A stretch of DNA of 64,000 nt from Campylobacteraceae bacterium (GTDB lineage Bacteria > Campylobacterota > Campylobacteria > Campylobacterales > Sulfurovaceae): NCBI GenBank assembly GCA_027024155.1, contig JALVTE010000121.1, positions 1 to 64,000 on the forward strand, read 5' to 3'. The position numbers were made by a program, and so were the translations under genes. Positions 1 to 64,000 of the stretch are shown here, piece after piece (the first letter of the stretch is position 1; each line of letters starts with the position of its first letter). Below the pieces are notes generated by a model that was not told where the DNA came from, made no database searches, and saw only the letters and a program-made list of their open reading frames with translations.

Positions 1-151
1 GACCTCTTTTATCTTCCTCTTTCTACTTTAGCACCCCTTAGTTTAACATGTTTTTTACATTGTCAAACTTTTTATTTCTTTGGGGTTTTGTATTATACGA
101 TGACTGAGATGGTGAGCTTTAAATTTAATAACAATTTATAGAAGTAAATTC

Positions 152-170
152 CTTAACTTAATGGCAATGA
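152..170. repeat. MITE-end-like sequence
   Basis: CTTAACTTAATGGCAATGA resembles the right end of the MITE-like element that ends at 48252, which reads CTTAACTTAATGGCATTA, and the complement of that element's left end at 46339-46357. Here it would be the right end of a copy lying mostly left of the window. No matching left end is seen in bases 1-150, which otherwise show no gene. Confidence 0.45.
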
Positions 171-181
171 AGGGTGGGTAG

Positions 182-198
182 GTGCGACCATGTCGCAC
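182..198. repeat. Short palindrome GTGCGAC-CAT-GTCGCAC
   Basis: A perfect 7-bp stem with a 3-nt loop, 47 nt beyond the 3' end of the KefB-type gene. A near copy with the same arms and loop size lies just after valS (61395-61411), and a related GACGAC stem lies at 8023-8044. There is no T-run, so it looks like a small REP-type repeat rather than a classical terminator. Confidence 0.5.
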
Positions 199-245
199 AA
201 TTGAATTTAGCTCTATGCTCTTTGCACTAAGCTCTAAGCTTAGCT

Positions 246-1859
246 TCAAGCTTCAAGTGGGTTGTAGATGCTACAGTGTAGAAGCTCTTTTGTCATCTCT
301 TTGGATAGTGTGCCAACGGTTGATACTACGCTGTCTATACTTATCTCTTTTAAGGCATCTTTCTCCTCTTTGCCTCGAACTCTTGCCACTATGTGGGCTT
401 TTGGTGCAACATCTAATACAGCTTGTCCTATAAGACGAATTTTTTCTAAATTGTGGAATGTAATTATAACAGCTGCAGCATTTTTAATATTGATTGCTTC
501 TAGCACACCCATCTGTGCTGCATTTCCAAAAAATGCAGGTTGGTTATCTTCGATTGCTTGGTTGTATAGAGTTAAATCGTGCTCTATTAAAACATAATCT
601 AATGACTGCTTTTTAATAGTGTTACAAACCTCTTTACCTAATGGTCCATATCCGCAAACTACGATATGATTTTTAAAGCCAACTGATGATATTTTGTGCT
701 CTAAAACTGGCTCTTTAAATACTTTGTCGGCTATTTTAGTTAAATTTTTAATAATAAATGGTGTTAAAATCATCGATAAAATTACAACAGTAGCTAAAAT
801 TTGTGAAGTTGTAGAGTTAATAAAATTATTATTCTGAGCTAAAACAAAAATAGCTAGTGCAAATTCACCAATTTGTGATAGTGCAAGAGCTGTTTTAAAA
901 GCTGTTCTCTTTTGTTCAAAAATTAAAGTTAAAAATATTACAATAGCTTTTACAACCATTATACCAACTACTAAGCTTAAAATTATAAGAATATTTTGGG
1001 CAATTACACTAAGCTCGATTCGGCTACCAACTGCAAAAAAGAATACCCCTAAAAGCAAGTCTCTAAATGGTGCTAAATCGGCTTCTATTTGGTATTTGTA
1101 GTGACTCTCTGCAAGTAGCATACCTGCAAAGAATGCACCTAGTGAGTAAGAGAAGCCGAATAGATGAGCAACCTCTGCTGCACCCAATACTGTAAAGAAT
1201 ATTACCAGTAGAAAAATCTCTTGGTTTTGGCTCTTTATAGCGTACTCTAGGTAGGCATCTAGTACATATTTTCCTATTAAAAAGAGTAGGGTGAAAAATA
1301 GCACCATATGGATGAGTGTGGTTATTAATATAGTTGTTACATCTACATCTTTTGTAAAAATCTCTATCATTATTAGAATTGGAATTACAGCTATATCTTG
1401 AAAGAGTAAAATTCCCAAAGTTTTACGCCCATAGCTTGCGTGAATATCTCCATTCTCATTTAACATTTTTAAGACAATAGCGGTTGAAGAGAGAGCCAAA
1501 GCAAAACCGATAATAACTGCACTTTTATGGTTAAGGTTAAATATTAAAATTGCCAAAAGAGCAAAAGCAACACCACTTAAAAAGACTTGCAAAGTGCCAT
1601 ATATAAAGACTTGCTTACGCATTGCCTTAAGCTCACTAAAGCTAAACTCTAATCCAATAGTAAACATTAAAAATACAATACCAAGCTCTGAGATATGCTC
1701 TAAGCTCTCGGAATTTTCACTACCCCCACCAAAGAGTTGAGCAATAATAATACCTGTGAAAATATATCCAATAGCTGTAGGTAAATCCAATTTTTTTAAT
1801 AAAATATTTAGTATAGATGCTATAAAAATTGCTAAAAGTATTACTAGAACTTGCTCCAT
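246..1859 (-). CDS. KefB-type cation:proton antiporter with TrkA-N domain
   Basis: A 537-residue CPA2-family monovalent cation/H+ antiporter, expected in the inner membrane, moving K+ or Na+ against protons. Residues 1 to about 375 are a run of hydrophobic helices, with the family-style stretch SSTAIVLKML near residue 125 in the exchanger core. Residues from about 395 form a cytosolic TrkA-N (RCK) domain with the nucleotide-binding motif GYGPLG after HIVVC. Length and two-domain order match KefB/KefC-like proteins. No ancillary KefG/F flavoprotein gene is adjacent. The start ATG at 1859 is preceded by GAGAG. Family is secure; the transported ion and any glutathione control are unknown. Confidence 0.9.
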   Translation of the reverse strand: MEQVLVILLAIFIASILNILLKKLDLPTAIGYIFTGIIIAQLFGGGSENSESLEHISELGIVFLMFTIGLEFSFSELKAMRKQVFIYGTLQVFLSGVAFALLAILIFNLNHKSAVIIGFALALSSTAIVLKMLNENGDIHASYGRKTLGILLFQDIAVIPILIMIEIFTKDVDVTTILITTLIHMVLFFTLLFLIGKYVLDAYLEYAIKSQNQEIFLLVIFFTVLGAAEVAHLFGFSYSLGAFFAGMLLAESHYKYQIEADLAPFRDLLLGVFFFAVGSRIELSVIAQNILIILSLVVGIMVVKAIVIFLTLIFEQKRTAFKTALALSQIGEFALAIFVLAQNNNFINSTTSQILATVVILSMILTPFIIKNLTKIADKVFKEPVLEHKISSVGFKNHIVVCGYGPLGKEVCNTIKKQSLDYVLIEHDLTLYNQAIEDNQPAFFGNAAQMGVLEAINIKNAAAVIITFHNLEKIRLIGQAVLDVAPKAHIVARVRGKEEKDALKEISIDSVVSTVGTLSKEMTKELLHCSIYNPLEA

Positions 1860-2003
1860 AGGACTCTCTTCTGTTGGGATGTATTAAATATACCAAAAAA
1901 TGGCAATGTTGAAATATGTGTGAAAGCACTTTTAATATGTAGAAGGTATGTATAAAAAGTGTGAATGTATTGTACCGAAAGTTTTTTAAAATTAAGTAAT
2001 ATT

Positions 2004-4076
2004 TTATTCTTTTTTAGCTTCTCTACTAGATATTTGTGCCATAGAGCGTAGGATTTGATATTGTAATATTTTAGGATGTGGATTGTCACCTCTTGCTAAC
2101 TCTTTAACTTTAGCAGAAAAATCCATCTGCTTTACTTCCTTTAGATATGTCTGTAAGAGTTTAAACTCTTTAGCAGCACCAATTTTCCCAAATATTTTTA
2201 TAATTGCAAGTTTAATAGCAGGTTTCTCTTTGCTAAAATGTTCTCTTAATATAAGCAAAGAGTTTTTGCTAGCTATTTTCTCTATAACTTTGTATGCACT
2301 AAGTCTAACAAGTGTAGATTTATCATTTAACATAGGGTATATATACTCAAGTAAACTTGCATCTTTAGAATCGACTATTTTAGCAATCGCTAAAAGTGCG
2401 AAATCTCTATATTTCTGTTTTTTACTCTTTAAAAAATTAATAAGTGAAGGCAAAGCATTTTTATCACCAATATCTCCTAATGCATATATAGCTTTAGAGA
2501 CTATATCGCTATCGCTATCTTTTAAATATAGTTCAGCCTCTTTTGTAAGATTAGAATCATAAGTGTTAGCAATTTCTTGTAGTAGTTGTAATTTTAACTC
2601 TTTGCTTGAATGTGTATAGGCATTTGATTTTTTTCTTAAATAGTTAATTAACTTTCTGTATCTCTCTTTATCTTTACTAGATAGGTATTTTCTATATATT
2701 TTAAAAAACTTTTTTAAGTCAATTTTTATATTATCAAAATCGTCGTAAAATGCCTTTTGTTTATACGCTTGCGAAGTTATTTTTAAAAAGTGTTTAATAT
2801 TATAAAACTCTTTTTGTGCTACTTCTTTACTTCCAAGTGCATACTCATAAATTCCACTATTATTGCAGTCGTATGCTAATCCTCGATATGCATATTTACT
2901 AGCGACTGCTATTACTAAATTATTATGCTTATCTTTGGTTAATGTATTTTTAAAATTTTTGTAACTTTGTTGTAAATCTTTATATCTAAAGAGGTCTCTA
3001 TTTGGTAGAATAAGTTCGATGCCGTTATGCCATCTGTATATAGCTTCTAAATCGTTTGGTATTTTACATGGCAGAGATAATTGCTCTATGTTTCCATTTA
3101 AAGGTTTGCCAATAAATCTTTTTATTTTAGATTTTTGTAAATAGGCATCTAAATCTTTCATAGAGTCTACAAGAGTATATTTTGTTTGATTTGGTAGAGT
3201 CTTGCTTAAGCCTTTATAGCTTTTAACTCTCTTTTTAAATTTTTCTAATTCACTTTTTGTATTGCTAAGTTCGGTAGTATTAAGAACTTTATACTTTTCA
3301 ATATTTGTGAAAAATATAAATAGAGTTATGGCAATAGCTATAAAAATAGTTGTAATTACTACTAAAGAGTTTCTACTGTTTTTATTTAATCCAATTATGT
3401 TGCTACACTCTTCTGCATTACTAAAAAGTTTAAAGGTTGGATTTAATTTAAAGCCATAATTTGTATATTTTATATAAGATTTTTTCGCTAATTGATTTAA
3501 CTCTTTATGCTCTCTATCTACTGCTTGTTCTCTCAACTCTGTTTCGCTTAATCTCTTCTTGAAAATTGTTTCATCTTTAATAATTCTATCTTGTAAATGG
3601 CTATTATATAACTCTTCTAAAGTTAAATTATCTTTTTTAAAAAGTATGCTATCTTCTGGTGTTGAGTTTAATATAAAGAGCTCTTTATTTGTACTAATAG
3701 TTACTTTTTTACTATCATAATGGGTTTCAAAATATATATTAAAATCTATCTTTGCAGAACCACTGTATAGGGTCTCTACATATACATGTACAGCATCTAT
3801 TAATTGATAATAATAGAACCTATAAGCAGTTAAATTAGGCTTTTTTATAGATGTATAATCTTTTACTATTACCCTTCTAGTAAAACGCTTTTTATATAAC
3901 TCTTTTTCTATTTCTGCTAATTTTATTAAAATATTTCTATCTATTTGAGTTGCTTTTGCAATAGTTGGATGGCTAATTTTAAATTTTAAATTTATTAGTG
4001 TAAAAAATTTTAATAACTGTTGAGAGTATATTAGTAACAATACTATAATAACTAATACCATAATTTCATATACCAT
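2004..4076 (-). CDS. Membrane-anchored SUKH (SMI1/KNR4-like) and HEAT-repeat protein
   Basis: A 690-residue protein of unknown function. There is a hydrophobic segment at the N-terminus (about residues 5-30) and a second near residue 240 (VVITTIFIAIAITLFIFF). Residues about 310-460 resemble the SMI1/KNR4 (SUKH) fold, with the hallmark LPxDLxxIYRWHNGIE pattern. The last 170 residues are HEAT-type helical repeats (ALGDIGDKNALPSL, LLAIAKIVDSKD, IFGKIGAAKEF). SUKH domains often act as immunity or protein-binding modules and HEAT repeats bind proteins, so a scaffold or protective role is possible; this is inference. It is divergent from the HerA-like ATPase gene across a 226-bp gap. Confidence 0.7.
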   Translation of the reverse strand: MVYEIMVLVIIVLLLIYSQQLLKFFTLINLKFKISHPTIAKATQIDRNILIKLAEIEKELYKKRFTRRVIVKDYTSIKKPNLTAYRFYYYQLIDAVHVYVETLYSGSAKIDFNIYFETHYDSKKVTISTNKELFILNSTPEDSILFKKDNLTLEELYNSHLQDRIIKDETIFKKRLSETELREQAVDREHKELNQLAKKSYIKYTNYGFKLNPTFKLFSNAEECSNIIGLNKNSRNSLVVITTIFIAIAITLFIFFTNIEKYKVLNTTELSNTKSELEKFKKRVKSYKGLSKTLPNQTKYTLVDSMKDLDAYLQKSKIKRFIGKPLNGNIEQLSLPCKIPNDLEAIYRWHNGIELILPNRDLFRYKDLQQSYKNFKNTLTKDKHNNLVIAVASKYAYRGLAYDCNNSGIYEYALGSKEVAQKEFYNIKHFLKITSQAYKQKAFYDDFDNIKIDLKKFFKIYRKYLSSKDKERYRKLINYLRKKSNAYTHSSKELKLQLLQEIANTYDSNLTKEAELYLKDSDSDIVSKAIYALGDIGDKNALPSLINFLKSKKQKYRDFALLAIAKIVDSKDASLLEYIYPMLNDKSTLVRLSAYKVIEKIASKNSLLILREHFSKEKPAIKLAIIKIFGKIGAAKEFKLLQTYLKEVKQMDFSAKVKELARGDNPHPKILQYQILRSMAQISSREAKKE

Positions 4077-4302
4077 AGTTCTTTTACTCTCTTCTTTATA
4101 AAATAATTTCGTAAATTGGGTTTAAATTTACAAAATAGTATCATATAATAGATAAAATATATTATTATCTCACCGACAAATAGAGATCTTGCTTACGCTA
4201 TTGCAAGAAGTCTAATATATCACAAATATTAGTTAGATTAATAAATTATTACATATTATAATTTTTTTGATATACTAATAAAAAGTAAATTAGGGGTATA
4301 CA

Positions 4303-6642
4303 TTGGGAGCAAGTAAAGAGATATACGAAAAAGCAGGACTATTTTATATAGGTAAAGATGTTGATAAACAAACTTTTGAGCCAACAGATGTTTTGACTCT
4401 TCTAAAAAATAAAAACTTTACAACACACGCTGCAATTATTGGTATGACTGGTAGCGGTAAAACGGGGCTTGGCATTGGCTTGTTAGAAGAGGCAGCCATT
4501 GATAACATTCCATCGATTGTAATTGACCCAAAGGGTGATATGGGCGATATGTTATTAACCGACCCAACATTCAGTGCCAAAAATTTTGAACCTTGGGTAG
4601 AAGATGATGCAAAGAGTAAAGGTGAAGACCCGCTAGAGTTAGCCGAAAAGACTGCAAAAATATGGAAAGAGGGTATAGAGAGTTGGGGGCAAGATAGTGC
4701 AAGAGTTGAGCGTTTTGCAAGTGTAGATAAAACTATATATACCCCCGGTTCGAGTGCTGGAGTTGGTATTAATATTTTAAGCTCATTAGAGAAGCCACCA
4801 GCAGAAGTTATGGATGATGCCGATAATTTTAGTGCCTATCTATCAAGTACAGTTAGCTCGCTTTTGGCACTTGTAGATATAGAGGCTAATCCGTTAGAGA
4901 GTAAAGAGTTTATACTGCTTTCGCAAATTATTGCCAAAGCTTGGCAGAACGATGTTAGCTTAGGGTTAGATAGCCTTGTTGGTGCGGTGCTTCAGCCAAG
5001 CTTTAAAAAGATTGGTGTACTGCCATTAGAGAGCTTCTACCCACAAAGTGAGCGATTTAAGTTAGCAAATAAGTTTAACTCTGTAATTGCTTCTCCTGCA
5101 TTTATGGGTTGGCTAAGTGGCGAGAGTTTAGATATTCAAAAGCTACTTTACGGCAAAGATGGCAAGGCAAAAGTGGCGATTTTTTCGATTGCCCACTTAA
5201 ACGATTCTCAAAGAATGTTTTTTGTAACTCTGCTTTTAAACAAAGTTGTAGCCTGGATGCGTCGCCAAAGCGGTAGCAACCGTTTAAAAGCGATGCTCTA
5301 TATGGATGAAATTTATGGCTTCTTCCCGCCTGTTAAAAACCCACCATCAAAAGAGCCGATGATTACGCTACTAAAGCAGGCTAGAGCGTATGGGCTAGGA
5401 GTTGTACTTAGTACGCAAAACCCAGTAGATTTAGATTATAAAGGCTTAAGTAATATCGGTACTTGGTTTATTGGTAGATTGCAGACAACACAAGATGTAG
5501 AGCGAGTAATTGATGGCTTAGGTGGTAAAATAGACTCTAGCTTTAGCAAAGATGAAATAGCAAACCTGCTCTCTAACTTACAAAAAAGAACATTCTTTTT
5601 AAAATCGGCACACTTAGAAGATATACGCCTATTTGGTACAAGATGGGTGCTTAGTTACCTAAAAGGACCACTAAAAAAAGATGAAATTTCTGAATTGATG
5701 GCTTCTAAAAAAGCAGCAATAGAGCCACAAAGTGCACTCTCGACACCTAGTAGCGATAGTGGTGATTATGTTAGCAATGTTGTATTAAATGGCAATGTAG
5801 TACAGAGATTTGAGCCTGATACTACTGGTAAAAAACAATACACGCCAACAATAGCAAGTAGAGTTGAGGTACAGTATATCGATACAAGAAGAGCAATCGA
5901 AGAGAGCCGAGAGTTAAAGCTTTATATCGATGTAAACGGAGTAAATAGTTGCAGTTGGGATGAAGCCGAGGAGTTAGAAGAACCACTAAATAGCTTCCCA
6001 ACAAAAGCCCCAAATGGAGCAAAATTTAAACATTTGCCAAACTTTGTTACTGAAGATAAAGATTTAAAAGTTTGTACAAGAGAGTTAAAAAACTATATTT
6101 ACACAAGCCAAAAGTTAGAGTTATATCGTTGTAAACGCCTTAGATTAGAGTCTAAAGTGGGTGAGAGTTATGATGACTTTGTAGTAAAAGTAGAAGATGA
6201 ATTAAAAGATAAATTCGAAGTAGAGTTAGATAAATTAAAAGATAGATACAAATCAAAATTTGATAGAGTACAAGCCCAAATAGAGAGAGCAGCCGACCAA
6301 GTAGATAAAGAGAAATCTGACCAAACAAATTCGCTGATAACAGCCGGAATGTCAATAATTGGTGCACTATTTGGGCGAAGCAGTGTTAGCAAAATAGGGA
6401 CCGCTGTAAGTCGAAGTAGCCGTGTACTAAAAGAGCGAGGTGATATGAGCCGAGCCCAAGCCAAATTAGAAGACTTACAAGAGAAGCTAGAAGATTTAAA
6501 AAACGAATTAGATGAAAAAATTGACGAATTAGATGAAAAATATAGTATAGACAATTACGAAATAGAGACAATATTTATAAAACCAAGAAAGAGTGCTATA
6601 GATGTAGAAGAGATAGCGCTGCTTTGGAGGGTTGAATATTAG
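4303..6642 (+). CDS. HerA-like/DUF853-type ATP-binding protein with C-terminal coiled coil
   Basis: A 779-residue P-loop ATPase. Walker A is GMTGSGKTGLG near residue 47, and Walker B is AMLYMDEI near residue 330, followed by a sensor-like STQNPVDLDY. The pattern fits the HerA/FtsK superfamily (DUF853/DUF87-like). The C-terminal third is charged and coiled-coil rich (about residues 620-760), interrupted by the hydrophobic stretch SLITAGMSIIGALFG, which could touch the membrane. HerA relatives translocate DNA or act with nucleases, but no nuclease gene is adjacent here, so the substrate is unknown. The start is TTG at 4303, preceded by AGGGG; no better start lies nearby. Confidence 0.8.
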   Translation: MGASKEIYEKAGLFYIGKDVDKQTFEPTDVLTLLKNKNFTTHAAIIGMTGSGKTGLGIGLLEEAAIDNIPSIVIDPKGDMGDMLLTDPTFSAKNFEPWVEDDAKSKGEDPLELAEKTAKIWKEGIESWGQDSARVERFASVDKTIYTPGSSAGVGINILSSLEKPPAEVMDDADNFSAYLSSTVSSLLALVDIEANPLESKEFILLSQIIAKAWQNDVSLGLDSLVGAVLQPSFKKIGVLPLESFYPQSERFKLANKFNSVIASPAFMGWLSGESLDIQKLLYGKDGKAKVAIFSIAHLNDSQRMFFVTLLLNKVVAWMRRQSGSNRLKAMLYMDEIYGFFPPVKNPPSKEPMITLLKQARAYGLGVVLSTQNPVDLDYKGLSNIGTWFIGRLQTTQDVERVIDGLGGKIDSSFSKDEIANLLSNLQKRTFFLKSAHLEDIRLFGTRWVLSYLKGPLKKDEISELMASKKAAIEPQSALSTPSSDSGDYVSNVVLNGNVVQRFEPDTTGKKQYTPTIASRVEVQYIDTRRAIEESRELKLYIDVNGVNSCSWDEAEELEEPLNSFPTKAPNGAKFKHLPNFVTEDKDLKVCTRELKNYIYTSQKLELYRCKRLRLESKVGESYDDFVVKVEDELKDKFEVELDKLKDRYKSKFDRVQAQIERAADQVDKEKSDQTNSLITAGMSIIGALFGRSSVSKIGTAVSRSSRVLKERGDMSRAQAKLEDLQEKLEDLKNELDEKIDELDEKYSIDNYEIETIFIKPRKSAIDVEEIALLWRVEY

Positions 6643-6784
6643 TTGGTTGATTGTTTATTGTATATGGGGAACTTATATATAGTTTTATTAAATAGTATTT
6701 ATAGAAAGCTTAATATATCAATAAGTTGGTTTTATTTTATATTTCTAAGGTATAATTATTATACATAAAAAATTAGGAGTGGAT

Positions 6785-7966
6785 ATGAAAAAAATCATAA
6801 TTACAGGTTTATCTATTGCGACTATTGCGATATTAACTGGATGTGGTGGTGGAGGTTCTTCTTCTTCAAATATAAAAACTGGAACAGGAAGTTACCAAGA
6901 TTCTGCTGTAGAAGGTGTAAATTATAAATGTGGTTCTCAAACAGGTATAACTGATAAAGATGGAAAGTTTACTTTCGAAGATGGAAAAGATTGTGAGTTT
7001 ACATTAGCGGGTGCTAAATTAAGAGATGTTTCAAAAGATGATTTAAAAGATAATGTAATTATTTTAGAAGACAATACAACTGTTCAATCGCTATTACAAA
7101 CTTTAGATGTTGATGGTAATGCTAGCAATGGTATTACAATTACAGCTAATGAAGTAGGGGCTATTAAAAATATTATGAAAGGAAAAGTTCCAGAAACATA
7201 TAATGGATTAGTTGAAATTCAGTCAGAAGTTCAACAACGATGTAGAGATGAATATCATGGACATATTGTAACACCAGAAGAGGCAGAAAAACATTTTCAC
7301 AAAACTGCTCAAAACGTGATAACTAATCTTTTAAAAGGCAAAACTTTTTACTCTGTAGATTATAGTGATAATACAGGTAAAAGAGCTTTAGTTAAAATAA
7401 CAATAGATGAAAATGCAACATCTGCATCTGTAGAAGTGCTAGCAGGAGCTGATAAAGGGCAAGAAAAAAATAGCACGATTAAAATTATAGGTAATAGACT
7501 TATATCAACAAGTAACGATGAATCTGAAGTTTATATAGTAAAAGAAAAAGCTAAATATATATTATTAAAGGAAGTTGGAGAAGATGATAAAGCTGTAAAT
7601 TTATACTATTCACAAGCCGATGCAAAAGCAGAATATGAAAAATATTTAGCAACAAATATAACAAAATTAATAGCTGGTAAAACTTTATATGTATATAATG
7701 GTGGAGCAACTATATCTACTGCCATAATAAATTCTAATGCAACAACAATTAAATTTGGAACAGATAGTGCTGAACAAATTAAAATTACAGATGGGGTAAT
7801 AATTGGAGCTGATGGCACGAAGCATATTATAGATGAAATTACAAATACATATATAAAAGGACATAGCGAATTTGGAGGTGATTTTATTTTCTTTTTTAAT
7901 AAAGCAGATGCACAGGCTTATTTAAAAGGAAACCATAGTGGTGATGAAGATAACGATACTGAATAA
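6785..7966 (+). CDS. Lipoprotein with two similar C-terminal domains
   Basis: A 393-residue predicted lipoprotein. The N-terminal signal ends in the lipobox LTGC followed by a Gly/Ser-rich tether. ATG at 6785 is chosen because AGGAG sits 5 nt upstream; a GTG at 6779 overlaps that site. Residues about 180-280 and 285-385 look like two copies of one domain: each opens with TNLLKGKTFYSV or TKLIAGKTLYVY and closes with YYSQADAKAEYEKYL or FFNKADAQAYL. That suggests an internal duplication. The domain is not recognised. The tail is acidic (SGDEDNDTE). A cell-surface or periplasmic role is likely; function is unknown. Confidence 0.7.
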   Translation: MKKIIITGLSIATIAILTGCGGGGSSSSNIKTGTGSYQDSAVEGVNYKCGSQTGITDKDGKFTFEDGKDCEFTLAGAKLRDVSKDDLKDNVIILEDNTTVQSLLQTLDVDGNASNGITITANEVGAIKNIMKGKVPETYNGLVEIQSEVQQRCRDEYHGHIVTPEEAEKHFHKTAQNVITNLLKGKTFYSVDYSDNTGKRALVKITIDENATSASVEVLAGADKGQEKNSTIKIIGNRLISTSNDESEVYIVKEKAKYILLKEVGEDDKAVNLYYSQADAKAEYEKYLATNITKLIAGKTLYVYNGGATISTAIINSNATTIKFGTDSAEQIKITDGVIIGADGTKHIIDEITNTYIKGHSEFGGDFIFFFNKADAQAYLKGNHSGDEDNDTE

Positions 7967-8022
7967 GATACAGATAATGATGCTAACTAGTTAAAATTAT
8001 TTATAAATTTAACATATAGAAT

Positions 8023-8044
8023 GGGACGACCTATGTGTCGTCTC
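8023..8044. repeat. Hairpin downstream of lipoprotein gene
   Basis: GGGACGAC-CTATGT-GTCGTCTC forms an 8-bp stem with one mismatch, 56 nt after the lipoprotein stop codon. There is no strong T-run, so terminator activity is uncertain. It resembles the GTGCGAC palindromes at 182-198 and 61395-61411. Confidence 0.45.
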
Positions 8045-8204
8045 GTTAGTTACAATTACTAAAACATTTTCACTCTCTTTTAAGTACCTCCAGTTTATTA
8101 TATAATATTCACAAATTTCTTCCCTAATTAATAGAGCAAAAATATTCTATACAAATTTTTTAGATATATCTATAATATGCTTATCTTAATAAAAGGATAA
8201 GTGT

Positions 8205-9104
8205 ATGCAAAATAGAACTTTAACCATTTTGATGGTTTTGGCAATGATAGCTTGGGGGAGTACTTGGGTAAGTGCTAAGATTTTAATGGGATATTTTGAT
8301 GCCTACTCATTAATATTTTGGCGTTTTTTCTTTTCAGCTTTAGGGCTTGTTTTTGTGTTATTTATTAGTAAAAGCAGTTTTAAGATAGATTCTAAGGGGT
8401 TATTCTTAGCATTTGTTAGTGCTATGGGTTTAATAGCGTATAACTACTTTTTCTTTTTGGGTACACACTTCGGAGAGGCTGGTTTTGGTGGGGTTTTGGT
8501 TACTACACTTAATCCTATTTTAACATTTGTTTTTATTGCCATAATTGGTCGTAAATTTTTAAATATAAGTGATATGATTGCTTTAATGTTTGGGGCTATT
8601 GGGGTGTTATTTATTTTAAAAATTTGGCAATTAGATATTAGCTTTAATCGTGGTGTTCTTTATTTTATATTAGCTGCAGTTACTTGGCCTTGGATTACGA
8701 TTGTTAGCTCTTACTTTAAAAATGGTTCAGCTTTGGCTTTTAGTTTTTATATGTTTAGTTTTACTGCATTAGGTGTTTTGGTACTATTTTTAAATTTAAA
8801 GGTACCTAGTTTAAATATTTTAGATAGTGTTGGATGGATTAATTTATTAGCACTCTCTTTATATGGAACAACTTTTGGCACATCTATATACTTTATGGCT
8901 ACATCTATTTGGGGTGGTAGAAAAGCTAGTGGGTATTTCTTTTTAGTGCCAATTACTGCTTTATTTTTTGCTTCTGTCTTTTTAGCTGAGAGAATTGATA
9001 TATTTACAATTATTGGTGGAATCTTTACAATTTTAGCAATTTATCAATTAAATGGGTATAATTTAATAGATATAAAACAAAAGGCACTATTTTGGAGAAC
9101 TTAA
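8205..9104 (+). CDS. DMT-superfamily (EamA) exporter
   Basis: A 299-residue inner-membrane protein with about ten hydrophobic helices and the two EamA repeats of the drug/metabolite transporter superfamily. The start of the first repeat is recognisable (AMIAWGSTWVSAKILMGYF), and the second ends with ALFFASVFLAERIDIFTIIGG. The substrate is unknown; members export amino acids, metabolites or drugs. The ATG at 8205 follows AAGGATA, and TATAAT lies about 30 nt upstream. Its 3' end overlaps the next gene, an AraC regulator, by 13 nt, so the two are probably co-transcribed and the regulator may control export. Confidence 0.88.
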   Translation: MQNRTLTILMVLAMIAWGSTWVSAKILMGYFDAYSLIFWRFFFSALGLVFVLFISKSSFKIDSKGLFLAFVSAMGLIAYNYFFFLGTHFGEAGFGGVLVTTLNPILTFVFIAIIGRKFLNISDMIALMFGAIGVLFILKIWQLDISFNRGVLYFILAAVTWPWITIVSSYFKNGSALAFSFYMFSFTALGVLVLFLNLKVPSLNILDSVGWINLLALSLYGTTFGTSIYFMATSIWGGRKASGYFFLVPITALFFASVFLAERIDIFTIIGGIFTILAIYQLNGYNLIDIKQKALFWRT

Positions 9105-9874
9105 ATATTAAAGATGGCATTAGTGCAGTTTATGGCAAGTTTAAAAATGCTGGTATGGTGCCACATTTTCACGAAAGTTATAGTGTTGGAATATTCACTA
9201 AAGGGTTATATCGCTATAGAAGTGGTACTAAAGAGACAACTATAAAAGCTGGAGAGACAAGAGTAGTAGCACCATATGAACTGCACGAAACATATGCTGG
9301 CGAGTGGGAGTATCTACATTTTGATATAGAGCCTAATTTGCTACTGAATGTAGTGCAAGATATTGAGCAAAACGAAAAATTTTTAGAGCCAAATATTTTA
9401 CCTATCTATAAACAAAAACCTATACTAAATATAGGAATAGAGCTTTACAAATCACTAAAATGTAACGAAATCTTAGAGATAGAACAAAGCTTTAATGAAT
9501 TTACGACAACACTTCTTCAAAATTCATATTCTCTAAATTTAATATGTAATTTATCGCTTGATAGCATAAAATTAGGTAGAGCATTAGAGTATATATTTAC
9601 TTTTTGGGATAATCCAAATTTAAGTGTAGAAGCTATAGCAAAAGAGGTTGGTTTTTCTACTTATTATTTTACTAGAAGCTTTAGTAAAGAGTTTGCAATT
9701 ACTCCACATAAATATATTCAAAGCCTAAGAGTAGAGAGAGCAAAACACAAAATAATTAAAAGTAATGATTCTTTAGCTGAAATAGCTATAGAGTGTGGAT
9801 TTAGTGACCAGTCACATATGAATAGAGTATTTAAGAGAATAACAGGTTTTACACCTAATATGCTCAGAGCATAG
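9092..9874 (+). CDS. AraC-family transcriptional regulator, cupin-type N-terminus
   Basis: A 260-residue regulator. The N-terminal half is an AraC-binding cupin-like domain (VPHFHESYSVGIFTKG, with a His-rich strand). The last 95 residues hold the double helix-turn-helix: NLSVEAIAKEVGFSTYYFTRSF, then LAEIAIECGFSDQSHMNRVFKR. The most plausible start is TTG at 9092, because no in-frame ATG occurs before the conserved HFHESY region. This places the start inside the end of the DMT exporter gene, implying translational coupling. The ligand is unknown. Confidence 0.87.
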   Translation: MENLNIKDGISAVYGKFKNAGMVPHFHESYSVGIFTKGLYRYRSGTKETTIKAGETRVVAPYELHETYAGEWEYLHFDIEPNLLLNVVQDIEQNEKFLEPNILPIYKQKPILNIGIELYKSLKCNEILEIEQSFNEFTTTLLQNSYSLNLICNLSLDSIKLGRALEYIFTFWDNPNLSVEAIAKEVGFSTYYFTRSFSKEFAITPHKYIQSLRVERAKHKIIKSNDSLAEIAIECGFSDQSHMNRVFKRITGFTPNMLRA

Positions 9875-9917
9875 TTTCCTATTATGGTATAATAGTTAGA
9901 GGTATATGGAGGAAGTT

Positions 9918-10823
9918 ATGAAAAAGTTGTATAAAACAAACTTACTTTTAATAGTAATATTTATTGTTACATCTTGTGGTGGTAATAAAGAACAAGAGAG
10001 TGCAAAACTTCTATTTAAATCTGGATTTGAAAAAGATGTATATATCGATAAGAATCTTGTAGAGGGTAGCGAAGATTACAGATTTATTCGCGGTAAAGAC
10101 AAAGAGAGTGGCTTTAGTTGGCCTATAGATATTTTAGGTAGTAGTGAGAGTGCTTTGCATTTTGTATCAGATGATGGAGAGTCTCTAAAGGCTAGCATAG
10201 AGAGTGTAAAAGGACATACAGGCAAACTCTCTAGGGTAATGTATAATAGAATGAAATATAATGTCAGTGGAGATACGCAATTAACTTACGAAGTACTAAA
10301 TGTAAAAGAGGGTAGAAAAGATTTATATATAAGATTTTGGATGAAGATAGATGATAATATGATTGGTCAAAAAGATAAATGGCGAGCTATATTTGAGTAC
10401 AAAACCAAAGACTACAAAGACCCAGGAGAGGGAGGTACAGGTTATAGATTAATATCTTTTATATATACCGATAAAGATGGCAAGCCCTCTTGGCACTTCC
10501 AGGGAGATAAAGACTCAAGCAATCCAATTTGGGAGTGCGATACTCTAACTCCTACAAAAAGATGTAATAACTCTAATGTCCCTGTTGTTACAAATAAGTG
10601 GTTTCTTACCGAATACTATTGGCACTGGAGCAATGGCGACGATGGACTTACTTGGTGGAAGATAAACGGCAAAATTGTAGGGCAAAACAAAGGTCCTACA
10701 ACAAGAGGCAATAATCCGATAGATTTTATACTACTTACACAACTTTACGGAGACTCTAATCCAAAAGAGCAGTGGATAGATGATATAGAGATATGGGAAG
10801 GCTTGCCTAAAAAGTATGAATAG
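9918..10823 (+). CDS. Lipoprotein with concanavalin-like (polysaccharide lyase-type) domain
   Basis: A 301-residue predicted lipoprotein with signal MKKLYKTNLLLIVIFIVTSC and Cys next to Gly-Gly. ATG at 9918 is used because GGAGGA lies just upstream; an ATG at 9906 overlaps that site. The mature part is rich in aromatic beta-strand patterns (LYIRFWMKID, EYYWHWSNGDDGLTWW, WIDDIEIWEG) like those of ConA-like jelly-roll proteins, including polysaccharide lyases and glucan-binding lectins. A carbohydrate-binding or carbohydrate-cleaving role at the cell surface is therefore likely but not proven. It follows the AraC gene by 43 bp. Confidence 0.6.
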   Translation: MKKLYKTNLLLIVIFIVTSCGGNKEQESAKLLFKSGFEKDVYIDKNLVEGSEDYRFIRGKDKESGFSWPIDILGSSESALHFVSDDGESLKASIESVKGHTGKLSRVMYNRMKYNVSGDTQLTYEVLNVKEGRKDLYIRFWMKIDDNMIGQKDKWRAIFEYKTKDYKDPGEGGTGYRLISFIYTDKDGKPSWHFQGDKDSSNPIWECDTLTPTKRCNNSNVPVVTNKWFLTEYYWHWSNGDDGLTWWKINGKIVGQNKGPTTRGNNPIDFILLTQLYGDSNPKEQWIDDIEIWEGLPKKYE

Positions 10824-10827
10824 GTAT

Positions 10828-11616
10828 CTATTTATACGCTTTGGGGCTTAGAGAGTAAACTTTTTTAAAGTTTTTAATAAAGTGGCTTTGGTCGTAAAAG
10901 CCGGCTTGGTAGGCTATTTCGGTTAGGGAGGCGGTTTTGTTTACTCTTATTAACTCTTTTGCTTTATCGATTCTTTTATCTATTAAGAAAGCGTGTAGGG
11001 TTAAGCCATATTGGGCTTTAAATAGGCGGTTTATGTGGGCTGTGCTATAGCCAACCTCTTTTGCTACCTCTTCTAAGGTTAATGGCTCTTGCAGGTGCTT
11101 TAAAATGTAATTCTCTATCTTTTTAACTGTTTGGCTTGGCTCTATCTGTATTGTTGCTTGGCAGTAGTTGGCAAATAGCTTTCTGCTAAAGGCTTTTAAC
11201 TCTTGTTCTATATCTTGTTTTGGGTTTTCTAATATCGAGCTACATATAGATAAAAATTTTTTAGCTAGAGTTTTATCTTTTATAATGTTTGGTGATATGT
11301 TTAAAAACTCTTCAGTTTCAAATAACTCTTGCTGAACTTCTATGCACCAAGACTCTTGTAGGTGTAAGCTGTAGTAATCTAGGCTCTCTTTACTCTTTGT
11401 GCTTGTTAAGTGTACCTGCCTTGGGTTAAATATGGCTATCTGGTTTGAGTGTAGGGTTTGTAGTGGTTGATTATGGTAGGCTATATTTATATCTCTATCT
11501 GCTATGGCTATTATGTTAAAACTTTTGTGTGAGTGCTTGGCAAAACTTTTAAAACTCTCTTTATTGTATTTTAACTCGCCAAAGATTCCACTTGGATTTT
11601 TTAAATATATTACCAA
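10828..11616 (-). CDS. AraC-family transcriptional regulator
   Basis: A regulator of about 262 residues. The N-terminal cupin-like half includes KHSHKSFNIIAIADRD. The C-terminal half has two helix-turn-helix motifs: EPLTLEEVAKEVGYSTAHINRLF and LTEIAYQAGFYDQSHFIKNFKK. No ATG start is available. TTG at 11616 has AAAAGG six bases upstream and is preferred; TTG at 11643 is the alternative. It is divergent from the TSUP permease gene (11694), which it may control. It converges with the preceding lipoprotein gene, with only 4 bp between them. Confidence 0.85.
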   Translation of the reverse strand: MVIYLKNPSGIFGELKYNKESFKSFAKHSHKSFNIIAIADRDINIAYHNQPLQTLHSNQIAIFNPRQVHLTSTKSKESLDYYSLHLQESWCIEVQQELFETEEFLNISPNIIKDKTLAKKFLSICSSILENPKQDIEQELKAFSRKLFANYCQATIQIEPSQTVKKIENYILKHLQEPLTLEEVAKEVGYSTAHINRLFKAQYGLTLHAFLIDKRIDKAKELIRVNKTASLTEIAYQAGFYDQSHFIKNFKKVYSLSPKAYK

Positions 11617-11693
11617 TTTATGCCTTTTGTCATTTTTATACAATTTATATACTCAATTATATAGTAATATTTCAAAAAAACAGAGGATTCATA

Positions 11694-12446
11694 ATGGAAT
11701 TAGATATTTTTACACTATTTTTACTATTTTTAGCAGGAGGTTTTGCAGGCTTTGTGGACTCTATTGCTGGTGGTGGAGGTATTATTACTCTGCCTGCTCT
11801 TTTGGCTGTTGGTATTCCACCACATCAAGCTTTAGCAACTAATAAACTGCAAAGTTCATTTGGCTCTTTTACGGCAACACTTAACTATGCAAAAAAGGGT
11901 TTAATGAAGCCAAAAGAGTTATTACTTGGTGTAGTTTTTACCTTTATAGGTGCTGTAAGTGGGGCGATTGCGGTGCAGTTTTTTGATGCCAAAAGTTTAG
12001 AAGATATGATTATATTTATGCTTATAGTTATATTTTTATATACACTTGCTAGCCCAAATTTAGGTGCAATTCATACTACTGCAAAGTTAAAAAAGCCACT
12101 CTTTTATACAACTTTTGGCTTGCTAATTGGCTTTTACGACGGCTTTTTTGGTCCAGGAACTGGTAGCTTTTGGACAATGGCACTAATACTGCTTTTAGGC
12201 TTGGATTTAAAAGGGGCAACTGCACAGACAAAGCTTTTTAACTTTACAAGCAATATTGCATCTTTGCTTATGTTTATATACGCAGGACTTGTGCTTTGGG
12301 TAGCAGGTTTAGTAATGGGAGTAGGGCAGATAATAGGTGCATACTTAGGCTCTAGTTTGGTTGCGAAAAAAGAGGTTAAATTTATTAGAGTTTTCTTTTT
12401 AACTGTTGTTGGAATAACTATATTAAAATTATTAATAACTCAATAG
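11694..12446 (+). CDS. TSUP-family (TauE/SafE) permease
   Basis: A 250-residue inner-membrane protein of the sulfite exporter TauE/SafE family. The two family repeats begin with GGFAGFVDSIAGGGGIITLPAL and GFYDGFFGPGTGSFWTMALI, the Gly-rich turns expected for TSUP. The usual substrates are sulfite, sulfoacetate or other small sulfur or carbon anions; the one here is unknown. ATG at 11694 has AGAGGA upstream. Its partner in context is the divergent AraC regulator 78 bp away. Confidence 0.9.
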   Translation: MELDIFTLFLLFLAGGFAGFVDSIAGGGGIITLPALLAVGIPPHQALATNKLQSSFGSFTATLNYAKKGLMKPKELLLGVVFTFIGAVSGAIAVQFFDAKSLEDMIIFMLIVIFLYTLASPNLGAIHTTAKLKKPLFYTTFGLLIGFYDGFFGPGTGSFWTMALILLLGLDLKGATAQTKLFNFTSNIASLLMFIYAGLVLWVAGLVMGVGQIIGAYLGSSLVAKKEVKFIRVFFLTVVGITILKLLITQ

Positions 12447-12496
12447 TTTAAGGCGACTTGCTTGTTCTCTTGTGGGCTTTCGAATATTAATATGCC

Positions 12497-12565
12497 TGTA
12501 GGGTCGATTTACCGACCAATATTTTAGATGAATGGCTATTTTATGGTCGCTAAACCGAACCTACA
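12497..12565. repeat. Imperfect inverted repeat, 21-bp arms
   Basis: Arms 12497-12517 and 12545-12565 match at 18 of 21 positions (TGTAGGGTCG... against the complement TGTAGGTTCG...), separated by 27 AT-rich bases. The left arm can also fold on itself through GGTCG/CGACC. It lies between the convergent TSUP and 12591-13511 genes, so it could be a REP-like repeat or a bidirectional termination region. Confidence 0.5.
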
Positions 12566-12590
12566 CTATTTTGAAAGATATTTTTATATA

Positions 12591-13511
12591 TTATTTATCA
12601 GTTTTTTCTTCTTGTTCTTCAAGTATCTTTTCTGTTCTCTCTTCAAGTTTTTGTTTAACGAGTTCTTCTTGCGATAAGGAGCCAACAGCTTCTCCAAAGT
12701 TTTCAAATTGTTTTTTAATATCGTTTCTTTTGATTTCTTTTGCTTTTTTCTTCTTTTTATGTGCTTCAACAAATTTAATTTTAAATCTATCGATGTAGTC
12801 AAGACTATCTATAAACTGTTTATATGGGTATATATTTATTTTGTTACCAGAGGTTTTTTCGTTATGGTCTGTAATTATTACCTTTATTTCAGAATCTTTT
12901 GAGACATAACTTAACATTTGGCAAATTTTACTATAGTGTTTAAGTGCTTTAATAAACTCTTTTTTTGGATTTTTAGGTTTAGGTGGTAAAGGTGCTTCGT
13001 AAATAATTCCAATATTAGTGGCTTTTTCATCCTTTTCATCTTTAATATATTCACAAAATGGGTTAGGTTTTGAAGCTGGAGCTTTTACGGCAGGTAGTAG
13101 TCTTAAGACTTTAGCTTTCTGCATTTCTGCAATTCGGTTAAATACTTTAAGAGAAGAGTCCTCTTTATATGCTTTTGAGAAAGTCTCTAACTGTTCAGAA
13201 AATAGAGTAATATGATGACCTTTAGCTTTACAAAAGTTAGTAAGAGCAGAAAATTCACTATCTAAATCGTTATCTAACCAAATGCTATCTTCCAGAGCAA
13301 AACAGCCTCTAATAAATTTTATAAACTTATGATATGGATGTTTAGGGTGGAATAGAATCTCTATGTCTAATAATACTCTTTTAAATATAAGATAGAATAG
13401 TGTAAGGAGTATAAGAACTAAAATACCATATTTTATGATTATAAGAAGCGATACAATAGCACCAATAGTTGTTGCTATTGGTTCAGTTTTAAATGTATTT
13501 GTAATGGTCAT
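12591..13511 (-). CDS. Membrane-anchored hypothetical protein
   Basis: A 306-residue protein that I do not recognise. Residues about 10-50 contain two close hydrophobic segments (TTIGAIVSLLIIIKYG and ILVLILLTLFYLIF). The rest is soluble, with a Lys/Glu-rich coiled-coil C-terminus (KKKKKAKEIKRND... EERTEKILEEQEEKTDK). The central part, with LYxxF and YxKICQMLSYVSKDSEIKVIITD stretches, looks like a folded alpha/beta domain. AAGGAAG precedes the ATG at 13511. It is followed downstream by an inverted repeat; no operon partner is obvious. Confidence 0.6.
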   Translation of the reverse strand: MTITNTFKTEPIATTIGAIVSLLIIIKYGILVLILLTLFYLIFKRVLLDIEILFHPKHPYHKFIKFIRGCFALEDSIWLDNDLDSEFSALTNFCKAKGHHITLFSEQLETFSKAYKEDSSLKVFNRIAEMQKAKVLRLLPAVKAPASKPNPFCEYIKDEKDEKATNIGIIYEAPLPPKPKNPKKEFIKALKHYSKICQMLSYVSKDSEIKVIITDHNEKTSGNKINIYPYKQFIDSLDYIDRFKIKFVEAHKKKKKAKEIKRNDIKKQFENFGEAVGSLSQEELVKQKLEERTEKILEEQEEKTDK

Positions 13512-13585
13512 TTACTTCCTTGGGTACTAACAAATATATTATACAATGCTATTAATCTAAATAAAATTTTTGGGCAATACAAAGA

Positions 13586-13755
13586 GTGGATTCCCATTTT
13601 TAGAGACTGTAAAACAATTTGCTCTTTTTGAGAGTAGGATTTTAGCCCCGTAAAAATAGCACTATTTAATAGTATTTAAATAAATGGGACTAAAATCTCT
13701 ACCTATACTTCTATTTCAAAGCTCATAAAGCTTATTGTAGCAAATTGCTAGTTAA
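13586..13755. repeat. Degenerate palindromic intergenic repeat
   Basis: Begins with GTGGATTCCCATTTTTAGAG, closely similar to 47994-48013 in the MITE-like element at 46.3-48.3 kb. It contains nested inverted repeats: CAATTTGCT against AGCAAATTG at the edges, and GATTTTAGCCCC against GGGACTAAAATCT inside. It fills most of the gap between two same-strand genes. It is probably a decayed member of the same repeat family. Confidence 0.5.
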
Positions 13756-13777
13756 GTTTGACTTTAAGCTATTTTAA

Positions 13778-15505
13778 CTACTTAATTTTATTCTGTTTTG
13801 TATTAAAGATAATACCTCTATCATCCATATATATTTTTACACTACTTTTAAAATCTTTTGGATAAGCACTTAATATTGCATTCATACCTATAGCACTAGT
13901 CGCTTCTTGCTTTTTTAAATATTTTAATCTTTGTTGATAATCTTTTTCATTTAAAATACCCATATCTTTTAGTCTATCTAAAGTGGCTTTTCTCTTTTGA
14001 GTATTGTATTTTATACTCTCTTTCATAAGGTTAATAAATTTATTGTTATTTATATCTACCCACAGAAGAGTTTGTTTATCATCTTTAAACTCTTTTGTTT
14101 TAGCATTACTTACATTTATAGCGATAGTATTAGCTTTTAAAGATGCAGTAAGAGAAGTTATAAATTTAGGAGATGGCTTAGGTAGAGTATTTAGTAAATC
14201 AACCTCTTTACCATCTTTTGGTAAGTTTACATTTGCAAATTCAGGTACTTTTGCTTTAAGCATACCAATTAAAGCAGTTGGATTTGCAGAGACGATTTCT
14301 ATTAATGCTCCTATAAGTTTTGGATTGTTAGTCTTTTCATCCATCTCTACTTTGTCTATTCCAAAGTATAATTCTGATACTTGACTACCAAACATAGATA
14401 ACATTAAAGATGCAGTAGAAGCATTTTTTAATAACGCTCTTTGATTAATAGAGCTACAATTATACTTTTTTGCTTCGCTAACAGTGTAGTTTGTTAAACT
14501 CATAATAGCGTTAGATAGATTTTTTGCATCATATCTTAGTCCAAGAGCTAATACTGGGTCTTTGGTTACTCTATTTAACTCATTTTTACTAACAATAGAT
14601 TTAAGAGTAGTAGCAAGATTTTTATTAGTATGAATAATCATTTCAGATTCTAAATTTTCTGTGCTAAGTGCTTTATAACCTACAATAATACTATCTACAG
14701 CATTAGTAAAGTCGTTAGCCATAGGAATAACACACTTTTGTAATTCATCTGTATCATGAGCTGAATTTTTAGCTTTAGTTAGTAAAAAGTTTACTACGGG
14801 TTTTAGTTTAATGAAACCGTCGCTATACCCTTTAAAGTTATTATCGCTTAATAGTTTATCGAAACTCTTAATACTATAACTATTTTTACTATCTGCTTTT
14901 GCTGTTAAGTGATTTAAATAGCTTTTCTTTTTGTCAAGCGGATACAGAGACATAGCTATAGTTTTTTTCTTAACTACAAGAGCTACTCCTGTTTTACTGT
15001 CTAAATTCTCATCTATACATTTATAGCCTGAGCAATCTTTCCATTTTATTGTGGCATTTGCCTCTTTTGCTATTTTGTTTAAAGAGTTTATAAATTTATC
15101 GGGGCTTGTAATTTCTGTTCTTGCAACTGGATAGTTATTTAAGCCATAAATAATGCTACTTCTATTTTTTGCCAGACCGAACTCTTCAAAATTACTCTTT
15201 TTATAGCTATTTAAAATATCTTTTAATAATTTATTTTTTTTATTGTTTGGATGATTTTTTTCTAAAGAGTTTAATAGAACCTCTATGCTATTAGCTTGTC
15301 TTATTCTAAATTCGTCTGGAATTGGCTTTTCATTTCCAAATAGATAAGATGTATCTTTTGGTACATATGCCAAAAGAGTCTCGAAATTGTTGCTTTGGCT
15401 AACAACTTTAGCCTCTTTTAACTCTTTATGCTCACTATTTTTTGTTTTACAACCTGTAGTTATAATTGCAACTGTCGTAACTGTTGCAAAAAGTATTTTT
15501 CTCAT
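13778..15505 (-). CDS. Large lipoprotein of unknown function
   Basis: A 575-residue predicted lipoprotein with signal MRKILFATVTTVAIITTGCK (lipobox TTGC) and AAAGGGAA upstream of the ATG. The mature protein begins LLAYVPKDTSYLFGNEK, a pattern seen in periplasmic DUF3352-like proteins. It also has a pair of Cys (KDCSGYKCID) and scattered amphipathic segments. It is encoded alone. No enzymatic motif is seen. It is probably an envelope protein; the family assignment is tentative. Confidence 0.6.
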   Translation of the reverse strand: MRKILFATVTTVAIITTGCKTKNSEHKELKEAKVVSQSNNFETLLAYVPKDTSYLFGNEKPIPDEFRIRQANSIEVLLNSLEKNHPNNKKNKLLKDILNSYKKSNFEEFGLAKNRSSIIYGLNNYPVARTEITSPDKFINSLNKIAKEANATIKWKDCSGYKCIDENLDSKTGVALVVKKKTIAMSLYPLDKKKSYLNHLTAKADSKNSYSIKSFDKLLSDNNFKGYSDGFIKLKPVVNFLLTKAKNSAHDTDELQKCVIPMANDFTNAVDSIIVGYKALSTENLESEMIIHTNKNLATTLKSIVSKNELNRVTKDPVLALGLRYDAKNLSNAIMSLTNYTVSEAKKYNCSSINQRALLKNASTASLMLSMFGSQVSELYFGIDKVEMDEKTNNPKLIGALIEIVSANPTALIGMLKAKVPEFANVNLPKDGKEVDLLNTLPKPSPKFITSLTASLKANTIAINVSNAKTKEFKDDKQTLLWVDINNNKFINLMKESIKYNTQKRKATLDRLKDMGILNEKDYQQRLKYLKKQEATSAIGMNAILSAYPKDFKSSVKIYMDDRGIIFNTKQNKIK

Positions 15506-15558
15506 AAATTCCCTTTTTATATAAATTAAAGTAGAATAATACCATAAAAGGAGTTATG

Positions 15559-16317
15559 ATGAAGAAAAAAGAGTACAAAAAGAGACTTTATGAATTACAA
15601 GTAGAGTTAGTTAAGTTTCAAAAATATGTAATCGAAAATGATTTAAAGGTTTGTGTAGTTTTAGAAGGACGAGATAGTGCTGGTAAAGATGGCACTATTA
15701 AACGATTTCGCGAACACTTAAGCCCAAGAGAAGCGCGTACCGTAGCACTTGGAAAACCTAGCGATAAAGATACTAAGTCATGGTACTTTCAGCGATATGT
15801 ACCACATTTGCCAAGTGGTGGCGAAATTGTATTTTTTAACCGTAGTTGGTACAATAGAGCAGGAGTAGAACCTGTTATGGGCTTTTGTACAAAAGAGCAG
15901 TATGAGCAATTTATGACACAAGTTGGCAGTTTCGAAGATATGCTAGTAGATGATGGGATGATATTTATAAAATACTATTTAGATATTAGTAAAGCTGAAC
16001 AAGCAAAACGCTTAGAAGCTAGAAGAGTAGACCCGTTAAAGCAGTGGAAGTTAAGCCCAATAGATGCAAAAGCTCAAGAACTTTGGGATAGTTATAGTAA
16101 ATATAGAGACAAAATGTTTAAAGCAACATCATTTAGTTTTGCACCATGGCATATTGTACATAGCGACGATAAAAAAACCGCTAGAATAAATATAATTGCC
16201 CATTTCTTGAACCAAGTAGAGTATCCAAATAAGAAGCAAGAGGTACTTGATTGGGATAATAAAGTAGTTTGCAAATTTAAGCCAAAATGTTACGAGCAGG
16301 GCTTGATTGCTCCATAA
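15559..16317 (+). CDS. ppk2: Polyphosphate kinase 2 family protein
   Basis: A 252-residue PPK2 that transfers phosphate between polyphosphate and nucleoside di- or monophosphates in the cytosol. Diagnostic motifs are Walker A GRDSAGKDGTIKRF near residue 40, the lid region FNRSWYNRAGVEPVMGF near residue 95, and LDISKAEQAKRLEARR near residue 145. The single-domain length fits class I PPK2. The start is taken at the second of two adjacent ATGs (15559) because AAGGAG lies 5 nt upstream; 15556 is also possible. The exonuclease III gene follows 8 bp downstream in the same direction. Substrate preference (GDP, ADP or AMP) cannot be read from sequence. Confidence 0.93.
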   Translation: MKKKEYKKRLYELQVELVKFQKYVIENDLKVCVVLEGRDSAGKDGTIKRFREHLSPREARTVALGKPSDKDTKSWYFQRYVPHLPSGGEIVFFNRSWYNRAGVEPVMGFCTKEQYEQFMTQVGSFEDMLVDDGMIFIKYYLDISKAEQAKRLEARRVDPLKQWKLSPIDAKAQELWDSYSKYRDKMFKATSFSFAPWHIVHSDDKKTARINIIAHFLNQVEYPNKKQEVLDWDNKVVCKFKPKCYEQGLIAP

Positions 16318-16325
16318 GGATAGTA

Positions 16326-17099
16326 ATGAGTATTAAATTTATTTCGTGGAATGTAAATGGAATTAGAGCAGTGGGCAAAAAAGAGGCGTTAAAATGGATA
16401 GATGAGTATAAGCCCCAAATTTTAGCCTTGCAAGAGATAAAAGCAATAAAAGAGGAGATTCCAGATAATCTATTCAATAAAAAGTATAAAGAGTTATTTG
16501 TTAGCTCTTCAATTAAAAAAGGGCAATCTGGCGTAGCAGTATTTAGCGATATTACTCCAGATTACTATAGCCCTTGTTACGAAGTAGATGTCTTAAAAGA
16601 GGGGCGAATAAACGAATTGCATTTTGGTAAAATAGCCTTTTTTAATGTCTATTTTCCCAATGGTAAACGCAACGAAGAGCGATTAGAGTATAAACTAAAA
16701 TTTTACGATAGATTTTTAGAACATATAGAAGCCTTGAGAACTAAGGGCTACTCTATAATATTTTGTGGAGATGTTAATACTGCACACAAACCTATAGATT
16801 TAGCAAGACCAAAAGATAACGAAAATATTTCGGGCTTTTTGCCAATAGAACGAGAGTGGCTAGACAAGATTGAAAAGCTAGGCTATATAGATACATTTAG
16901 ATTCTTTCATAAAGAGCCAAACCGATATAGTTGGTGGTCTATGCGAACAAGAGCAAGAGCTAGAAATGTTGGCTGGAGAATAGATTACTTTTTTATATCG
17001 CAAGATTTAAAAGATAAATTAGTAGATAGTGATATTTTAGATAAAATAGAGGGTAGCGACCATGCACCAATTAGTTTAATTATGGATTTATTAACTTAA
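16326..17099 (+). CDS. xth: Exodeoxyribonuclease III
   Basis: A 257-residue member of the exonuclease III/AP endonuclease family of base excision repair, which cleaves DNA 5' to abasic sites and degrades 3' ends. Family motifs are present in order: FISWNVNGIRA at the N-terminus, LALQEIKA with the metal-binding Glu, FCGDVNTAHKPIDLARP, WWSMRTRARARNVGWRIDYFFIS, and the final GSDHAPISL with the catalytic Asp-His. ATG at 16326 follows AAGGA. It is downstream of ppk2 with an 8-bp gap and probably co-transcribed. Confidence 0.95.
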   Translation: MSIKFISWNVNGIRAVGKKEALKWIDEYKPQILALQEIKAIKEEIPDNLFNKKYKELFVSSSIKKGQSGVAVFSDITPDYYSPCYEVDVLKEGRINELHFGKIAFFNVYFPNGKRNEERLEYKLKFYDRFLEHIEALRTKGYSIIFCGDVNTAHKPIDLARPKDNENISGFLPIEREWLDKIEKLGYIDTFRFFHKEPNRYSWWSMRTRARARNVGWRIDYFFISQDLKDKLVDSDILDKIEGSDHAPISLIMDLLT

Positions 17100-17140
17100 G
17101 TTATTAACATAAAATTAACAATTCTTTGTTACTATTTCAA

Positions 17141-17157
17141 TGTACCAAGTAGGTACA
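17141..17157. promoter_or_regulatory. Possible operator palindrome upstream of arsC
   Basis: TGTACC-AAGTA-GGTACA has 6-bp arms and lies 136 bp upstream of the arsC start. It could be a regulator site for the ars genes; no arsR gene is in the window. Only the symmetry is seen. Confidence 0.3.
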
Positions 17158-17243
17158 AGACATTATTAGTTAATCCTTCCTCCTTTTTGTTTGTATAAGC
17201 AATACAGACTAATGTTTTAACCAATAAAATAACACTTCCTCCT

Positions 17244-17266
17244 GTGAGCCTTTTGGCTCACTATTT
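17244..17266 (+). terminator. Probable terminator hairpin before arsC
   Basis: GTGAGCC-TTTT-GGCTCAC is a perfect 7-bp stem with a 4-nt loop, followed by TATTT. It may end transcription from ppk2-xth, or attenuate reading into arsC whose start is only 27 nt after the hairpin. Confidence 0.55.
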
Positions 17267-17293
17267 AATCTAAGTTCAGATATAATACTTCTT

Positions 17294-17701
17294 ATGAAAA
17301 AAGTTTTAATATTATGTACAGGCAATAGTTGTCGCTCTATTATTGGTGAAGCAGTGGTTAATAAAGAACTTAACCCTATAGGTATAAAAGCTTTTAGTGC
17401 AGGCTCTAACCCCTCAGGTAAGGTAAATCCAAATGCTAAAAAAGTTTTACAAAGTAATGATGCTTGGAGTGATAATTACTACTCCAAAACTATTGATGAG
17501 GTTGATAAAGAGGCTCCATTTGACTTAGTGGTAACAGTATGTGACAGTGCGAAAGAGGCGTGCCCTATGTATAGTGGAGCAAAAAAGCAAGTTCACCTTG
17601 GTTTTGAAGACCCAGATGGTAAAGATTATAAAGCCTTTGAAGATATCTACTCTCTTATAGAAGAGCAACTTATTGGGTTAATTAAAGAAGAACTTATTTA
17701 A
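17294..17701 (+). CDS. arsC: Arsenate reductase, thioredoxin-dependent type
   Basis: A 135-residue low-molecular-weight phosphatase-fold arsenate reductase that converts arsenate to arsenite. The phosphate loop CTGNSCR (Cys8 to Arg14) is the C-x5-R signature. Cys83 and Cys90 (CDSAKEAC) are the two further cysteines of the thioredoxin-coupled class. Length matches the family. There is no Shine-Dalgarno sequence before the ATG, while a TATAAT box lies 7 nt upstream, so the message may be leaderless. The stop codon overlaps the next start as TAATG, coupling it to the arsenite permease. Confidence 0.93.
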   Translation: MKKVLILCTGNSCRSIIGEAVVNKELNPIGIKAFSAGSNPSGKVNPNAKKVLQSNDAWSDNYYSKTIDEVDKEAPFDLVVTVCDSAKEACPMYSGAKKQVHLGFEDPDGKDYKAFEDIYSLIEEQLIGLIKEELI

Positions 17702-18951
17702 TGCTAGCTTTCGGGCTCTTTTTTACGGTTTTAATACTTATAATTTGGCAACCAAAAGGGTTACAAATTGGTACAACTGCATTAGTTGGAGCTCTTTTAG
17801 CATTTTTGTTAGGCATTGTAGATACAAAAGATATATTAGAAGTTATCTCTATAGTTTGGGATCCAACTCTTGCATTTATTGGAATAATTATACTATCTAT
17901 GATTTTAGATGAGATAGGTTTTTTTGAGTGGGCTGCTATTAAAATGACTAATCTCAGTAGAGGTAGTGGTAATATTATGTTTATAAACATTTTATTATTA
18001 GGAGCTTTTGTCTCTGCCCTATTTGCAAATGATGGTGCAGCTCTTATTTTAACACCAATACTTCTAGCTAAAATGCGTTATTTAAATATGGATAAAAAAG
18101 CTATTTTTGCCTTTTTAATAGCAGGTGGTTTTATTGGAGATAGTGCTTCAAATCCTTTAGTTATTTCGAATTTAACAAATATACTTACAGCTGATTATTT
18201 CAATATTGGATTTTTAGAGTATGCTAAAAATATGTTATTACCAAATTTGCTTTCAATAATTGCATCTATTTCGATACTTTGGATAGTTTTTAGAAAATCA
18301 ATTCCTAAAAAAATAGATATTTCAAAACTACCAGAAGCTAGCAGTGTTATAAAAAACCAAACTATGTTTAAATTGAGTTGGATATTTTTATCTTTGCTAT
18401 TAATTGCTTATTTTGTAGGCGATACTTATAAAGTTCCAATTTCAATATTTGCTTTAGGTGGTGCACTTATATTTTTGGCTATTGCATCTAAATTTAAAGC
18501 TATTAAACCTATTCTTACATTAAAAAGTGCTCCTTGGCAAGTTGTCTGGTTTAGTATTGGTTTATATGTTGTAGTTTATGGGCTTAAAAATGCAGGATTA
18601 ACAGATGAAATCGCTTCTATTTTATTATGGCTAAAAGCTCAAGGGCATACAGTTTATGTTGTTGGTACAGGCTTTTTATCTGGAATTTTGAGTGCTATTT
18701 TAAATAATATGCCAACAGTTATGATTATGGATATAGCAATAGATAAAGTAGGCGATAACTTTTTAGCTTATGCAAATATTTTAGGTACAAATTTAGGTCC
18801 TAAAATGACACCTATAGGTTCACTAGCAACGCTACTTTGGTTACATGTATTAGAGAAAAAAGGGGTTAAAATTGGATGGGGAGAGTATATAAAAATAGGT
18901 ATAATAATAACCCCACCAGTGCTTTTTATCGCACTACTTGGAGTATTGTAG
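17701..18951 (+). CDS. arsB: ArsB-type arsenite permease
   Basis: A 416-residue inner-membrane protein of the ArsB/NhaD ion-transporter superfamily with about 11-12 hydrophobic segments. Typical ArsB sequence is seen: VWDPTLAFIGIIILSMILDEIGFFEWAA (part), then ALFANDGAALILTPILL, and NNMPTVMIMDIAI near residue 345. It exports the arsenite made by ArsC. The ATG overlaps the arsC stop by one base, so the two form an operon. No ArsR repressor or ArsA ATPase is adjacent; ArsB works alone as a secondary carrier. Confidence 0.92.
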   Translation: MLAFGLFFTVLILIIWQPKGLQIGTTALVGALLAFLLGIVDTKDILEVISIVWDPTLAFIGIIILSMILDEIGFFEWAAIKMTNLSRGSGNIMFINILLLGAFVSALFANDGAALILTPILLAKMRYLNMDKKAIFAFLIAGGFIGDSASNPLVISNLTNILTADYFNIGFLEYAKNMLLPNLLSIIASISILWIVFRKSIPKKIDISKLPEASSVIKNQTMFKLSWIFLSLLLIAYFVGDTYKVPISIFALGGALIFLAIASKFKAIKPILTLKSAPWQVVWFSIGLYVVVYGLKNAGLTDEIASILLWLKAQGHTVYVVGTGFLSGILSAILNNMPTVMIMDIAIDKVGDNFLAYANILGTNLGPKMTPIGSLATLLWLHVLEKKGVKIGWGEYIKIGIIITPPVLFIALLGVL

Positions 18952-18967
18952 ATTTAAACTATTTTTA

Positions 18968-20461
18968 TTAATTAGATTTACACTTAAATGCAAATTTTTT
19001 AAAACTTTTTCTAGCTTTAGAACCTGCACAAGCCGCACCATCTTCAATTTTACCTACAGTATCGCAAGCTCTATCTTTTAATTTAGAAGAGGCACAATCA
19101 ACTCTTTCTTTAACTTTTTCTTCTGCATTGCTAGCTGTACTTTTTACTTTGCATGCAAAACAAGCTAGACCATTTTTTAACTTGTTAGAAGTTTTCCAAA
19201 TAGCGCCTTTAGCTTTAGAACCTGCACAAGCCGTACCATCTTCAATTTTACCTACAGTATCGCAAGCTCTATCTTTTAATTTAGAAGAGGCACAATCAAC
19301 TCTTTCTTTAACTTTTTCTTCTGCATTACTAGCTGTACTTTTTACTTTACATGCAAAACAAGCTAGACCATTTTTTAACTTGTTAGAAGTTTTCCAAATA
19401 GCGCCTTTAGCTTTAGAACCTGCACAAGCCGCACCATCTTCAATTTTACCTACAGTATCGCAAGCTCTATCTTTTAATTTAGAAGAGGCACAATCAATTT
19501 CTTCTTTAACTTTACCTATAGTATCGCAAGATGGAATAGGAAGTTTATCTTGGCAATTACTGCCACTGCACTCTTTATCAACTACTTTAAAATCTCCATA
19601 AGTATCTTTTAACTCATTACATTTAGTTGGAATTGTAGCTACAGTATTTCCATATAATTTTATAGTGATATTGTCTCCAAAAAGTTTTTTCTTGTTTACA
19701 GGCACAAGTTTAATTGTTTGACCTCTTCTAACATAACCTCTATAAAGTTCATCACCAAATTCATCAGTTATTAAAATCATACCTCTTGGTGAAGATGTAG
19801 CCTCTAATGTTAAAGAGCTAAGTTCGCCATTTACAGCTTTTTTATGAGAGTTTTTATAATCACATCCAAATTTAAAACTTTTTGTATATGCGATTTTATA
19901 TGCTTTTGCCCAACCTTTATCGTAATCATCCCCATTATTGCAAGAATTGATTATATTAAATGGATTAAGATTACAAGCATCTTCTTGACCATCAATTAAA
20001 CCTTGAGCAAATCCATCTTCCCAACCAATTTTAAAAGAGTCGTCATCATTATCATCACCAGATAAGTTACAAGGCATAACTTTAAGTCCTGAAACAACTA
20101 ACTTCCCAATACAATCTTGAATATGTATATCTGAAACTTTTGTTTTTATACTTTTATAAAACTTACCGCCAACACAAACAAATAGTTCATCGCCTATAAC
20201 GCCGTCTTTTAATTGACCAACAATATTAAATTTTTCTCCACTTTGAATGACTTTGTCAAAAAGAACATTTCCGCATTCATCAAAAATAGTAAAATGAGTA
20301 GCTTTATCAAAATTATTTGTTAAAGTTAGCTTGTTTATCTTTTTACTTATTTCTACATTACAATCATTTTTTTCTGTTCTGTTTATATTAAAAAAACTTG
20401 CATTTGCAATGCTTCCGCATAGTATAGTTGCTAAAGATAGTTTTAAAATTGTTTTTTTCAT
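18968..20461 (-). CDS. Exported Cys-rich protein with LEA-like 11-residue repeats
   Basis: A 497-residue exported protein with signal peptide MKKTILKLSLATILCGSIA. ATG at 20461 is chosen because AGGAGAAAAA precedes it; an upstream start at 20494 would bury the signal. The middle (about residues 25-300) has two beta-rich Cys-containing parts. The last 180 residues are about 2.9 copies of a 66-residue unit, each unit being six 11-mers beginning K-x-K or similar (KLKDRACDTVG, KIEDGTACAGS, KLKNGLACFAC). Such 11-mers recall group 3 LEA proteins, but the regular cysteines are unusual. Function is unknown; an envelope stress or metal-binding role is speculation. Confidence 0.7.
   Translation of the reverse strand: MKKTILKLSLATILCGSIANASFFNINRTEKNDCNVEISKKINKLTLTNNFDKATHFTIFDECGNVLFDKVIQSGEKFNIVGQLKDGVIGDELFVCVGGKFYKSIKTKVSDIHIQDCIGKLVVSGLKVMPCNLSGDDNDDDSFKIGWEDGFAQGLIDGQEDACNLNPFNIINSCNNGDDYDKGWAKAYKIAYTKSFKFGCDYKNSHKKAVNGELSSLTLEATSSPRGMILITDEFGDELYRGYVRRGQTIKLVPVNKKKLFGDNITIKLYGNTVATIPTKCNELKDTYGDFKVVDKECSGSNCQDKLPIPSCDTIGKVKEEIDCASSKLKDRACDTVGKIEDGAACAGSKAKGAIWKTSNKLKNGLACFACKVKSTASNAEEKVKERVDCASSKLKDRACDTVGKIEDGTACAGSKAKGAIWKTSNKLKNGLACFACKVKSTASNAEEKVKERVDCASSKLKDRACDTVGKIEDGAACAGSKARKSFKKFAFKCKSN
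19012..19510. repeat. 198-bp tandem repeat, about 2.5-2.9 copies
   Basis: The same sequence block recurs with spacing of exactly 198 bp; for example AACCTGCACAAGCCG starts at 19021 and 19417, with a one-base variant at 19219. It encodes the 66-residue repeats of the exported Cys-rich protein. Copies are almost identical at DNA level, so the expansion is recent or homogenised. Copy number could vary between strains. Confidence 0.92.
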
Positions 20462-20686
20462 TTTTTCTCCTGAGTTATATAAGTTAATAGTCAAATTATA
20501 TTTTATAAAAAGATAACTATTTAATTATATGTCAAATTGTCATATAAATTTTTAATAAGTATCCCCATTTTTTGTAACTATGTAGAAATAAAAAGCTAGA
20601 GAATAGAGCTATGTAGACTATAAAAATGATATTAATAAACCTGAAACTATGATATAATTATTGGAACGAAAAAAGAGGTGTAGCAT

Positions 20687-21544
20687 ATGTTCTATTTTTT
20701 AATGTTTATAGCTATGATTGGCTGGGGTGCTAGTTGGGTGCATGCAAAGTATTTAACTGAGCATTTAAGTGTACACGAAATAATATTTTATCGTTACACT
20801 ATTACCGCTATTAGTATGCTACCTATACTTTGGTTTTTGAAGCTATCTGTTAAAATAGATAGAGCAAGTCTGCTAAATGCTTTTGTAAATAGTATTATTA
20901 TGATAGTTTACACTTGGCTATTTATAGAAGGAACCCACTTAGGAACGGCAAGTCTTGGTGGAGCATTTGTTACTACTCTTATACCTATTGCAACTTTTAC
21001 GATTAGTGCTATACTATCGAAAAAGATGCTAAAAAAAGAGCAAATAATTGCACTACTTTTAGGTGCAATCGGTGTTATGACCATATTAAATGTATTTAGC
21101 TTTAGTGCTGAGCAAATTCTTAAAATCCAGAACTTATATTTTGTAATTGCTGCTTTTACTTGGGCTATTTTAACAATATTAAGTGCAAAAGCTTCTAAAG
21201 TTAATCCATTAGTTTATAGTTTTTGGCTCTATATCTTTGTTGCTATTTTAGAGTTTGTTTTTATTGTAAAATTCAAAACAGATATTTTAGCTCAATCTCC
21301 GATAGTTTGGTTTAACCTGTTATCTATAGGGCTATTTAGTACAACATTTGCAACATCAATCTATTTTGTTGGTGGGCAGAAAATTGGTGCAGATAAAATA
21401 AGTAGCTTTACATTTTTAGTACCATTTAGTGCCATTGCATTAAGTGCTATATTCTTAAATGAAAAAATAAGCTGGAATATGATTGTCGGCACTGTTATGG
21501 CGGTAGTCTCTATTTATATTTTAAATAGAAGTAAGAAGAGGTAA
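20687..21544 (+). CDS. DMT-superfamily (EamA) exporter
   Basis: A 285-residue membrane protein with ten hydrophobic helices in two EamA repeats (MIGWGASWVHAKYLTEHL; later ALSAIFLNEKISWNMIVGTVM). It is a distant paralogue of the exporter at 8205-9104. AGAGGTG precedes the ATG, and TATAAT lies about 35 nt upstream, so it probably has its own promoter. The substrate is unknown and no regulator gene is adjacent. Confidence 0.88.
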   Translation: MFYFLMFIAMIGWGASWVHAKYLTEHLSVHEIIFYRYTITAISMLPILWFLKLSVKIDRASLLNAFVNSIIMIVYTWLFIEGTHLGTASLGGAFVTTLIPIATFTISAILSKKMLKKEQIIALLLGAIGVMTILNVFSFSAEQILKIQNLYFVIAAFTWAILTILSAKASKVNPLVYSFWLYIFVAILEFVFIVKFKTDILAQSPIVWFNLLSIGLFSTTFATSIYFVGGQKIGADKISSFTFLVPFSAIALSAIFLNEKISWNMIVGTVMAVVSIYILNRSKKR

Positions 21545-21582
21545 TAAAATTTAAAGATAGCCTTTTAATTAGCTGTTGGCAC

Positions 21583-22302
21583 TTATAATGTAAATAGCTT
21601 TACAATTTTTGTAAAGCTATCATCTAATTCGGCTTCTATGCTAAGTCTTTGCTTTGTTATAGGGTGTGTAAACTCTATTTTACTAGCGTGTAGTAGTAGG
21701 CGGTGAGAATTAAATTTTTCTCTAAATAGTTTATTGTGTTCACCTCTACCATATTTTGTGTCTCCTACTATTGGATGAAAAATATGTTTTAAATGACGTC
21801 TTAATTGATGTTTACGTCCTGTCTTAGGTAGTAGCTTTACAAGTGAATACCGAGCTGCTGGATATTTGCTAATTGGATATGGTAACTCTACAGTTGCTAA
21901 TCTTTCATATATAGTAATTGCTTCTTGAGTCTCTTGTATATTTCGCCTGTCTCTATCGCTTTTTTTATCCAATAAAACTTTTAGAGGATAGTTAATTGTA
22001 TCTATATCTTTAGTGTATCCGCGAACTATAGCTAAATACTCTTTTTGTACATTTCCAGCCATAAATTCTTTAGATAATTTACTTGCAATTTCACTACTTA
22101 ATGCAAATATTAAAACGCCAGAAGTTGGCTTATCTAGCCTATGAATAGGATAAACCCACTGCCCTATAATATCACGAACTAACTGTAGAGCAAATAGCTT
22201 CTCTTTTTTATCTATTGGGGATTTATGTACAAGTAAACCACTAGGTTTATTAATTACTACTAAATGTTCATCATGAAATAGTATTTTAACTTTTTTTACT
22301 AT
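21583..22302 (-). CDS. truC: tRNA pseudouridine synthase C with apparent ATA start
   Basis: A 239-residue RluA-family pseudouridine synthase matching TruC, which modifies U65 of tRNA. The frame reads LFHDEHLVVINKPSGLLVH, then the catalytic motif HRLDKPTSG (Asp57), then QKEYLAIVRG and TGRKHQLRRHLKHI. No ATG, GTG or TTG lies between the upstream in-frame stop (22318-22320) and codon 81. ATA at 22302 has AAAGGAA about 5 nt upstream and gives the expected family N-terminus, so it is taken as the start. The gene overlaps the end of the ClC gene by 17 nt, suggesting coupling. A shorter product from the ATG at 22062 would lack the catalytic Asp. Confidence 0.82.
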   Translation of the reverse strand: MVKKVKILFHDEHLVVINKPSGLLVHKSPIDKKEKLFALQLVRDIIGQWVYPIHRLDKPTSGVLIFALSSEIASKLSKEFMAGNVQKEYLAIVRGYTKDIDTINYPLKVLLDKKSDRDRRNIQETQEAITIYERLATVELPYPISKYPAARYSLVKLLPKTGRKHQLRRHLKHIFHPIVGDTKYGRGEHNKLFREKFNSHRLLLHASKIEFTHPITKQRLSIEAELDDSFTKIVKLFTL

Positions 22303-23764
22303 CTCGTTTCCTTTTCTTTATTTTTGCCATACGCTCATTTTTTAGTTTTTCGATTCTAAGGCGTCTTTTTAAGCGTTTAAATTGCTGAATATGTTCATCT
22401 TCCAAGGCTACACTGGAGTGTTCTATATCTTCTCCATACTTAATATCTAGCATATCCGACTTTTTCATAGCAAGCTTTTGTGAAGGGAAAACAGAGCGGT
22501 GCCCAAGCACTAAAAAGCTAATTGCAATAGAAATTGCAGCATAATGGGCAACATCCATACCAAAAAGTTCCATCGCCATAATTATTGCAGCTATTGGGGC
22601 ATTTGTCGCACCAGCTAGTACGCTCACAAAGCCAAGTGCAGCAAAAAGTGCTAACTGATGTTCTCCACCAACCCAACTACCAAATAGTTGCCCACTTGTT
22701 GCCCCTATATAGAAAATTGGCGTAACAATTCCACCACTTCCGCCACTTCCAAGCGTAACAGCTGTATAAAAAATCTTAACTAAAAAAGAGTACCAAGGCA
22801 GTGTAGTAGGTTCGCTGCCTTGTATCTTCATAGCTTCACTAATTGTATCAAGACCTAAACCAAAATATTTATCGCCAACTATAAAAGATAGAAGCACAAG
22901 CAGTAAACCTGCCAAAAAAGCCTTTTTATATGGACCCATATCTATTTTTTCAATAAAAACTTCTGTCTGCTTTAAAAAAGTAACAATAGAGAAAGCAACT
23001 AAGCCAAAAAATACACCACCTAAAATAACTTTGCCAATTAAAGCTACATCTACAAAATAGTGTTGAAAATAGCTAATTTCATAATAAGTGTAATGTGCAC
23101 CTAAATATTGGGCTGTAAAAAATGCACTAAAACCTGCAACTATAGATGGCAGTAGCAAATCATACATTAAAGTACCAACAACCAGCACTTCGATACCAAA
23201 TATTGCACCAGCTATTGGTGTACCAAATACAGTTGCAAAACCTGCACTGATTCCACAAGCTACCAACTTTTTTCTATCTTTCTTAGAAAAGTGTAGAAAG
23301 TCTGATATCATAGAGGCAGTACCTGCACCAATTTGAGCACCTGGTCCCTCTTTACCGGCAGAACCACCAGCAAATAGAGTTACAATAGTTGCAATTAATT
23401 TAACAGGAATTACCGATACTTTTATCTCTCCACTCTTTTTATGTACTGCTTCTATAACCTTTTCTGTGCCGTGACCTTTGGCGTCTGGAGCAAAAGTTTT
23501 AGTCATCCAAACACTAAAAACTAATCCAAATGGTAGCAGATAATAGTAGTGAAAAGGCAATACTCCCCTCGAGGCTTCTGCATAATGAAGAAGGTTTAAA
23601 AATAGCGTAACTATTGCACCAATAATAATTCCTACCACTCCAGATAGGAAAGTCCACTTTGTAACACTTGCGATAATTGTTGATTGTTCTACGAATCCTT
23701 TATTTCTGTACATAATGATTTCTTTTAATTTAGGTATAATAGAGTTCCTGATTATATTTAGCAT
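22286..23764 (-). CDS. ClC-family chloride channel or H+/Cl- antiporter
   Basis: A 492-residue membrane protein of the ClC family. The selectivity motifs are GSAGKEGPGAQIG (the GxEGP loop) and GSGGSGGIVTPIFYIGATSG, with a later Tyr-containing AHYAAISIAI helix near residue 420. The Glu in GKEGP is the external gating glutamate typical of exchangers and gated channels. The C-terminus is short, Arg/Lys-rich and lacks CBS domains. The start may be 23764 or ATG 23713 (MYRNKGFVEQ); neither has a strong ribosome site. A perfect FNR-type palindrome lies 34 nt upstream of the longer start. The 3' end overlaps truC. Confidence 0.92.
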   Translation of the reverse strand: MLNIIRNSIIPKLKEIIMYRNKGFVEQSTIIASVTKWTFLSGVVGIIIGAIVTLFLNLLHYAEASRGVLPFHYYYLLPFGLVFSVWMTKTFAPDAKGHGTEKVIEAVHKKSGEIKVSVIPVKLIATIVTLFAGGSAGKEGPGAQIGAGTASMISDFLHFSKKDRKKLVACGISAGFATVFGTPIAGAIFGIEVLVVGTLMYDLLLPSIVAGFSAFFTAQYLGAHYTYYEISYFQHYFVDVALIGKVILGGVFFGLVAFSIVTFLKQTEVFIEKIDMGPYKKAFLAGLLLVLLSFIVGDKYFGLGLDTISEAMKIQGSEPTTLPWYSFLVKIFYTAVTLGSGGSGGIVTPIFYIGATSGQLFGSWVGGEHQLALFAALGFVSVLAGATNAPIAAIIMAMELFGMDVAHYAAISIAISFLVLGHRSVFPSQKLAMKKSDMLDIKYGEDIEHSSVALEDEHIQQFKRLKRRLRIEKLKNERMAKIKKRKRDSKKS

Positions 23765-23797
23765 ATTATACTTCTTACAAGAAGTCTATTAAAAATA

Positions 23798-23811
23798 TTG
23801 ATTTAAATCAA
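23798..23811. promoter_or_regulatory. Consensus FNR-type box
   Basis: TTGATTTAAATCAA is a perfect palindrome that matches the FNR consensus TTGAT-N4-ATCAA. It lies between the divergent ClC (start 23764) and MarC (start 23875) genes. It suggests oxygen- or redox-linked control of one or both by a Crp/Fnr-family protein. Two such regulators are encoded in the window. Confidence 0.6.
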
Positions 23812-23874
23812 GAATTCTGATAAATTATAGCACTCATAAAATTACATATAACTAAAAAAATCCAAAGGCATAGT

Positions 23875-24474
23875 ATGGATATAATTTCTACAGCTATACT
23901 GTTACTTTTTATACTCGACCCATTCGGAAATGTTCCACTGCTAATTAGTATATTAAAAAATGTTGATGAGTCTAAAAAGTTGCCAATAATTATTCGAGAA
24001 CTCTTAATAGGTCTTGCTATCTTAATACTCTTCCTATTTTTTGGCGAAAAAATACTAGATATATTTGGCTTAGAACAACAGGCAATAACAATAGCAGGTG
24101 GAATAATATTTTTTATAATCTCTCTTAAGATGATATTTCCAGACCCAAATAGCAAAGGAATTTTTGCAAGCGATGGAGAAGATGATTTATTAATAGTCCC
24201 CATTGCTATGCCTATGATTTCAGGTCCAGGAGCAATAGCCACAGTAATACTGCTAGCAAAATCACACCCTAACCATATAGGCTCTGTATTTGCCTCAATT
24301 TTACTAGCTTGGGTAATAACTTCAATAATTTTAATACTATCCCCTCAACTTAGTAAAATATTAAAACAAAAAGGCTTAACAGCTATGGAGCGACTAATGG
24401 GAATGCTACTCTTAATGATGAGTGTCGAAATGTTTATTAAAGGTGTGCGAGAGCTTGTACCTACATTTGTGTAA
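23875..24474 (+). CDS. MarC-family integral membrane protein
   Basis: A 199-residue MarC/UPF0056 protein with six hydrophobic helices; the opening LLFILDPFGNVPLLISIL is the characteristic N-terminal motif, and IAMPMISGPGAIATVILL starts the second half. The function of the family is not established, despite its historical link to multiple antibiotic resistance. AAAGG precedes the ATG. Its last 14 bp overlap the end of the PIN-domain gene tail to tail. A second MarC gene is at 39100-39744. Confidence 0.9.
   Translation: MDIISTAILLLFILDPFGNVPLLISILKNVDESKKLPIIIRELLIGLAILILFLFFGEKILDIFGLEQQAITIAGGIIFFIISLKMIFPDPNSKGIFASDGEDDLLIVPIAMPMISGPGAIATVILLAKSHPNHIGSVFASILLAWVITSIILILSPQLSKILKQKGLTAMERLMGMLLLMMSVEMFIKGVRELVPTFV
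24452..24464. repeat. 13-bp direct repeat, left copy, flanking the ATPase-PIN module
   Basis: AGCTTGTACCTAC occurs here inside the last codons of the marC-like gene and again at 26618-26630, just beyond the other end of the ATPase-PIN pair. It may be a target duplication or attachment-site scar, or chance. Confidence 0.4.
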
Positions 24475-24871
24475 ACTCTTGATACTTATCCTCTAAGGCT
24501 GACATATCTCTATCTATAGATATTATTTGCAATCCATAATATTTAGCTGTAATAAAATGCAAATAATCTATGGCTTCACAACTTTTTTTTAGTGTTATCC
24601 CCTTGCTTTTACAATATCTGGCAAAGTTCGTAGCTTCACTGTATATATCTTGTGTAATGTCTAATTTTTCAAACTTTTCTAGTTCTCTTTGAGCGATTTG
24701 AAATCTACGAGAATGTGCAAACCTAATACCTCTTAATGTTTCTAATTCAACTAGTCTATTTATATATATTACACTATCTGGGTCTGATGCAATATTACTT
24801 AAAATCTCTATAGCTTCTTCTTTTTCTTTTAAAAGGTCTATAATAATATTTGTATCTAAAAAATACTTCAC
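24461..24871 (-). CDS. PIN-domain (VapC-like) ribonuclease
   Basis: A 136-residue PIN-domain protein. The acidic metal-binding positions are in place: Asp6 in FLDTNIII, Glu42 or Glu44 in VELETL, Asp102 in AIDYLHFITAK, and Asp120/Asp122 in ISIDRDM. VapC relatives cleave tRNA, rRNA or mRNA. The start is GTG at 24871, overlapping the stop of the upstream ATPase gene by one base (TAGTG), with AAGGAG in front, so the two are translationally coupled. No VapB-type antitoxin is adjacent; the ATPase is probably the partner. Stand-alone PIN toxin is the alternative reading. Confidence 0.87.
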   Translation of the reverse strand: MKYFLDTNIIIDLLKEKEEAIEILSNIASDPDSVIYINRLVELETLRGIRFAHSRRFQIAQRELEKFEKLDITQDIYSEATNFARYCKSKGITLKKSCEAIDYLHFITAKYYGLQIISIDRDMSALEDKYQEFTQM

Positions 24872-26514
24872 TATTGCTCCTTATCAATAGTGTTAATCAA
24901 ATTCAGTAGAGCACTTTTTGCATTTGCTTGTTTTTTAAAGTTTGGATTATCTATTTTCTCTCTATTAACATCAAAGCCAAAAATATCTGTTTGAATATCA
25001 TTTAGAAAATCATTTTTACTATTTAGCTCTTTAGATATTTTAACCTCTCCATTCTCTTTAAATATTTTAAAAAATGTTGCCTCAGAACTTGCACCTAAAA
25101 TTACTGTTGGGCTATGAGTTGTTACAACAAATTGAATTAGTGGAAATATATTTCTTAATTTTTTAATAAAACCATATTGCCATTTAGGGTGCAAATGTAG
25201 CTCTACCTCATCTATTAATACCACTCCCTTAAAGTTAGCTACAGTATCAACTTGCTGCTTTTTTGATAATCTTGATATTAAATCACTTATAATTGTTATT
25301 ACACCTCTGTAACCTGCTGATAGCTGAGCAAAAGAGACTTTTGCTCCCTTCTCTTTAAAAGTTACGCTATTATATGAAACATTTATATCTATATCTCTGT
25401 TTAGTAGCTCTTTTAAAAGTTGAATAGCTTCATTTAAAGATATTATAGTCTTCTCTTGTGCATTCTGTGCATTATAAAGTTCTATAAGCCACTTAGCAGG
25501 GTCTTTTAAATCGTAAGAACCGCTAAATAGTGTTAAGTAACCTGCTTTATCCTCTTTTAGCTGGCAAACACTATTTCGACTTGCACCATAAGCAAAAAAG
25601 TTATCTCTACAACAAATATCATTGCTAATATCTATTTTATACTCTTTCTCTATTTTTCTAAACTCCTCTAAGCCATCTTCAAGCGTACCTTTTAATCCAA
25701 CTGCTATTGCCTGTAGTAGCAAGGTTTTACCATCTCCATTTTCACCAACTATGTAAACCTCTTTTCTGTTTTTAAGATTAAGATATATATTTTTAATACT
25801 AAAAAAATTTTCAATAGATATATCTTCTAAAGTCTCTATATCACTACAACTATTTTTTTCTATTTTATTACTATCTTTTGGTATTAAATTTAAATCTTCC
25901 ATTAGGGTATTAAGTAAAATATCTATATCTTCTATATTCTTTAAAAAAATTGGATATACATTCTCTGTTCTTTTTTGAAAAAAATCATTTTGTAGTTTTT
26001 CAAGCGTTATAAATACAGAGAGATGAGCAAATTTAAATTGTGCAAAATTAGAGCAGTTAGATATTACTACAAAAGGTTCTGTATATTTTTTATCATCGAC
26101 AGGAACATTATAATAACACTCTCTATTATTAACAATTTCTGTTAAAAGTTTTTGTACCCAATTTTGCAATTCATATCTTCTAAGTGTTAATTGATAACCA
26201 AATGATGGCACTTCAGAATAGTACAAATTACTAAATATTTTAAATTTATCTATTAACTCTTGAGCATACAAATCTATTTTTTTTTCAACTCTACTTTTTA
26301 TAATCTCTTTATCTATTTCATCATATTTTTTAAATTCTAATTCTAAACTAAAATCTTCTTTAAAAATATCTAACTCTGACACAAAGTAAAAGAAAAATTT
26401 GCTAGATATTAAATATCCACAATCATTATCTTTGGCATTATTTAACAAAATTTTATAAGATTTACACTTTTCTTTACTGTTCGGGTCAAATAGATACTGT
26501 TCTATAGATTCCAT
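24871..26514 (-). CDS. AAA-type (SMC/OLD-like) ATPase, possible defence protein
   Basis: A 547-residue ATPase. Walker A is GENGDGKTLLLQAIA near residue 260, a signature-like SFAQLSAGYRG is near residue 405, Walker B is VVLIDEVELHLHPKWQ near residue 435, and the His switch is FVVTTHSPTVILG. This fits the AAA_15/AAA_21 ABC-like ATPases found in OLD, PtuA and abortive infection proteins. The N-terminal 230 residues are not recognised. No TOPRIM domain is present; the nuclease function would come from the coupled PIN protein. ATG at 26514 is used; GTG at 26523 is an alternative. The whole pair lies between 13-bp direct repeats. Confidence 0.8.
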   Translation of the reverse strand: MESIEQYLFDPNSKEKCKSYKILLNNAKDNDCGYLISSKFFFYFVSELDIFKEDFSLELEFKKYDEIDKEIIKSRVEKKIDLYAQELIDKFKIFSNLYYSEVPSFGYQLTLRRYELQNWVQKLLTEIVNNRECYYNVPVDDKKYTEPFVVISNCSNFAQFKFAHLSVFITLEKLQNDFFQKRTENVYPIFLKNIEDIDILLNTLMEDLNLIPKDSNKIEKNSCSDIETLEDISIENFFSIKNIYLNLKNRKEVYIVGENGDGKTLLLQAIAVGLKGTLEDGLEEFRKIEKEYKIDISNDICCRDNFFAYGASRNSVCQLKEDKAGYLTLFSGSYDLKDPAKWLIELYNAQNAQEKTIISLNEAIQLLKELLNRDIDINVSYNSVTFKEKGAKVSFAQLSAGYRGVITIISDLISRLSKKQQVDTVANFKGVVLIDEVELHLHPKWQYGFIKKLRNIFPLIQFVVTTHSPTVILGASSEATFFKIFKENGEVKISKELNSKNDFLNDIQTDIFGFDVNREKIDNPNFKKQANAKSALLNLINTIDKEQ

Positions 26515-26617
26515 TATACTCACTTTATGAATTTAGTAAGAAAATTATAGCATAAATTTTTATTTTCTAAAATTCTATTTTTAATGACATATCTACTTGG
26601 TTGACAGAAAGGAAAGA

Positions 26618-26630
26618 AGCTTGTACCTAC
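26618..26630. repeat. 13-bp direct repeat, right copy, flanking the ATPase-PIN module
   Basis: AGCTTGTACCTAC, identical to 24452-24464. It lies 104 bp upstream of the ATPase start codon, in a non-coding gap. Confidence 0.4.
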
Positions 26631-26640
26631 TTCTATACTG

Positions 26641-26865
26641 CTAGTTTACACCCATCTCTTTCCAAAAGGTATCGTGCTCTTTGTAGTCTGCCCTCTTTTG
26701 AGCACTCTCTAAGCGTTTTAATACCTCATCTTTACTACTTACCATAAAACTTTGAGTATCATCATCTTTAATCACTATCTTTTCAATTATTCCATCTTTA
26801 AAAGAGTTTAAGTATTGTAAAAAGAACTCTGCATTTTTATCATTTATATCTATCTGTATCTGCAT
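26641..26865 (-). CDS. Small antitoxin-like protein
   Basis: A 74-residue protein, MQIQIDINDKNAEFFLQYL at the start and a C-terminus rich in charged residues (LKRLESAQKRADYKEHDTFWKEM). It looks like the small antitoxins that sit before RelE/ParE-type toxins in related bacteria, but no toxin gene lies next to it. GGGAG is upstream of the ATG at 26865; longer starts up to 26907 lack such a site. It could be an orphan antitoxin or an unrelated small protein. Confidence 0.55.
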   Translation of the reverse strand: MQIQIDINDKNAEFFLQYLNSFKDGIIEKIVIKDDDTQSFMVSSKDEVLKRLESAQKRADYKEHDTFWKEMGVN

Positions 26866-26976
26866 ATAAACTCTCCCTTTTATCTTCTTTACTGTATTGT
26901 ACCTCAAATCAATAAAGCGTGAATGGTACTACCTTCTTTATATATATTGCAATTATTAAAACTATTGAATAGCCTC

Positions 26977-29900
26977 CTAAGCTTGTGCTAACTCTAGTGC
27001 CATCTTTTTGGCACCTTTAAAGTCAGCTTTTCCACTTCCTAACTTAGGAAGAGTATCTACTTTAAAATACAAGCTAGGCACAAATAGTGGGTTTAACCCT
27101 AACTCTTTTATTTTTGCTTTAAGCTCATCTATTTCGATTTCACCCTCTATTAATAGTACCAATTTTTCGCCACGCTTTTCATCTGGAATAGCAGTTAGTG
27201 AAATTTGGCTATTTTCATCTAAGAGCTTCATAATTTCGCCCTCTACTAATCCTAAACTTATCATTTCGCCACCTATCTTTGCAAAACGGCTGTATCTATC
27301 TACAATACTCAAGAAGCCATCTTCATCTATATGCCCTTTATCACCAGTTACATACCATTTTCGATTATCTAACTCTACAATAACTTCGGCTGTCTTTTTA
27401 GGGTCTTTTAAATACCCTTTCATTATTTGCGTTCCTCCAATTAGTATCATTCCATCTTCGCCAATGGCTAACTCTTCAAAGCTATCTGGGTCTACAATTT
27501 TAAAGCTACTACCTGGTACTGGCAAGCCTACTGTTCCATCTTTTCTGCCTACTTGTATTCTGTAATTGTCATCAACCATTACAATATCTGGTATATTAAT
27601 TGCTGCAACTGGTGTTGTCTCGGTTGCGCCATAACCTTCATAAATTGTATGTCCAAAGCGTTTTTTAAACTCGTCGCTAACTTTTTTAGGCAGTTTTTCT
27701 GCCCCTGCAACTACAAGTTTTAAACTCTTAAACATTGCTGGGTGAATTTTTCTATTTCTTATATAAAGTCCATAAAAAGTTGCTGTACCAAACATAAAGT
27801 TTCCAGAATATTTTGCACATAGTTTTGCAACTCCTAGTCCATCTGTTGGGTCTGGATGGCAAGCTACTGTTATATCTTCTACAAGAGGCGTAAGTGTTGT
27901 AACTGTAAGCCCAAACGAGTGGAAAATTGGTAATGTTCCAAGAATAACATCGTCATCGCTTGCATTAATTAGCGTTGCAATCTGTTTAATATTACCCATA
28001 ATATTCTGGTGAGTTAGCTCAATTCCTTTTGGTGTACCTTCGCTTCCACTAGAGTATAAAATTGCTGCTGTATCATCTATTTTTCTATCTTTAATATATA
28101 TAGACTTCAATGCCCAAATCGGAGCAGTTTTAACACATAGTAGTGTTTTTAACCCCTCAGCTTTAGATATTGTTTTTTTAATATCTTCTAAATAGATAAC
28201 ATTTACATTTTCTAAAATGCTACTTAAATCAAACCCTTTAGACTTTAACTTTGCTAAAAATTGCTTAGAGGTAACTACACTCTTAATCTCTGCTAAATTT
28301 ATAGCGTGTTTTAAGCTAGCCTCGCCACTAGAGTAGTTTAAATTTACTATAGTTTTACCAAGCGTTAAAATTGCCATATTTGCAATCGCACCTGCGGCAG
28401 TTGTTGGTAAAATAAGCCCAATATTTTGCTCCTCTTTTAGCATTGGCTTTAGCTTTTTATTAAATAAAAATACCGCTGTAGCAAAACGGGTTTTACTTAG
28501 CTCTACACCTGTAGAATCTGCAACGGCTAATTTATTTGGATTATCACTTAAATTTTCTATCCAAGCATCTGCAATAGTTGGTAACCTCTTAGAGTACTCT
28601 TGCCAAGAGTCAATAGATAAATCAAAAACTGCTTTTTTAACTTCGTTAGCTTTTGAGTGAATCGACATTGGCTCTCCAAAGCTAACTGATATATCTTTTT
28701 GCTTATTTCTCTTAAGCTTTTTAGATGCGTACGAAAAGTTATCTTCCCAAAGTCCTCTTAGGTAAAATGGCACTATTACTGCATTTTCGCTATCTACATC
28801 AGCAGTTGCTCGCTCAAAGCCATTTTTAAAGGTATCTAAATGCCCATTTCTACTTAAGTGCCCCTCTGGAAATAGTGCAACAATTTGCCCACTATTTAGT
28901 GCATCGCTAACAGCTTTTAATGCTCCCTTGCTAGCTCTGCTAGATATTGGTATAGTTTGTGCAAATTTTAAAAATGGTTTTAAGTACCATCTGTTATAAA
29001 TTTCACGCTCGATTACAAAGCGAATTTGGCGAGAGTATGCCATTTGCAAAATTGCCCAATCTAAAAAAGATATATGGTTTCCTAATAGTAAAATACCTCT
29101 TTGACTATCTAAATTCTCAATACCATAAACATCTATTTTATAACGCATTCTTACTATCATTCTTACAATATATCGAACAAGAGATTGTGGCATTGTTACA
29201 AGTGTGTATACAAATGCCATTAATGCAACAACTGCAATGAGGTAAAATAGTGTTACTGAAGATAGCTTAAAATACCCAAATAGTGCTGTCACAACTAAAA
29301 ATAGGAACATAACAATATTTTGCATAAAGTTATTACCAGCTAAAACAGTCCCCAACTCTTTGTTCGGTGTAAAAAACTGTATAAGTGAATTTAAAGGCAC
29401 CATTATAAGTCCAGCACAAAAACCAAATGCAAATAGAAGTAAGCCCAAAATATTTAAGCTATTAACGGTAGGAATAGTAAAAAGAGTAAGCGTAACACCC
29501 AACGCACCTATTGGAATTATCCCTATCTCTATAAAGTTTTTACTAACTCGTGCTGCAAATAGTGAACCTATAACAATACCTGCACCACTTAGCGTTAATA
29601 AACCTTGTGCAATAACTGTGTTTGTAATACCTAGAGAACTTTTTAAATACTCCCCAAAAATTGCGACTACTACTTGAGCAATACCCCAAAGTACACTTAA
29701 ACCAATAATAGATTCCCAAACAATTTTACTCTCGTGAATATTGCGAAGATTCATCTTAAGGTAAGTAAAATTAAAGTACATTTTTGGTTTAAAATAGCCT
29801 TTTTTAACTGTTGTATTTGGTATTATCTGTTCTAATTTTATCGCTAAAAAGAACTCTAAAGAACTAGCAAGAACTAGCAAAAAGCCAAGTGGTGCGATTT

Positions 29901-30435
29901 GTTGTAGTATCTCATTTGGTGTTTTAGCTGTGCCATTTAATAGCATTTCAAAAAATATAGAGTATATAACTGCACCAAGAAGAATAGATACAACTGTAAC
30001 AGCTTGCACAACACCATTACCACTAGCAATATTTTTACTCCCTAACATCTCTTTAATAAGCCCATATTTTGCAGGTGAATATATAGCACTCTGAGCTGCT
30101 AAAATAAATGTAAGTGCAAATGCTAACCAAAATAGCCCTAAGTAATAACTAAGGGTTATTAAAATTGTAATTAAAACTGCAGCCCCACTAGCAATTTTTA
30201 CTACTTTAGTTTTAGAGTATTTATCACTAATATAGCCAGATGGCGAGAATAGAAATATAAACGGTAGTAAAATTAAAGCATTTACAATAGCTGTTAAAAT
30301 TATTAATTCACTTCCATCATATGCTTTAAAAATTGTATTTTGCAGAATTATCTTATGCCCTAAATCTGTCATTGCATTTAAAAATACAATAACTATATAT
30401 ATTCCAAAACCTTTAAAATTAAATAGACTTTTCAT
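26977..30435 (-). CDS. aas: Trifunctional lysophospholipid transporter/acyltransferase/acyl-ACP synthetase
   Basis: A 1152-residue three-domain protein. Residues 1 to about 400 are a 12-helix MFS transporter of the LplT type. Residues about 420-620 are a PlsC-type acyltransferase with LGNHISFLDWA (the H-x4-D motif) and FPEGHLSRNG. Residues about 640-1140 are an AMP-binding acyl-ACP/acyl-CoA synthetase (LYSSGSEGTPKGIELTHQN; YEGYGATETTPV; TGDKGHIDEDG). LplT and Aas are separate proteins in E. coli; the fusion links flipping and re-acylation of lysophospholipids. ATG at 30435 follows AAGGA and overlaps the MerR gene end by 17 nt, so both form one operon. Confidence 0.92.
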   Translation of the reverse strand: MKSLFNFKGFGIYIVIVFLNAMTDLGHKIILQNTIFKAYDGSELIILTAIVNALILLPFIFLFSPSGYISDKYSKTKVVKIASGAAVLITILITLSYYLGLFWLAFALTFILAAQSAIYSPAKYGLIKEMLGSKNIASGNGVVQAVTVVSILLGAVIYSIFFEMLLNGTAKTPNEILQQIAPLGFLLVLASSLEFFLAIKLEQIIPNTTVKKGYFKPKMYFNFTYLKMNLRNIHESKIVWESIIGLSVLWGIAQVVVAIFGEYLKSSLGITNTVIAQGLLTLSGAGIVIGSLFAARVSKNFIEIGIIPIGALGVTLTLFTIPTVNSLNILGLLLFAFGFCAGLIMVPLNSLIQFFTPNKELGTVLAGNNFMQNIVMFLFLVVTALFGYFKLSSVTLFYLIAVVALMAFVYTLVTMPQSLVRYIVRMIVRMRYKIDVYGIENLDSQRGILLLGNHISFLDWAILQMAYSRQIRFVIEREIYNRWYLKPFLKFAQTIPISSRASKGALKAVSDALNSGQIVALFPEGHLSRNGHLDTFKNGFERATADVDSENAVIVPFYLRGLWEDNFSYASKKLKRNKQKDISVSFGEPMSIHSKANEVKKAVFDLSIDSWQEYSKRLPTIADAWIENLSDNPNKLAVADSTGVELSKTRFATAVFLFNKKLKPMLKEEQNIGLILPTTAAGAIANMAILTLGKTIVNLNYSSGEASLKHAINLAEIKSVVTSKQFLAKLKSKGFDLSSILENVNVIYLEDIKKTISKAEGLKTLLCVKTAPIWALKSIYIKDRKIDDTAAILYSSGSEGTPKGIELTHQNIMGNIKQIATLINASDDDVILGTLPIFHSFGLTVTTLTPLVEDITVACHPDPTDGLGVAKLCAKYSGNFMFGTATFYGLYIRNRKIHPAMFKSLKLVVAGAEKLPKKVSDEFKKRFGHTIYEGYGATETTPVAAINIPDIVMVDDNYRIQVGRKDGTVGLPVPGSSFKIVDPDSFEELAIGEDGMILIGGTQIMKGYLKDPKKTAEVIVELDNRKWYVTGDKGHIDEDGFLSIVDRYSRFAKIGGEMISLGLVEGEIMKLLDENSQISLTAIPDEKRGEKLVLLIEGEIEIDELKAKIKELGLNPLFVPSLYFKVDTLPKLGSGKADFKGAKKMALELAQA

Positions 30436-31078
30436 TATTAATCCTTCTTTTATGCTCTTTAACAGTATATCCATTAAATAGGTATGGTTTTAAGTTTAAT
30501 ATCAAATCAAAAAGCAATTCATAGCGCCTGTTGTGTGCTTTTGTATCATCTTTTAGTAAATTGTAGCCAACTTCATTTTCTAATACTGCCAAATCTTTCG
30601 CATACTTTACATAAGTATCGATTAAATTAAAATCTAAATTTGCCTCTTTTGCTCTTTTTAAAATCTTTACAATTTCGAGCTCTTTATCGGTAAATTTATC
30701 TTTAACCAGATACCCTTTTTTTATAAACTCATCTAATTGGCTTTTACTAATATCTGCCAATTTTAAAAACTCTTCTTTGCTATACTCTCTATCACTACCA
30801 GCACCAATTAATTCGATAGATTGGATTAAAGACTCAAAAGAGTTATCAAAATCAAATCTATTATTTTCAAAAATTTTATGGATATCAGAGATTGAGTAAG
30901 AAAACTTTTTTTGCAAATATTTTATAAATTTAATAATATTTACGCAAGAGTCATCATACAAGTGAACATTGGGCTTAGGCTTTTGTGGTTCTGGTAAAAG
31001 CCCCTCTTTTACATAATATAGAATTGTAGATTTACTCTCGCCAGTTTTATCTACTAACTCTTTCATTTTTAGTGCCAT
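30419..31078 (-). CDS. MerR-family transcriptional regulator
   Basis: A 219-residue regulator with an N-terminal MerR winged helix (KMKELVDKTGESKSTILYYVKEGLLPEP, then HLYDDSCVNIIKFIKYLQ). The rest is helical and unusually long for MerR proteins, with a second HTH-like stretch (FLKLADISKSQLDEFIKKGYLVKDK), suggesting a ligand or DNA-contact domain. It is the first gene of the operon with the Aas-like fusion, which is the obvious target. A strong promoter and a 12-bp-arm palindrome lie just upstream (31109-31159), consistent with autoregulation. Lipid or envelope stress sensing is inference. Confidence 0.87.
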   Translation of the reverse strand: MALKMKELVDKTGESKSTILYYVKEGLLPEPQKPKPNVHLYDDSCVNIIKFIKYLQKKFSYSISDIHKIFENNRFDFDNSFESLIQSIELIGAGSDREYSKEEFLKLADISKSQLDEFIKKGYLVKDKFTDKELEIVKILKRAKEANLDFNLIDTYVKYAKDLAVLENEVGYNLLKDDTKAHNRRYELLFDLILNLKPYLFNGYTVKEHKRRINNEKSI

Positions 31079-31108
31079 ATAAAAACCTTTTCTAAGTTAA
31101 TTTAAAGA

Positions 31109-31159
31109 ATTATAACATCTTTTATCTAAAGTGTCAAGTGTTACTATACACTTTAGATA
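31109..31159 (-). promoter_or_regulatory. Sigma-70 promoter with overlapping operator dyad
   Basis: On the minus strand, TTGACA (31132-31137) and TATAAT (31109-31114) are separated by 17 nt, a full consensus promoter 31 nt in front of the MerR start codon. A perfect inverted repeat with 12-bp arms, TATCTAAAGTGT at 31123-31134 and its complement at 31148-31159 (13-nt spacer), covers the -35 box and part of the spacer. This is the likely operator for the MerR-family protein. Confidence 0.8.
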
Positions 31160-31232
31160 TTTATCTACTCTACATTAAGTAAATATTGGTTAAAATAGAG
31201 AAAACAATATTCATAATAATCAGGACTTAATA

Positions 31233-32246
31233 ATGGCAAATAAATATTTTAACCCAAATGGTGATGATATACTAGACGAAAAACTTTACGGCTCTACGCC
31301 TAGCGGTTTTGTTGATTTTAACCGCTCTAAATATAAGTGGGATACAAACATTTACGATTTAATGAATGCAAACACTTGGTTTCCTAGTGAAGTAAATACA
31401 TCAGGTGAGAAAAAGGCATTCGAGCAGTTAAGCGATAATGAAAAAGAGATATATAAATTAACTTTTGCACAGCTTAGCTTTAACGATTCTGCTCAAGAGG
31501 AGTACTTAAGCGATTTTAGACGCCTTGCTAGCAACAAACTTGTAAAAGCGACATTAACTTTGCAAATGATGCAAGAGGTAAACCACTCTAAATCGTATGC
31601 AGTACTGCTAGATGCAGCTGGTAACTCTAATGAAGTATTTGACCTTTATAAAAAAGACGACGCCCTAATGCGTAAAAACAATAGAATCTCTGAGCAATTT
31701 GCAAGATATATAGATAAAGTAGATAGTGTCGATGGAATGCTTTTATCTGCAATGGCAAGTGTAAACTTAGAGGGTATCTACTTCCTGCTTGGATTTAGTT
31801 ATATTTATGTATTAGGCGACAAAGTTCCAGGGGCGAGAGATATGATTAAATTTATCTCAAGAGATGAGCTAAATACCCACTTGCCACTATTTGCCAACAT
31901 ATTTAAAACACTGCAAAAAGAGAATAAAATCTCTTCATCTGTTATAGATAAAACATATGAAATGATAGAAGAAGCTGTAGATATCGAACTAGAGTACGGC
32001 AAATATTTAATAAACAATTACTCTATTATGGGTTTAAGAGAAGATTTAATAGAGAGTACAGTCTATAACTACGCAAACGAAAGATTAAAGAGAATCGGCT
32101 TAGAACCAATTTTTAAAGAGAGTGAAAAGACTTACTTACAAAAGCTGGTAGATAAAAACTTAGCAATGAATGATGTAAAACAGAACTTCTTCGAGACAAA
32201 TGTAACAAACTACGCTAAAAATAGTATAGACTTTGATGACTTTTAA
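31233..32246 (+). CDS. nrdB: Ribonucleotide reductase class I beta subunit
   Basis: A 337-residue R2 protein that houses the diiron centre and supplies the radical used by NrdA to make deoxyribonucleotides. The metal ligands and tyrosyl radical site are visible: MMQEVNHSKSYAVLLD (Glu, His and Tyr), MASVNLEGIYFLLGF (Glu), and ISRDELNTHLPLFANIF (Glu and His). Length is normal. AGGA precedes the ATG at 31233. No nrdA is in the window; in this phylum the two genes are often apart. It is divergent from the merR-aas operon. Confidence 0.95.
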   Translation: MANKYFNPNGDDILDEKLYGSTPSGFVDFNRSKYKWDTNIYDLMNANTWFPSEVNTSGEKKAFEQLSDNEKEIYKLTFAQLSFNDSAQEEYLSDFRRLASNKLVKATLTLQMMQEVNHSKSYAVLLDAAGNSNEVFDLYKKDDALMRKNNRISEQFARYIDKVDSVDGMLLSAMASVNLEGIYFLLGFSYIYVLGDKVPGARDMIKFISRDELNTHLPLFANIFKTLQKENKISSSVIDKTYEMIEEAVDIELEYGKYLINNYSIMGLREDLIESTVYNYANERLKRIGLEPIFKESEKTYLQKLVDKNLAMNDVKQNFFETNVTNYAKNSIDFDDF

Positions 32247-32363
32247 TAACTTAAGATAGTAAATAGTATAGGGTATAATGCCCGCACTATCGTTACAGTA
32301 ACAAATACACATTTTATACCTAAATTTCTGTTATAATCATATCAAAATATCAAAGGATTTTTT

Positions 32364-32720
32364 ATGAAAAGATTATTACTACTCTTAGCTATTGTTACAA
32401 CATTTGCTTCAGCTTATGCTGTTGGTCCAAAAACTCTTAATAAAGTTGTACACTCTAAACATATTGTGGTTGTGAAATTTTGGGCACCCTGGTGTGGACC
32501 TTGTGCAGTTATGAAACCAGAATTTGAAGCTGCAAAAAAGACTCTAGGCAAAAAAGTACTATTTGCTGAGTATAATGTTGATTTAGGTGGTATAAGGAAG
32601 TTAGGTATTCGAACTATTCCAACAATGCTATTATATGTTAATGGAACATTAGTAGATAAAAAAGTTGGCGGAGCAAGTAGAGATGAAATATTATCGTGGA
32701 TAAAAAACTATACTAGGTAA
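32364..32720 (+). CDS. Exported thioredoxin-like protein
   Basis: A 118-residue protein with a signal peptide (MKRLLLLLAIVTTFASAYA) and a thioredoxin fold whose active site is FWAPWCGPCAVMKP. The cis-proline loop is RTIPTML. The signal places the thioredoxin in the periplasm, where it would reduce or exchange disulfides. TATAAT lies about 27 nt before the start, with AAAGGA in front of the ATG. The LUD-domain gene follows 4 bp later. Confidence 0.9.
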   Translation: MKRLLLLLAIVTTFASAYAVGPKTLNKVVHSKHIVVVKFWAPWCGPCAVMKPEFEAAKKTLGKKVLFAEYNVDLGGIRKLGIRTIPTMLLYVNGTLVDKKVGGASRDEILSWIKNYTR

Positions 32721-32724
32721 GAGA

Positions 32725-33321
32725 ATGCAAGATACAATTAAAAATTTAGAGAAAAATGGCTTTGAAGTTATAGAGGTTTCAGACTCTACAGAAGCTTTAA
32801 AAAAGGCTAAAGAGTTTATAAAAGATAATCAAAAAATAGGCTTAGGTGGTTCCACAACAGTTGCCCAAATTGGCTTATTAGATTATTTAACAAAGTTAGA
32901 CAATATAGAACTTTACAATCAATACGAAGAGGGAATAAGCAAAGAGGAGAACTTAGAACGCCGACGCCAAGGAATACTTAGCGATTTATACATAACAAGT
33001 TGCAATGCAATTACAAAAGATGGCTATTTAGTAAATGTAGATGGAGACGGAAACAGAGTCGCTGCACAGATATTTGGACCCAAAAAAGTGCTTTTAATAG
33101 TTGGTAAAAATAAGTTAGTAGATACAGTAGAAGATGGATTTAAAAGAGTCAAAGAGGTATCTGTTCCTTTAAATATAGAGAGAATGAATAGTAAAGCTAT
33201 TAGTATGGGTAAAGAACCACACTATAATCCAGATAATATTGCACACAAATTTGCTTATATTAATGGCGATAGAGAGGGTAGAACAACTATAATTTTAGTT
33301 AATGAAGAGTTAGGGTTTTAA
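32725..33321 (+). CDS. LUD-domain (LutC/DUF162-like) protein
   Basis: A 198-residue LUD-domain protein. The Gly-rich KIGLGGSTTVAQIGLLDYL near residue 38, CNAITKDGYLVNVDGDGNRVAAQIFGPKKV (part) near residue 95, and LLIVGKNKLV are typical. LUD proteins include LutC and LutB parts of the lactate utilisation complex, but single-domain members also occur outside it, and no lutA or lutB lies here. Biochemical role is open. It overlaps nothing and follows the thioredoxin gene by 4 bp. It ends head-on against the small gene at 33322-33525. Confidence 0.85.
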   Translation: MQDTIKNLEKNGFEVIEVSDSTEALKKAKEFIKDNQKIGLGGSTTVAQIGLLDYLTKLDNIELYNQYEEGISKEENLERRRQGILSDLYITSCNAITKDGYLVNVDGDGNRVAAQIFGPKKVLLIVGKNKLVDTVEDGFKRVKEVSVPLNIERMNSKAISMGKEPHYNPDNIAHKFAYINGDREGRTTIILVNEELGF

Positions 33322-33525
33322 TTAAACTAACCCTAACTCTACTAAAATAGCCTCTACTTTAGGTGATATTTTAGCTAATTCTCCGATAAAAGTTCCCCAA
33401 GCCTTGTCTTCTTCATACCACTCTTCGATATGTTTTACTGCATTACTTTTCTCTTCGTTGCTTAAATCTTTTGATTCCTTAATTCTCTCTTTAATTTTTT
33501 CGATATGTTTTAATGTATTACTCAT
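33322..33525 (-). CDS. Small hypothetical helical protein
   Basis: A 67-residue, highly charged, helical protein (LKHIEKIKERIKESKDLSNEEK) ending in ISPKVEAILVELGLV. AAGGAGAAG precedes the ATG. It is the last gene of the run led by yfdX, 9 bp after its neighbour. I do not recognise the family. Good ribosome site and placement support it as real. Confidence 0.7.
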   Translation of the reverse strand: MSNTLKHIEKIKERIKESKDLSNEEKSNAVKHIEEWYEEDKAWGTFIGELAKISPKVEAILVELGLV

Positions 33526-33534
33526 AACTTCTCC

Positions 33535-33744
33535 TTAATAATTTTTATATTTTCCAGCTTTAACTTCTTCTTTTAATTCATCTAAAGCCTCTTGCATTGT
33601 ATCTAAAATTAGTTTAGCCGAAGCATCATCATCATTTTCTGGAATATCCCAATCAAAGATTTTCATATTCGCTTTAAAAACTGCTCTAAGCTCTTTTGTA
33701 ATTTCGCTACGCATAGCTTGTAACTCTTTCTCTTGTGGTGTCAT
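33535..33744 (-). CDS. Small hypothetical protein
   Basis: A 69-residue acidic helical protein (MTPQEKELQAMRSEITKEL; MKIFDWDIPENDDDASAKL). AAGGAGAGATT precedes the ATG. It sits 50 bp downstream of the APC permease, on the same strand. No known family is recognised. It is soluble and may be cytosolic. Confidence 0.7.
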   Translation of the reverse strand: MTPQEKELQAMRSEITKELRAVFKANMKIFDWDIPENDDDASAKLILDTMQEALDELKEEVKAGKYKNY

Positions 33745-33794
33745 AATCTCTCCTTAATTTATTAGATTTTCTTAATTATACTATAATATTTACG

Positions 33795-35096
33795 CTATTT
33801 ACTCTTTTTGAAATAAGCTCTATTAAAAAAAGTACCTCTTATATATTGCCCATATGTAATTTCAAATAACATAGATATTATAATAAAGCCCATAAAAATC
33901 ATTACCGCATTTGGATTAGTTTTATATGTATGTAAAAGTAAAACAATTAGCGACAGTAGAGTGAAAATAGAAGATGTAATTAATATTACACTATTAGCTT
34001 TTATTTCATCTCTTAATTTATAGGCACTTATATTTACAATGAAAAATATTAATAGAAAACCAGCGCTTCCAATTATAGCAATTTGTGTTAAATCTATACT
34101 ATTTGCTAGAATTAAACTGAGTAGTGCTGTATATAATACTCCTCTAAATGGTACACTAGAGTTTTTTCTCTCTTGCATTAAAGATTTTGGCAGTTTACCA
34201 TATTTGGCAATTATATAACCAAGTCTTGCATTTCCATATACAGTTGCATTAATTGCAGAAAAAGTCGATAAAAGAGCTGCAACTGATACCAATACAAAAC
34301 CCATATGCCCAAGAGAGGGTTCTGCAGCGATTGCTAAAGCGTAATCTTTAGCTTCCATAAGTTTAGCTTCAGGAACCGAACCTACAGTTATAATTGAAAT
34401 TAAAATATATAGTAAAATAACTATTATTACAGAAATATAGAATGCTCTAGGTAGGTTTTTAAGTGGATTTTTAATATCTTCTGCAGAATTTGCGATAAGT
34501 TCAAAACCTTCATACGCTACAAATATTATCATACCTGCAGTAACTATTGAAAGTGGAGTACCCCATTTTTCGGGTGATAGTCTACTTGGCTCGACATAAC
34601 TAGCACCTACAATAATAACTAAAACTAAAATTGCCACCTTTACTACAACAATAAGAGTTTCACTTTTACTAACAAAAGCAGCACTAACCAAATTTATAAT
34701 TGCCGGAAGAATAATAGAAGCACTTATTAAAGTATGGTGTAGCAATAATCCTTTATGAGTAAAAAAGTTTTCTCCATAATAAGCAAATGCAGTTGCATAT
34801 AAAGAGATAGTAACTAAATAACTCAGCCAAAGCATAAGATTAACGCTTCCTGATATTATATTATCTCCAAAAGCTTTATCGATAAAAACTACAGTACCAC
34901 CTTCGCTCTGGTATGTAACTGATAATTTTGCATAAGAGTATGCAGTAAGTAGTGCAACTATTCCAGCTATTGCAAAAGCTACAGCAGTGGCACCATGAGC
35001 TAAAGAGACAGCTTCTCCTAATACAGCAAATATACCACCACCTACCATACCACCAATACCGATAGATATGGCACCTATTAAGCCTACACTACGCAT
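33795..35096 (-). CDS. APC-family amino acid permease
   Basis: A 433-residue transporter with about 12 hydrophobic helices. The start GLIGAISIGIGGMVGGGIFAVLGEAV is the APC signature, with the helix 1 Gly break; helix 6 is FVAYEGFELIANSAEDIK. It resembles the second permease at 50221-51558. Substrate is probably an amino acid or polyamine; acid-resistance permeases belong to this family, which fits the YfdX-HdeD context, though this is inference. It starts 6 bp after the 78-residue gene upstream. Confidence 0.9.
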   Translation of the reverse strand: MRSVGLIGAISIGIGGMVGGGIFAVLGEAVSLAHGATAVAFAIAGIVALLTAYSYAKLSVTYQSEGGTVVFIDKAFGDNIISGSVNLMLWLSYLVTISLYATAFAYYGENFFTHKGLLLHHTLISASIILPAIINLVSAAFVSKSETLIVVVKVAILVLVIIVGASYVEPSRLSPEKWGTPLSIVTAGMIIFVAYEGFELIANSAEDIKNPLKNLPRAFYISVIIVILLYILISIITVGSVPEAKLMEAKDYALAIAAEPSLGHMGFVLVSVAALLSTFSAINATVYGNARLGYIIAKYGKLPKSLMQERKNSSVPFRGVLYTALLSLILANSIDLTQIAIIGSAGFLLIFFIVNISAYKLRDEIKANSVILITSSIFTLLSLIVLLLHTYKTNPNAVMIFMGFIIISMLFEITYGQYIRGTFFNRAYFKKSK

Positions 35097-35102
35097 TATA
35101 TT

Positions 35103-35339
35103 TTAGCTCTTTTTATTTGCTTGGCATTTTAAGGCATCAGCTTTTATAAAGTGCAGTTTATCTAAAACATGTCCAAACTCTGCATCTTCTTTTTCAAATT
35201 GTTCTCTTAACTTTTTGCGTTTATTCTCTACTGCTTCTATTTGATTGTCGATATCTTTTATATCTATTTTACAATCTTTTGCTAAAGCATCCTCTTTATC
35301 TAAAGCCCATTCCATAATTTTTTCTAAAAATGTTGCCAT
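35103..35339 (-). CDS. Small hypothetical coiled-coil protein
   Basis: A 78-residue protein with a central coiled coil (VENKRKKLREQFEKEDAEF) and two Cys. AAAGGAATAGAT precedes the ATG at 35339. It sits between a small membrane protein gene and the APC permease gene in the yfdX-led run. Function is unknown. Confidence 0.7.
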   Translation of the reverse strand: MATFLEKIMEWALDKEDALAKDCKIDIKDIDNQIEAVENKRKKLREQFEKEDAEFGHVLDKLHFIKADALKCQANKKS

Positions 35340-35373
35340 ATCTATTCCTTTGTATTATTATACCATTCTTTGG

Positions 35374-35592
35374 CTATATTATCTCTTCTAAATCTTTAGC
35401 TAATTCATCAGCTTTGGTTTTTTCTTTACTTTTAGCATGGATTTGTGCAGAGATAACTGCACCCACAAAACTTATTGTTATAAATATCCATGGTGGAATA
35501 CCATCATATGCATAGTAATCTATCATTGCAGTAATTGCCAAAAACAGTATAAAATAGACTACAAAGAGTGCAAATTTATGTTTTAATTTCAC
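35374..35592 (-). CDS. Small two-helix membrane protein
   Basis: A 72-residue protein with two hydrophobic segments (FALFVVYFILFLAITAMI and PWIFITISFVGAVISAQI) and a charged tail. The start is GTG, overlapping the stop of the hdeD-like gene by one base (TAGTG), so it is coupled to that gene. No family name is known to me. Confidence 0.7.
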   Translation of the reverse strand: MKLKHKFALFVVYFILFLAITAMIDYYAYDGIPPWIFITISFVGAVISAQIHAKSKEKTKADELAKDLEEII

Positions 35593-36182
35593 TATTTTTT
35601 CTCAGCTTTCTCTGTTTGTTCAACTTTGTCTACCATAATTCCACCTGTAAGCAGTGCAATACCATCGAAAAATAGGCTAATACCTACTAACAAACCAACT
35701 AGATACATAGAGCTAAATGGCCAACCAATAACAAACAGTACACCTAAAATAAGTGAAGTAATCGCATTAAATAGCCAAAGCCACCATATTTTTTGAGGTT
35801 TTAAAGAGTATGCTAAACCAAAACCTGCAAATGCATCCATAAAGAAATAGATTGCAAATAACAAACCTAATGTAGCTATACCTAATGTTGGGTAAATTAT
35901 CATAAATAGTCCAGTTAAAACAAGTATAAAACTCTTTAGCCAACCTGCCCAATCCTCTTTGTTACTCTGCCAAGTTAGCCAGCCAGAAAAAAAGCCAGCA
36001 ACAATCATTAGATATGATACAAACGCTAGTGTTGTTAAAGACATAACTATTGGAAAAACAATACCAATAAGACCTAGTATAATAAATAAAATACCACCAA
36101 CTTTTGAATACTTTTTAAAACTATCAATTAAGTTTTTATTTATATTCATCTCTGCGTTTAAATTATCATTCCACTTCCACAT
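35592..36182 (-). CDS. HdeD/DUF308-family membrane protein
   Basis: A 196-residue inner-membrane protein with six hydrophobic segments, matching HdeD (DUF308), which supports acid resistance at high density in E. coli. AAGGATTAATT precedes the ATG at 36182. It follows the yfdX-like gene by 32 bp. Both families are linked to acid stress in enterobacteria, and their pairing here supports a shared stress role, which is inference for this organism. Confidence 0.87.
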   Translation of the reverse strand: MWKWNDNLNAEMNINKNLIDSFKKYSKVGGILFIILGLIGIVFPIVMSLTTLAFVSYLMIVAGFFSGWLTWQSNKEDWAGWLKSFILVLTGLFMIIYPTLGIATLGLLFAIYFFMDAFAGFGLAYSLKPQKIWWLWLFNAITSLILGVLFVIGWPFSSMYLVGLLVGISLFFDGIALLTGGIMVDKVEQTEKAEKK

Positions 36183-36214
36183 AATTAATCCTTTATATAT
36201 GTTTTATATTATGG

Positions 36215-37195
36215 CTACTTTTTCTCTCCTTGTATAGCATCTTTTTTAAAATCTTTACTCACATGAATAGCTTTTTTATCCTCTTTTTTCTCATAATTAT
36301 TTACTTTCTTCTCTGCTTGTACTCTATTTTTAACTTGAGTTTTAGAGTCATGTGAATGTTTAATTAATGTTGTAAAGTCCTCTTTTATCTTGTCATATAG
36401 TTTTTCAACATCATTTTTACCCTTAATCTCTTTTTCTATAGCATTAATACTTTTAGTTAAATTTTTATACTCTGGGTCGAATTTTTTAGTGTATCCTAGC
36501 AATTCTGCTCTTTTTAGTGCCTCTTTAGCCGCTTCTAAGAGTTTTGTTGCTTCCTCTTTTTTGCTCTTATCTAATTTAGAAGCAGTTACAACTAAATCTT
36601 GTGCTACTAAAAGCGGTGCAGGTATTACTGTTTTAAATACAATTAAACTATTCATTGCTTCTGCAATATCATTATATGCTGTTACTGTATCACCCTTATT
36701 TAAAGCATCTAAAGCTTTTTTAACAGAAACTGGGTAAATTTTCATAGGGATTGCCATTGTTGTAATATCTAATTCATCTTTAAGTGGCGAAATTACATCG
36801 ATTGCTGTTTGTGTATCGTGCTCTTTTAAAAGTTTTTGACCTAAATCTAAAGCTTTTTGGATATCTTTAGAAGTTCCTATAAATTCAAATGCTTGAAGTC
36901 TCTCATCTACTGGTATTACATCTAATTTTGGATTAGCTTTTAATGCCTTATCAAAGCTTGCTAATGCAGTTTGTAAATCTTTTTTTGCCTCATCTTTTTT
37001 ATTCATATGTAAAGCTTGAAGTGCTTTAAATGTATTTTGCATACCTAAAATAATCTCTTTAGGTGCAACTTTATGATTTTTAGCTTCTGCTGCCATTTCG
37101 TTTCTGACGAGTGTTTTTTTATCTGTTTTAGCCTGCAAGGCAGTTGCTCCAAATAATAATGCACATGTAACCGCTGAAATAATAACTCTTTTCAT
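36215..37195 (-). CDS. YfdX-family exported stress protein
   Basis: A 326-residue protein with a signal peptide (MKRVIISAVTCALLFGATALQA) and a helical YfdX domain (about residues 30-235; QALHMNKKDEAKKDLQTAL, TMAIPMKIYPVSVKKALDAL, VIPAPLLVAQDLV). E. coli YfdX is periplasmic and EvgA-induced, linked to acid survival. The C-terminal 90 residues are Lys-rich and extend beyond the usual family length. AAGGAG precedes the ATG. It leads a seven-gene run to 33322. A CTAG-centred palindrome is 58 nt upstream. Confidence 0.88.
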   Translation of the reverse strand: MKRVIISAVTCALLFGATALQAKTDKKTLVRNEMAAEAKNHKVAPKEIILGMQNTFKALQALHMNKKDEAKKDLQTALASFDKALKANPKLDVIPVDERLQAFEFIGTSKDIQKALDLGQKLLKEHDTQTAIDVISPLKDELDITTMAIPMKIYPVSVKKALDALNKGDTVTAYNDIAEAMNSLIVFKTVIPAPLLVAQDLVVTASKLDKSKKEEATKLLEAAKEALKRAELLGYTKKFDPEYKNLTKSINAIEKEIKGKNDVEKLYDKIKEDFTTLIKHSHDSKTQVKNRVQAEKKVNNYEKKEDKKAIHVSKDFKKDAIQGEKK

Positions 37196-37253
37196 AAGTG
37201 TCTCCTTAATTTGTAATTTAACTAGAATTATAGTCTTATAAAAAAACTTTTTC

Positions 37254-37269
37254 TGCTACCTAGGTAACA
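37254..37269. promoter_or_regulatory. CTAG-centred palindrome, candidate Crp/Fnr-type site 1
   Basis: TGCTACCTAGGTAACA, a 16-bp imperfect palindrome around a perfect TACCTAGGTA core, in the divergent space between the yfdX-like operon and the crp/fnr gene at 37355. Similar sites are at 40365-40380 and 41831-41846. It is a candidate operator for one or both of the Crp/Fnr paralogues. Confidence 0.5.
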
Positions 37270-37354
37270 TTAGTAAAAAATTTTAGTACTTTTGTATTAA
37301 AAAAATGTTAATACTATTTTTTTTGCTATAATTTGCAGTTTATAAAGGATTATT

Positions 37355-38071
37355 ATGGAAACTAATACATCGTTTTACCAAAAATCGTTAGAAACTCTAT
37401 CGAAAAGTGAACTTTTTAAAAATTTAGATCAAACAACTTTAGAAAAAATAATAGATCAGTCTAAAGAGTGTAAATGGCAAAAAGATGAAATAATAGACCC
37501 ACTAGAAGCAACTAAATATCTTTTTATAATTATAAGTGGTAGATTAAAATTAACTCAAATAGATATAAAAAGTGGAAGAAGCTTAACTCTATTTTTATTA
37601 TCTAGCGGAGATATTTATGATGTCTTTTCTCTTCTTGATGGAAAAGAGCATTTAGTAGACCCCATACCTTTAGATGATATGGAACTTTTAAAAATACCTT
37701 TAGAGCAAGCTAGAGAATTTATAAAAGAGTATCCTAAATTTAATGAAGCTTTTTTACCATATTTAGGTAAAAAGATGAGAGAGTTAGAGAGTTTTGGGGA
37801 GTCATTGGTTTTTAATGATACATTAACAAGATTATCTAAATTAATTTTAAAACATACAAATAGATGCAAAAATGAAGAGAATCAACACTACCCTGTAGAG
37901 TTAATAAATAATTTATCACACGAATCAATAGCTGAACTTATTGGCTCAGTTCGTACGGTTGTTAGTTTGCAAATGAAAAAATTAAAAAAAGAAGAAGTTA
38001 TCATAAGCAGTAAAGGACAATTAATAGTAAAAGATTTAGAGAAACTTTTAGAAAAGTGCCCTAAAAACTGA
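37355..38071 (+). CDS. Crp/Fnr-family transcriptional regulator
   Basis: A 238-residue regulator with an N-terminal cyclic-nucleotide-binding-type fold (about residues 20-130; YLFIIISGRLKLTQID, SGRSLTLFLLSSGDIYD) and a C-terminal winged helix (NNLSHESIAELIGSVRTVVSLQMKKLKK, part). There are no Cys clusters for an FeS centre, so it is not a classical FNR. It is a clear paralogue of 40429-41148. AAAGGATTATT precedes the ATG and an extended TGCTATAAT lies upstream. It is divergent from the yfdX operon, with a palindromic site between. Confidence 0.9.
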   Translation: METNTSFYQKSLETLSKSELFKNLDQTTLEKIIDQSKECKWQKDEIIDPLEATKYLFIIISGRLKLTQIDIKSGRSLTLFLLSSGDIYDVFSLLDGKEHLVDPIPLDDMELLKIPLEQAREFIKEYPKFNEAFLPYLGKKMRELESFGESLVFNDTLTRLSKLILKHTNRCKNEENQHYPVELINNLSHESIAELIGSVRTVVSLQMKKLKKEEVIISSKGQLIVKDLEKLLEKCPKN

Positions 38072-38077
38072 AGTTAA

Positions 38078-39022
38078 TTAAATCCATCGCTTCTTTCTAA
38101 GCCATAGATAGATAGCGCCTGCAATAACTATATTGCCAATAGTGACATATAAATATCCATACTTTAAATCCAATTCTGGCATAAATTTAAAGTTCATACC
38201 GTAATTTCCAACAATAAATGTTATAGGTAAAAATATAAGTGAGATAGAGGCTAGTTTTTGCATTGCTTGGTTCATTTTATTTGACATCATACCCATATGT
38301 AGATTTAAAAGGTAACCAGTTCTATCTAGTAATTCTCTTGACTCATTTACTAAAAAGAGGGTATGCTCTTTGATATCTATAATTTCATACTTTAACTCTT
38401 TTTTCTCATGGGAATGGAGACGATTGTAAAATCTATTAATAGAGTCTGCTTCTTGAGATGAAATTTTTTTAATCTTATTTAATGTTCGTCTTGCAAAATA
38501 TATATCTCTTTGAAGTTGCTTCTCTAAAATTTTTTCATCTAATATATCATTTTCTATTATCTCTAAAGTATCATCAATTCTATCAGTTAGGTAGATTAAA
38601 TTATCTATAAGAATATCTAAAACTATATATGTTGCATAGTTGGCACTATTTGTCTTCTTTTTTCTTTTTGCAAATTTTTGGCTTAGTATAGTTAATACAT
38701 CTTTATCTTCGCAGACAACTAATAAAAGATTTTTAACACTTAAAATTGCAACATTAACCTCTTCGTAAAAGAGATACTCCTCTTTATCAAAAGTAAGGAA
38801 TTTTGAAATTAAAAGTTTTACATCTCCATACTCTTCGTAAATAATACTTTGATTCTCTTCTGTTATATCTTCAAAAACTTGCTCAGGAAGTTTTAACTCC
38901 TCTTTAAGCCACTTACTAAGGCTCTCATTTTTTAAAGTAGTAAAAATAACTTGATGAGACTCAGTATCGCGTATAATGACTTCGTGGCTTCTCACCAGTT
39001 TGTTATCTGTATAAATGTACAT
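38078..39022 (-). CDS. corA: CorA-family divalent cation transporter
   Basis: A 314-residue CorA protein carrying Mg2+ (or Co2+/Ni2+). A large cytosolic alpha/beta N-terminal domain is followed by a long helix and two membrane segments; the universal pore motif YGMNF is near residue 280 and the C-terminus WLRKKRWI is Arg/Lys-rich. Length is normal. AAGGATAA precedes the ATG. The gene converges with the crp/fnr gene, with 6 bp between them. Confidence 0.93.
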   Translation of the reverse strand: MYIYTDNKLVRSHEVIIRDTESHQVIFTTLKNESLSKWLKEELKLPEQVFEDITEENQSIIYEEYGDVKLLISKFLTFDKEEYLFYEEVNVAILSVKNLLLVVCEDKDVLTILSQKFAKRKKKTNSANYATYIVLDILIDNLIYLTDRIDDTLEIIENDILDEKILEKQLQRDIYFARRTLNKIKKISSQEADSINRFYNRLHSHEKKELKYEIIDIKEHTLFLVNESRELLDRTGYLLNLHMGMMSNKMNQAMQKLASISLIFLPITFIVGNYGMNFKFMPELDLKYGYLYVTIGNIVIAGAIYLWLRKKRWI

Positions 39023-39099
39023 TAAAAAATTATCCTTATTTTGAAAGTGTTATTATATCTTAACTCTCTGAATAAGTTATATACTCATTAGATTTGCTA

Positions 39100-39744
39100 T
39101 TACATTGTACTCCATAAGCCTTTAATACCACTTACTAAAAATTGAGCTGCAATAGCCCCAACTATTAGACCCATTATTCGGGTCAAGATTTTCATACCTG
39201 TTATACCTAATGCTCTATTTATAACGCCTGCATACCTAAGTGTAATATAGACGATAAATGAAGAAATTAAAATAGATACTGTAACAATACTATAGCTTAT
39301 CTCCATAGAGTATTTAGAGATTAAATTATTATTAAGAACAATAATTGTTGCAATAACTCCAGGACCAAAAAGAATTGGTATACCAAGAGGAACTATTGAT
39401 ATATCATCTTTCTCTTGTGCTTCATTTTTCTCTTCGGGTGTTCTTCTTGATTTAGAAGCTTGCCCATATGCCATATTTATAGCAATCATCATTAATATAA
39501 CTCCACCAATAACTTTTAAAGAGAGTACATTAATACCAAATAGTTTAAAAATCATTTCACCAGTAAAAAGTGTAATTAAAGATGAAACTATTACAGTTAA
39601 AGTTGCTTTAAAAGCAATAGGGCGAATATTTGCCGGTGTGGGTGCATCTATTAAAGATACCATAATACTAGCAGCCGCTATTGGGTTAAGTATTGTAATT
39701 AGTGCGATTGTGTCGTGAAGCAGTAGCGAAATATACTCTTGCAT
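39100..39744 (-). CDS. MarC-family integral membrane protein
   Basis: A 214-residue MarC/UPF0056 protein with six hydrophobic helices; ITILNPIAAASIMVSLI and IVPLGIPILFGPGVIATIIVL are the two conserved loops. It is a paralogue of 23875-24474 but diverged. AAGGATTAAAT precedes the ATG. It follows the DedA gene by 2 bp and is co-transcribed with it. Confidence 0.9.
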   Translation of the reverse strand: MQEYISLLLHDTIALITILNPIAAASIMVSLIDAPTPANIRPIAFKATLTVIVSSLITLFTGEMIFKLFGINVLSLKVIGGVILMMIAINMAYGQASKSRRTPEEKNEAQEKDDISIVPLGIPILFGPGVIATIIVLNNNLISKYSMEISYSIVTVSILISSFIVYITLRYAGVINRALGITGMKILTRIMGLIVGAIAAQFLVSGIKGLWSTM

Positions 39745-39746
39745 AT

Positions 39747-40310
39747 TTAATCCTTATTATTTAAATATTTTCTTCTTAAATACCAAATTGCAATAGCTAT
39801 AATTGCAATAACAAGTAAAAGATGTTCTATCTCTTTGATTTCACCAAAAAGATACTCTGCACTCTTACCTAATAAATGACCAAGAAGTATACCAACAATA
39901 GCCCAAAGGCTTGTACCGATAACTTCAAACATTGCAAATTTTTTAAAAGGATATTTGTAAAATCCTAATGTTATAGGGAATATAAATGCTCCACCATAAA
40001 TAAAGCGTTCAGCAAATGCTAACATAGCTCCTTTAGATATAACTTTGCCTTTAAGGCTTTCGATTTTATGTAAAACAGAGGGAAATCTGTTTATAAGAGC
40101 TTCTGCATAGTTTCGCCCAATAACATACCAAAACCAATCTCCTATAATTGCACCGGCAATAGCCACCAAAATTGCTTGATTAAGAGATAATAACCCCATA
40201 TAACAAATAACACCTGTTGCTATAATTACTGTAGTACCCTCTACCATCATTCCAAAAAATATAACCCATAAGCCATAGTGACTAACTAGAGGTGCTAATT
40301 CATTTATCAA
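39747..40310 (-). CDS. DedA-family membrane protein
   Basis: A 187-residue DedA (SNARE-associated/VTT-domain) protein with hydrophobic helices and the motif AGAIIGDWFWYVIGRNYAE; the later FAERFIYGGAFIFPITLG is the conserved Glu-Arg-Phe region. DedA proteins support membrane potential and lipid-carrier flipping. The start is TTG at 40310 with AAGGAGATAATA in front. Next upstream is the CTAG palindrome at 40365-40380. A second DedA gene lies at 41261-41827. Confidence 0.88.
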   Translation of the reverse strand: MINELAPLVSHYGLWVIFFGMMVEGTTVIIATGVICYMGLLSLNQAILVAIAGAIIGDWFWYVIGRNYAEALINRFPSVLHKIESLKGKVISKGAMLAFAERFIYGGAFIFPITLGFYKYPFKKFAMFEVIGTSLWAIVGILLGHLLGKSAEYLFGEIKEIEHLLLVIAIIAIAIWYLRRKYLNNKD

Positions 40311-40364
40311 TATTATCTCCTTAAAATTTATGTTATTATAGCCAATATAAGAGTTTTTTTAAAT

Positions 40365-40380
40365 TGTAAACTAGCTAACA
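40365..40380. promoter_or_regulatory. CTAG-centred palindrome, candidate Crp/Fnr-type site 2
   Basis: TGTAAACTAGCTAACA, with outer TGT/ACA and central CTAG as in site 1. It lies 55 nt upstream of the DedA-MarC operon and just downstream of the second crp/fnr gene, so it fits control of that operon. Confidence 0.5.
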
Positions 40381-40428
40381 TATTTAGAACGTTTTTAATC
40401 TCATTTGAGATACATTTAAAAGATAGCT

Positions 40429-41148
40429 TTACTGTTTAATATCACAATGATGTAGTAATTTTTCTAAGTTTTTTACTGCTAATTGACCCCGTTTGGATAT
40501 TATAGTTCCCTCTTCTTTTAATTTTTTTAATTGCATTGTGGCAACTGCCCTAACTGAACCAATTAACTCTGCTAAAGATTCATGAGATAAATTATTAATT
40601 AAATCTACCGAGTAGTGTTCTGTATGATTATCTTTACAAACTTTTGTATATTTTAAAATTAAATTAGCTAAACGAGTTGCAGTATCATGAAAAACCATAG
40701 AGACACTAAAAGACTCCATTTCTCGAATTTTATCTCCTAAATATGGAAGAATTGCTTGATTAAACTCTGGATATTTATTTATCCATTCTCGTGCAGTTTC
40801 TATTGGAGTGCGTAAGAGTTGGCAAGTTTCAAGTGGCACAGGAAAAGAGAGATGCTCTTTTTCATCAAGAAGAGGAAGAAAATCATAAATATCACCAGTA
40901 TGTAGAAGAAAAAGTGCAACACTACGCCCGCTTTGTGGATTTATTTGTGTTATTTTAATTTTGCCACTAATAAGAATAAAGAGATATCTATTGGTGAAAT
41001 TACTATCGATACTCTCTCCTTTTTTCCACTCTATAGGTTCACAATCATTAATAATCGTTTTTAATATCTCTTCTTTTACATCTTTAAATAGTTGAGTATG
41101 CCTTAATGCCTTATAGGAGGTATCAAAACTAGAATTAGTCTGCTTCAT
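40429..41148 (-). CDS. Crp/Fnr-family transcriptional regulator (paralogue)
   Basis: A 239-residue regulator closely similar along its whole length to 37355-38071: YLFILISGKIKITQI, SGRSVALFLLHTGDIYD, YSVDLINNLSHESLAELIGS, then RAVATMQLKKLKEEG. It has no FNR-type Cys cluster. The pair arose by duplication and sits among shared membrane-stress genes. AAAGAG precedes the ATG. It is divergent from the DedA gene at 41261. Confidence 0.9.
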   Translation of the reverse strand: MKQTNSSFDTSYKALRHTQLFKDVKEEILKTIINDCEPIEWKKGESIDSNFTNRYLFILISGKIKITQINPQSGRSVALFLLHTGDIYDFLPLLDEKEHLSFPVPLETCQLLRTPIETAREWINKYPEFNQAILPYLGDKIREMESFSVSMVFHDTATRLANLILKYTKVCKDNHTEHYSVDLINNLSHESLAELIGSVRAVATMQLKKLKEEGTIISKRGQLAVKNLEKLLHHCDIKQ

Positions 41149-41260
41149 CTCTTTACCTTTATTTTTTTGCTTATTATAGCTAAACTATAAACTTTTTTTA
41201 ATTGCTGTTTACAAACTAGATTGAGTTATGTTATACTTATTTATATAATAAGGATTGCTA

Positions 41261-41827
41261 ATGTTACTTAAACTATTCTCTTATCCTATAAAATTACTTT
41301 TAACTTATGGCTATTTTGCTCTTTTTGTTTGGAGTATTCTTGAAGGCGAGATTGGATTAATGCTTTCTGGCTTTCTTGCCTCTGAGGGAAAGGTCTTTAG
41401 CTTTACAAATATAGTAATAGTAGCATCTATTGGTGCTTTTATTGGAGATAATGTACTTTTTCTTTTAGGAAGATTTTTTGCACCTAAAGTAAAGGTATGG
41501 CTAATAAAATATAAACAAAAACGCATTTTAATTCAACAATATTTTCGTAAATATGGCGCATTTGTTATTGTTTTTGAAAGATTTATCTATGGCACTCATA
41601 TTCCGGCACTCCTTATAGTTGGGCTTTCAAGATATTCATATTTAAAATTTTTATTTTTTGATATTATCGGTATAATTTTGTGGGCATTAATTTTTACGGC
41701 TCTTGGATATTACTTTGGAAATACGGCAATAGATGTTATTATATTTATTCAAAAAAATCTTTTAGTTTTTCTTTTTATTGCAATAATTATCTACTTTTCT
41801 ATTCAATCTAATAAAAATAATCGCTAA
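41261..41827 (+). CDS. DedA-family membrane protein
   Basis: A 188-residue DedA/VTT-domain protein. VASIGAFIGDNVLFLLGRFFA and IVFERFIYGTHIPALLIVGL are the two family motifs. ATG at 41261 is chosen since AAGGA lies 6 nt upstream; a TTG at 41255 is overlapped by that spacing. It differs from the DedA at 39747 and is followed by the BAX-inhibitor gene, with a CTAG palindrome right after its stop. Confidence 0.87.
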   Translation: MLLKLFSYPIKLLLTYGYFALFVWSILEGEIGLMLSGFLASEGKVFSFTNIVIVASIGAFIGDNVLFLLGRFFAPKVKVWLIKYKQKRILIQQYFRKYGAFVIVFERFIYGTHIPALLIVGLSRYSYLKFLFFDIIGIILWALIFTALGYYFGNTAIDVIIFIQKNLLVFLFIAIIIYFSIQSNKNNR

Positions 41828-41830
41828 CTA

Positions 41831-41846
41831 TTGCTACCTAGTGAAC
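41831..41846. promoter_or_regulatory. CTAG-centred palindrome, candidate Crp/Fnr-type site 3
   Basis: TGCTACCTAGTGAACA shares its first ten bases with site 1 and the same ACATT continuation. It lies 51 nt upstream of the BAX-inhibitor gene start (41897), just after the DedA stop codon. Confidence 0.5.
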
Positions 41847-41896
41847 ATTCTTTTGTTTCTAATTTCAATATAATTAGGCAAAAAAAGGAGTTTATT

Positions 41897-42598
41897 ATGC
41901 AACAAGGTGTTTATGTTTCAAATCTTTCAAAAACAGAGACAAATATTCTATTGCGTTCTGTTTATAATTGGATGATGGTAGGATTGTTGGTTTCGGGATT
42001 AACAGCCTTTATGGTTGCACATAGTCAAGTTTTAACACATATTATTTTTGGTAATCCTTATATGATATGGGTTCTATTCTTTATTGAGCTTGCTTTAGTA
42101 TTTGCTATATCAGCAGGTATTAACAAAATGGATGTTTCAACAGCGAGAACGCTATTTATTCTTTTCTCTTTTGTAGATGGTTTAACGCTTGGAAGTATCT
42201 TTTTAATCTTTACAGCTACATCGATTGCGACAGCATTTTTTATTGCAGCTTTGACTTTTGGGGTTATGAGCCTTTATGGATATTTTACTGATACCGATTT
42301 AAGTTCGTGGGGTAATCTCCTCTTTGCAGCACTTATAGGTATTATTATTGCAATGGTTGTTAATTTTTTCTTAAAAAGTCCTATGTTTGAGTGGTGGATT
42401 GATGTTATTGCAGTTATTATTTTTGTTGCCCTTACTGCTTATGATACTCAAAAAATTAAACAGTTAGGCGAAGAGATGGGTGCTGAAAATGAAGTAACAC
42501 TAAGTCGGGTGGCAATAGTTGGTGCACTATCTCTATACTTAGATTTTATCAACCTCTTTTTACTATTTTTAGAGTTTTTTGGAAATCAACGAGATTAA
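41897..42598 (+). CDS. BAX inhibitor-1 (YbhL/YccA-like) family protein
   Basis: A 233-residue membrane protein with seven hydrophobic segments, of the Bax inhibitor-1/TMBIM family; NWMMVGLLVSGLTAFMVAHS near the start and AYDTQKIKQLGEEMG near residue 190 are typical, the latter holding the C-terminal Asp pore region. Bacterial members are pH-gated calcium leak channels or interact with FtsH. AAGGAG precedes the ATG at 41897; an in-frame start at 41831 has no such site. Confidence 0.92.
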   Translation: MQQGVYVSNLSKTETNILLRSVYNWMMVGLLVSGLTAFMVAHSQVLTHIIFGNPYMIWVLFFIELALVFAISAGINKMDVSTARTLFILFSFVDGLTLGSIFLIFTATSIATAFFIAALTFGVMSLYGYFTDTDLSSWGNLLFAALIGIIIAMVVNFFLKSPMFEWWIDVIAVIIFVALTAYDTQKIKQLGEEMGAENEVTLSRVAIVGALSLYLDFINLFLLFLEFFGNQRD

Positions 42599-42662
42599 AA
42601 TTAATATTTTATTAACAAAATAGTTATATAAATCAGTGTTATATTAAAAATAAGGAAATCAA

Positions 42663-42878
42663 ATGCCTAAAAATGCTTTTTCTTGGATTTATCATCTATA
42701 TGTTGATGGATTTAGAGGGATGAAGCTTGGTAAAAAGTTATGGCTTATTGTAGCTATTAAGTTGTTTATACTCTTTGTTGTTATTAAATTACTCTTTTTC
42801 CCAAATGTTTTAAAAGAGAATTTTAAAAGCGACAAGGCAAGAAGCAACTATATTTTAGAACAATTAACTATTAACTGA
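42663..42878 (+). CDS. DUF4492 protein of cytochrome bd operon
   Basis: A 71-residue membrane protein (FSWIYHLYVDGFRGMKLGKK, then one hydrophobic helix LWLIVAIKLFILFVVIKLLFF). DUF4492 proteins are encoded just in front of cydA in Campylobacterota and Bacteroidota, and a role in oxidase assembly is presumed. TAAGGAAATCAA precedes the ATG. Its stop codon TGA (42876-42878) lies inside the left arm of the 272-bp structured element. Confidence 0.85.
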   Translation: MPKNAFSWIYHLYVDGFRGMKLGKKLWLIVAIKLFILFVVIKLLFFPNVLKENFKSDKARSNYILEQLTIN

Positions 42879-43143
42879 AGTTACGCACTATATACAATAT
42901 TTAACAAATCAAAAAAGTGACAAATATGAAAGAATAAATTCTCTCTCCTAGCCGAAGCTAAGAGTGATAATTTTTCTTTTATAGGTGTTACTTTTTTGTT
43001 TTGCCCTATGGGTAGCACAAGAGGGCACTTACTGCAAATACTTTTTAACGCAAGTTAGCTTTGGCTAGCTTTTATTAAAAATTATTCACATTAAGCACCC
43101 TCTTGTGCTATTAAATGTTGCATATAGTGCGTAACTTCAGTTA
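42872..43143. repeat. 272-bp multi-stem palindromic element E1
   Basis: Fills the gap between DUF4492 and cydA. The outer stem is 42872-42904 with 43111-43143 (31 of 33 positions identical; the first 22 perfect). Hairpin A is 42905-42952 with 42957-43003 around loop CGAA. The linker 43004-43012 is CCCTATGGG. Hairpin B is 43013-43059 with 43064-43110 around loop TTTG. The tips read CTAGC-CGAA-GCTAA and TTAGC-TTTG-GCTAG. The parts sum to exactly 272. The same architecture with other stem sequences recurs at 51551-51822. RNA structure and mobile palindrome are both possible. Confidence 0.85.
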
Positions 43144-43158
43144 TATAAGGAGAATAAA

Positions 43159-44688
43159 ATGCATATAGACCCAAGTGTAGTAGATTGGTCAAGAGCACAG
43201 TTTGCTTTGACTGCACTGTACCACTGGATATTTGTTCCACTTACTCTAGGGCTTACATTTATTGTTGCCATTATGGAGACAATTTATGTAAAAACAGGAG
43301 ATGAGTGGTGGAAAAAAACGACTAAATTTTGGATGGGACTTTTGGCAATTAACTTTGCTATTGGTGTAGCAACCGGAATTATTATGGAGTTCGAGTTTGG
43401 AACCAACTGGTCAAATTACTCGTGGATTGTAGGCGATATTTTCGGTGCACCTTTGGCAATCGAAGGTATTATGGCGTTTTTTATGGAATCGACATTCTTT
43501 GCTGTAATGTTTTTTGGCTGGGATAAAGTAAGCAAGAGAGCACACCTTATCTCGACTTGGCTTGTAGCAATCGGTTCGAACCTCTCGGCACTTTGGATTT
43601 TGGTAGCAAACGGCTGGATGCAACACCCTGTGGGTATGCGTTTTAACCCAGATACGGCAAGAAACGAAATGGTGAATTTTTGGGATGTGCTATTTAACCC
43701 AAATGCTTATGTTAAGTTTTTGCATACAATTTCGAGTGGCTATGTATTAGCATCTCTTTTTGTTATTTCGGTAAGCAGTTACTATCTGCTTAAAAGAAGA
43801 GAGATTAAATTTGCTAAACGAAGCATAATGGTAGCAGCAAGTTTTGGGCTTATTGTTTCACTATTTAACTTAACAACTGGTGATGATTCGGCAAGACAAG
43901 TTGCCCTAAACCAGCCAATGAAGTTAGCAGCAATGGAGGGCTTATATAATGGAAAAAGCCAAGCACCGATTGTTGCAGTTGGTGTACTAAACCCAAAAAA
44001 GAGTTACGATAATAATGAAAGCGAATTTCTATTTCATATAGATGTACCTGATGGTTTATCGCTTTTGGGCTTTCATAGTTTCGATGCTTATGTTCCAGGA
44101 ATTAAGCAGTTGGTTTTAGGAGATAAAGCACATAATATCGAGAGTGTCGAATCTAAAATGACAAAAGGAAAAGAGGCAGTAAGTGCACTCAAAGCCTATA
44201 AAGAGGCAAAAGCAAAAGGCGATAAAGAGGCGATGAAAGCAGCACTTGCAAAATTTAATGCCAACTCTAAATATTTAGGTTATGGATACTTAAAAAAAGC
44301 TAGTGATGTTGTACCAAATGTTCAAACAACCTTTTATGCATTCCATACAATGGTCGCATGCGGATTCTGGTTTATTGCCCTGTTTGTAATAATTTTATAT
44401 TTAGTTATGAGAAACGAATTAGAGCAAAAACGATGGCTACTTAAAGCGGCACTGTGGAGTTTGCTATTAGGTTACATTGCACAAGAGGCAGGCTGGATAA
44501 CAGCCGAAGTTGGGCGACAGCCGTGGGCAATTCAAGATATGCTACCAGTAGGTATGGCAACCTCTAATATCACAAGTTCGCCGGTTATGATAACATTCTG
44601 GCTCTTTGCAATACTCTTTACTGCACTATTAATTGCAGAGGTAAAAATTATGACCAAGCAAATTGCTATTGGTCCAAAGGAGGCGTAA
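43159..44688 (+). CDS. cydA: Cytochrome bd oxidase subunit I
   Basis: A 509-residue inner-membrane subunit carrying the haems and the quinol site of the cytochrome bd oxidase, which reduces O2 without pumping protons. Visible features: FALTALYHWIFVPLTLGLTF with the haem ligand His, the Glu-rich MEFEFGTNWSNYSWIVGD, the Q-loop start MEGLYNGKSQAPIVAVG, and the C-terminal GWITAEVGRQPWAIQD. AAGGAG precedes the ATG at 43159, 3 nt after the end of the structured element. cydB follows after one base. Confidence 0.96.
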   Translation: MHIDPSVVDWSRAQFALTALYHWIFVPLTLGLTFIVAIMETIYVKTGDEWWKKTTKFWMGLLAINFAIGVATGIIMEFEFGTNWSNYSWIVGDIFGAPLAIEGIMAFFMESTFFAVMFFGWDKVSKRAHLISTWLVAIGSNLSALWILVANGWMQHPVGMRFNPDTARNEMVNFWDVLFNPNAYVKFLHTISSGYVLASLFVISVSSYYLLKRREIKFAKRSIMVAASFGLIVSLFNLTTGDDSARQVALNQPMKLAAMEGLYNGKSQAPIVAVGVLNPKKSYDNNESEFLFHIDVPDGLSLLGFHSFDAYVPGIKQLVLGDKAHNIESVESKMTKGKEAVSALKAYKEAKAKGDKEAMKAALAKFNANSKYLGYGYLKKASDVVPNVQTTFYAFHTMVACGFWFIALFVIILYLVMRNELEQKRWLLKAALWSLLLGYIAQEAGWITAEVGRQPWAIQDMLPVGMATSNITSSPVMITFWLFAILFTALLIAEVKIMTKQIAIGPKEA

Positions 44689-44689
44689 A

Positions 44690-45817
44690 ATGTTTGAAAA
44701 ATTAAGCTATTTGCAACTACAAGAGTATTGGTGGTTTTTAATCGCCCTTTTGGCAGCACTGTTTGTGTTTATGAACTTTGTACAAGGTGGGCAAAGCCTT
44801 TTATGGACTCTTGCTAAAAATGAAGATGAAAAAGATTTAATAGTAAACTCACTCGGGCAAAAGTGGGAGCTAGGCTTCACAACACTGGTAATGTTTGGTG
44901 GTGCACTATTTGCAGCATTTCCACTCTTTTATGCAACAAGTTTTGGTGGAGCATATTATGTCTGGATGGCAATTTTGTTTTGTTATATTATACAAGCGGT
45001 TGCATATGAATATCGCAAAAAGCCTAACAATGTTTTTGGAGAGAAAACATACGAAACCTTCCTCTTTATAAATGGAAGTTTAGGAATTATTTTAGTAGGA
45101 ACTGCTCTTGGCACACTATTTAGCGGTGGAAACTTTGTAGTAAACTCTATGCACCTGTCGCACTGGACAAAAAGCAGTTACGGTTTAGAAGCAGTTTTAA
45201 ATCTATTTAATGTTGCCTTTGGATTTATGCTCTTTTTCTTAGCAAGAATTCAAGCATCGCTCTATTTTATAAATAGTGTTGATGACGAAAATATTATAAA
45301 AAGAGCAAAAATAGTATTAAAATATGAGAGTATTATATTTTTAATCCTTTTTGCATATGTTGCATTCTCTATATTTACAATGACAGGATATTCGTATGAC
45401 CCTATAACAAAAGTAGTAAGCAAAGAGCCATTAAAATATTGGCATAACCTTTTAGATATGCCACTTGTAGCTGGAGCGTTAGGGCTTGGAGTTGTGCTTT
45501 TACTAAGCGGAATTGTAGCTGGCTTAAAACAGAGTGCAAAGGGTATTTGGCTTAGCGGAATTGGAACAATTTTAGTTGTTATTTCACTCTTTTTAATAAT
45601 GGGCTACGACCATACAGCTTACTATCCATCATTAGCCGATATGCAAAGCTCTTTAACTATAGAAAATAGCTCAGGAAGTCGCTATACACTTGTGGCAATG
45701 TCATATGTATCGCTTATGGTACCATTTGTATTAGGCTACATAATTTGGGCTTGGAGAGCAATGAATAGTAAGAAGATTTCAATAGAAGAGGTCAAAAATG
45801 ACCCACACAGTTACTAA
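44690..45817 (+). CDS. cydB: Cytochrome bd oxidase subunit II
   Basis: A 375-residue polytopic partner of CydA. Recognisable are YWWFLIALLAALFVFMNFVQ, with the Gly-rich FVQGGQSLLW of the first helices, and the C-terminal YTLVAMSYVSLMVPFVLGYI. The ATG at 44690 has AAAGGAGG and starts one base after the cydA stop, so the two are tightly coupled. A 46-residue membrane protein gene follows. Confidence 0.95.
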   Translation: MFEKLSYLQLQEYWWFLIALLAALFVFMNFVQGGQSLLWTLAKNEDEKDLIVNSLGQKWELGFTTLVMFGGALFAAFPLFYATSFGGAYYVWMAILFCYIIQAVAYEYRKKPNNVFGEKTYETFLFINGSLGIILVGTALGTLFSGGNFVVNSMHLSHWTKSSYGLEAVLNLFNVAFGFMLFFLARIQASLYFINSVDDENIIKRAKIVLKYESIIFLILFAYVAFSIFTMTGYSYDPITKVVSKEPLKYWHNLLDMPLVAGALGLGVVLLLSGIVAGLKQSAKGIWLSGIGTILVVISLFLIMGYDHTAYYPSLADMQSSLTIENSSGSRYTLVAMSYVSLMVPFVLGYIIWAWRAMNSKKISIEEVKNDPHSY

Positions 45818-45826
45818 GGAGAAGTT

Positions 45827-45967
45827 ATGAATTATACAGATGCAATTTTGTGGTATCTATCTTGGCCAGTAGTTATTTGGCTCTCTGTTAAGTTTGTTAT
45901 GCTAAACTTAAACCATCACAAAAAGATGGAGAGGCTAGAAGAACTTGAAGCAAAAGAGAAAAATTGA
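45827..45967 (+). CDS. Small single-helix membrane protein, CydX-like position
   Basis: A 46-residue protein, MNYTDAILWYLSWPVVIWLS at the start, with one hydrophobic helix followed by a charged coiled tail (KKMERLEELEAKEKN). TAAGGAGAAGTT precedes the ATG, 9 bp after cydB. Its size, single helix and place directly behind cydB match CydX, the small third subunit that stabilises the bd oxidase; sequence similarity to E. coli CydX is weak, so it may be an analogue. Its 3' end overlaps the next gene. Confidence 0.75.
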   Translation: MNYTDAILWYLSWPVVIWLSVKFVMLNLNHHKKMERLEELEAKEKN

Positions 45968-46328
45968 CCCTAAAGATTTAATGGCAGTAGAGAGGTCAGT
46001 AACAGGCTTGATAGGAACTGCAATATCGCTAATTGTGCTAGGTTTTGTGGTTGAAAAGTTTGAACTTTTTTTACGCTTGGTTGCTGGCTCTGCTATAAAA
46101 CATTCAAATCTATTAGAGTTTGTTCACGCCTCTTTTTATAAATATTTAGGAATAGGTATAATCCTTGGAGGGATTGTACTTACTATTTATTCTTACTTCT
46201 ATTATATTAAATGGATAAAACACTTAGAGAGAAAAGAGATAGATACAGATAAAAGCGTGTTTTTATATCTATCTCTTTTTATATCGTTTATTGGTATAGT
46301 TTTAATTGCCAGTATGTTGATTTTGTAA
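45945..46328 (+). CDS. DUF202-like membrane protein
   Basis: A 127-residue protein with three hydrophobic segments. The beginning LMAVERSVTGLIGTAISLIVLGF is like DUF202/YidH proteins (AERT...). The start is TTG at 45945, overlapping the CydX-like gene by 23 nt; ATG at 45981 is an alternative but would cut into the conserved start. Probably translated by coupling as the last gene of the cyd operon. Function is unknown. Its stop codon coincides with the TAA of the direct repeat at the MITE boundary. Confidence 0.7.
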   Translation: MKQKRKIDPKDLMAVERSVTGLIGTAISLIVLGFVVEKFELFLRLVAGSAIKHSNLLEFVHASFYKYLGIGIILGGIVLTIYSYFYYIKWIKHLERKEIDTDKSVFLYLSLFISFIGIVLIASMLIL

Positions 46329-46436
46329 AGGGCACCTACAATGGCGTTAAGTTAAGGATTCTACATCCATTTATTGGCTTTAAGCTCAAAGCCGAAAGCT
46401 TAAAGCTATCCACTTCGTCACTCCCACGGAAGTGGG
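46326..46436. repeat. Left part of IS-interrupted MITE-like element
   Basis: Starts with the direct repeat TAAAGGGCACCTA (46326-46338), also found at 48253-48265, then terminal inverted repeat CAATGGCGTTAAGTTAAGG (46339-46357). The inverted repeat continues as GCTTTAAGCTCAAAGCCGAAAGC, pairing with 48190-48220. The sequence is broken by the IS4-family insertion at 46437. No gene is seen. Confidence 0.7.
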
Positions 46437-47928
46437 CAATGCCAATGAAATAAGCAAAAAAACGATAAAATATCAATATTAAAAGTTTAATAAAAAGTAG
46501 TAAAAAATGATAAAAAAAGACATTAAGAAAGTTGGTAAAACTAAGAAAAAAAATCAATTCAAAAACAATAATAGAAAAATATAAAATAGGGATGAAAAGC
46601 TTTACAAGAAAGACAAAAATGAACTTTGCAGATATGACACTTTTTATGATGAATATGGTTAGTAAAACAATGCAAAGAGAGATAAATGATTTTATAAAAA
46701 ATGTAAAAAAGAAAGAGATGAGTTACTCAAAAAGTGCAGTAAGTAAAGCAAGAGTAAAAATTTCTCCAGAGTTATTTAAAGAATTAAATGATGGATTTGT
46801 TCAAGATATTTATGAAGATAAAGAAGAGGTAAAATTATATAGAGGGTTTAGAATATTTGGAGTAGATGGGTCAAGATTAGAACTTCCCAATATGACAATA
46901 CCAAAAGATAAAAAGCAGAGTGAAACTTTAAAAGAGATATATGGACAAGTAAGTGACCACAATGGTAAATATGCAGTGATGCCAAGAGTTTCAATTATGC
47001 ATGATTTAGAGAATAATATAGTAGTTGATGGTATCTTAAATAGTCTCCATGCAAGTGAAGGATTTATGGCAATAGAACATCTTGAACATTTGCTAAAACT
47101 AAATAAAAATATAAAACAAGAGTATAAAGATTTAGTAATATATGATAGAGGATACCCATCAATGGGGCTTATTGCCTATCACTACAAGAATAATATTGAT
47201 TTTATAATGAGAGTAAACAGTAAATCATTTGGAGCAGTTCAACAATTTAAAAGAAGTAAAAAGAGTGATGAGATAATAGAGTTAGAAGTTACACATAGTA
47301 TTTTAAGTAACATGTCAAAAGAGACACATCATCCCAAAATAAAGCAGTTAAGAAATAAACTAAAGGTAAGAGATAAACTAAAGGTAAGAGCAATTAAAGT
47401 TGTTCTTGCAAATGGGGAGATTGAGGTATTATTAACATCTTTATTGTTACAAAATGAATTTAAAACAAAAGATTTTAAAGAGTTCTATTTTAAAAGATGG
47501 GGAGTAGAAATATCTTATGATATTTTAAAAAATATATTCAATATAGAGAATTTTACAGGTTTAACACAAATAGCTATTAACCAAGATTTCTTTGCTACTA
47601 TCTTAACAAATAATATTTGTGCTTTGGTTATGAGTGATGTAATGGAAGAGAAAGTTAGCATTTATAATAATAAAAAAGAGAGGAAATATCTTTATCAATT
47701 AAACAGAAACTTCTCTATTGGTTGCATGAAAGATACACTAGTTTCAATGCTTATGAAAAATGCTCGTATTGAAAAAATATATCAGTTAATCGAAGATGAA
47801 ATTATCTCTAATTTGGTACCTATAAAACCCGATAGAAGTTTTGATAGGAAAAGGAAATCTAGTACTAAATTTCCTGTTGCTAAGAAAGATGGTTTTTAGG
47901 TGTTTTTGGGCTTATTTCATTGGCATTG
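46437..47928 (+). mobile_element. IS4-family insertion sequence, complete
   Basis: A 1492-bp insertion sequence with terminal inverted repeats CAATGCCAATGAAATAAGC at 46437-46455 and its exact complement at 47910-47928. It is flanked by a 10-bp target duplication CGGAAGTGGG (46427-46436 and 47929-47938), a length typical of IS4 elements. It carries one intact transposase gene. The intact ends and duplication point to a recent insertion into the surrounding MITE-like repeat. Confidence 0.93.
46532..47899 (+). CDS. IS4-family transposase
   Basis: A 455-residue DDE transposase. The catalytic residues are seen in FGVDGSRLELP (Asp), LVIYDRGYPSMGLIAYH (Asp), and YFKRWGVEISYDILK, which exactly fits the IS4 motif Y-x2-R-x3-E-x6-K. 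The frame is intact. The start is TTG at 46532, since an in-frame stop lies at 46508; ATG at 46592 with AGGG in front is an alternative. It is contained within the insertion sequence. Confidence 0.93.
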   Translation: MVKLRKKINSKTIIEKYKIGMKSFTRKTKMNFADMTLFMMNMVSKTMQREINDFIKNVKKKEMSYSKSAVSKARVKISPELFKELNDGFVQDIYEDKEEVKLYRGFRIFGVDGSRLELPNMTIPKDKKQSETLKEIYGQVSDHNGKYAVMPRVSIMHDLENNIVVDGILNSLHASEGFMAIEHLEHLLKLNKNIKQEYKDLVIYDRGYPSMGLIAYHYKNNIDFIMRVNSKSFGAVQQFKRSKKSDEIIELEVTHSILSNMSKETHHPKIKQLRNKLKVRDKLKVRAIKVVLANGEIEVLLTSLLLQNEFKTKDFKEFYFKRWGVEISYDILKNIFNIENFTGLTQIAINQDFFATILTNNICALVMSDVMEEKVSIYNNKKERKYLYQLNRNFSIGCMKDTLVSMLMKNARIEKIYQLIEDEIISNLVPIKPDRSFDRKRKSSTKFPVAKKDGF

Positions 47929-48265
47929 CGGAAGTGGGTCCACGATTTCAACTGCCTAAAAGTTGAAAAAGTACTTTTTCAGCAGTTTAAACTGTGGATT
48001 CCCGTTTTCAGAGATTGTGAGAAAACTTGGCATTTCTTGGAAGTGAGACTTTAGTCTCACTTGTGCTTTGCACTCTCTTTGAGAAAAATATTACCAATAA
48101 ATGGCAATAACAAGATGAGGCTAAAGCCTCATTTCCATTGTTTTCTAAGTTTTTTCACAATCTTTCACGGGAATGACATGGTGGCAAGCTTTTTGCTTTC
48201 GGCTTTAAGCTTATAGCATTTTATGGAGTTAAAACTCTTAACTTAATGGCATTAAAGGGCACCTA
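47929..48265. repeat. Right part of IS-interrupted MITE-like element
   Basis: A 337-bp gene-free stretch with many hairpins: GTGAGACTTTAGTCTCAC (48043-48060), GATGAGGCTAAAGCCTCAT (48113-48131), and an inner inverted repeat ATTCCCGTTTTCAGAGATTG (47998-48017) against 48145-48174. It ends with CTTAACTTAATGGCATTA and the direct repeat TAAAGGGCACCTA (48253-48265). Without the insertion sequence and one duplication the element would be about 412 bp. Its end shares AATGCCAWT with the IS4 terminal repeat. Confidence 0.7.
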
Positions 48266-48273
48266 AACTTATA

Positions 48274-50103
48274 TTATTTTGCTTCTACATCTATTTTTAT
48301 TGGAATATTTTTATCGACAGAGCGAATATGAATATCTTGTTGAGGGAATGGTATCTCTATATTATTTGCATTTAGGGTGTCATAAATTATTATTAAAAAA
48401 TGTGAAGTTAATCGTTTAGGTTTTTCGATTTTATCAGCACCTGCTAGCCAAATTAGTAGTTCGAAATTTACACTGCTGTCTGCCATTTCTGTCATAATTA
48501 CTCTTGTTTCGTATGTTGGGGTATCTATTATATATTTGTTGTAATCGCTCTGCATTACGGCATCTTTTACTACTTGCATAACTTTATGAGCATCTGTTCC
48601 ATATGCTACGCCAAATGGTATATTAAAGCGTCGTATTTTATCATTCATAGTCCAATTTATCAAATTATTTTGTACGAAACTTTGGTTGGGAATAATTATG
48701 TCTATATTATCATTTGTTTTAATTGTGGTTGAACGCATTCTAATATCTGTAACATGTCCTCTGTGGTCAGCCACTTCGATATAATCGCCAATTTTTATAC
48801 TTCGCTCAAACATTAAAATTAGCCCCGATACAAAGTTTGCAACAACATTTTGTAAACCAAAACCTATACCAACAGACAATGCACCCGCAACAATAGCTAT
48901 AGAGGAGAGTGTAACACCCAAAGTTTTAAGTGCAACAAAAAATGCAATTATAACTATAAAATAGTAACCCAAATTTGCAACCATTGTACGAGTAGATGCA
49001 GTAAACGAGCTTTTTCTTGTGGCAATTTTATTAATTTTTCTTTTATACAAAGAGCCAATAATAAAACCTAAGATAAATACCATAAGAGATAATACTATTT
49101 TAAAAGGGCTAATTGGCGTTTTGTTTATAAAAAACAGGGGCTTATTAACCAAATCCCAAGTACTTTTAATTACCTCTTTTGCCTCTTGTTTACTAGCTCC
49201 TGCAAGTGTTTTTATCTGCCCAATATAAGCCTTTTCTAAAGAGAGTAAAAATGGTGCTGTATAGCTGTTAATCTCATTTTGTGTAAGTATATTATATTTT
49301 AATGCAATGGAGTAAAACTTTTTCTCTATCGCAAATGTTTTATTACTTTTTGCTTTTAAATAGAATGAAAATATCATAAAATGGGTAGATAAAAGTTTTG
49401 TCGTATCTTCTATATAGTGTTTATTTACCTCTTTTAGCTCTCTTTCTACTCTTCTTAATTCTCTTGAGTTATTTATAAGTTTTGCTTGCTCTATATTTAT
49501 TTGTAATTTACTTATTAACTCTCTTTTTTGTTGAACTATTTTCTCCTCTTTTGCAAACTCTTTTTCTAATTCATCAATATTAAAATATAAATTTTTAATA
49601 GAGTTTTTAATTGTGCTTTCTACAAGTTTTATTTCATCATTAAACTTTTTTATGGAGTTTTTGTAAATATTGGCTTGTTTTCTATAAAATGAATCTTGTA
49701 ATTGAAATGATAGTAAGCGACTATTATTGTTATCTAAAGTTTTTATTTCTGATTCTATAGTTTTAATCTTTTTTTGAACAATATCTAATTTTTTCTTTAA
49801 ATCTGTAATTTTATGGATATCATTAATATAATCTATAAATAGCTTTCTGTAAGTTTTTAAATCTTTTGCTACTTCAATCTTTTTTGGCTTAAAGATAGTG
49901 GTTTGATTAAAATCTACCAATTCGGTTAATAGAGTTTTTTCTAAAGATTGGTCTTCGCTAATGTTACTATCTTTATTTAGCGATTTTAGTAAAGATTTAT
50001 AAATAGTACTATTTCCATCAACAATAGTAGTGTTAATTTCAGCTCCATATAACGAAGTTATAAATATGAAAAAGTAGAAAAAAAGTTTTATATATTTTAA
50101 CAT
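48274..50103 (-). CDS. MscS-family mechanosensitive channel
   Basis: A protein of about 609 residues (starting at ATG 50103, where a signal peptide MLKYIKLFFYFFIFITSLYG begins). The periplasmic part (about residues 25-330) is helical and coiled-coil rich, like the MscK/YnaI class. Then membrane helices and the MscS pore and beta domains follow: AGALSVGIGFGLQNVVANFV, FERSIKIGDYIEVADHRGHV and IIIPNQSFVQNNLINW. It relieves pressure on hypo-osmotic shock. It is divergent from the APC permease gene, with a palindromic site between them. A start at 50142 would bury the signal. Confidence 0.92.
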   Translation of the reverse strand: MLKYIKLFFYFFIFITSLYGAEINTTIVDGNSTIYKSLLKSLNKDSNISEDQSLEKTLLTELVDFNQTTIFKPKKIEVAKDLKTYRKLFIDYINDIHKITDLKKKLDIVQKKIKTIESEIKTLDNNNSRLLSFQLQDSFYRKQANIYKNSIKKFNDEIKLVESTIKNSIKNLYFNIDELEKEFAKEEKIVQQKRELISKLQINIEQAKLINNSRELRRVERELKEVNKHYIEDTTKLLSTHFMIFSFYLKAKSNKTFAIEKKFYSIALKYNILTQNEINSYTAPFLLSLEKAYIGQIKTLAGASKQEAKEVIKSTWDLVNKPLFFINKTPISPFKIVLSLMVFILGFIIGSLYKRKINKIATRKSSFTASTRTMVANLGYYFIVIIAFFVALKTLGVTLSSIAIVAGALSVGIGFGLQNVVANFVSGLILMFERSIKIGDYIEVADHRGHVTDIRMRSTTIKTNDNIDIIIPNQSFVQNNLINWTMNDKIRRFNIPFGVAYGTDAHKVMQVVKDAVMQSDYNKYIIDTPTYETRVIMTEMADSSVNFELLIWLAGADKIEKPKRLTSHFLIIIYDTLNANNIEIPFPQQDIHIRSVDKNIPIKIDVEAK

Positions 50104-50157
50104 TGCATTGCCTATTGTTTTGTTTATTTTTATTATACACAATTTTAGTTCTATATT

Positions 50158-50173
50158 TGTTACTTAAGTTACA
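50158..50173. promoter_or_regulatory. TTAA-centred variant of the palindromic box
   Basis: TGTTACTTAAGTTACA has TGT/ACA ends and an AC-TTAA-GT core, and resembles the CTAG boxes except for the centre. It lies in the 117-bp divergent region between mscS and the APC permease. It could be a fourth site for the same regulators; support is weaker than for the three CTAG boxes. Confidence 0.35.
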
Positions 50174-50220
50174 TATTTATCTTTTTTTATTGGCTATAAT
50201 ACTAATAAAAAAGGTAAGTT

Positions 50221-51558
50221 ATGAGCAATCAAAAAGCATTTGGACTTTGGAGTGCGGTTTTTTTAGGTATTGGCTCTATGGTTGGGGCTGGTATTTTTGT
50301 GCTTTTAGGTGAAGCAGGAGCTATTGCCGGTAACTTGGTTTGGATTTCGTTTATATTTGGTGGACTTATTGCTCTGCTTAGTGGCTACTCTTTAGCAAAA
50401 TTGGCAACTGTTTATCCGAGTCGTGGGGGTTTGGTTGAGTATTTAGTGCAATGTTATGACGAAGGTGTATTCTCTGGTTCAGTTTCGGTGCTATTTTATA
50501 TGAGTGCAATGGTTGCTATTGCAATGGTTGCTAAGACTTTTGGAGTCTATGCTGCCCAAATGTTTACAGGTACAAGTAATACACTTATTGCTAACAGCTT
50601 TGCTGTTGGTGTATTAGTTGTTTTTATGCTTATAAATTTAGCGGGTAGCTCTATTATTGCTAAAAGTGAAAATGTTATTGTTATAATTAAATTAACCATA
50701 ATTACACTATTTACAATCATTGCATTTTTTTACATTAAACCAAATTTACTATCTTTAAAAGATGCACCACCGGTTATTAATGTATTTTCATCAATCGCAC
50801 TTACATTCTTTGCATACGAAGGTTTTAGGGTAATAACAAATACCGCCGAAGATATGAAAGACCCAGCTAAATTGATGCTAAAATCTATGACCATTGCAAT
50901 TTTGCTTGTAATGGTGCTTTATGTTGCAACAACTTTTGCCGTATTTGGTAATTTGCCACTGCCAGATATTATTAAAGCTAAAGATTACGCACTTGCCGAG
51001 GCAGCAAAACCGGCTTTTGGCGAAACAGGCTTTGTAATAATGTCTATTGCTGCGTTAATTTCGACGGCTTCATCTATAAATGCAAATTTGTATGCAGTTA
51101 CAAATGTAACTTACCAAATGGCGGTAAATGGCGAGTTGCCAGAAGTTTATGATAGAAATGTTTGGCACTCTACACAAGGATTGGTCGTTAGTACAATTAT
51201 TTTAATAATATTTGTATTGTTTTTTGATTTAACACAAATTGCAGCGATTGGCTCTATTTCGATTTTGTTTGTTCATGCCTTGGTGCATATTGGGCATCTG
51301 CTTAAAATAGATAAAACCAAAGCATCTAAAACATTGGTGATTTTGGCTATTTTAGGTACATTTACAGCAATAGGTTTGGCACTTAACTATACATCTAAAC
51401 ATATACCAAGTGTTGGCTACTATATCGCTGCTGGTTTTCTGTTGGCATTTTTAATAGAGATTTTTTTACGCTTAATTACCAAAAGAGTTGTTAAGAAGCA
51501 GACAAAAGAGGGTATAATAAAGAAATTAGAAGATGAAATAAAAGAGATATTAACCTGA
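50221..51558 (+). CDS. APC-family amino acid permease
   Basis: A 445-residue transporter with 12 hydrophobic helices. The opening FLGIGSMVGAGIFVLLGEAG is the APC signature and FFAYEGFRVITNTAEDMKDP is helix 6. It is similar to the permease at 33795-35096 through most of its length. Substrate is unknown. AAAAGGTAAGTT precedes the ATG. Its stop TGA lies inside the left arm of element E2 (51556-51558). Confidence 0.9.
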   Translation: MSNQKAFGLWSAVFLGIGSMVGAGIFVLLGEAGAIAGNLVWISFIFGGLIALLSGYSLAKLATVYPSRGGLVEYLVQCYDEGVFSGSVSVLFYMSAMVAIAMVAKTFGVYAAQMFTGTSNTLIANSFAVGVLVVFMLINLAGSSIIAKSENVIVIIKLTIITLFTIIAFFYIKPNLLSLKDAPPVINVFSSIALTFFAYEGFRVITNTAEDMKDPAKLMLKSMTIAILLVMVLYVATTFAVFGNLPLPDIIKAKDYALAEAAKPAFGETGFVIMSIAALISTASSINANLYAVTNVTYQMAVNGELPEVYDRNVWHSTQGLVVSTIILIIFVLFFDLTQIAAIGSISILFVHALVHIGHLLKIDKTKASKTLVILAILGTFTAIGLALNYTSKHIPSVGYYIAAGFLLAFLIEIFLRLITKRVVKKQTKEGIIKKLEDEIKEILT

Positions 51559-51822
51559 GTTTGATAGAGTATACTATCCACAATTTTACGAGGTTTTCTA
51601 TAGGCAACGATACATTTTTGCAGGACTAGCCAACAGCTAATTCAAAAAAATGTATATAAGCATATAGGAAACCTCGTAAAACCCAAGGGGAAGCCTAAAA
51701 ATAGGCAATCTTTCCAAAATTAAATTCTTGAATTAGCTTTAGCTAGTCCTACGAATTGAATTATGAAAACCTTACCTATTTTTAAACTTTTGTGGACAGC
51801 ATACTCTATCAAACTCAGGTTA
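51551..51822. repeat. 272-bp multi-stem palindromic element E2
   Basis: Fills the gap between the APC permease and the next small gene. The outer stem is 51551-51583 with 51790-51822 (31 of 33 positions identical). Hairpin A is 51584-51630 with 51636-51681 around CAACA. The linker 51682-51690 is CCCAAGGGG. Hairpin B is 51691-51737 with 51742-51789 around TTTA. The tips are CTAGC-CAACA-GCTAA and TTAGC-TTTA-GCTAG. Segment lengths and order match E1 within one base, and both total 272 bp, while the stems differ in sequence. An RNA motif or a palindromic mobile element. Confidence 0.85.
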
Positions 51823-51834
51823 TAAGGAGAAATT

Positions 51835-52014
51835 ATGGAAGATAAAAAAGATATTATTATAAAAGGTGTTGATATTCCTTTTATGGATTTGGTGATTCTA
51901 TTGGTAAAATTGGCATTTGCATCGATTCCTGCAATGTTTGTAATATACTTTGTATTTATGCTATTTGGTATGCTTTTTGATGGCTTTTTCCAAATGACAT
52001 TTATGCATCCATAA
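51835..52014 (+). CDS. Small membrane protein preceding EI24 gene
   Basis: A 59-residue protein (MEDKKDIIIKGVDIPFMDLV at the start) with a hydrophobic stretch (LVKLAFASIPAMFVIYFVFMLFGMLF). AAGGAGAAATT precedes the ATG, just after the end of element E2. The next gene begins 9 bp later with its own AAGGAG. It is short, but ribosome site, coding composition and operon position support it. The family is not known to me. Confidence 0.75.
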   Translation: MEDKKDIIIKGVDIPFMDLVILLVKLAFASIPAMFVIYFVFMLFGMLFDGFFQMTFMHP

Positions 52015-52023
52015 GGAGAAAAT

Positions 52024-52938
52024 ATGGCAAATGTAATGTCTTCAATTATAGTTGGGTTCAAAGAGATTTTGAGTTGGAATACAATTAAACATGTTTTACT
52101 GAGTGGAATATTAGTTGTAGCAGTGTGGATTGGTATAGGCTATATGGTATGGGATGCACTTATAAATTTAAGTAGCCATATTATCGAATTAGTTCCATTC
52201 TCTATGGTAAGAAGCAATGGTGCTTGGATGCTTTCTTCTTTTTTATGGTTGCAGTTGGTACTTTTAACATTTGCACTTATATATGCATTTTTTGGCAATA
52301 TAATTTTAAGAAGTGTCTCTCAAGATAGATATAGTGCATTCTCTATCTATACAATAGTTGCAAGTGCTATCTTTTGGGGAATTGTATGGTACTTTAAAGG
52401 TGATTATATCTATGCCGAGTTTTTAAAACTTTTAACTTGGCTACCATTTGAAACAGTAGAGAAAGGTATTGCATTTTTAATTGGTTTTTATGTAATTTAT
52501 AACGGTATAATTGTAACTATGCTATTTATAACAAGCATATTTAGCGAAGCAATTATTGTTGGAGTAGAGAAAAAACATTTTCAAGGGCAAGAGGTTGTAC
52601 GAGATAATTTGTTTAAATCTATAGGCTATACTATAAAAGATACACTTATTTTTATAGTAGCATCAATTATCGCTTTTCCTTTGCTGTTTATACCGATTGT
52701 AAATATTATAGTCCAAATACTCCTTTGGACTTGGCTATTAAAAGATACTATAAGTTGCGATGCTTTAGCCCTTACAAGAAAAAAGGTCGATAAAAGCGAA
52801 GTAAAAGAGCATAGATTTGCTGTATGGTTTATAAGTTTTATAGCATCTTTGTTTAACTTTGTACCACTGTTAAATTTATTTAGTCCATATTTTGGAGAGA
52901 TTGCTATGTTTCACTACTTTAAAAGTTTAAAAAAGTAG
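52024..52938 (+). CDS. EI24-domain (CysZ-like) membrane protein
   Basis: A 304-residue membrane protein with six or more hydrophobic segments and the EI24/CysZ domain. Signs include FKEILSWNTIKHVLLSGIL near the N-terminus and LLTWLPFETVEKGIAFLIGF; a conserved late segment is RFAVWFISFIASLFNFVPLL. CysZ members import sulfate, but this group is broader, so transport is only possible. AAGGAGAAA precedes the ATG. It ends one base before the TolC gene, forming an operon with the efflux genes. Confidence 0.82.
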   Translation: MANVMSSIIVGFKEILSWNTIKHVLLSGILVVAVWIGIGYMVWDALINLSSHIIELVPFSMVRSNGAWMLSSFLWLQLVLLTFALIYAFFGNIILRSVSQDRYSAFSIYTIVASAIFWGIVWYFKGDYIYAEFLKLLTWLPFETVEKGIAFLIGFYVIYNGIIVTMLFITSIFSEAIIVGVEKKHFQGQEVVRDNLFKSIGYTIKDTLIFIVASIIAFPLLFIPIVNIIVQILLWTWLLKDTISCDALALTRKKVDKSEVKEHRFAVWFISFIASLFNFVPLLNLFSPYFGEIAMFHYFKSLKK

Positions 52939-52939
52939 T

Positions 52940-54187
52940 ATGCAAGCAAGATTATTAAAAATAATATCTTTACTATTTGTTTGTGGCTTTGTAAATGCCA
53001 AAGTTTTAAGTTTAGATAGTGCAATTAGACAAACACTACAGCAACACCCCGACTTAAAGGCGTTTGCATTAAAGGTTAGAGCAGGGCAAATTGCTAAAGA
53101 TATTATTACATCTACTAAGTATCCACAAGTTAATTTAAAATTAAATTACAACTTTAAACAGACATATCCTATACAGGGGAGAGAAGGCTTTAAGACTACT
53201 CTACACAGTGGCTCTAGTGAAACTCTGCTATTTAAACAAAAAATTTATGATTTTGGTAAAACTAATGCCTTAATAAGAGCAGCTATGATAGATACAGATA
53301 TCGCTAGCCTCTCTTTAAAAGATTTAAAAAAACTCTTTACGTATCGTGTAAAGCTTTTGTATGCAAATGCAACTTTGCAAAGTAGGGCAATTAAAATTAA
53401 ACAAGCTAATTTAAGGCTAAAAAAACTCTATTACAAAAGAGCCTTAGCCCTCTATAAGCAGGGTGTAAAGACTAAAATAGATAGCGAACGGTTTTTAATA
53501 GAGATAGAGAGAGCAAAAGATGATATTGCACAATCTAAAGCAAATTATCAAAAAGCGAAAAGTTCTCTTGCTTTATATATGAATAGAAAATTGGGAAACA
53601 ATGTCAGATTTAATAGCCATATTTTAAAACATTATATAAATTTACACAATATATCTAAGAAAATAGTAAACAAAAATTTACAAATAGCGATAGCAGATAA
53701 AAAAGTTGCAAAGAGTTTTCAAGAGTATAAAGCAAAAAAAGCTCATTTTGGAACTATTAATTTAACTGCATCTTATAGCCATATTAATGGATTAAACAGT
53801 TATAACTCTAAACAAGTAGGCTTAGAGGCAGATATTCCAATATATGATGGTGGGCACTTAAGTAAAGAGGCTGAACTTGCAAAAGTAAACTATCAAATTG
53901 CAAAATTGCAAAAGGCATCTAAAGTTATCTCTACAAAAGAAGATGTGCAAAATTTAATATTGGATATAAAACGGTATAATCAAAATATTCAAACTGCTAA
54001 AGCAGAGTTAAAATATAGTAAAGATTTAAAGCAAGTCATCGCAGCAAGATATAAAGAGGGCTTAGTTACATATTTAGAGGTTTTAGATACAATAGATGAG
54101 ATATATAATGCAAGACTAGCTCTGCTACTTAGTTACTACCAAAGAGCTGTTTTAATTTATAAGTTGGAGTATTTATATGAAAAATAG
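52940..54187 (+). CDS. TolC-family outer membrane efflux protein
   Basis: A 415-residue exported protein with signal MQARLLKIISLLFVCGFVNA and two copies of the outer-membrane efflux repeat (LSLDSAIRQTLQQHPDLKAF; later ARYKEGLVTYLEVLDTIDEI, near the C-terminus). It forms the trimeric outer-membrane duct for the ABC exporter encoded next. Its end overlaps the adaptor gene start by 11 nt, so translation is coupled. Confidence 0.92.
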   Translation: MQARLLKIISLLFVCGFVNAKVLSLDSAIRQTLQQHPDLKAFALKVRAGQIAKDIITSTKYPQVNLKLNYNFKQTYPIQGREGFKTTLHSGSSETLLFKQKIYDFGKTNALIRAAMIDTDIASLSLKDLKKLFTYRVKLLYANATLQSRAIKIKQANLRLKKLYYKRALALYKQGVKTKIDSERFLIEIERAKDDIAQSKANYQKAKSSLALYMNRKLGNNVRFNSHILKHYINLHNISKKIVNKNLQIAIADKKVAKSFQEYKAKKAHFGTINLTASYSHINGLNSYNSKQVGLEADIPIYDGGHLSKEAELAKVNYQIAKLQKASKVISTKEDVQNLILDIKRYNQNIQTAKAELKYSKDLKQVIAARYKEGLVTYLEVLDTIDEIYNARLALLLSYYQRAVLIYKLEYLYEK

Positions 54188-55283
54188 TTTAAAATATATT
54201 GTATTAATTGTTGTGCTTCTTATTGCTGGTGCTGTTTTTTATAAAAAAGTTTATTTAAATAAAATAAATCAAAAAATAGTTCATCCAGAAATTAAAGATA
54301 TACAAAAAACAGTGTTTGGTGTAGGTAATGTAGATGCTCAAAATAGATACTCATTAAGCTCACAAGTTGGTGCTAAAATAGTTTTTTTAAAGGTTCAAGA
54401 GGGTGATTTTATAAAAAAAGGTGAAACTTTAGTTAAACTTGATAGTGTTGATTTACCTGAAAAAATTGAAGCTAAAAAATTATCTATCGATAAGATAAAT
54501 AGTGATATAAAAAGTTTAAATGATGAACTGTTAATAAGTAAATCAAAGTTGAATTTAGATTTAAAAACATATAAACGATACAAAAATTTAAGAGCACAAG
54601 GATTTGTATCTAAATCGGAATTTGATAAAGTAAAGAGTGCTTATGATATTAGTAAAAGCAATTATCAATTAGCAAATAGTAAGATTGTTTCTTTAAAAAT
54701 AGCAAAACAGACGGCAGTAAAAGATTTAGAAGCATTAAATAAAAAACTGGAGCTTTATACAATAAATGCACCTATAGATGGATATATTATTAGTAAATAT
54801 GCTCAAGAATCAGATGTAGTTTTGCCATCTAAACCGATTTTAACTATCATCAATGCAAAAGATGTTTGGGTAAAAGTTTTTGTAGATGAAAAGTTAAGTG
54901 GAAGTATAAAAATAGGTGATAGTGTAGATATAAAACTTCGCTCAAACCCTAATAAAGTTTACAAAGGTAAAGTAGCAAAAATAGAGTTAAAAAGCGACCC
55001 GATTACACTAGAACGAGAGATAGATATAAAATTCAATAAAGTGCCAATTCCATTTTTTATAAATGAGCAAGCAGATGCAACAATTCATACAACAACACTT
55101 CATAATGTTGCAACTCTACCGGCAAATGTTTTAATTTACCGTAATGGAGAGCTTGGAGTTTTAGTTAAAAGTGCTAAAAAAAGTCATTTTAAAAGTGTAA
55201 AGATACTTTACAATTCGGGTAAAGTTGTTGCTATTAAAAATATTGATAAAGATGCAAATATAATAGTACCAAAGAGCAAATAG
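54177..55283 (+). CDS. HlyD/MacA-type periplasmic adaptor
   Basis: A 368-residue membrane-fusion protein with an N-terminal anchor helix (YIVLIVVLLIAGAVFYKKVY). The lipoyl-like half-motifs are YSLSSQVGAKIVFLKVQEGD and LYTINAPIDGYIISKYAQES, separated by a coiled-coil hairpin (about residues 90-190). The beta-barrel follows. It joins the ABC permease to the TolC-like duct. It starts inside the TolC gene and ends 2 bp before the permease gene. Confidence 0.92.
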   Translation: MKNSLKYIVLIVVLLIAGAVFYKKVYLNKINQKIVHPEIKDIQKTVFGVGNVDAQNRYSLSSQVGAKIVFLKVQEGDFIKKGETLVKLDSVDLPEKIEAKKLSIDKINSDIKSLNDELLISKSKLNLDLKTYKRYKNLRAQGFVSKSEFDKVKSAYDISKSNYQLANSKIVSLKIAKQTAVKDLEALNKKLELYTINAPIDGYIISKYAQESDVVLPSKPILTIINAKDVWVKVFVDEKLSGSIKIGDSVDIKLRSNPNKVYKGKVAKIELKSDPITLEREIDIKFNKVPIPFFINEQADATIHTTTLHNVATLPANVLIYRNGELGVLVKSAKKSHFKSVKILYNSGKVVAIKNIDKDANIIVPKSK

Positions 55284-55285
55284 TT

Positions 55286-56431
55286 ATGATTAATTTAGCT
55301 TACAAAGATGTATCTCACGCCCTTGGTAAATTTATAGTTACCTCTATGGGTGTTGGAATGCTTTTGGGAATTGTTATGATTATGATTGGTGTTTACCGTG
55401 GAATGGTCATAGATGCACAAGTTTTAATTAACGATATTAATGCCGATATTTGGGTTGTGCAAGAAAATACATTAGGACCCTTTGCTCAGAGTTCACGAGT
55501 GCATACAGATTTAAAAGATAGTATAAAGGTAATAAAAGGTGTAGATAAAAGTGCCAATTTAACTTTTCAAAATATTCAAATGCCAATAAATGGAACTGAT
55601 GAGAGAGCATTTGTAGTTGGTTATGACCCTTTTGGTGAAATAAATCCTATAAATCCAAAGAGTATCGTAAAGGGTAGAGCTATATTAAAAGAGCATTATG
55701 AAATTGTTACAACTGATAAATTGGGCTACAAATTAAATGAGACAATACCATTGGGCAGACATGAATATAGGGTTGTAGGTATTACTCATGGTACTGTCTC
55801 TTCTGGTGGAGACCCACTTGTTTTTTTGAGTTTAAAAGATGCCCAAGAGTTGCAATTTTCTTACTCTAATTTTAGAATACGAAGCGATAGAGAGCGAGGA
55901 ATAAAGAGTTCAGCACAGCAATTAGTAAATTGTGCAGTGGCAACTCTTAAAAGTGGTTATAGCCCGCAAATGGTTGCAAAAGAGATTCAAAAGTATAAAC
56001 ATAAAAGTGTCTATACTCAAAATCAAGAGAAAGAGATACTCACAAAAAACCTTATTAAAATGGCATCTAAACAGATTGGTATGTTTACTGTTATTTTAAT
56101 AATTGTATCTACAATAATTATTGCTCTAATTATCTATACTATGACACTAGAGAAGATTAAAGAGATAGCAATAATGAAACTTTTAGGTGTGCCAAATAGT
56201 TTAATTATAAAAATGATTGCTCAAGAGACACTTTTAATGGGTATATTAGCATTCTTTTTTGGGCTTCTCTTTTCGCACTTAATTTATACTAAATTTCCTA
56301 AAAGAGTTGTGTTAGAGACACCAGATGCTATTGCATTGTTTATAATTGTAATTGTTGCTTCGATTATAGCTTCGTTAATTGGAATAAAAAAGGTAATTAG
56401 TGCAAATCCTGCGGAAGCGATAGGGGGCTAG
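55286..56431 (+). CDS. ABC transporter permease, DevC/MacB-like (FtsX family)
   Basis: A 381-residue protein with four membrane segments: one N-terminal (FIVTSMGVGMLLGIVMIMIG) and three at the C-terminal FtsX domain (VILIIVSTIIIALIIYTMTLE; LIGIKKVISANPAEAIGG). The large periplasmic domain lies between, as in DevC and MacB-type efflux permeases. It works with the ATPase encoded directly after it (one base between the stop and the GTG). Exported molecule unknown. Confidence 0.9.
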   Translation: MINLAYKDVSHALGKFIVTSMGVGMLLGIVMIMIGVYRGMVIDAQVLINDINADIWVVQENTLGPFAQSSRVHTDLKDSIKVIKGVDKSANLTFQNIQMPINGTDERAFVVGYDPFGEINPINPKSIVKGRAILKEHYEIVTTDKLGYKLNETIPLGRHEYRVVGITHGTVSSGGDPLVFLSLKDAQELQFSYSNFRIRSDRERGIKSSAQQLVNCAVATLKSGYSPQMVAKEIQKYKHKSVYTQNQEKEILTKNLIKMASKQIGMFTVILIIVSTIIIALIIYTMTLEKIKEIAIMKLLGVPNSLIIKMIAQETLLMGILAFFFGLLFSHLIYTKFPKRVVLETPDAIALFIIVIVASIIASLIGIKKVISANPAEAIGG

Positions 56432-56432
56432 T

Positions 56433-57152
56433 GTGGATAGTATAGCTATAAAAACGCAGAAATTGGTAAAACATTTTGGTAAAGGTGACACTTTAGTAGA
56501 GGTTATAAATGATGCCACTTTCGAGATAAAAAAGGGTGAATTGGTAGCTTTAATTGCACCAAGTGGAGCAGGGAAGACTACACTTTTAATGATGATAGGC
56601 TGTGTTTTAACCCCAACAAGTGGGCAAATCTGGTTAGGAGAAGAGAAAGTTTACGATAATAAATGGCTAACCAAAGAGAAGCGAAGAATTAGACGAGAAA
56701 AAATTGGCTTTATCTTTCAGGCTCACTATTTAATTCCATTTTTAAATGTTATAGAAAATGTTACACTAATTCCACAAATAAATGGAGTCTCTTTAAAAGA
56801 GGCAAAAAAAGAGGCATTAGAGCTTTTAGATTATTTTGGCATAAAAGATAAAGCAAATGAGATGCCATCAAACCTATCTGGAGGACAGAACCAAAGAGTT
56901 GCTATTGCCAGAGCACTTGCAAATAAACCAGAGATAATATTGGCTGATGAACCTACTGCTGCATTAGATTCTAAACGCTCGGTAGATGTTGTAAAAATGC
57001 TTAAAAAAATAGCAATCGAGCAGAGAGTGGCTGTAATAATGGTAACACACGATGAAGCAATGGTACCATTATGTGATAGAGTTTTAACAATTAAAGATAA
57101 AAAAGTATATAATCTCAGCATAGATGAGTATAAAGACAAGACCATAGTTTAG
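56433..57152 (+). CDS. ABC transporter ATP-binding protein (DevA/LolD-like)
   Basis: A 239-residue ABC ATPase of the LolD/MacB-type subfamily. Walker A is APSGAGKTTLLMMIG, the signature is LSGGQNQRVAIARAL, and Walker B is IILADEPTAAL. It drives the FtsX-type permease upstream. The start is GTG at 56433, one base after the permease stop. Together with TolC and HlyD-type genes it makes a complete tripartite exporter set. Confidence 0.94.
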   Translation: MDSIAIKTQKLVKHFGKGDTLVEVINDATFEIKKGELVALIAPSGAGKTTLLMMIGCVLTPTSGQIWLGEEKVYDNKWLTKEKRRIRREKIGFIFQAHYLIPFLNVIENVTLIPQINGVSLKEAKKEALELLDYFGIKDKANEMPSNLSGGQNQRVAIARALANKPEIILADEPTAALDSKRSVDVVKMLKKIAIEQRVAVIMVTHDEAMVPLCDRVLTIKDKKVYNLSIDEYKDKTIV

Positions 57153-57160
57153 GATTATAT

Positions 57161-57748
57161 TTGATAAATAAAATAGGAAAGCTTTACAAAAGACGCTATA
57201 TTTACGATGTCCATATTGCATTTTTGATATTACCATTACTTTTAATGCCTATAATAATAGAGTTGATTTTTCACTTCTATCAAGTGAAGTTTTTTATAGA
57301 GTATAAAGAGATATTTCTTTTTGGTGATATTTTGTATATTGTTTTGGCAAGATTTATTTTACTAGATACGGCATTATATATTTTTACCCATACAAACCAC
57401 CCAACTAATGCAACTTTAATGCATGTGGTGCTACTATATTTAGAGATAACAATAATCACTATTATGTATTATGCCGTAGTATATTATATGTTTGGTGTAC
57501 ATACACTGTTTCATTTAAATTCAAATTTTTCACCAGAAAATTATAAAATAATTAGCGAACATAGCTTTGTTACAGCATTTTATATTTCAACCGTAACCTT
57601 TAGCACACTAGGCTCAGGCGACTGGATACCTCAAACCCTAAATGCAATGATGGCAGTTAGCTCAGAGGTAATCTTAGGCATAGTACAAGGTGGAATATTT
57701 ATATCTATTATCATATATGGACACCAAAATAGAGAGATTAAAAATTAG
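57161..57748 (+). CDS. Two-pore-helix-type ion channel with altered selectivity filter
   Basis: A 195-residue membrane protein with hydrophobic segments at about residues 18-38, 52-75, 87-111 and a C-terminal pore region. The pore reads STVTFSTLGSGDWIP (TLGSGD at 149-154), in the place where K+ channels have T-x-GYG-D or GFG. The aromatic residue is Ser here, so selectivity may differ. The start is TTG at 57161 with AGGATTAT upstream. It lies 8 bp after the ABC ATPase gene. The family is likely ion_trans_2; function is unknown. Confidence 0.75.
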   Translation: MINKIGKLYKRRYIYDVHIAFLILPLLLMPIIIELIFHFYQVKFFIEYKEIFLFGDILYIVLARFILLDTALYIFTHTNHPTNATLMHVVLLYLEITIITIMYYAVVYYMFGVHTLFHLNSNFSPENYKIISEHSFVTAFYISTVTFSTLGSGDWIPQTLNAMMAVSSEVILGIVQGGIFISIIIYGHQNREIKN

Positions 57749-57893
57749 TCTATAGATAATAGTAGAGTTGTTAGCATTGTGTAGTTGAAAGTTTTTATAT
57801 AATGAAGGTTAGAGAGAAATAATTTGATTTTTGCCTATATATCTCTATAATTAAATGGCAAATAGTATGGTTGTAAGGTATTATAGCAGAGTT

Positions 57894-58376
57894 TTAATTT
57901 GCTACGAATTTATCTTCCCAAATGTTTTGGGCATCGTCATAATTATATGCACCTTCAATAAAACGCTTCTCTAGTGCTGGTAAATCATCTTCTAGTAACT
58001 CAAAAAAGTCTAATAATTCATAATTGCTAATCTCTATAGAACCATTTTTAAAACTATATGGTTGTGCAATAGTCATAAAGTCTAAAGAGTTATGTTTCTC
58101 TATTTGTACAATTAGAACACTATATCTATCACCATAATCATCTTCTAATTCTGCTGGGTATATTACAGTAGAAGATTCTGCTTTTACTTTATTATTTTCC
58201 ATTAAAGATATAGCTTTAGGTATAGATGTCTCTAAGGATAAATCTTTAATCTCTTTTAATACTTTAGATTCATCGGGTAAAATAGCCCCATACATAGGAT
58301 TAACAAATTTTTGATTGTCTAGTTTATCAAGGGCATATGTTAATAAAAAACCTGCTTCATATATTATTTTATTCAT
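57894..58376 (-). CDS. Hypothetical soluble protein
   Basis: A 160-residue soluble acidic protein that I do not recognise (AGFLLTYALDKLDNQKFVNP; FELLEDDLPALEKRFIEGAY). The ribosome site is weak. It stands alone on the minus strand, converging with the channel gene. The balanced composition and length suggest a real gene. Confidence 0.6.
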   Translation of the reverse strand: MNKIIYEAGFLLTYALDKLDNQKFVNPMYGAILPDESKVLKEIKDLSLETSIPKAISLMENNKVKAESSTVIYPAELEDDYGDRYSVLIVQIEKHNSLDFMTIAQPYSFKNGSIEISNYELLDFFELLEDDLPALEKRFIEGAYNYDDAQNIWEDKFVAN

Positions 58377-58763
58377 TAGTATATCACTTTTGTGTAATTT
58401 TAATGTATAATATCATAGATTTCTTAATATAATTCGATAAAATAGAGATTGTTATTAAATAACTAACACATAATTTTATCATTTTATAAAAATATACTAT
58501 AGCTTAAGTGTATGCAAAAATTAGTGTGTTTATAAATATACATCCATATATTCATACTAAAATAGAATATTTTGAGTATTTTATTGCTTTGTATATACGT
58601 GATTTAATTATGAGTGAGAAAATTATGTCAATTTCTTCTTATTGTTACTATCTGTAACCAGAAGCTTATTATATTTTTAGATGCATCTAATTAAGCTATT
58701 CTCCTCCATAAAAGCTAATATTAGCTATAATCTCTTTAAAATTTTACACTACCAAGGTTAATT
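58377..58763. other. Gene-free AT-rich leader region before valS
   Basis: This 387-bp gap has no convincing gene. It holds GTTAC-TATCT-GTAAC (58644-58658), the 10-bp palindrome AGATGCATCT (58679-58688) inside a larger imperfect stem from AGCTTA to TAAGCT, and AAGG before the valS ATG. A 10-codon mini-frame near 58626 has no Val codons, so attenuation by a leader peptide is not supported. valS probably starts transcription here. Confidence 0.4.
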
Positions 58764-61388
58764 ATGAGTGATAAAAATCGTTACAATCCAAAAGATATAG
58801 AGCAAAACTACTATAAGTTTTGGGAAGAGCAAGGTTTTTTCGAAATAGATGGTAATAAGAGTATTCAAAAAGAGGGTAAGAATTTCTGTATTATGATGCC
58901 ACCGCCAAATGTTACAGGACACCTGCATATTGGGCATGGGCTTACATTTACCCTACAAGATATTATAACGCGTTATAAAAGAATGAATGGTTATAAGACT
59001 CTTTGGCAACCAGGTGTAGACCACGCTGGAATAGCAACACAAAATGTGGTAGAGAAGAAGCTACTAGCAGAAGGTAAAACCAAAGAGGAGATTGGACGCG
59101 AAGAGTTTTTAAAGTTATGTTGGGAGCAAAAAAATAGCTCACAAAATGCTATTACAAACCAGCTAAGAGTACTTGGCGTGTCTCCGGCTTGGAGTAGAGA
59201 GCGTTTTACAATGGATGAAGGGCTTGCAAATGCTGTAAAAAAAGCCTTTAAAACTATGTATGACAATGGCTACATAGTGCAGGGTAACTATATGATTAAC
59301 TGGTGTACACACGATGGTGCACTAAGCGATATAGAAGTAGAGTACGAAGACCATGCAGGCAAGCTGTATCACTTAAGATACCCTCTAAGCGATGGTAGTG
59401 GCGTGCTTGTTGTTGCGACAACCAGACCAGAAACATACTTCGGTGATACCGCTGTAATGGTACACCCAGATGATGAGCGTTACCAAAACTTAATTGGCAA
59501 GAGTGTAAAGCTACCACTAATTGACAGAGAGGTAAAGATAATTGCCGACGAGCATGTAGATATGGAGTTTGGAACAGGTGTTGTTAAAGTAACACCAGCA
59601 CACGACCCAAATGACTACGAAGTTGGAAAACGCCACGATTTGGAGTTTATTACAATTTTTGATGAAAATGGTATGCTAAATAGCTACTGTGGCGAGTTTG
59701 AGGGGCAGGAGCGTTTAGAAGCACGCGATAAGATAGTAGAAAAACTAGACAGCGAAGGCTTTTTAGAGAAAATAGAAGAGCATCAACATCAAGTAGGGCA
59801 CTGCTACCGCTGTAAAAATATAGTAGAGCCATACATCTCTAAGCAGTGGTTTGTAAAAAAAGAGTTTGCTAGCGATGCAATCGAGAGGGTAAACAACGGA
59901 GAGGCTAAATTCTTCCCGCCACACTGGATAAACAGCTACAACGCTTGGATGAAAGATTTAAGAGATTGGTGTATATCTCGCCAACTTTGGTGGGGGCATC
60001 AGATACCTGTTATGAGTTGTAAAGATTGTTCGCACCAGTGGGCATTTGAGGGCAACACTCCTACAACTTGCGAAAAGTGTGGAAGCGAAAATATAGAGCA
60101 AGACCCAGATGTATTAGATACATGGTTTAGCTCAGGGCTTTGGCCATTTAGTACACTAGGTTGGGGAAATGGAGATGTACTAAAAGGCGAGAAGTGGTTC
60201 GAAGATGATATGAAAAACTTCTATCCAAATTCTCTACTAATTACAGGATTTGATATTCTATTCTTCTGGGTTGCAAGAATGATAATGATGGGCGAGAAGC
60301 TAACAGGAGAACTACCATACCCAGACATCTATCTGCACGCACTTGTAAAAGATGAGCACGGCGATAAAATGAGTAAATCGAAGGGCAATGTAATCGACCC
60401 ACTTGTAATGATAGAGAAATATAGTGCCGATGCTTTACGCTTTACACTAGCAATTTTAGCAGTTCAGGGGCGTGATATTAAGCTTAGTGAAGAGAAGTTA
60501 GAGCTTAGCCGTAACTTTACAAACAAGCTATTTAATGCTAGCAACTTCTTGCTAATGAATAGCGACAGCTTCGCAGATTTAAGCGAAATAGAGATTAAAA
60601 CTCCACTTGGTAAATATATGCTAAGTAGATTTAATAAAGCAGTTGAAGAGACAAGAGACTACATAGAACAGTACCGCTTTAACGATGCCGCAACTACACT
60701 TTACCGCTACCTTTGGGGAGAGTTCTGTGATTGGGGAATTGAGCTAAGCAAAGCTAGTAAAGAGAGTGTAAGTGAACTAGGAAGCATATTTAAAGAGTCG
60801 ATGAAACTGCTACATCCGCTAATGCCATTTATTACAGAGTATCTGTATCAAAAACTTAGTGCAACAGAACTTAGCAGTGAAAATTCAATTATGATAAAAG
60901 AGTACCCAACTGTAAAAGAGGTTGATAGTAGTGTGATTGACACTTTTGAGTTGGCAATAGAGGCAATCGTATCGATAAGACGCTGTAAAACACTTGTTGA
61001 TATGGGTAACAAAAAAATAGAAAAAGCTTATGTAAAGTTTACAAAAGAGGTTGATACTAATTTAGTAAAACCATTCTTAGAGAAATTAGCAAAAGTAGAA
61101 GCGATAGAGTTTGTAGATGCTAAACCAGAAAACGCCGTAACAGATGTAAGTGACAACTTAGAGAGCTACATCTCAACAGCCGATATCGACATGAGCCCAA
61201 TTATCAAAAAGCTAGAGAACCAAAAAACAAAACTAGAAAAAGAGATTGCTAAACTAAACGGAATGCTAAACAACGAAAAATTCGTAGCCAACGCCCCAGA
61301 AGCCGTAATAACCCAAAACCGCCAAGCCCTAGCCGATGCTCAAGAGAAGCTAGAGAAGGTAAATACAGAGTTAGCTAGCTTGAGTTAA
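58764..61388 (+). CDS. valS: Valyl-tRNA synthetase
   Basis: An 874-residue class I aminoacyl-tRNA synthetase that charges tRNA-Val. Signature motifs are PPPNVTGHLHIGHGL (HIGH) near residue 50 and KMSKSKGN (KMSKS) near residue 530. Between them is the editing domain (TTRPETYFGDTAVMVHPDD). A zinc-knuckle-like set C-KDC...CEKC follows near residue 420. The C-terminal coiled coil begins with IIKKLENQKTKLEKEIAKL. Length is normal for bacteria. Confidence 0.97.
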   Translation: MSDKNRYNPKDIEQNYYKFWEEQGFFEIDGNKSIQKEGKNFCIMMPPPNVTGHLHIGHGLTFTLQDIITRYKRMNGYKTLWQPGVDHAGIATQNVVEKKLLAEGKTKEEIGREEFLKLCWEQKNSSQNAITNQLRVLGVSPAWSRERFTMDEGLANAVKKAFKTMYDNGYIVQGNYMINWCTHDGALSDIEVEYEDHAGKLYHLRYPLSDGSGVLVVATTRPETYFGDTAVMVHPDDERYQNLIGKSVKLPLIDREVKIIADEHVDMEFGTGVVKVTPAHDPNDYEVGKRHDLEFITIFDENGMLNSYCGEFEGQERLEARDKIVEKLDSEGFLEKIEEHQHQVGHCYRCKNIVEPYISKQWFVKKEFASDAIERVNNGEAKFFPPHWINSYNAWMKDLRDWCISRQLWWGHQIPVMSCKDCSHQWAFEGNTPTTCEKCGSENIEQDPDVLDTWFSSGLWPFSTLGWGNGDVLKGEKWFEDDMKNFYPNSLLITGFDILFFWVARMIMMGEKLTGELPYPDIYLHALVKDEHGDKMSKSKGNVIDPLVMIEKYSADALRFTLAILAVQGRDIKLSEEKLELSRNFTNKLFNASNFLLMNSDSFADLSEIEIKTPLGKYMLSRFNKAVEETRDYIEQYRFNDAATTLYRYLWGEFCDWGIELSKASKESVSELGSIFKESMKLLHPLMPFITEYLYQKLSATELSSENSIMIKEYPTVKEVDSSVIDTFELAIEAIVSIRRCKTLVDMGNKKIEKAYVKFTKEVDTNLVKPFLEKLAKVEAIEFVDAKPENAVTDVSDNLESYISTADIDMSPIIKKLENQKTKLEKEIAKLNGMLNNEKFVANAPEAVITQNRQALADAQEKLEKVNTELASLS

Positions 61389-61394
61389 AAATTA

Positions 61395-61411
61395 GTGCGA
61401 CTATGTTGCAC
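61395..61411. repeat. Short palindrome GTGCGAC-TAT-GTTGCAC
   Basis: Near copy of the hairpin at 182-198 (two base differences), 7 nt after the valS stop. It may act as a transcript 3' structure or be a REP-type repeat. No T-run follows. Confidence 0.5.
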
Positions 61412-61696
61412 AGTTTAAAGTACAAGTAAATATATCTTTTTAGAAGAAGTATAGTTAAAAACCTATCGTCTTTGCTATATTGGTTAAATAGATAGTGGCA
61501 GAGAGGAAGGGATTATAAAAGAACCATTTTATGCCTTTTCTTAAAGTTTCACCAATTACCCCAAGATGCCCTTATATTGGGGCTTAAATTAAGTTTACTA
61601 TTACCTAAAGTTACCTATAATAAAGTATTGTTTCTTGATATGCGACGGACTAAACGCGGACTCAGATTAATACTACTTTTAAAGGTATAGCGAACT
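61412..61696. other. Gap between valS and integrase; possible element boundary
   Basis: No gene is visible in this stretch. It has a hairpin CCCCAA (61559-61564) with TTGGGG (61577-61582), and partly repeated ACCTAAAGTTACCTA sequence near 61603-61618, which could be a recombinase-arm region. AAAGGTATAGCGAACT precedes the integrase ATG. No tRNA end or direct repeat could be fixed as attachment site. Confidence 0.35.
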
Positions 61697-62896
61697 ATGC
61701 AGGCAGATATTCAAATAAAAACTCACTCTAAAAGGATAAAAACTAAAAATGAGGGTGTATTTTATAAAGAGATAGAGCAAATTAGCATAAATGATAAGGG
61801 TAAAGTAGAGCGTAAGATTATAGACAAAGTTTATATAGTTAGATATAAAGATAACACAAATAAAGATAGACTTGTAACAATAGGTAAATACTCAAAGGGC
61901 GTAAGAGAGAAATACTGTAAAGATAAAAGAGACGAATTTATAGCACTTGCCAAAAATGGAGAGTTGCCACCACGATTAAAAGAGAGGATAAAAAAGAAAT
62001 TTACTACACTTGATAACATTTTCCAACAATATAAAGCTTTTAAAGCCACAGAGAGCAAAGATATTATAAAGACAGAACAAAAGTACAAAGCCAATGTTTA
62101 TAAAGTATTTGGCGATATGGATATTAACGAAATAACCACCGATAAAATTGTAACCTTTAGAAAATCGCTTATAGATAAAGGGCGTGCAGGTAGTACGATA
62201 AACTCACATATAAGCTTTATAGGTACACTCTTTAACTTTGCTATTGAAGAGGGCTTATATAGCAAAGCTAACCCTATTAAATCAAAGAAGCTAAAAGCTA
62301 TTAAGATAGACAATGCAAGAGAGCGATACCTCAGCTTAAAAGAGATAAAAACACTATACAAAGCCATAGAGCAAGAGGAAACATTTACTAACGCTATAAA
62401 AGAAGAGCTTACACTATTTGTAAAACTATCTCTTATTACTGGTGGACGACTCGAAACAATTTTAAATATTCAAAAAAAAGAGATAAAGCTCGAAGATGGC
62501 ACAATAACACTTAAAGACTTTAAAACTAACAAAACCTATCAAGGCTTTTTATCTGATGAGCTTATAACCTATTTAAAAGGCTATTTAAAGGCATTAACTA
62601 CAAACTCTTATGTGGTAGGTGGGCTAAACAAGAAAAAGCCAACAAGAACACTTGCAAGACACCTTAAAAAGATACTTGATAATAACTTCAATGTAGGCTT
62701 AGATACCAAAGACACAAAAAACAGAGCCGTAATACACACCCTAAGACACACCTTTGCAAGCCACTTAGCAATTAATGGCGTACCAATATTCAATATTAAA
62801 GAGCTAATGAACCATAGCGATATTAATATGACAATGAGATACGCAAAATTAGCCCCTGATAGTGGCAAAGATGTTATTAAAGGGTTGTATCAATGA
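61697..62896 (+). CDS. Tyrosine recombinase/integrase
   Basis: A 399-residue phage-type integrase. An N-terminal arm-binding domain (about residues 1-100) is followed by a core-binding SAM-like domain (IFQQYKAFKATESK, then KSLIDKGRAGSTINSHISF) and the catalytic domain. Catalytic residues are visible: Arg in ITGGRLETIL, HTLRHTFASHLAI (His-x-x-Arg), and the nucleophile Tyr in INMTMRYAKLAP. It should integrate and excise the mobile element that continues right. Its stop overlaps the next gene by 4 nt (ATGA). Confidence 0.94.
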   Translation: MQADIQIKTHSKRIKTKNEGVFYKEIEQISINDKGKVERKIIDKVYIVRYKDNTNKDRLVTIGKYSKGVREKYCKDKRDEFIALAKNGELPPRLKERIKKKFTTLDNIFQQYKAFKATESKDIIKTEQKYKANVYKVFGDMDINEITTDKIVTFRKSLIDKGRAGSTINSHISFIGTLFNFAIEEGLYSKANPIKSKKLKAIKIDNARERYLSLKEIKTLYKAIEQEETFTNAIKEELTLFVKLSLITGGRLETILNIQKKEIKLEDGTITLKDFKTNKTYQGFLSDELITYLKGYLKALTTNSYVVGGLNKKKPTRTLARHLKKILDNNFNVGLDTKDTKNRAVIHTLRHTFASHLAINGVPIFNIKELMNHSDINMTMRYAKLAPDSGKDVIKGLYQ

Positions 62897-63525
62897 AATC
62901 AGAAACAGATAAAATCTCAAATAACGAATTAATAGAAATCTTTAATCGTGTATTAGATAGCTGTCCTTGCATAATCGACCCATTCTCTTATAGGAGAACA
63001 GTTATTCAAAGAAGAAGAAATAGTAAACAACATAAAGACTATTTTTTAAAAAAACAATACGATATTGAATGTAAGCTTGAAGTATTTGAAAATATTCCAA
63101 AAAATAAAATTTATGTAGTTATTGAAGATTTTATAGAAATTCTTGAAAGTTACAATAGTTCAAAAATATTCAATCGAAGAGAAGCAAAAAAACTAAATTA
63201 TAATTCATACAAACTTATAAAAAAAGATATTAAAATTATTGAAGAATATCAAGAGATGATTTATCATTATAGTTCTGACTATGAATGGAATGATGATGAA
63301 GACTTTAGTATTTTAAATCCTGTGCTTGAAGAAATTTATCAGCAAAATAAATTACTTTTAAAAGAGTTAAAAACTAAAAAATTTAATATTTTAGACCCAT
63401 TTAGATATGGAGGGTCAAATTTATATGACTCTACAAAAAAACCAATAAAAAAATTCTTTAAAAAACTACAAATAGACTATAATCTTAAAAGTGTAAATAT
63501 TAAACAAATGATAGATATTTTATAA
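62893..63525 (+). CDS. Hypothetical protein in integrated element
   Basis: A 210-residue protein, highly charged and helical, with no recognised domain (SCPCIIDPFSYRRTVIQRRR near residue 25; LYDSTKKPIKKFFKKLQI near the end). It overlaps the integrase stop by 4 nt, so it is translated with it. Composition is more AT-rich and Lys-rich than housekeeping genes nearby, as in mobile DNA. Function is unknown. Confidence 0.65.
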   Translation: MKSETDKISNNELIEIFNRVLDSCPCIIDPFSYRRTVIQRRRNSKQHKDYFLKKQYDIECKLEVFENIPKNKIYVVIEDFIEILESYNSSKIFNRREAKKLNYNSYKLIKKDIKIIEEYQEMIYHYSSDYEWNDDEDFSILNPVLEEIYQQNKLLLKELKTKKFNILDPFRYGGSNLYDSTKKPIKKFFKKLQIDYNLKSVNIKQMIDIL

Positions 63526-63537
63526 AATACCAAAATT

Positions 63538-63561
63538 TACTCTAAATAAAGAGTATTTTTT
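63538..63561 (+). terminator. Rho-independent terminator after integrase operon
   Basis: TACTCT-AAATAA-AGAGTA forms a 6-bp stem followed directly by six T residues, 13 bp after the stop codon of the hypothetical gene. It would end the integrase transcript. The next 250 bp to the promoter of the HTH gene are AT-rich with no gene. Confidence 0.75.
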
Positions 63562-63830
63562 AGTTAGTCATATTTCTCATTTTTTCTTATAATTATGCTA
63601 ACTTGTTAATAATGGTATTAATAGAGTTAGGATTATACTAAAAAAGTATAATATGAAGTAAATCTAAATTGGTAAAATATAAGACATTTTTATATAACTG
63701 ATTTAAATAGAAATACTGTAAAAATACTTAATTATAGTATTTTTTACTATAATTAAATTCCTTATGTAGCAAAAAGTTACATAATATTAATATATTACAT
63801 ATTTTTTAGCTTAAAATAGATTTTACTTGA

Positions 63831-63836
63831 TATAAT
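63831..63836 (+). promoter_or_regulatory. Probable -10 box of the HTH gene
   Basis: TATAAT in the AT-rich gap, 36 nt upstream of the ATG at 63873, preceded by TACTTGA and an A/T-rich stretch. AAGGAG follows at about 63857. No clear -35 is seen. Confidence 0.4.
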
Positions 63837-63872
63837 TATCTTATACAATGAATAAAAAGGAGAAACTTTACA

Positions 63873-64000
63873 ATGACAAAGAAACAAGAATTAATACTCC
63901 AAGACCTAAAGACTCGCTACAAAAAATCAACATTATCAAAAAGAGAAATGGCTAATGAGTTAGGTATCTCTTATAGCACTATCGACGGCTATATTGCTAA
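63873..64000 (+). CDS. Small HTH protein, partial (possible excisionase or regulator)
   Basis: A start ATG with AAGGAGAAACTTTACA upstream opens a frame (MTKKQELILQDLKTRYKKST) that continues to the window end without a stop. The following KREMANELGISYSTIDGYIA is a helix-turn-helix recognition pattern as in excisionase/AlpA-like DNA-binding proteins of integrated elements. It is truncated only by the window edge. It supports the view that the mobile element continues to the right. Confidence 0.7.
   Translation, partial: MTKKQELILQDLKTRYKKSTLSKREMANELGISYSTIDGYIA

Follow-up and report, generated by a model that had tools for sequence, protein, structure and literature searches.

The window, the whole 64,000-nt stretch of DNA analysed here, contains two copies of a short element built from inverted repeats. 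One of these, E2, occupies positions 51551–51822 (272 nt) and consists of a 33-nt outer inverted repeat that encloses two hairpins of about 98 nt (98–99 nt), with a CCC-N-GGG mini-hairpin between them. The amino-acid permease ORF upstream (50221–51558) terminates at a TGA within the left terminal repeat of E2, and E2 itself contains no ORF of 100 aa or more. The other copy, E1 (42872–43143), is followed immediately by the gene for cytochrome bd subunit I (43159). Both copies sit in same-strand gene pairs beside a Shine-Dalgarno sequence. The parts of the two elements are as follows, with scores from a covariance model (R1) described below.

51551–51583, + strand: E2 left outer arm (terminal inverted repeat), starting TAACCTGAGTT; 31 of its 33 nt pair with the right arm
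51584–51681, + strand: E2 first hairpin (A-type), with the tip pattern; model R1 75.7 bits over 1–96 of 96
51623–51643, + strand: conserved tip of the E2 first hairpin, GGACTAGC-CAACA-GCTAATTC
51682–51690, + strand: E2 mini-hairpin linker, CCCAAGGGG, read as CCC-AA-GGGG
51691–51789, + strand: E2 second hairpin; model R1 43.6 bits on the minus strand, 51693–51787
51730–51749, + strand: tip of the E2 second hairpin, reverse complement of the A tip
51790–51822, + strand: E2 right outer arm (terminal inverted repeat), with TAAGGAG directly after it and then the next small ORF
42872–42904, + strand: E1 left outer arm (terminal inverted repeat), starting TAACTGAAGTT
42905–43003, + strand: E1 first hairpin; model R1 28.8 bits, full length, filters off
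43004–43012, + strand: E1 mini-hairpin linker, CCC-TAT-GGG
43013–43110, + strand: E1 second hairpin; model R1 42.9 bits on the minus strand
43111–43143, + strand: E1 right outer arm (terminal inverted repeat); the Shine-Dalgarno of the cytochrome bd subunit I gene follows directly

The initial annotation had described arms, hairpins and linker of E2 in these places, and its description holds. The 33-nt arms are 94% complementary, and the predicted minimum free energy of the element is −107.5 kcal/mol for the + strand and −128.5 kcal/mol for the − strand, compared with about −46 and −54 kcal/mol for shuffled sequences (z = −13.5 and −15.8 respectively, with none of 200 shuffles folding as well). 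For E1 the corresponding z is −17.3. E1 and E2 do share one plan, as had been claimed from their matching segment lengths, but the hairpin-to-hairpin correspondence drawn from those lengths is probably crossed: assigned from alignment scores together with the matches to model R1, the relative orientation of the two copies appears to be reversed (alignment score 7.5 in reverse orientation versus −3.0 in forward), which went unseen because the near-dyad symmetry of the element masks its orientation. The statement that the stems differ almost completely was too strong, since E1 and E2 are 61–65% identical in a gapped alignment, and the mismatch at position 23 of the outer stem, taken as a conserved feature of both copies, is polymorphic within the E1 family and so does not speak for conservation.

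The genome that contains the window (2.15 Mb in 123 contigs) carries at least nine near-full-length copies of the E1 family with 85–96% identity and five copies of the E2 family with 79–100% identity. It also contains several subfamilies with the same plan and 33-nt ends that are unrelated in sequence, for example at C24:682-952, C31:9774-10041, C56:5707-5979 and C1:7051-7320. Types of end among the elements include GGGCACC, TTACCGCACC, AGTCCTT and AGTACCT. TAAC/GTTA ends are restricted to E1/E2-like subfamilies, and the other subfamilies have different ends. A fold-based detector returned 19 non-redundant elements from this genome, which therefore holds at least 19 copies, and the same fold is present in about 20 further genomes; the E1 family itself also occurs in a sister genome (G004). 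Across the order, the tip GGACTAGC-N(2-6)-GCTAATTC was found in 43 of 399 genomes (18 of 87 genera) and the reversed pattern in 0 of the 399. Regions around the tip matches repeat the element, with hairpins of 89–100 and 91–102 nt and a linker that is mostly 9 nt, and two genomes, G178 and G148, carry 10 and 7 near-identical copies respectively. Reduced forms were also seen: elements cut down to a 54-bp outer stem in G178 (L304, about 1177–1230) and an element with a truncated interior in the window's own genome (C19, L041, about 6839–6917), both looking like products of inner-hairpin deletion. In the same genome a degraded GGGCACC-type element lies beside a run of 100 N (C121, L046, 166313–166412), probably an assembly gap at the repeat.

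The elements are mobile. The site of E1 is empty in four related genomes (G004, G005, G010 and G011) and that of E2 in three (G004, G005 and G009). Copies of the GGGCACC type are flanked by a 4-bp direct repeat at 14 of 23 sites, where 3.4 would be expected, and copies of the E1 type by a 3-bp direct repeat (or a TWWWA 5-bp repeat) at 9 of 17 sites, where 2.0 (1.6) would be expected; TTACC-type copies have constant TA..TA flanks only. The sister flanks of E2 have diverged by about 11%, so the exact target duplication of the window copy is unreadable. From the empty sister sites and the target duplications in the E1 and GGGCACC families it follows that E1 and E2 are copies of MITE-like non-autonomous transposons.

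To describe the fold across its sequence range we built alignment A1 from 20 divergent representatives, among them E1 and E2, and derived a consensus structure with RNAalifold. This structure contains 95 pairs, 88 of which have changed on both sides, which bears out the compensatory change in the stems that had been proposed from E1 and E2. Paired cells amount to 88.9% of the alignment's pair positions; shuffling lowers this to 60.6%, and sliding one side leaves no more than 48.9%. The covariation score is 0.736 against 0.214, and none of 500 shuffles was as well paired. Covariation of the outer stem is at least partly expected because this stem is the terminal inverted repeat, the two ends of which must match for the transposase. 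In the inner helices 2, 3, 6 and 7, however, all 48 pairs show double-sided changes, so the covariation is not only an effect of the terminal repeats. The initial annotation had named chance or independent palindromes as what to conclude if no more copies were found or if their stems failed to covary; copies were found and their stems covary, and together with the shuffle z-scores this rules out both. Its phrase "structure, not sequence" fits in that the architecture is kept over stem sequence, but several interior parts are conserved in sequence across families, namely the tips, the mini-hairpin and two internal loops (AAGGC.../TAACG... and GCAATCT.../AATCTYAC), and an A.C mismatch in the tip persists across elements.

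The 20 hairpins that went into model R1 all come from Campylobacterota elements other than E1 and E2; the E-values of the model are rough. Over the 64-kb window with default filters it gave only three matches: the first hairpin of E2 (+ strand, 75.7 bits), the second hairpin of E2 (− strand, 43.6 bits) and the second hairpin of E1 (− strand, 42.9 bits). With filters off on the E1 region it placed the first hairpin of E1 at exactly 42905–43003 (28.8 bits).

The same interior also occurs in other bacterial classes, among them marine alpha- and gammaproteobacteria, and the ends around it belong to different transposon families. A search of annotated plasmids identified the A-type hairpin in Sulfurovum mangrovi, Pseudosulfitobacter, Pseudoalteromonas and Catenovulum. 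R1 scores 51–60 bits on the roseobacter loci and 35–47 bits on most of the Pseudoalteromonas and Catenovulum loci, with one weak match of 23 bits, compared with no match on 44 viral control loci. In a Phaeobacter copy the plan is complete, down to the mini-hairpin CCC-GAA-GGG. Three Pseudoalteromonas loci (L352, L354 and L361) hold shorter versions of 195–243 nt, whose ends resemble those of E2 and which seem to have a single A-type hairpin. A solitary A-type hairpin lies just downstream of a gene on a plasmid of Subdoligranulum variabile (Bacillota; OY725836.1, L298, 2980–3074; R1 75.6 bits), which we read as a solo or differently packaged version of the module. Carriage by viruses was considered and rejected: the IMG/VR matches to the tip pattern contain no element and are apparently due to chance, there were 0 matches to a longer pattern, and the interior had no match in a phage collection.

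The terminal sequence of the roseobacter elements, GGCTCTGGACCCATTAATC, is almost that of IS5-family insertion sequences. In all five of the plasmid records examined an IS5-family transposase starts about 55 bp inside such ends, which are of the GGCTC(T/A)GGACCCATTAA type. The Pseudoalteromonas elements end in AACCTGA(G/A)(T/C)TC(G/T)GGATAA or close variants, and these resemble the ends of an IS982-family insertion sequence in Thiothrix (L356; 994 bp, AACCTGAGTTCGGGATAAG ends, with ATACT on both sides). The first 12 bases, AACCTGAGTTCG, are shared with the E2 relatives. E2's own ends may thus be of IS982 type, a link made through a single insertion sequence, which a query composed from several family members matched at E = 0.4, and through only about 12 of 19 terminal bases shared between E2 relatives and IS982 ends. 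Judged by terminal sequence, the same interior lies between the ends of at least two transposase families.

An IS982-family enzyme would accordingly be the best candidate, on end similarity, for mobilising the E1/E2 type. In the window's own genome neither an IS982 nor an IS630 transposase was found, the only DDE_Tnp_1 matches being one IS4 and one IS5_4, and in G178 and G148 there was no match to the DDE_Tnp_1 or DDE_3 families. Since these three genomes lack a detected cognate transposase, the copies in them may be orphans or may be moved by another type of enzyme. No autonomous copy with the same ends was found in the window's genome or in G178, and a candidate single end in G178 turned out to be an ordinary gene upstream region. 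IS630 gave no convincing match in 12 genomes.

On balance, we think it probable that the element is mobilised in trans and that its interior, a folding module acting at the DNA level, is retained because it helps the element to spread in its own right. The 33-nt outer arms, as terminal inverted repeats, would be acted on by a DDE transposase encoded elsewhere. The geneless interior is a conserved module of two hairpins with the mini-hairpin between them, such that one strand of the whole element could fold into a four-way junction. We attribute the persistence of this module to its own contribution to spread because it sits between the ends of different transposase families, which supports selection acting on the interior itself. 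Most likely this contribution would be made by the DNA itself: in a single-stranded or cruciform state of the element, such as might arise at a replication fork or under supercoiling, the module may fold, bring both ends into one duplex and present its conserved mismatched loops and tips to the transposase or to a host factor. In a bolder version the folded-DNA module would itself be the unit of selection, a structural parasite that has repeatedly acquired ends from one transposase family or another (IS982-like, IS5-like and others), has crossed bacterial classes in this way, and needs the single-strand fold for movement or copying; this is possible, but we hold it to be doubtful.

Strong covariation is by itself no proof of RNA, and the RNA reading implied by the initial annotation is not the one the data favour. 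An element acting in transcripts, as an mRNA stabiliser, an attenuator or a small RNA with pairing selected in the RNA, would suit the very stable folds, the conserved internal loops and tips that resemble RNA motifs, and the position of E1 and E2 beside Shine-Dalgarno sequences. Structured RNAs usually show many more G-U than A-C mismatches. In a strand-symmetric alignment of the arms, however, the outer stem has 69 G-U and 68 A-C mismatches; in alignment A1 the numbers are 89 and 53, with a folding method that favours G-U. The element matches no Rfam family. Among 51 elements whose gene context was tabulated with a simple ORF caller, none lies inside an ORF, 12 lie between divergent genes and 8 between convergent genes, and in co-directional gene pairs the canonical strand of the element is the same as that of the genes in 11 cases and opposite in 16. 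The equal numbers of G-U and A-C mismatches and the lack of orientation bias favour a fold at the DNA level, and we consider a structured RNA unlikely. It is similarly improbable that the palindromes are neutral, with template switching or intrastrand correction copying one arm onto the other and the module merely recording common descent. The changes are mostly from one Watson-Crick pair to another with few G-U intermediates, as templated correction would give, and deletion derivatives cut down to the outer stem exist, but mismatches such as those in the AAGGC/TAACG loops and the A.C in the tip are conserved and not corrected, and hairpin lengths stay at 89–102 nt across families and are similar in other bacterial classes.

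Two other readings make use of the folded strand, and we give each very little weight. As inverted hairpin pairs with conserved tips the elements resemble REP doublets, and genes for Y1 (HUH) transposases, which would bind such hairpins and move them as REP/REPIN-like elements, are present in G000, G178 and G075. Against this, no Y1 transposase match was found in the carriers G148, G350 and G362, so Y1 is not needed for the elements, and the Y1 mechanism involves neither target duplications nor long terminal inverted repeats. Alternatively, the module could be a folded single-strand site for replication or recombination (attC-like, or a single-strand origin or promoter) that hitch-hikes in transposons. 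Integron attC sites are recognised as a folded single strand by their structure and fixed mismatches while their stems are free to vary, and the elements likewise combine freely varying stems and strand-symmetric mismatches with fixed mismatches, tips and loops. They are, however, without an integron context, have target duplications, show no associated recombinase or plasmid function, and do not share attC-type terminal boxes across families.

The elements share features with several systems already described. A MITE of about 240 bp in Cardinium consists of short repeats reported as likely derived from a parental IS982-family element (PMC9769881). Like it, the present element is short, non-coding and multicopy with IS982-like inverted-repeat ends, but its interior is a conserved two-hairpin module that is also found between IS5-type and other ends. 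The roseobacter members in turn are like IS5-family MITEs in having terminal repeats that resemble IS5 insertion sequences, with TA at the ends, but have an interior fold common to elements with IS982-like and other ends. GTAG/CGTC-tagged REPs and REPINs are intergenic palindromes of 20–40 bp, often in inverted pairs, and are known in Sulfurovum (PMC3733652); the elements described here are also intergenic palindromes in inverted pairs, but they measure about 270 nt, possess long terminal repeats, show target duplications and are present in genomes where no Y1 gene was detected. A locus that does look like REP/RAYT lies in the window's own genome (C31, L049, 6182–7649), where GTAGGGTCGGTTTACCGACC palindromes cluster around a 155-aa Y1 transposase. 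A literature search by topic and by end sequence, with most subscription journals outside its coverage, returned no description of the architecture, and an earlier description is possible.

MITEs are usually seen as decayed insertion sequences with an arbitrary interior, while here it is the interior that is conserved and the ends that can be exchanged. Should the DNA fold be required, the element would be a transposon whose interior is selected for structure, with RNA-like covariation at the level of DNA, and would offer a handle on whether bacterial MITEs move via single-stranded or cruciform intermediates.

The window contains other mobile sequences. An IS4-family insertion sequence at 46436–47929 encodes a 455-aa DDE transposase and has ends CAATGCCAATGAAATAAGC with a duplication of about 10 bp, CGGAAGTGGG; its family and different ends led us to reject it as the mobiliser of E1 and E2. 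It sits within another repeat, flanked by GGGCACCT. Positions 1–190 belong to a high-copy repeat with TTAACTTAATGGCAATG that has 47 matches in the same genome, many of them at contig ends, and is similar to the inverted ends, CAATGCCATTAAGCTAAG, of an IS4-like insertion sequence in G075 (L344).
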